From the NCBI GenBank assembly GCA_021807965.1, contig JAKBCI010000108.1, positions 1 through 6,172 of the forward strand: 6,172 nt of DNA, read 5' to 3'. This document shows positions 1 to 6,172 of the stretch, piece after piece (positions within the stretch are counted from its first letter, which is position 1; every line of letters starts with the position of its first letter). This DNA is from Actinomycetes bacterium. Lineage in GTDB: Bacteria; Actinomycetota; Acidimicrobiia; Acidimicrobiales; RAAP-2. The position numbers and the translations under genes are program-made. The notes under the pieces were generated by a model. That model ran no database searches. It was given only the letters and a program-made list of their open reading frames with translations, and was not told where the DNA came from.

Positions 1-199
1 GATCTTGTGCCATCTCGACAAGGCGATCGTCACCGACGTCGCGCACGAGTTGCACGCCCTCTTCAATGGTGCCGGGTCGCCGTCCTTCAAAGAGATCCGG
101 TGTGTGAACAGCGTGACCGTTGTCTCGGAGCGTCTGGGCGAACGATTGCACGCCCTCGGTTAGTCCCAAGACGTGATGGAAGAGCACGACTTCAGCCAC
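1..199 (-). CDS. Dienelactone hydrolase family protein, N-terminal part (runs off window edge)
   Basis: On the minus strand a GTG at 199-197 opens a frame that stays open to the window edge (66 codons). It reads VAEVVLFHHVLGLTEGV, then a segment with HTPDLFEGRRPGTIEEG. A first beta strand followed by HHVLGLTEG, then a PDLFEG turn, is the pattern of the alpha/beta-hydrolase dienelactone hydrolase family, cytoplasmic enzymes that hydrolyse lactone or ester bonds. The start is set by an in-frame stop at 217-215 and a purine-rich Shine-Dalgarno stretch (AAAAGGGGGG, 212-203) just upstream. The catalytic Cys, Asp and His lie further along and are outside the window, so activity cannot be judged. 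It is divergent from the MFS gene. The family call is fairly sure; the substrate is unknown. Confidence 0.8.
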   Translation of the reverse strand, partial: MAEVVLFHHVLGLTEGVQSFAQTLRDNGHAVHTPDLFEGRRPGTIEEGVQLVRDVGDDRLVEMAQD

Positions 200-252
200 G
201 TTCCCCCCTTTTGGTTACCGTGACATCGATGCGGACACGCGAACACTACCGC

Positions 253-279
253 GCGGCTGCGGTCGAGCGCCGAAGCCGC
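253..279. repeat. Imperfect inverted repeat in the divergent intergenic region
   Basis: GCGGCTGCGG (253-262) faces CCGAAGCCGC (270-279). Pairing gives 6 bp, one G/A mismatch and 3 bp around a 7-nt loop. No T tract follows on either strand, and both flanking genes point away, so a terminator is unlikely. It could be a binding site or chance GC-rich symmetry. Apart from this, 200-340 shows no feature I can support. Confidence 0.3.
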
Positions 280-340
280 TCCACAGGACGCACGGCTTGA
301 CCCAACGGCCGTTTCGAGATCGTCGGCGGGGGGCGAACAG

Positions 341-346
341 TATACT
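341..346 (+). promoter_or_regulatory. Candidate -10 element of the exporter operon
   Basis: TATACT matches the TATAAT consensus at five of six bases, in an AT-rich island within GC-rich DNA. It would place the transcription start near 353, inside the candidate MarR operator, and leave a leader of about 34 nt before the MFS gene. No good -35 element is seen at 16-18 bp upstream, so the promoter call is tentative. Confidence 0.35.
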
Positions 347-363
347 TACTTGATTACAACTAA
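346..363. promoter_or_regulatory. Candidate MarR-type operator
   Basis: TTACTTG-ATTA-CAACTAA is an 18-bp palindrome with one mismatched pair. The symmetry continues outward with TA/TA at 343-344 and 365-366, across one further mismatched pair. An AT-rich 16-20 bp palindrome with TTG-N4-CAA at its centre is the kind of site bound by MarR-family dimers. It overlaps the probable transcription start of the MFS-MarR operon and lies 23 bp before the MFS start codon. The inference is autorepression by the MarR protein encoded at 2147-2587; control of the divergent hydrolase gene is also possible. Confidence 0.55.
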
Positions 364-386
364 CTAGTGGAGGTCGACGTCAACCG

Positions 387-2150
387 ATGAACGCCTTGAA
401 GCACGCTCACCACGACCGGTACAAGTGGATCGCCTTGACGAACACGACGCTTGGCATCTTCATGGCCACGATCAATGGTTCGATTATTTTGATCTCGCTG
501 CCGGCGATCTTTCGAGGCGTCGGGATCAATCCCTTGTCACCGGGCAACGTTGGTTACCTCTTGTGGCTCCTCCAGGGTTACCTCCTCGTTACGGCGGTTC
601 TCGTGATCAGCCTCGGTCGATTGGGCGACATCAAAGGACGCGTGCGGATATACAACCTTGGTTTCGCCGTGTTCTCGGGAGCGTCGGCACTGCTAGCACT
701 GGATCCATTCCATAACGGATCCGGTGCGTTGTGGTTGGTGTTGTGGCGACTGGTTCAAGGAGTGGGCGGTGCGATGCTCTTCGCGAATTCGAGCGCGATC
801 ATCGTCGACGCGTTTCCACCGGAACAGCGCGGATTCGCGATGGGCATCAATCAAGTGGCCGCTATCGGCGGTTCGTTCGTCGGTCTGATTTTGGGAGGAC
901 TGTTATCCATTGGCGACTGGCGCCTCGTGTTCTGGGTCTCGGTGCCGGTTGGCCTCATCGGCACGGTCTGGGGCTACGTGAGCCTTCGTGACAATGGCGT
1001 TCGGGTGAACGCGAAAATTGACTGGTGGGGTAACGGTACGTTCGCCATCGGCCTCACGTCACTGCTGGTGGCCATCGTGTACGGCATCCAGCCGTACGGG
1101 GCTGACTCGATGGGCTGGACCTCGCCGACGGTGCTGAGCGCGTTCGCGATCAGCGTCGTGTTTCTCGCGGCCTTCTTGGTCATAGAGTCCCGCGTGGCGT
1201 CACCAATGTTCAATCTCAAGCTCTTCCGTATTCGGGCGTTCTTTACCGGGAGCGTTGCTGGCCTTCTCGCGGCGATCGCTCGCGGCGGGCTCCAGTTCAT
1301 GCTGATCATCTGGCTGCAGGGTATCTGGCTCCCGCTGCACGGCTACAGCTACGCGGCCACTCCGTTATGGGCGGGCATCTACCTGCTGCCGCTCACGATC
1401 GGTTTTCTGGTCGCGGGACCAATCTCGGGTTACCTGTCGGACCGTCACGGTGCGCGAATCCTTTCTACGACTGGTCTATTGGTGTTTGGGCTGAGTTTCG
1501 TCGGATTGCTCATTCTTTCGACTGACTTCGCGTACTGGCAGTTCGCGCTCCTGGTGGCTCTCAATGGATTGGGAGGTGGCATGTTCTCGGCGCCCAACTC
1601 GACGGCCATCATGAACAGCGTGGCGGCGAACGAACGGGGCGGCGCCGCCGGGATTCAAGCGGCGTTCATGAACTCGGGCATGGTGGTGTCTATCGGCGTG
1701 TTCTTCTCACTTATGATCGTGGGGCTCACCAATACGCTTCCGGGGAGCTTGTACCGAGGATTGACAACGCACGGCGTTGCCGCCTCGCAGGCCCGCGCTG
1801 TTGCGAACCTCCCCGCGGTGGGCAGCCTCTTCTCCTCGTTCTTGGGTTTGAATCCGCTTAAGAGCTTGCTCGGCAGCCAAAGCGCCGCGCACGTCTCCCA
1901 GGCGCAGTGGACTGCGTTGACGGGGAAGCACTTCTTCCCCAGTTTGATCTTGACGCCGTTTCACCACGGACTGGTGATTGTCTTCTCATTGGCTATTTCG
2001 ATGGCGGTCATTGGTGCGGTGTTCTCGTCGTTGCGCGGCGAGCGCTACGTCAACCGAGAGTTGTCGATGCAGGAGCACGTCGACGATATCTCGTTGGCCG
2101 GGGGCGCTGTCCCCGGCGAGGTTGCCCTCGAGAGTGACGTGGTCCGATGA
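387..2150 (+). CDS. MFS drug-export-type transporter (DHA2-like, 14-helix class)
   Basis: The 587-residue hydrophobic protein carries the Major Facilitator signatures of proton-driven multidrug exporters. Motif A is [11 protein letters not shown] at residues 77-87 (loop 2-3). A motif B-like [11 protein letters not shown] begins at 120, with R121 and Q124-G125. A motif C-like [10 protein letters not shown] lies at 162-171, the antiporter motif of helix 5. The length and number of hydrophobic segments fit the 14-helix EmrB/QacA (DHA2) group. The first helix reads [13 protein letters not shown] (27-39) instead of the common D-x-T-I-V-N-V-A-L-P, typical of a separate actinobacterial-style subgroup. 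A long polar, Ala/Ser-rich stretch around 450-530 precedes the last helix. A GGAGG at 369-373 precedes the ATG by 13 nt, which is longish, but no other in-frame start fits. The stop overlaps the MarR gene, so an inducer of that regulator is probably a substrate. The substrate itself is unknown. Confidence 0.9.
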
Positions 2151-2587
2151 GCGTGGACGTCAACGTCAGCGCGACTGACGCCGCCCGATTGAACTTGATC
2201 GTCAGTCGACTGATGCGGACGATCCGCCAGCACGCGGCCGCCGGGCTCTCACCGTCGCAGGTTTCCGCACTGGTGACCGTGGACGAACGTGGACCGCTTC
2301 GCATCAGCGCCCTGGCGAGTCTGGAGTCGCTCGGGGCACCGGCGGCTACGCGGGTGGTAGCGACACTCGAGGAGTTGGGGCTCGTGTCACGCAGCTGTGA
2401 CCCCCTCGATCGACGGGCCTCACTGATCGCCGTGACGAGCGACGGTGTCAAAACGCTGCGGACGCTGCGTCACGAGCGTACGCTCGGGCTCGACGCGCAG
2501 CTGGAGACGCTCACGCCCGGCGAACGGCGCGACCTGATTCGCGCACTACCAGTACTGGAGAAAATCTCGAACGGCGCCACTCGATAA
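2147..2587 (+). CDS. MarR-family winged-helix transcriptional regulator
   Basis: The 146-residue protein has the MarR layout. An N-terminal dimer helix is followed by a helix beginning LSPSQVSAL (34-42), a recognition helix around [17 protein letters not shown] (64-80), the wing [16 protein letters not shown] starting at residue 85 with its D-x-x-D-R-R signature, and a C-terminal dimer helix. MarR proteins bind palindromic operators as dimers and release them on binding phenolic or drug-like ligands, or on cysteine oxidation. The ATG overlaps the exporter stop (ATGA), so the two genes are translationally coupled. The likely target is the palindrome at 346-363 upstream of the exporter. Cys84, at the base of the wing, is the only cysteine; a redox role is possible but not shown. 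Confidence 0.9.
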
Positions 2588-2620
2588 CGGCCACTCGTCG
2601 CGCGACCGTTGGGAGGCGAG

Positions 2621-2625
2621 AAAGG
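2621..2625 (+). promoter_or_regulatory. Ribosome binding site that sets the ATPase start
   Basis: AAAGG, within GAGAAAGGTGG, lies 7 nt before ATG 2633. It favours that start over an in-frame TTG at 2609, which would add eight residues (MGGEKGGA) that read as translated Shine-Dalgarno sequence. Confidence 0.65.
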
Positions 2626-2632
2626 TGGTGCG

Positions 2633-3364
2633 ATGTTCGACGAGCAACTGACGGATATAGGGCAGTGTTGGCGTGACGTGGCGGACGTCCTGGCGGCGGG
2701 AATCGACCGATTGGTCTTGTACGGTCCGCCGGGCACTGGTAAGACGTACGCCGCGCTGCACTTAGGCGAACACGGAGGTGTGGCCGAGCGTCTGGTCTGC
2801 ACCGAGGACTTAACCACCGGTGAGATTACCGGCACGTGGATTCCGTCGGGTGACGGGACGTGGCGATGGCGCGAGGGACCGGCTATCCGCGCGTGGACTG
2901 CGCGCGGTGAACGTGGTGGCCGACTAGTGATCGACGAGGTCGATCGAGCGTCGGGCGATGCCTTGAGTACCCTGCTGGCAGTGACCGACACGACCGAGTC
3001 GGCTAGGTGGCGCAACCCAGAAACCGGTGCGTGGGTGGCGCCCGGCCCCGAGTTCAGCGTCGTCATGACGACGAACTTGGAGGAACTCGACGAGCTACCG
3101 TCGGCACTGCGGGATCGATTTGCGGTGGCGGTTCGCATCGACCGGCCCCATCCGAACGCCGTGGCGCGCTTGAGCGACGACCTTCAGGCACCGGCGCTAG
3201 CTGGATCACTCGGCGAAGCGTCTCGACGCGTATCGCTGCGCAGCTTCTACGCGTTTGATCGACTTCGCGATCGGTACGGTTCGCCACGGGCGGCAGAACT
3301 GGTGTTCGGTGGCGACCGGGCGAACGCCATACTCGACGCGCTCAGCGTGGCGGCGCTGCGGTGA
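2633..3364 (+). CDS. MoxR/CbbQ-like AAA+ ATPase
   Basis: The 243-residue protein is a single AAA+ module of the dynein-related AAA_5 / MoxR type. Walker A is GPPGTGKT (31-38), Walker B is LVIDEVDRA (98-106), sensor 1 is MTTN with N148, and LRDRF (159-163) supplies the probable arginine finger region. Between the Walker motifs, TGEITGTWIPSGDGTW (62-77) then REGPAIRAW (80-88) is the region that in CbbQ, NorQ and MoxR precedes the Walker B strand. These ATPases form hexameric rings and remodel or activate a partner protein, usually carrying a VWA domain. The partner here should be the next gene, which starts inside this stop codon (GTGA). It is slightly short for the family, with a compact C-terminal lid. 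It begins 45 bp after the marR-type gene; no clear promoter is seen in that gap, so read-through from the exporter operon is possible. Confidence 0.87.
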   Translation: MFDEQLTDIGQCWRDVADVLAAGIDRLVLYGPPGTGKTYAALHLGEHGGVAERLVCTEDLTTGEITGTWIPSGDGTWRWREGPAIRAWTARGERGGRLVIDEVDRASGDALSTLLAVTDTTESARWRNPETGAWVAPGPEFSVVMTTNLEELDELPSALRDRFAVAVRIDRPHPNAVARLSDDLQAPALAGSLGEASRRVSLRSFYAFDRLRDRYGSPRAAELVFGGDRANAILDALSVAALR

Positions 3365-4713
3365 GTCCAGCGCCCGTCTTTCCGGAATTGGTGACCGGCC
3401 GGGCCGACGGTTTCATTCCGTCGGCGTGGCGCATCGAGCGCGGATCAACGTGGCGCGGTGACGCGAGCTGCGACCTGAGCGGTCGCATTCTGCGGGTGCC
3501 GTGGGAGACCGACGAGCGCGCACGAGTCGTGCGGGCGCACGAGCTGGTGCACGTGCGCGTCAGCCCACATCGTCGGGACTGGGGAACGAGCATTGCCGAC
3601 GTGTCCTACCGGGCTCTCGAGTGTGCCGAGGAGATGCGCGTCAACACAATTTTGGCACGGCTTGGTTTCGCGGTCGACCAGTTACGCGACGGGAGCGAGC
3701 GCCTCGGTGGCGAGCGTCTGGCCACGAGCGGCGACTGGTCCGAGGCGGTCTGCTTCCTCCTGGCGGTCATCGGCACCGGCGCGGAGCGGGACTTCGTGCG
3801 CGGCGTGCGCCGAGGCGACCCCAGCTGGGCGCCAGCGCTACGCGCCGTAGCGTCGCGCGCGCGCGCGATTGTTCGGTCCGCAACGGCCGATGAGCTTGGA
3901 GCGACGACGGTGAACGCCGACGGGTGGCCCGTCGGCTACGACGCGTTCAGCATTCCCCTGGCTCGTCTCGTTACCTCCGTTCGAGACGCTCGGATTCCTC
4001 GGGACCCTGAGGAGCTGCGTCGCTTTCGTCGGGCCCTGTTGCCCGGTGGTCGTCGACCACCGAGTGGACACTTCGCCGAATTGCACTTCGAACCTACGTC
4101 GTTGCGTCACCGGCCGCGCTCCGCTGGTGTGCGCCGTGTTCGCCCGTCGGTAAGTGGTTCGGTGATGCGATTCCCGAGTCGCCTGTTGACCGATGATCAG
4201 CGACGCGCTTTCGCCTCGCGCTCGCAGCGTCACGGCGGCGTGGTGGTCATCGATCAGTCGGGTTCGATGGACATCGAGCGCGAGCAACTGGAAGCCCTCG
4301 TGCGCCAGGCACCGGATTCGGTGGTGGTGGGCTATAGCCACCGGCCGGGGGATACCGGTACGCAACCCAACGCGTGGGTGCTCGCTCAGCGCGGTGGCGT
4401 CGTGGTCGAACCGCCGAGTGGCAACGTCGGGAATGGCGTAGACGGCCCGATCCTGCGGTGGGCGATTCATCGTCGGCGAGCGGGTGAACCACTGATTTGG
4501 GTCACTGACGGTCAGGTGACTGATTCGGCAGATCACCCTGACGAAGCGTTGGCGCGCGAATGCGCGCAACTCGTACGTTCGCACGGCATCATCATGGTGC
4601 GATCGATCAACGACGTTGCGGCGGTGTTGCGGCAACGACGACGGCCGTCGCCACGTGACGCGCAATTCGGTCGCGTGGGGCGGGCTCTAGCCACGCTCTC
4701 GACTCGGGTCTAA
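3361..4713 (+). CDS. HExxH putative metallopeptidase region fused to a VWA-like domain
   Basis: The 450-residue protein has no signal peptide or membrane segment. Its N-terminal part holds HELVH (60-64), an HExxH zinc-binding motif, followed by ALECAEEMRVN (85-95), whose glutamates could give the third zinc ligand. Its C-terminal part is von Willebrand factor A-like: a hydrophobic strand, DQSGSM (298-303, the D-x-S-x-S metal-ion site), and WVTDGQ with D383 as the distal acidic residue. The expected middle threonine is not obvious; the matching loop reads GNVGNGVDGP. The layout resembles DUF2201-type proteins, described as a putative metallopeptidase domain with a VWA-like domain, but that assignment is from memory. 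The GTG start overlaps the ATPase stop, giving tight coupling and implying an ATPase-VWA pair of MoxR type. A basic, Arg/Pro-rich linker lies at about 220-275. Substrate and process are unknown. Confidence 0.8.
   Translation: MSPAPVFPELVTGRADGFIPSAWRIERGSTWRGDASCDLSGRILRVPWETDERARVVRAHELVHVRVSPHRRDWGTSIADVSYRALECAEEMRVNTILARLGFAVDQLRDGSERLGGERLATSGDWSEAVCFLLAVIGTGAERDFVRGVRRGDPSWAPALRAVASRARAIVRSATADELGATTVNADGWPVGYDAFSIPLARLVTSVRDARIPRDPEELRRFRRALLPGGRRPPSGHFAELHFEPTSLRHRPRSAGVRRVRPSVSGSVMRFPSRLLTDDQRRAFASRSQRHGGVVVIDQSGSMDIEREQLEALVRQAPDSVVVGYSHRPGDTGTQPNAWVLAQRGGVVVEPPSGNVGNGVDGPILRWAIHRRRAGEPLIWVTDGQVTDSADHPDEALARECAQLVRSHGIIMVRSINDVAAVLRQRRRPSPRDAQFGRVGRALATLSTRV
3854..3867. repeat. (CG)7 dinucleotide tract inside the VWA gene
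   Basis: Fourteen bases of pure alternating CG encode part of SRARAI in the segment between the HExxH and VWA regions. Such tracts can adopt Z-form DNA and can slip during replication; a one-unit change would shift the frame before the VWA domain. At this GC content it may be incidental. Confidence 0.6.
4044..4062. repeat. Perfect 9-bp inverted repeat with 1-nt spacer in the VWA gene
   Basis: CGGTGGTCG-T-CGACCACCG is perfectly symmetric and encodes the Gly-Arg-Arg-Pro-Pro linker before the VWA domain. It could be a protein binding site or an mRNA hairpin, or it may simply follow from GGT/CGT/CGA/CCA codons. Confidence 0.5.
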
Positions 4714-4741
4714 CCGTTCATCAGGAAGGACACCTCCCCAC

Positions 4742-4770
4742 TTGATAGACGAACACCTGTTCGCTAGAAT
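4742..4770 (+). promoter_or_regulatory. Sigma-70-type promoter of the LysM-nrdR operon
   Basis: TTGATA (4742-4747) and TAGAAT (4765-4770) each match the housekeeping consensus at five of six bases, with an exact 17-bp spacer. Transcription would start near 4777, within the second LexA box. LexA box 1 fills the spacer and box 2 covers the start point, so repressor on either site should block polymerase. The leader is only about 27 nt. Confidence 0.8.
4750..4763. promoter_or_regulatory. LexA (SOS) box 1
   Basis: CGAACACCTGTTCG matches the actinobacterial/Gram-positive SOS box CGAAC-N4-GTTCG exactly. It lies between the -35 and -10 elements. Confidence 0.9.
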
Positions 4771-4771
4771 A

Positions 4772-4785
4772 CGAACAGGTGTTCG
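4772..4785. promoter_or_regulatory. LexA (SOS) box 2
   Basis: CGAACAGGTGTTCG is the reverse complement of box 1 and again a full match to CGAAC-N4-GTTCG. Its centre is 22 bp from that of box 1, about two helical turns, so two LexA dimers would sit on nearly the same DNA face over the promoter. Confidence 0.9.
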
Positions 4786-4791
4786 TCTATC

Positions 4792-4797
4792 AAGGAG
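4792..4797 (+). promoter_or_regulatory. Ribosome binding site of the LysM gene, partly in the repeat arm
   Basis: AAGGAG lies 6 nt before ATG 4804, which fixes the start. Its first three bases are the last bases of the right repeat arm, so a hairpin in a read-through transcript would partly hide it. The transcript from the SOS promoter lacks the left arm and leaves the site free. Confidence 0.8.
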
Positions 4798-4803
4798 TTC
4801 GAG

Positions 4804-5229
4804 ATGTCCGCACTCGCCGAAGTTGCCGTAGACGTGGCTCCGTGTGCGCCAAGGCAGCTCCGCTTGGTCCGCTCGCCAGCGACCGTGTGGCGAACGGGAA
4901 CAACGCTCGCGGCGCGGCGCATGGTCCGTCAACGGCGCCGGCGGTGGCGGCGACGGGTACTGATCGTGTGTGGTGTCATTATTGGTGGTGGCGTGTTGTC
5001 GTGGCCGGGACACGCGCTTGGTGGCACCACGGGGACCGGATTGCCTACGGACCTCGCGACGGGGACGAGCGTGGCGTCGGGCATGGTCTACGTCGTACAA
5101 GAGGGTGACACGATTGGATCCATCGCACGACTTGCGAATCCGGTGGATCCGCCCCTGGCACGCCGACTGCTCGTTCGCGAGCTTCGCTCATCAGTGGTGG
5201 TGCCCGGCGAGCACGTCCTTATACCATAA
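4804..5229 (+). CDS. SOS-inducible LysM membrane protein, ChiZ/DivS/YneA-like cell-division inhibitor
   Basis: The 141-residue protein has three parts. The N-terminal cytoplasmic region (1-51) is disordered-looking and ends in a very basic run, RQRRRRWRRR (42-51); 14 arginines lie between 17 and 51. One membrane segment follows (about 52-68). A Gly/Thr-rich linker leads to a C-terminal LysM peptidoglycan-binding domain (about 95-141) with VYVVQEGDTIGSIA at its start and VPGEHVLIP at its end. This is the build of mycobacterial ChiZ (Rv2719c), C. glutamicum DivS and B. subtilis YneA, SOS-induced proteins that delay septation after DNA damage. The double LexA box promoter directly upstream supports the same role. 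nrdR follows after 15 bp, as in mycobacteria. Sequence similarity among these proteins is low beyond LysM, so the call rests on architecture, promoter and neighbours. Confidence 0.85.
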   Translation: MSALAEVAVDVAPCAPRQLRLVRSPATVWRTGTTLAARRMVRQRRRRWRRRVLIVCGVIIGGGVLSWPGHALGGTTGTGLPTDLATGTSVASGMVYVVQEGDTIGSIARLANPVDPPLARRLLVRELRSSVVVPGEHVLIP

Positions 5230-5231
5230 TC

Positions 5232-5237
5232 AAAAGG
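5232..5237 (+). promoter_or_regulatory. Ribosome binding site favouring the upstream GTG start of nrdR
   Basis: AAAAGG lies 7 nt before GTG 5245. It is 22 nt from the ATG at 5260, where most NrdR proteins would begin (MRCPYC), and no good site precedes that ATG. Confidence 0.5.
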
Positions 5238-5244
5238 TGTTTAC

Positions 5245-5730
5245 GTGTATCGTGGCGTAATGCGGTGCCCCTACTGTTCGGCGGACGACGATCGCGTGGT
5301 CGATTCGCGTCTCGCCGAGGATGGCGTGGCCATACGACGCCGACGCGAGTGCGCCGCCTGTGGGCAGCGCTATACGACCTTTGAACGCATCGAAGAGGTG
5401 GGCTTCTTCGTGGTGAAGCGCTCCGGTGACCGAGAGCCGTTCGTTCGCGCGAAGATTCTTACGGGGATCCGCGCGGCGTGCAAGAACCGTCCGGTCAACG
5501 AGTCGGTGATGGAGTCCATCGCGACCACCGTGGAAGAGTCGATGCGGCTCCTCAATCGTGATGTCTCGAGCGAGGAGGTCGGCCGGTCGGCGTTGGACGC
5601 ACTGCGACCGATTGACGACGTGGCCTACGTGCGCTTCGCGTCGGTCTACAAGGGGTTCGAGGGCACCGAGGACTTTGCGCGCGAGATCGGCATGCTCGTG
5701 AAGTCGACGGCGCCTAAACTCCGTAGCTAG
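5245..5730 (+). CDS. nrdR: Transcriptional repressor NrdR
   Basis: NrdR is an ATP/dATP-sensing repressor of ribonucleotide reductase genes. The N-terminal zinc ribbon is intact: CPYC (C8, C11) and CAAC (C36, C39), then GQRYTTFER (40-48). The ATP-cone domain follows, beginning near FFVVKRSGDREPF and running to about residue 144, including the nucleotide-binding KR pair. Length (161 residues from GTG 5245, or 156 from ATG 5260) is normal. The GTG is preferred because of its ribosome binding site, although it adds five residues before the usual MRCPYC beginning. It lies 15 bp after the LysM gene and probably shares the SOS promoter. No ribonucleotide reductase gene and no evident NrdR-box pair is in the window. 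Confidence 0.96.
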   Translation: MYRGVMRCPYCSADDDRVVDSRLAEDGVAIRRRRECAACGQRYTTFERIEEVGFFVVKRSGDREPFVRAKILTGIRAACKNRPVNESVMESIATTVEESMRLLNRDVSSEEVGRSALDALRPIDDVAYVRFASVYKGFEGTEDFAREIGMLVKSTAPKLRS

Positions 5731-5732
5731 CC

Positions 5733-6172
5733 GTGCGCAATCTTCGTCTCCAGCCTCGCACCGCTATGGCCGTGTACGCCCACCCGGACGACGCGGACGT
5801 GGCGGCCGGCGGCGTGTTGGCGCAGTGGGCGAGTGAAGGGTGCACGGTGCACGTCGTGGTGGTCTGTGACGGTTCCAAAGGCTCGCACGGCACGCAGACT
5901 GACTCGGGTGCGCTACGCGACGTTCGTCGAACCGAGTTGGTCCTTGCGGCCAAGGTGCTCGGCGTTGAGTCCGTCATCACGCTGGAGCGGCCCGACGGTG
6001 AGGTAGAGAATGACGCGACACTGCGAGGTGAGCTTGTCGGTTTGCTACGCCGACTACGACCGGACGTCGTTATCGGCCACGACCCAACGGCGACCTTTTT
6101 CGGCGGCGTCTACGTGAACCATCGTGATCACCGCGAGACCGGATGGGCCCTGCTCGACGCCGTCGCGCCAGC
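5733..6172 (+). CDS. PIG-L family deacetylase, N-terminal part (runs off window edge)
   Basis: An open frame of 146 codons runs to the window edge. It shows the zinc-dependent N-acetyl-sugar deacetylase signature AHPDDAD (16-22), whose H and second D bind zinc and first D is the catalytic base, and later NHRDH (H130, D132, H133), which supplies the third zinc ligand. Between them are VVVVCDGSKGS and RPDGEVEND, typical of the LmbE/MshB/Mca/BshB family that removes acetyl groups from GlcNAc-type substrates in mycothiol, bacillithiol or cell-surface sugar pathways. GTG 5733 starts 2 nt after the nrdR stop; an ATG at 5766 is an alternative and neither has a clear ribosome binding site. The tight spacing suggests cotranscription with nrdR. 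A mycothiol role is possible but not shown. Confidence 0.88.
   Translation, partial: MRNLRLQPRTAMAVYAHPDDADVAAGGVLAQWASEGCTVHVVVVCDGSKGSHGTQTDSGALRDVRRTELVLAAKVLGVESVITLERPDGEVENDATLRGELVGLLRRLRPDVVIGHDPTATFFGGVYVNHRDHRETGWALLDAVAP

What the first reader, a model, noticed from the sequence alone, without database searches (positions are those of the whole stretch)
4741..4794. Perfect 54-bp palindromic SOS promoter with two LexA boxes
Two complete LexA boxes, exact reverse complements of each other, bracket a TAGAAT -10, and the whole 23-bp arms match perfectly. The box centres are 22 bp apart (about two turns), which would suit cooperative binding and very tight repression. A perfect repeat longer than the two 14-bp boxes suggests a recent inverted duplication or selection on the whole structure rather than on single operators.
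Basis: partly seen in the sequence, partly recalled or inferred. Interest (0 to 1): 0.7.

Follow-up and report, generated by a model that had tools for sequence, protein, structure and literature searches.

The report
Two-site DNA-damage promoter
This is a DNA-damage-response switch with two repressor-binding sites in front of a probable cell-division brake gene; the two-site design is old and ordinary in this bacterial family, and only the extra-long mirror symmetry seen here is unusual.

Summary
In detail: two 23-nt complementary arms (4741-4763, 4772-4794) around an 8-nt loop, each with an actinobacterial-type LexA box, plus -35 TTGATA and -10 TAGAAT. The promoter precedes a gene for a LysM-like protein, then nrdR. 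In relatives the same box stands at lexA, recA, ruvC and an SRAP gene, so LexA is the likely repressor. The box pair is not recent: 156 of 172 genomes of the family carry it, and 85 of 124 distinct promoters keep the layout (-35, box 1 in the spacer, -10, box 2 near the start). Spacing runs 22-26 and 28-36, so a fixed two-turn phasing is not supported. Full symmetry beyond the boxes occurs in 2 of 124 (window, L002) and is absent from L001 and L003-L005; a kinship-aware control shows little general pull towards symmetry. The mirror-strand promoter it creates is not conserved. Best reading: a LexA-repressed promoter of a ChiZ/DivS/YneA-like SOS division inhibitor plus nrdR, as known from the M. 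tuberculosis lexA/Rv2719c region, with a lineage-specific palindrome. LexA binding and damage induction are untested.

The parts
4741..4763 (+). left arm of the inverted repeat
4772..4794 (+). right arm of the inverted repeat
4764..4771 (+). 8-nt loop between the arms, holds the -10
4742..4747 (+). -35 TTGATA
   Evidence: TTG within 11 nt upstream of box 1 in 120 of 124 promoters
4750..4763 (+). LexA box 1, CGAACACCTGTTCG, inside the promoter spacer
   Evidence: conserved in relatives
4765..4770 (+). -10 TAGAAT
   Evidence: geometry conserved in 85 of 124
4772..4785 (+). LexA box 2, CGAACAGGTGTTCG, over the expected transcription start (about 4777, inferred)
   Evidence: conserved in relatives
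4766..4793 (-). mirror-strand promoter-like site TTGATA-16-TATTCT, a by-product of the symmetry
   Evidence: not conserved
4792..4797 (+). ribosome-binding stretch AAGGAG, first three bases inside the right arm
   Evidence: sequence
4804..5229 (+). 141-aa protein: long helix 35-66 (likely transmembrane, not tested) then LysM-like domain; probable SOS division inhibitor (ChiZ/DivS/YneA-like)
5245..5730 (+). nrdR, 15 nt after the LysM gene, probably on the same transcript (inferred)

Best explanation
It is the LexA-repressed promoter of an SOS unit: a LysM-like membrane protein that probably halts cell division, and nrdR. One LexA dimer sits in the spacer between -35 and -10, a second over the transcription start, so RNA polymerase is kept off until both are gone; RecA-stimulated cleavage of LexA after DNA damage opens it. 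Two boxes on one short promoter would give low leak and late induction, fitting a growth-stopping product. The pair is old: in six distant relatives it lies in the shared lexA/LysM divergent region; in nearer relatives lexA is several kb away with, as a rule, one box of its own, so the genes probably parted and the pair stayed with the LysM gene. The extra arm symmetry here is a local addition with no demonstrated function. Shown: anatomy, conservation, the same box at lexA/recA/ruvC/SRAP of relatives. Inferred: LexA binding, damage induction, division arrest, co-transcription of nrdR, the direction of the lexA move.
For: Two-box pattern in 10 of 10, 156 of 172 (147 with one site, 9 with two) and 50 of 50 genomes picked from those; reversed pattern in 0 of 10, 2 of 172, 0 of 50. 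Of 80 nrdR loci, 72 have the pair within 1100 nt upstream, 5 do not, 3 hold too little sequence. A promoter of at least 8 of 12 matches at the fixed place in 85 of 124, against a mean of 5.6 and a maximum of 13 in 50 rounds of shuffled flanks. Same box at lexA and at recA, ruvC and SRAP genes. LysM: E 0.0097 for the window protein, above cut-off in 2 of 7 proteins scanned (P0046, P0072); model with a strand-helix-helix-strand C-terminus whose top PDB matches are LysM domains. lexA lies divergently beside the same boxes in 6 of 30 genomes examined.
Against: No binding or expression data. LysM is below Pfam's cut-off in the window protein and not listed at all for P0068; model pTM is 0.37 and no PDB match reaches E 0.001, best 0.042. 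No genome is held for the window, so its own lexA and recA were not seen. 5 of 80 loci and 16 of 172 genomes lack the exact pair; L066, L078, L079 and L080 have single-mismatch boxes, and bins are incomplete.
Confidence: 0.85

Rival explanations
1. Origin of the outer arms by quasipalindrome correction: a polymerase switched template at the imperfect repeat and copied one arm onto the other, so the -35 side was copied into the leader. (This concerns origin and can hold beside the best explanation.)
For: Window (TTGATAGAC / GTCTATCAAGG) and L002 (TTGCTAGAC / GTCTAGCAAGG) differ by one base pair that changed on both sides. Tree: window with L001 (support 0.857), then L002-L005, so either both arms changed together or symmetry arose twice. 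In 46 sister pairs, changes of left and right box centres are associated (odds ratio 5, p 0.016). Against relatives at tree distance 0.1-0.4, outer matches are 2.93 within against 2.66 across loci, higher within in 56 and lower in 34 of 91. The mutation type is documented in E. coli (PMC7202029, abstract and start of introduction seen).
Against: Against near relatives (distance up to 0.2, 85 loci) the excess nearly vanishes: outer 2.99 against 2.86 of 9, higher in 35 and lower in 34; centre 3.37 against 3.30 of 4; without window and L002 outer 2.84 against 2.77 (83 loci). One clear two-sided change only.
Confidence: 0.2
2. The repeat acts as RNA: read-through from the vWA-like gene folds into a hairpin that hides the ribosome-binding stretch, while the SOS transcript, starting inside box 2, leaves it open.
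For: Read-through RNA of the window folds at -54.8 kcal/mol (z -7.9) and the expected SOS transcript is weakly folded (z +1.8). The upstream vWA-like gene was found in 52 of 60 loci given, in the same direction in all 52.
Against: Predicted unpaired share of the ribosome-binding stretch in the window is 0.45 in read-through and 0.54 in the SOS transcript; over 91 loci the read-through mean is 0.39, as with swapped left flanks, 0.40. Eight loci do show read-through below 0.5 with SOS transcript above 0.7; the window is not among them.
Confidence: 0.06
3. A two-way promoter: LexA controls a sense transcript and an antisense transcript into the vWA-like gene from one symmetrical site.
For: Mirror-strand promoter-like site, 9 of 12; L002 has one of 8 of 12.
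Against: Mirror promoters of at least 8 of 12 in 8 of 124, shuffled flanks give a mean of 5.0; L003, L004 and L005 have none and L001 scores 6.
Confidence: 0.08
4. The boxes bind another repressor with a GAAC-N4-GTTC site.
For: LexA was not tested directly.
Against: One such box lies 33-42 nt upstream of the lexA match in 23 of 30 genomes, and recA, ruvC and SRAP genes have it.
Confidence: 0.03

Closest known systems
Mycobacterium tuberculosis lexA / Rv2719c (chiZ) region with several SOS boxes
   Same: Several LexA boxes serve the LysM gene's operon while lexA itself answers to one box (PMC8151990, passages seen; it cites Dullaghan 2002, not read). ChiZ is a damage-induced LysM protein that lowers division (PMC3989709, passages seen). 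That Rv2718c is nrdR is recalled.
   Different: There four boxes share one divergent region; here the LysM gene has two boxes inside its own promoter and lexA lies several kb away in the three near relatives measured.
Corynebacterium glutamicum divS and Bacillus subtilis yneA
   Same: SOS-induced division suppressors near lexA; YneA is a transmembrane LysM protein (PMC3989709, passages seen).
   Different: DivS has no significant homology to YneA by the same source; no sequence comparison with either was made here.
Colicin operons with two overlapping SOS boxes
   Same: Two LexA dimers guard a harmful product, with no detectable basal expression (PMC2994835, passages seen).
   Different: Colicin boxes overlap and are of the E. 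coli CTG-N10-CAG type; here they are apart and bracket the -10.

Membership tests
LexA-repressed SOS promoter (actinobacterial type) | box of type CGAAC-N4-GTTCG | tested here: met
   Streptomyces consensus tCGAAC-N4-GNNCGa seen in a passage of PMC9380542
LexA-repressed SOS promoter (actinobacterial type) | box overlaps the promoter | tested here: met
   (consensus match, no mapped start site)
LexA-repressed SOS promoter (actinobacterial type) | same box at core SOS genes of the same group | tested here: met
   (relatives, not the window's own genome)
LexA-repressed SOS promoter (actinobacterial type) | LexA binds and damage induces | not testable with these tools
   needs bench work
ChiZ/DivS/YneA-type SOS division inhibitor | membrane helix followed by LysM domain (ChiZ, YneA) | tested here: inconclusive
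   LysM below cut-off in the window protein, above in P0046 and P0072; LysM-like fold in the model; helix 35-66 modelled, membrane insertion not tested
ChiZ/DivS/YneA-type SOS division inhibitor | gene lies near lexA | tested here: inconclusive
   lexA is not in the window; about 6, 10 and 8 kb from the pair in G001, G005, G007; directly divergent in 6 of 30 genomes, all distant
ChiZ/DivS/YneA-type SOS division inhibitor | lowers division | not testable with these tools
   needs bench work

The most novel reading that the evidence does not exclude
In the window's lineage template switching has turned an old two-box SOS promoter into a near-perfect mirror that also fires antisense into the upstream AAA/vWA-like genes during SOS, both directions gated by the same two LexA dimers.
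Probability: 0.06. Interest if true: 0.5.

Novelty: new member of a known kind. Interest (0 to 1): 0.3.

Why it matters
It documents a conserved two-operator SOS promoter, usually one per genome, across a family of actinobacteria known mostly from assembled environmental bins (Acidimicrobiaceae or Acidimicrobiales by many record titles), tied to a probable division brake and to nrdR. The comparison suggests that a shared lexA/division-inhibitor region was split, with both boxes staying on the inhibitor side. It also shows that long symmetry around operators can be a local accident and need not be a selected structure.

Tried and rejected
Read-through RNA hairpin hiding the ribosome-binding stretch: looked good on the window's fold, failed on accessibility and on the swapped-flank control (one row gave an undefined value for the SOS transcript, so no mean of that is quoted).

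General homogenisation of the two boxes: a plain shuffle favours it (51 of 93 exact complements against 26.9), but ignores kinship; with near relatives as control the excess nearly vanishes, with more distant ones a small excess of outer matches remains. The sister-pair test is weakly positive.

Fixed helical phasing: not supported by spacing. Mirror promoter: not conserved. One search stopped with an error at L062 and was redone.

Rows dropped: one search was given the window and L001-L215 and kept records with an nrdR match and a pair within 1000 nt (166), collapsed by sequence to 124. Box-centre tests and searches use the 93 with spacing up to 26; one search kept 91 of them. One search used 30 of the 42 lexA matches (those given loci). 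One search used 60 of the 80 loci. One search used 45 of the 80 loci. One search listed only part of its matches; the tally line covers all 172. Of the family searches on box-bearing genes, RecA and RuvC were each tested on one protein; the other copies were named because their printed sequences are nearly the same. Of 11 box regions fetched, those without a clear gene were not pursued.

Paper searches. One search (LexA, Acidimicrobi, SOS) gave 2 papers, which by title and start of abstract do not treat this promoter; nothing wider is claimed about what is in print.

Full report
OBSERVATION. The inverted repeat is real: 23-nt arms at 4741-4763 and 4772-4794, 8 nt apart, fully complementary. 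Each arm holds a LexA-type box (4750-4763, 4772-4785), centres 22 bp apart. Between them is TAGAAT, and TTGATA at 4742-4747 gives a 17-bp spacer; the mirror strand has TTGATA-16-TATTCT. Downstream, 4804-5229 encodes a 141-aa protein and 5245-5730 encodes NrdR.

WHAT THE DOWNSTREAM GENE IS. Pfam LysM matches the window protein at E 0.0097, below cut-off; of 7 proteins of the family scanned, P0046 and P0072 are above it and P0068 has no LysM match. A model from 43 aligned relatives has a long helix 35-66 and a C-terminal strand-helix-helix-strand unit, mean pLDDT 74.5, pTM 0.37. Its top seven PDB matches are LysM domains or a protein bearing them; the best has probability 1.00 but E only 0.042. 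Damage-induced LysM proteins that lower division are known: ChiZ (Rv2719c) and YneA (PMC3989709, passages).

CONSERVATION. 80 loci were found with the window's NrdR. 72 of 80 have two boxes within 1100 nt upstream; 5 (L051, L066, L078, L079, L080) do not; 3 hold too little sequence. L066 has one perfect and one single-mismatch box, and L078-L080 have single-mismatch boxes. In L051 the LysM gene lies about 3.6 kb from nrdR; a pair is seen on a contig of the same length in G155, which I take to be the same contig. In whole genomes the pair occurs at one site in 10 of 10, in 156 of 172 of the family (147 with one site, 9 with two; reversed pattern in 2) and in 50 of 50 chosen from those. Phylum-wide a 14-bp, wider-gap version is in 71 of 296; what those sites precede was not checked.

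LEXA LINK. lexA was found in 42 of 45 genomes. Of 30 lexA loci examined, 23 have one box 33-42 nt upstream of the lexA match, one (L094) has two, and six (L081-L086) share the two-box region divergently with lexA, two or three boxes in all. In G001, G005 and G007 lexA is about 6, 10 and 8 kb from the pair. A single box also stands at recA of G001, G002 and G005, at ruvC of G002 and G005 (overlapping its start) and at an SRAP gene of G001 (families confirmed for one RecA, one RuvC and the SRAP protein). The lexA box mostly has centre AACT (17 of the 23), while the pairs of these genomes mostly have ACCT and AGGT, so box centres differ by promoter. Other boxes were not all followed.

PROMOTER GEOMETRY. 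Over 124 distinct promoters, TTG stands within 11 nt upstream of box 1 in 120, and a promoter of at least 8 of 12 matches is at that place in 85, against a mean of 5.6 (maximum 13) with shuffled flanks. Box 2 lies 22-26 bp from box 1 in 93 and 28-36 in 31. Spacing that spans nearly half a turn argues against a fixed face-to-face arrangement, without excluding cooperation.

THE EXTRA SYMMETRY. Beyond the 14-bp boxes all nine positions match only in the window and L002, 2 of 124; the next best is 7 (L030). The unbroken outer run is 10 and 11 there and at most 4 elsewhere (counting the first base, which belongs to the box). L001, the closest relative (93% NrdR identity), and L003-L005 lack it. 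The tree puts window with L001, then L002-L005. The two full palindromes differ by one base pair changed on both sides. That may be common ancestry with losses, or correction by template switching (PMC7202029, abstract and start of introduction). With near relatives as control there is almost no excess of complementarity within loci; with relatives at distance 0.1-0.4 outer matches are 2.93 against 2.66. The -35 CTTG facing CAAG at the ribosome-binding stretch supplies four of the nine matches.

KNOWN KIND. In M. tuberculosis the lexA transcript answers to one SOS box and the other three, with a PafBC site, act on the operon that the paper's text prints as Rv2019c-Rv2017c and a figure title as rv2719c (PMC8151990, passages). 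That is the same logic as here. The window is therefore taken as a new member of a known arrangement, with the LysM gene parted from lexA.

VERDICT. Confidence 0.85 in a LexA-repressed two-operator promoter; interest 0.3.

Noticed in passing
window 2633-4713: An AAA ATPase gene (AAA_5) overlaps a 450-aa gene without Pfam match that carries HELVH and DQSGSM stretches (vWA-like metal-site look, by eye, label recalled). Both were found upstream of the LysM gene in 46 of 60 loci given.
   Followed up: partly
window 387-2587: MFS efflux-like gene with an overlapping MarR regulator, seen in the same place in L001, L002, L005, L046, L048, L049, L052, L056 and L060 of the 60 loci given.
   Followed up: no
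window 4804-5730: nrdR probably shares the SOS transcript; why damage should raise a repressor of ribonucleotide reductase genes is unclear.
   Followed up: no
L051 4153-8635: LysM gene and nrdR are about 3.6 kb apart, so the two can be uncoupled.
   Followed up: no
L136, L138, L139, L141: These distant family members have two overlapping pair matches, that is three LexA boxes in a row.
   Followed up: no
L098 (lexA locus of G021): Here the single lexA box has the centre ACCT, as in the pair, instead of AACT.
   Followed up: no
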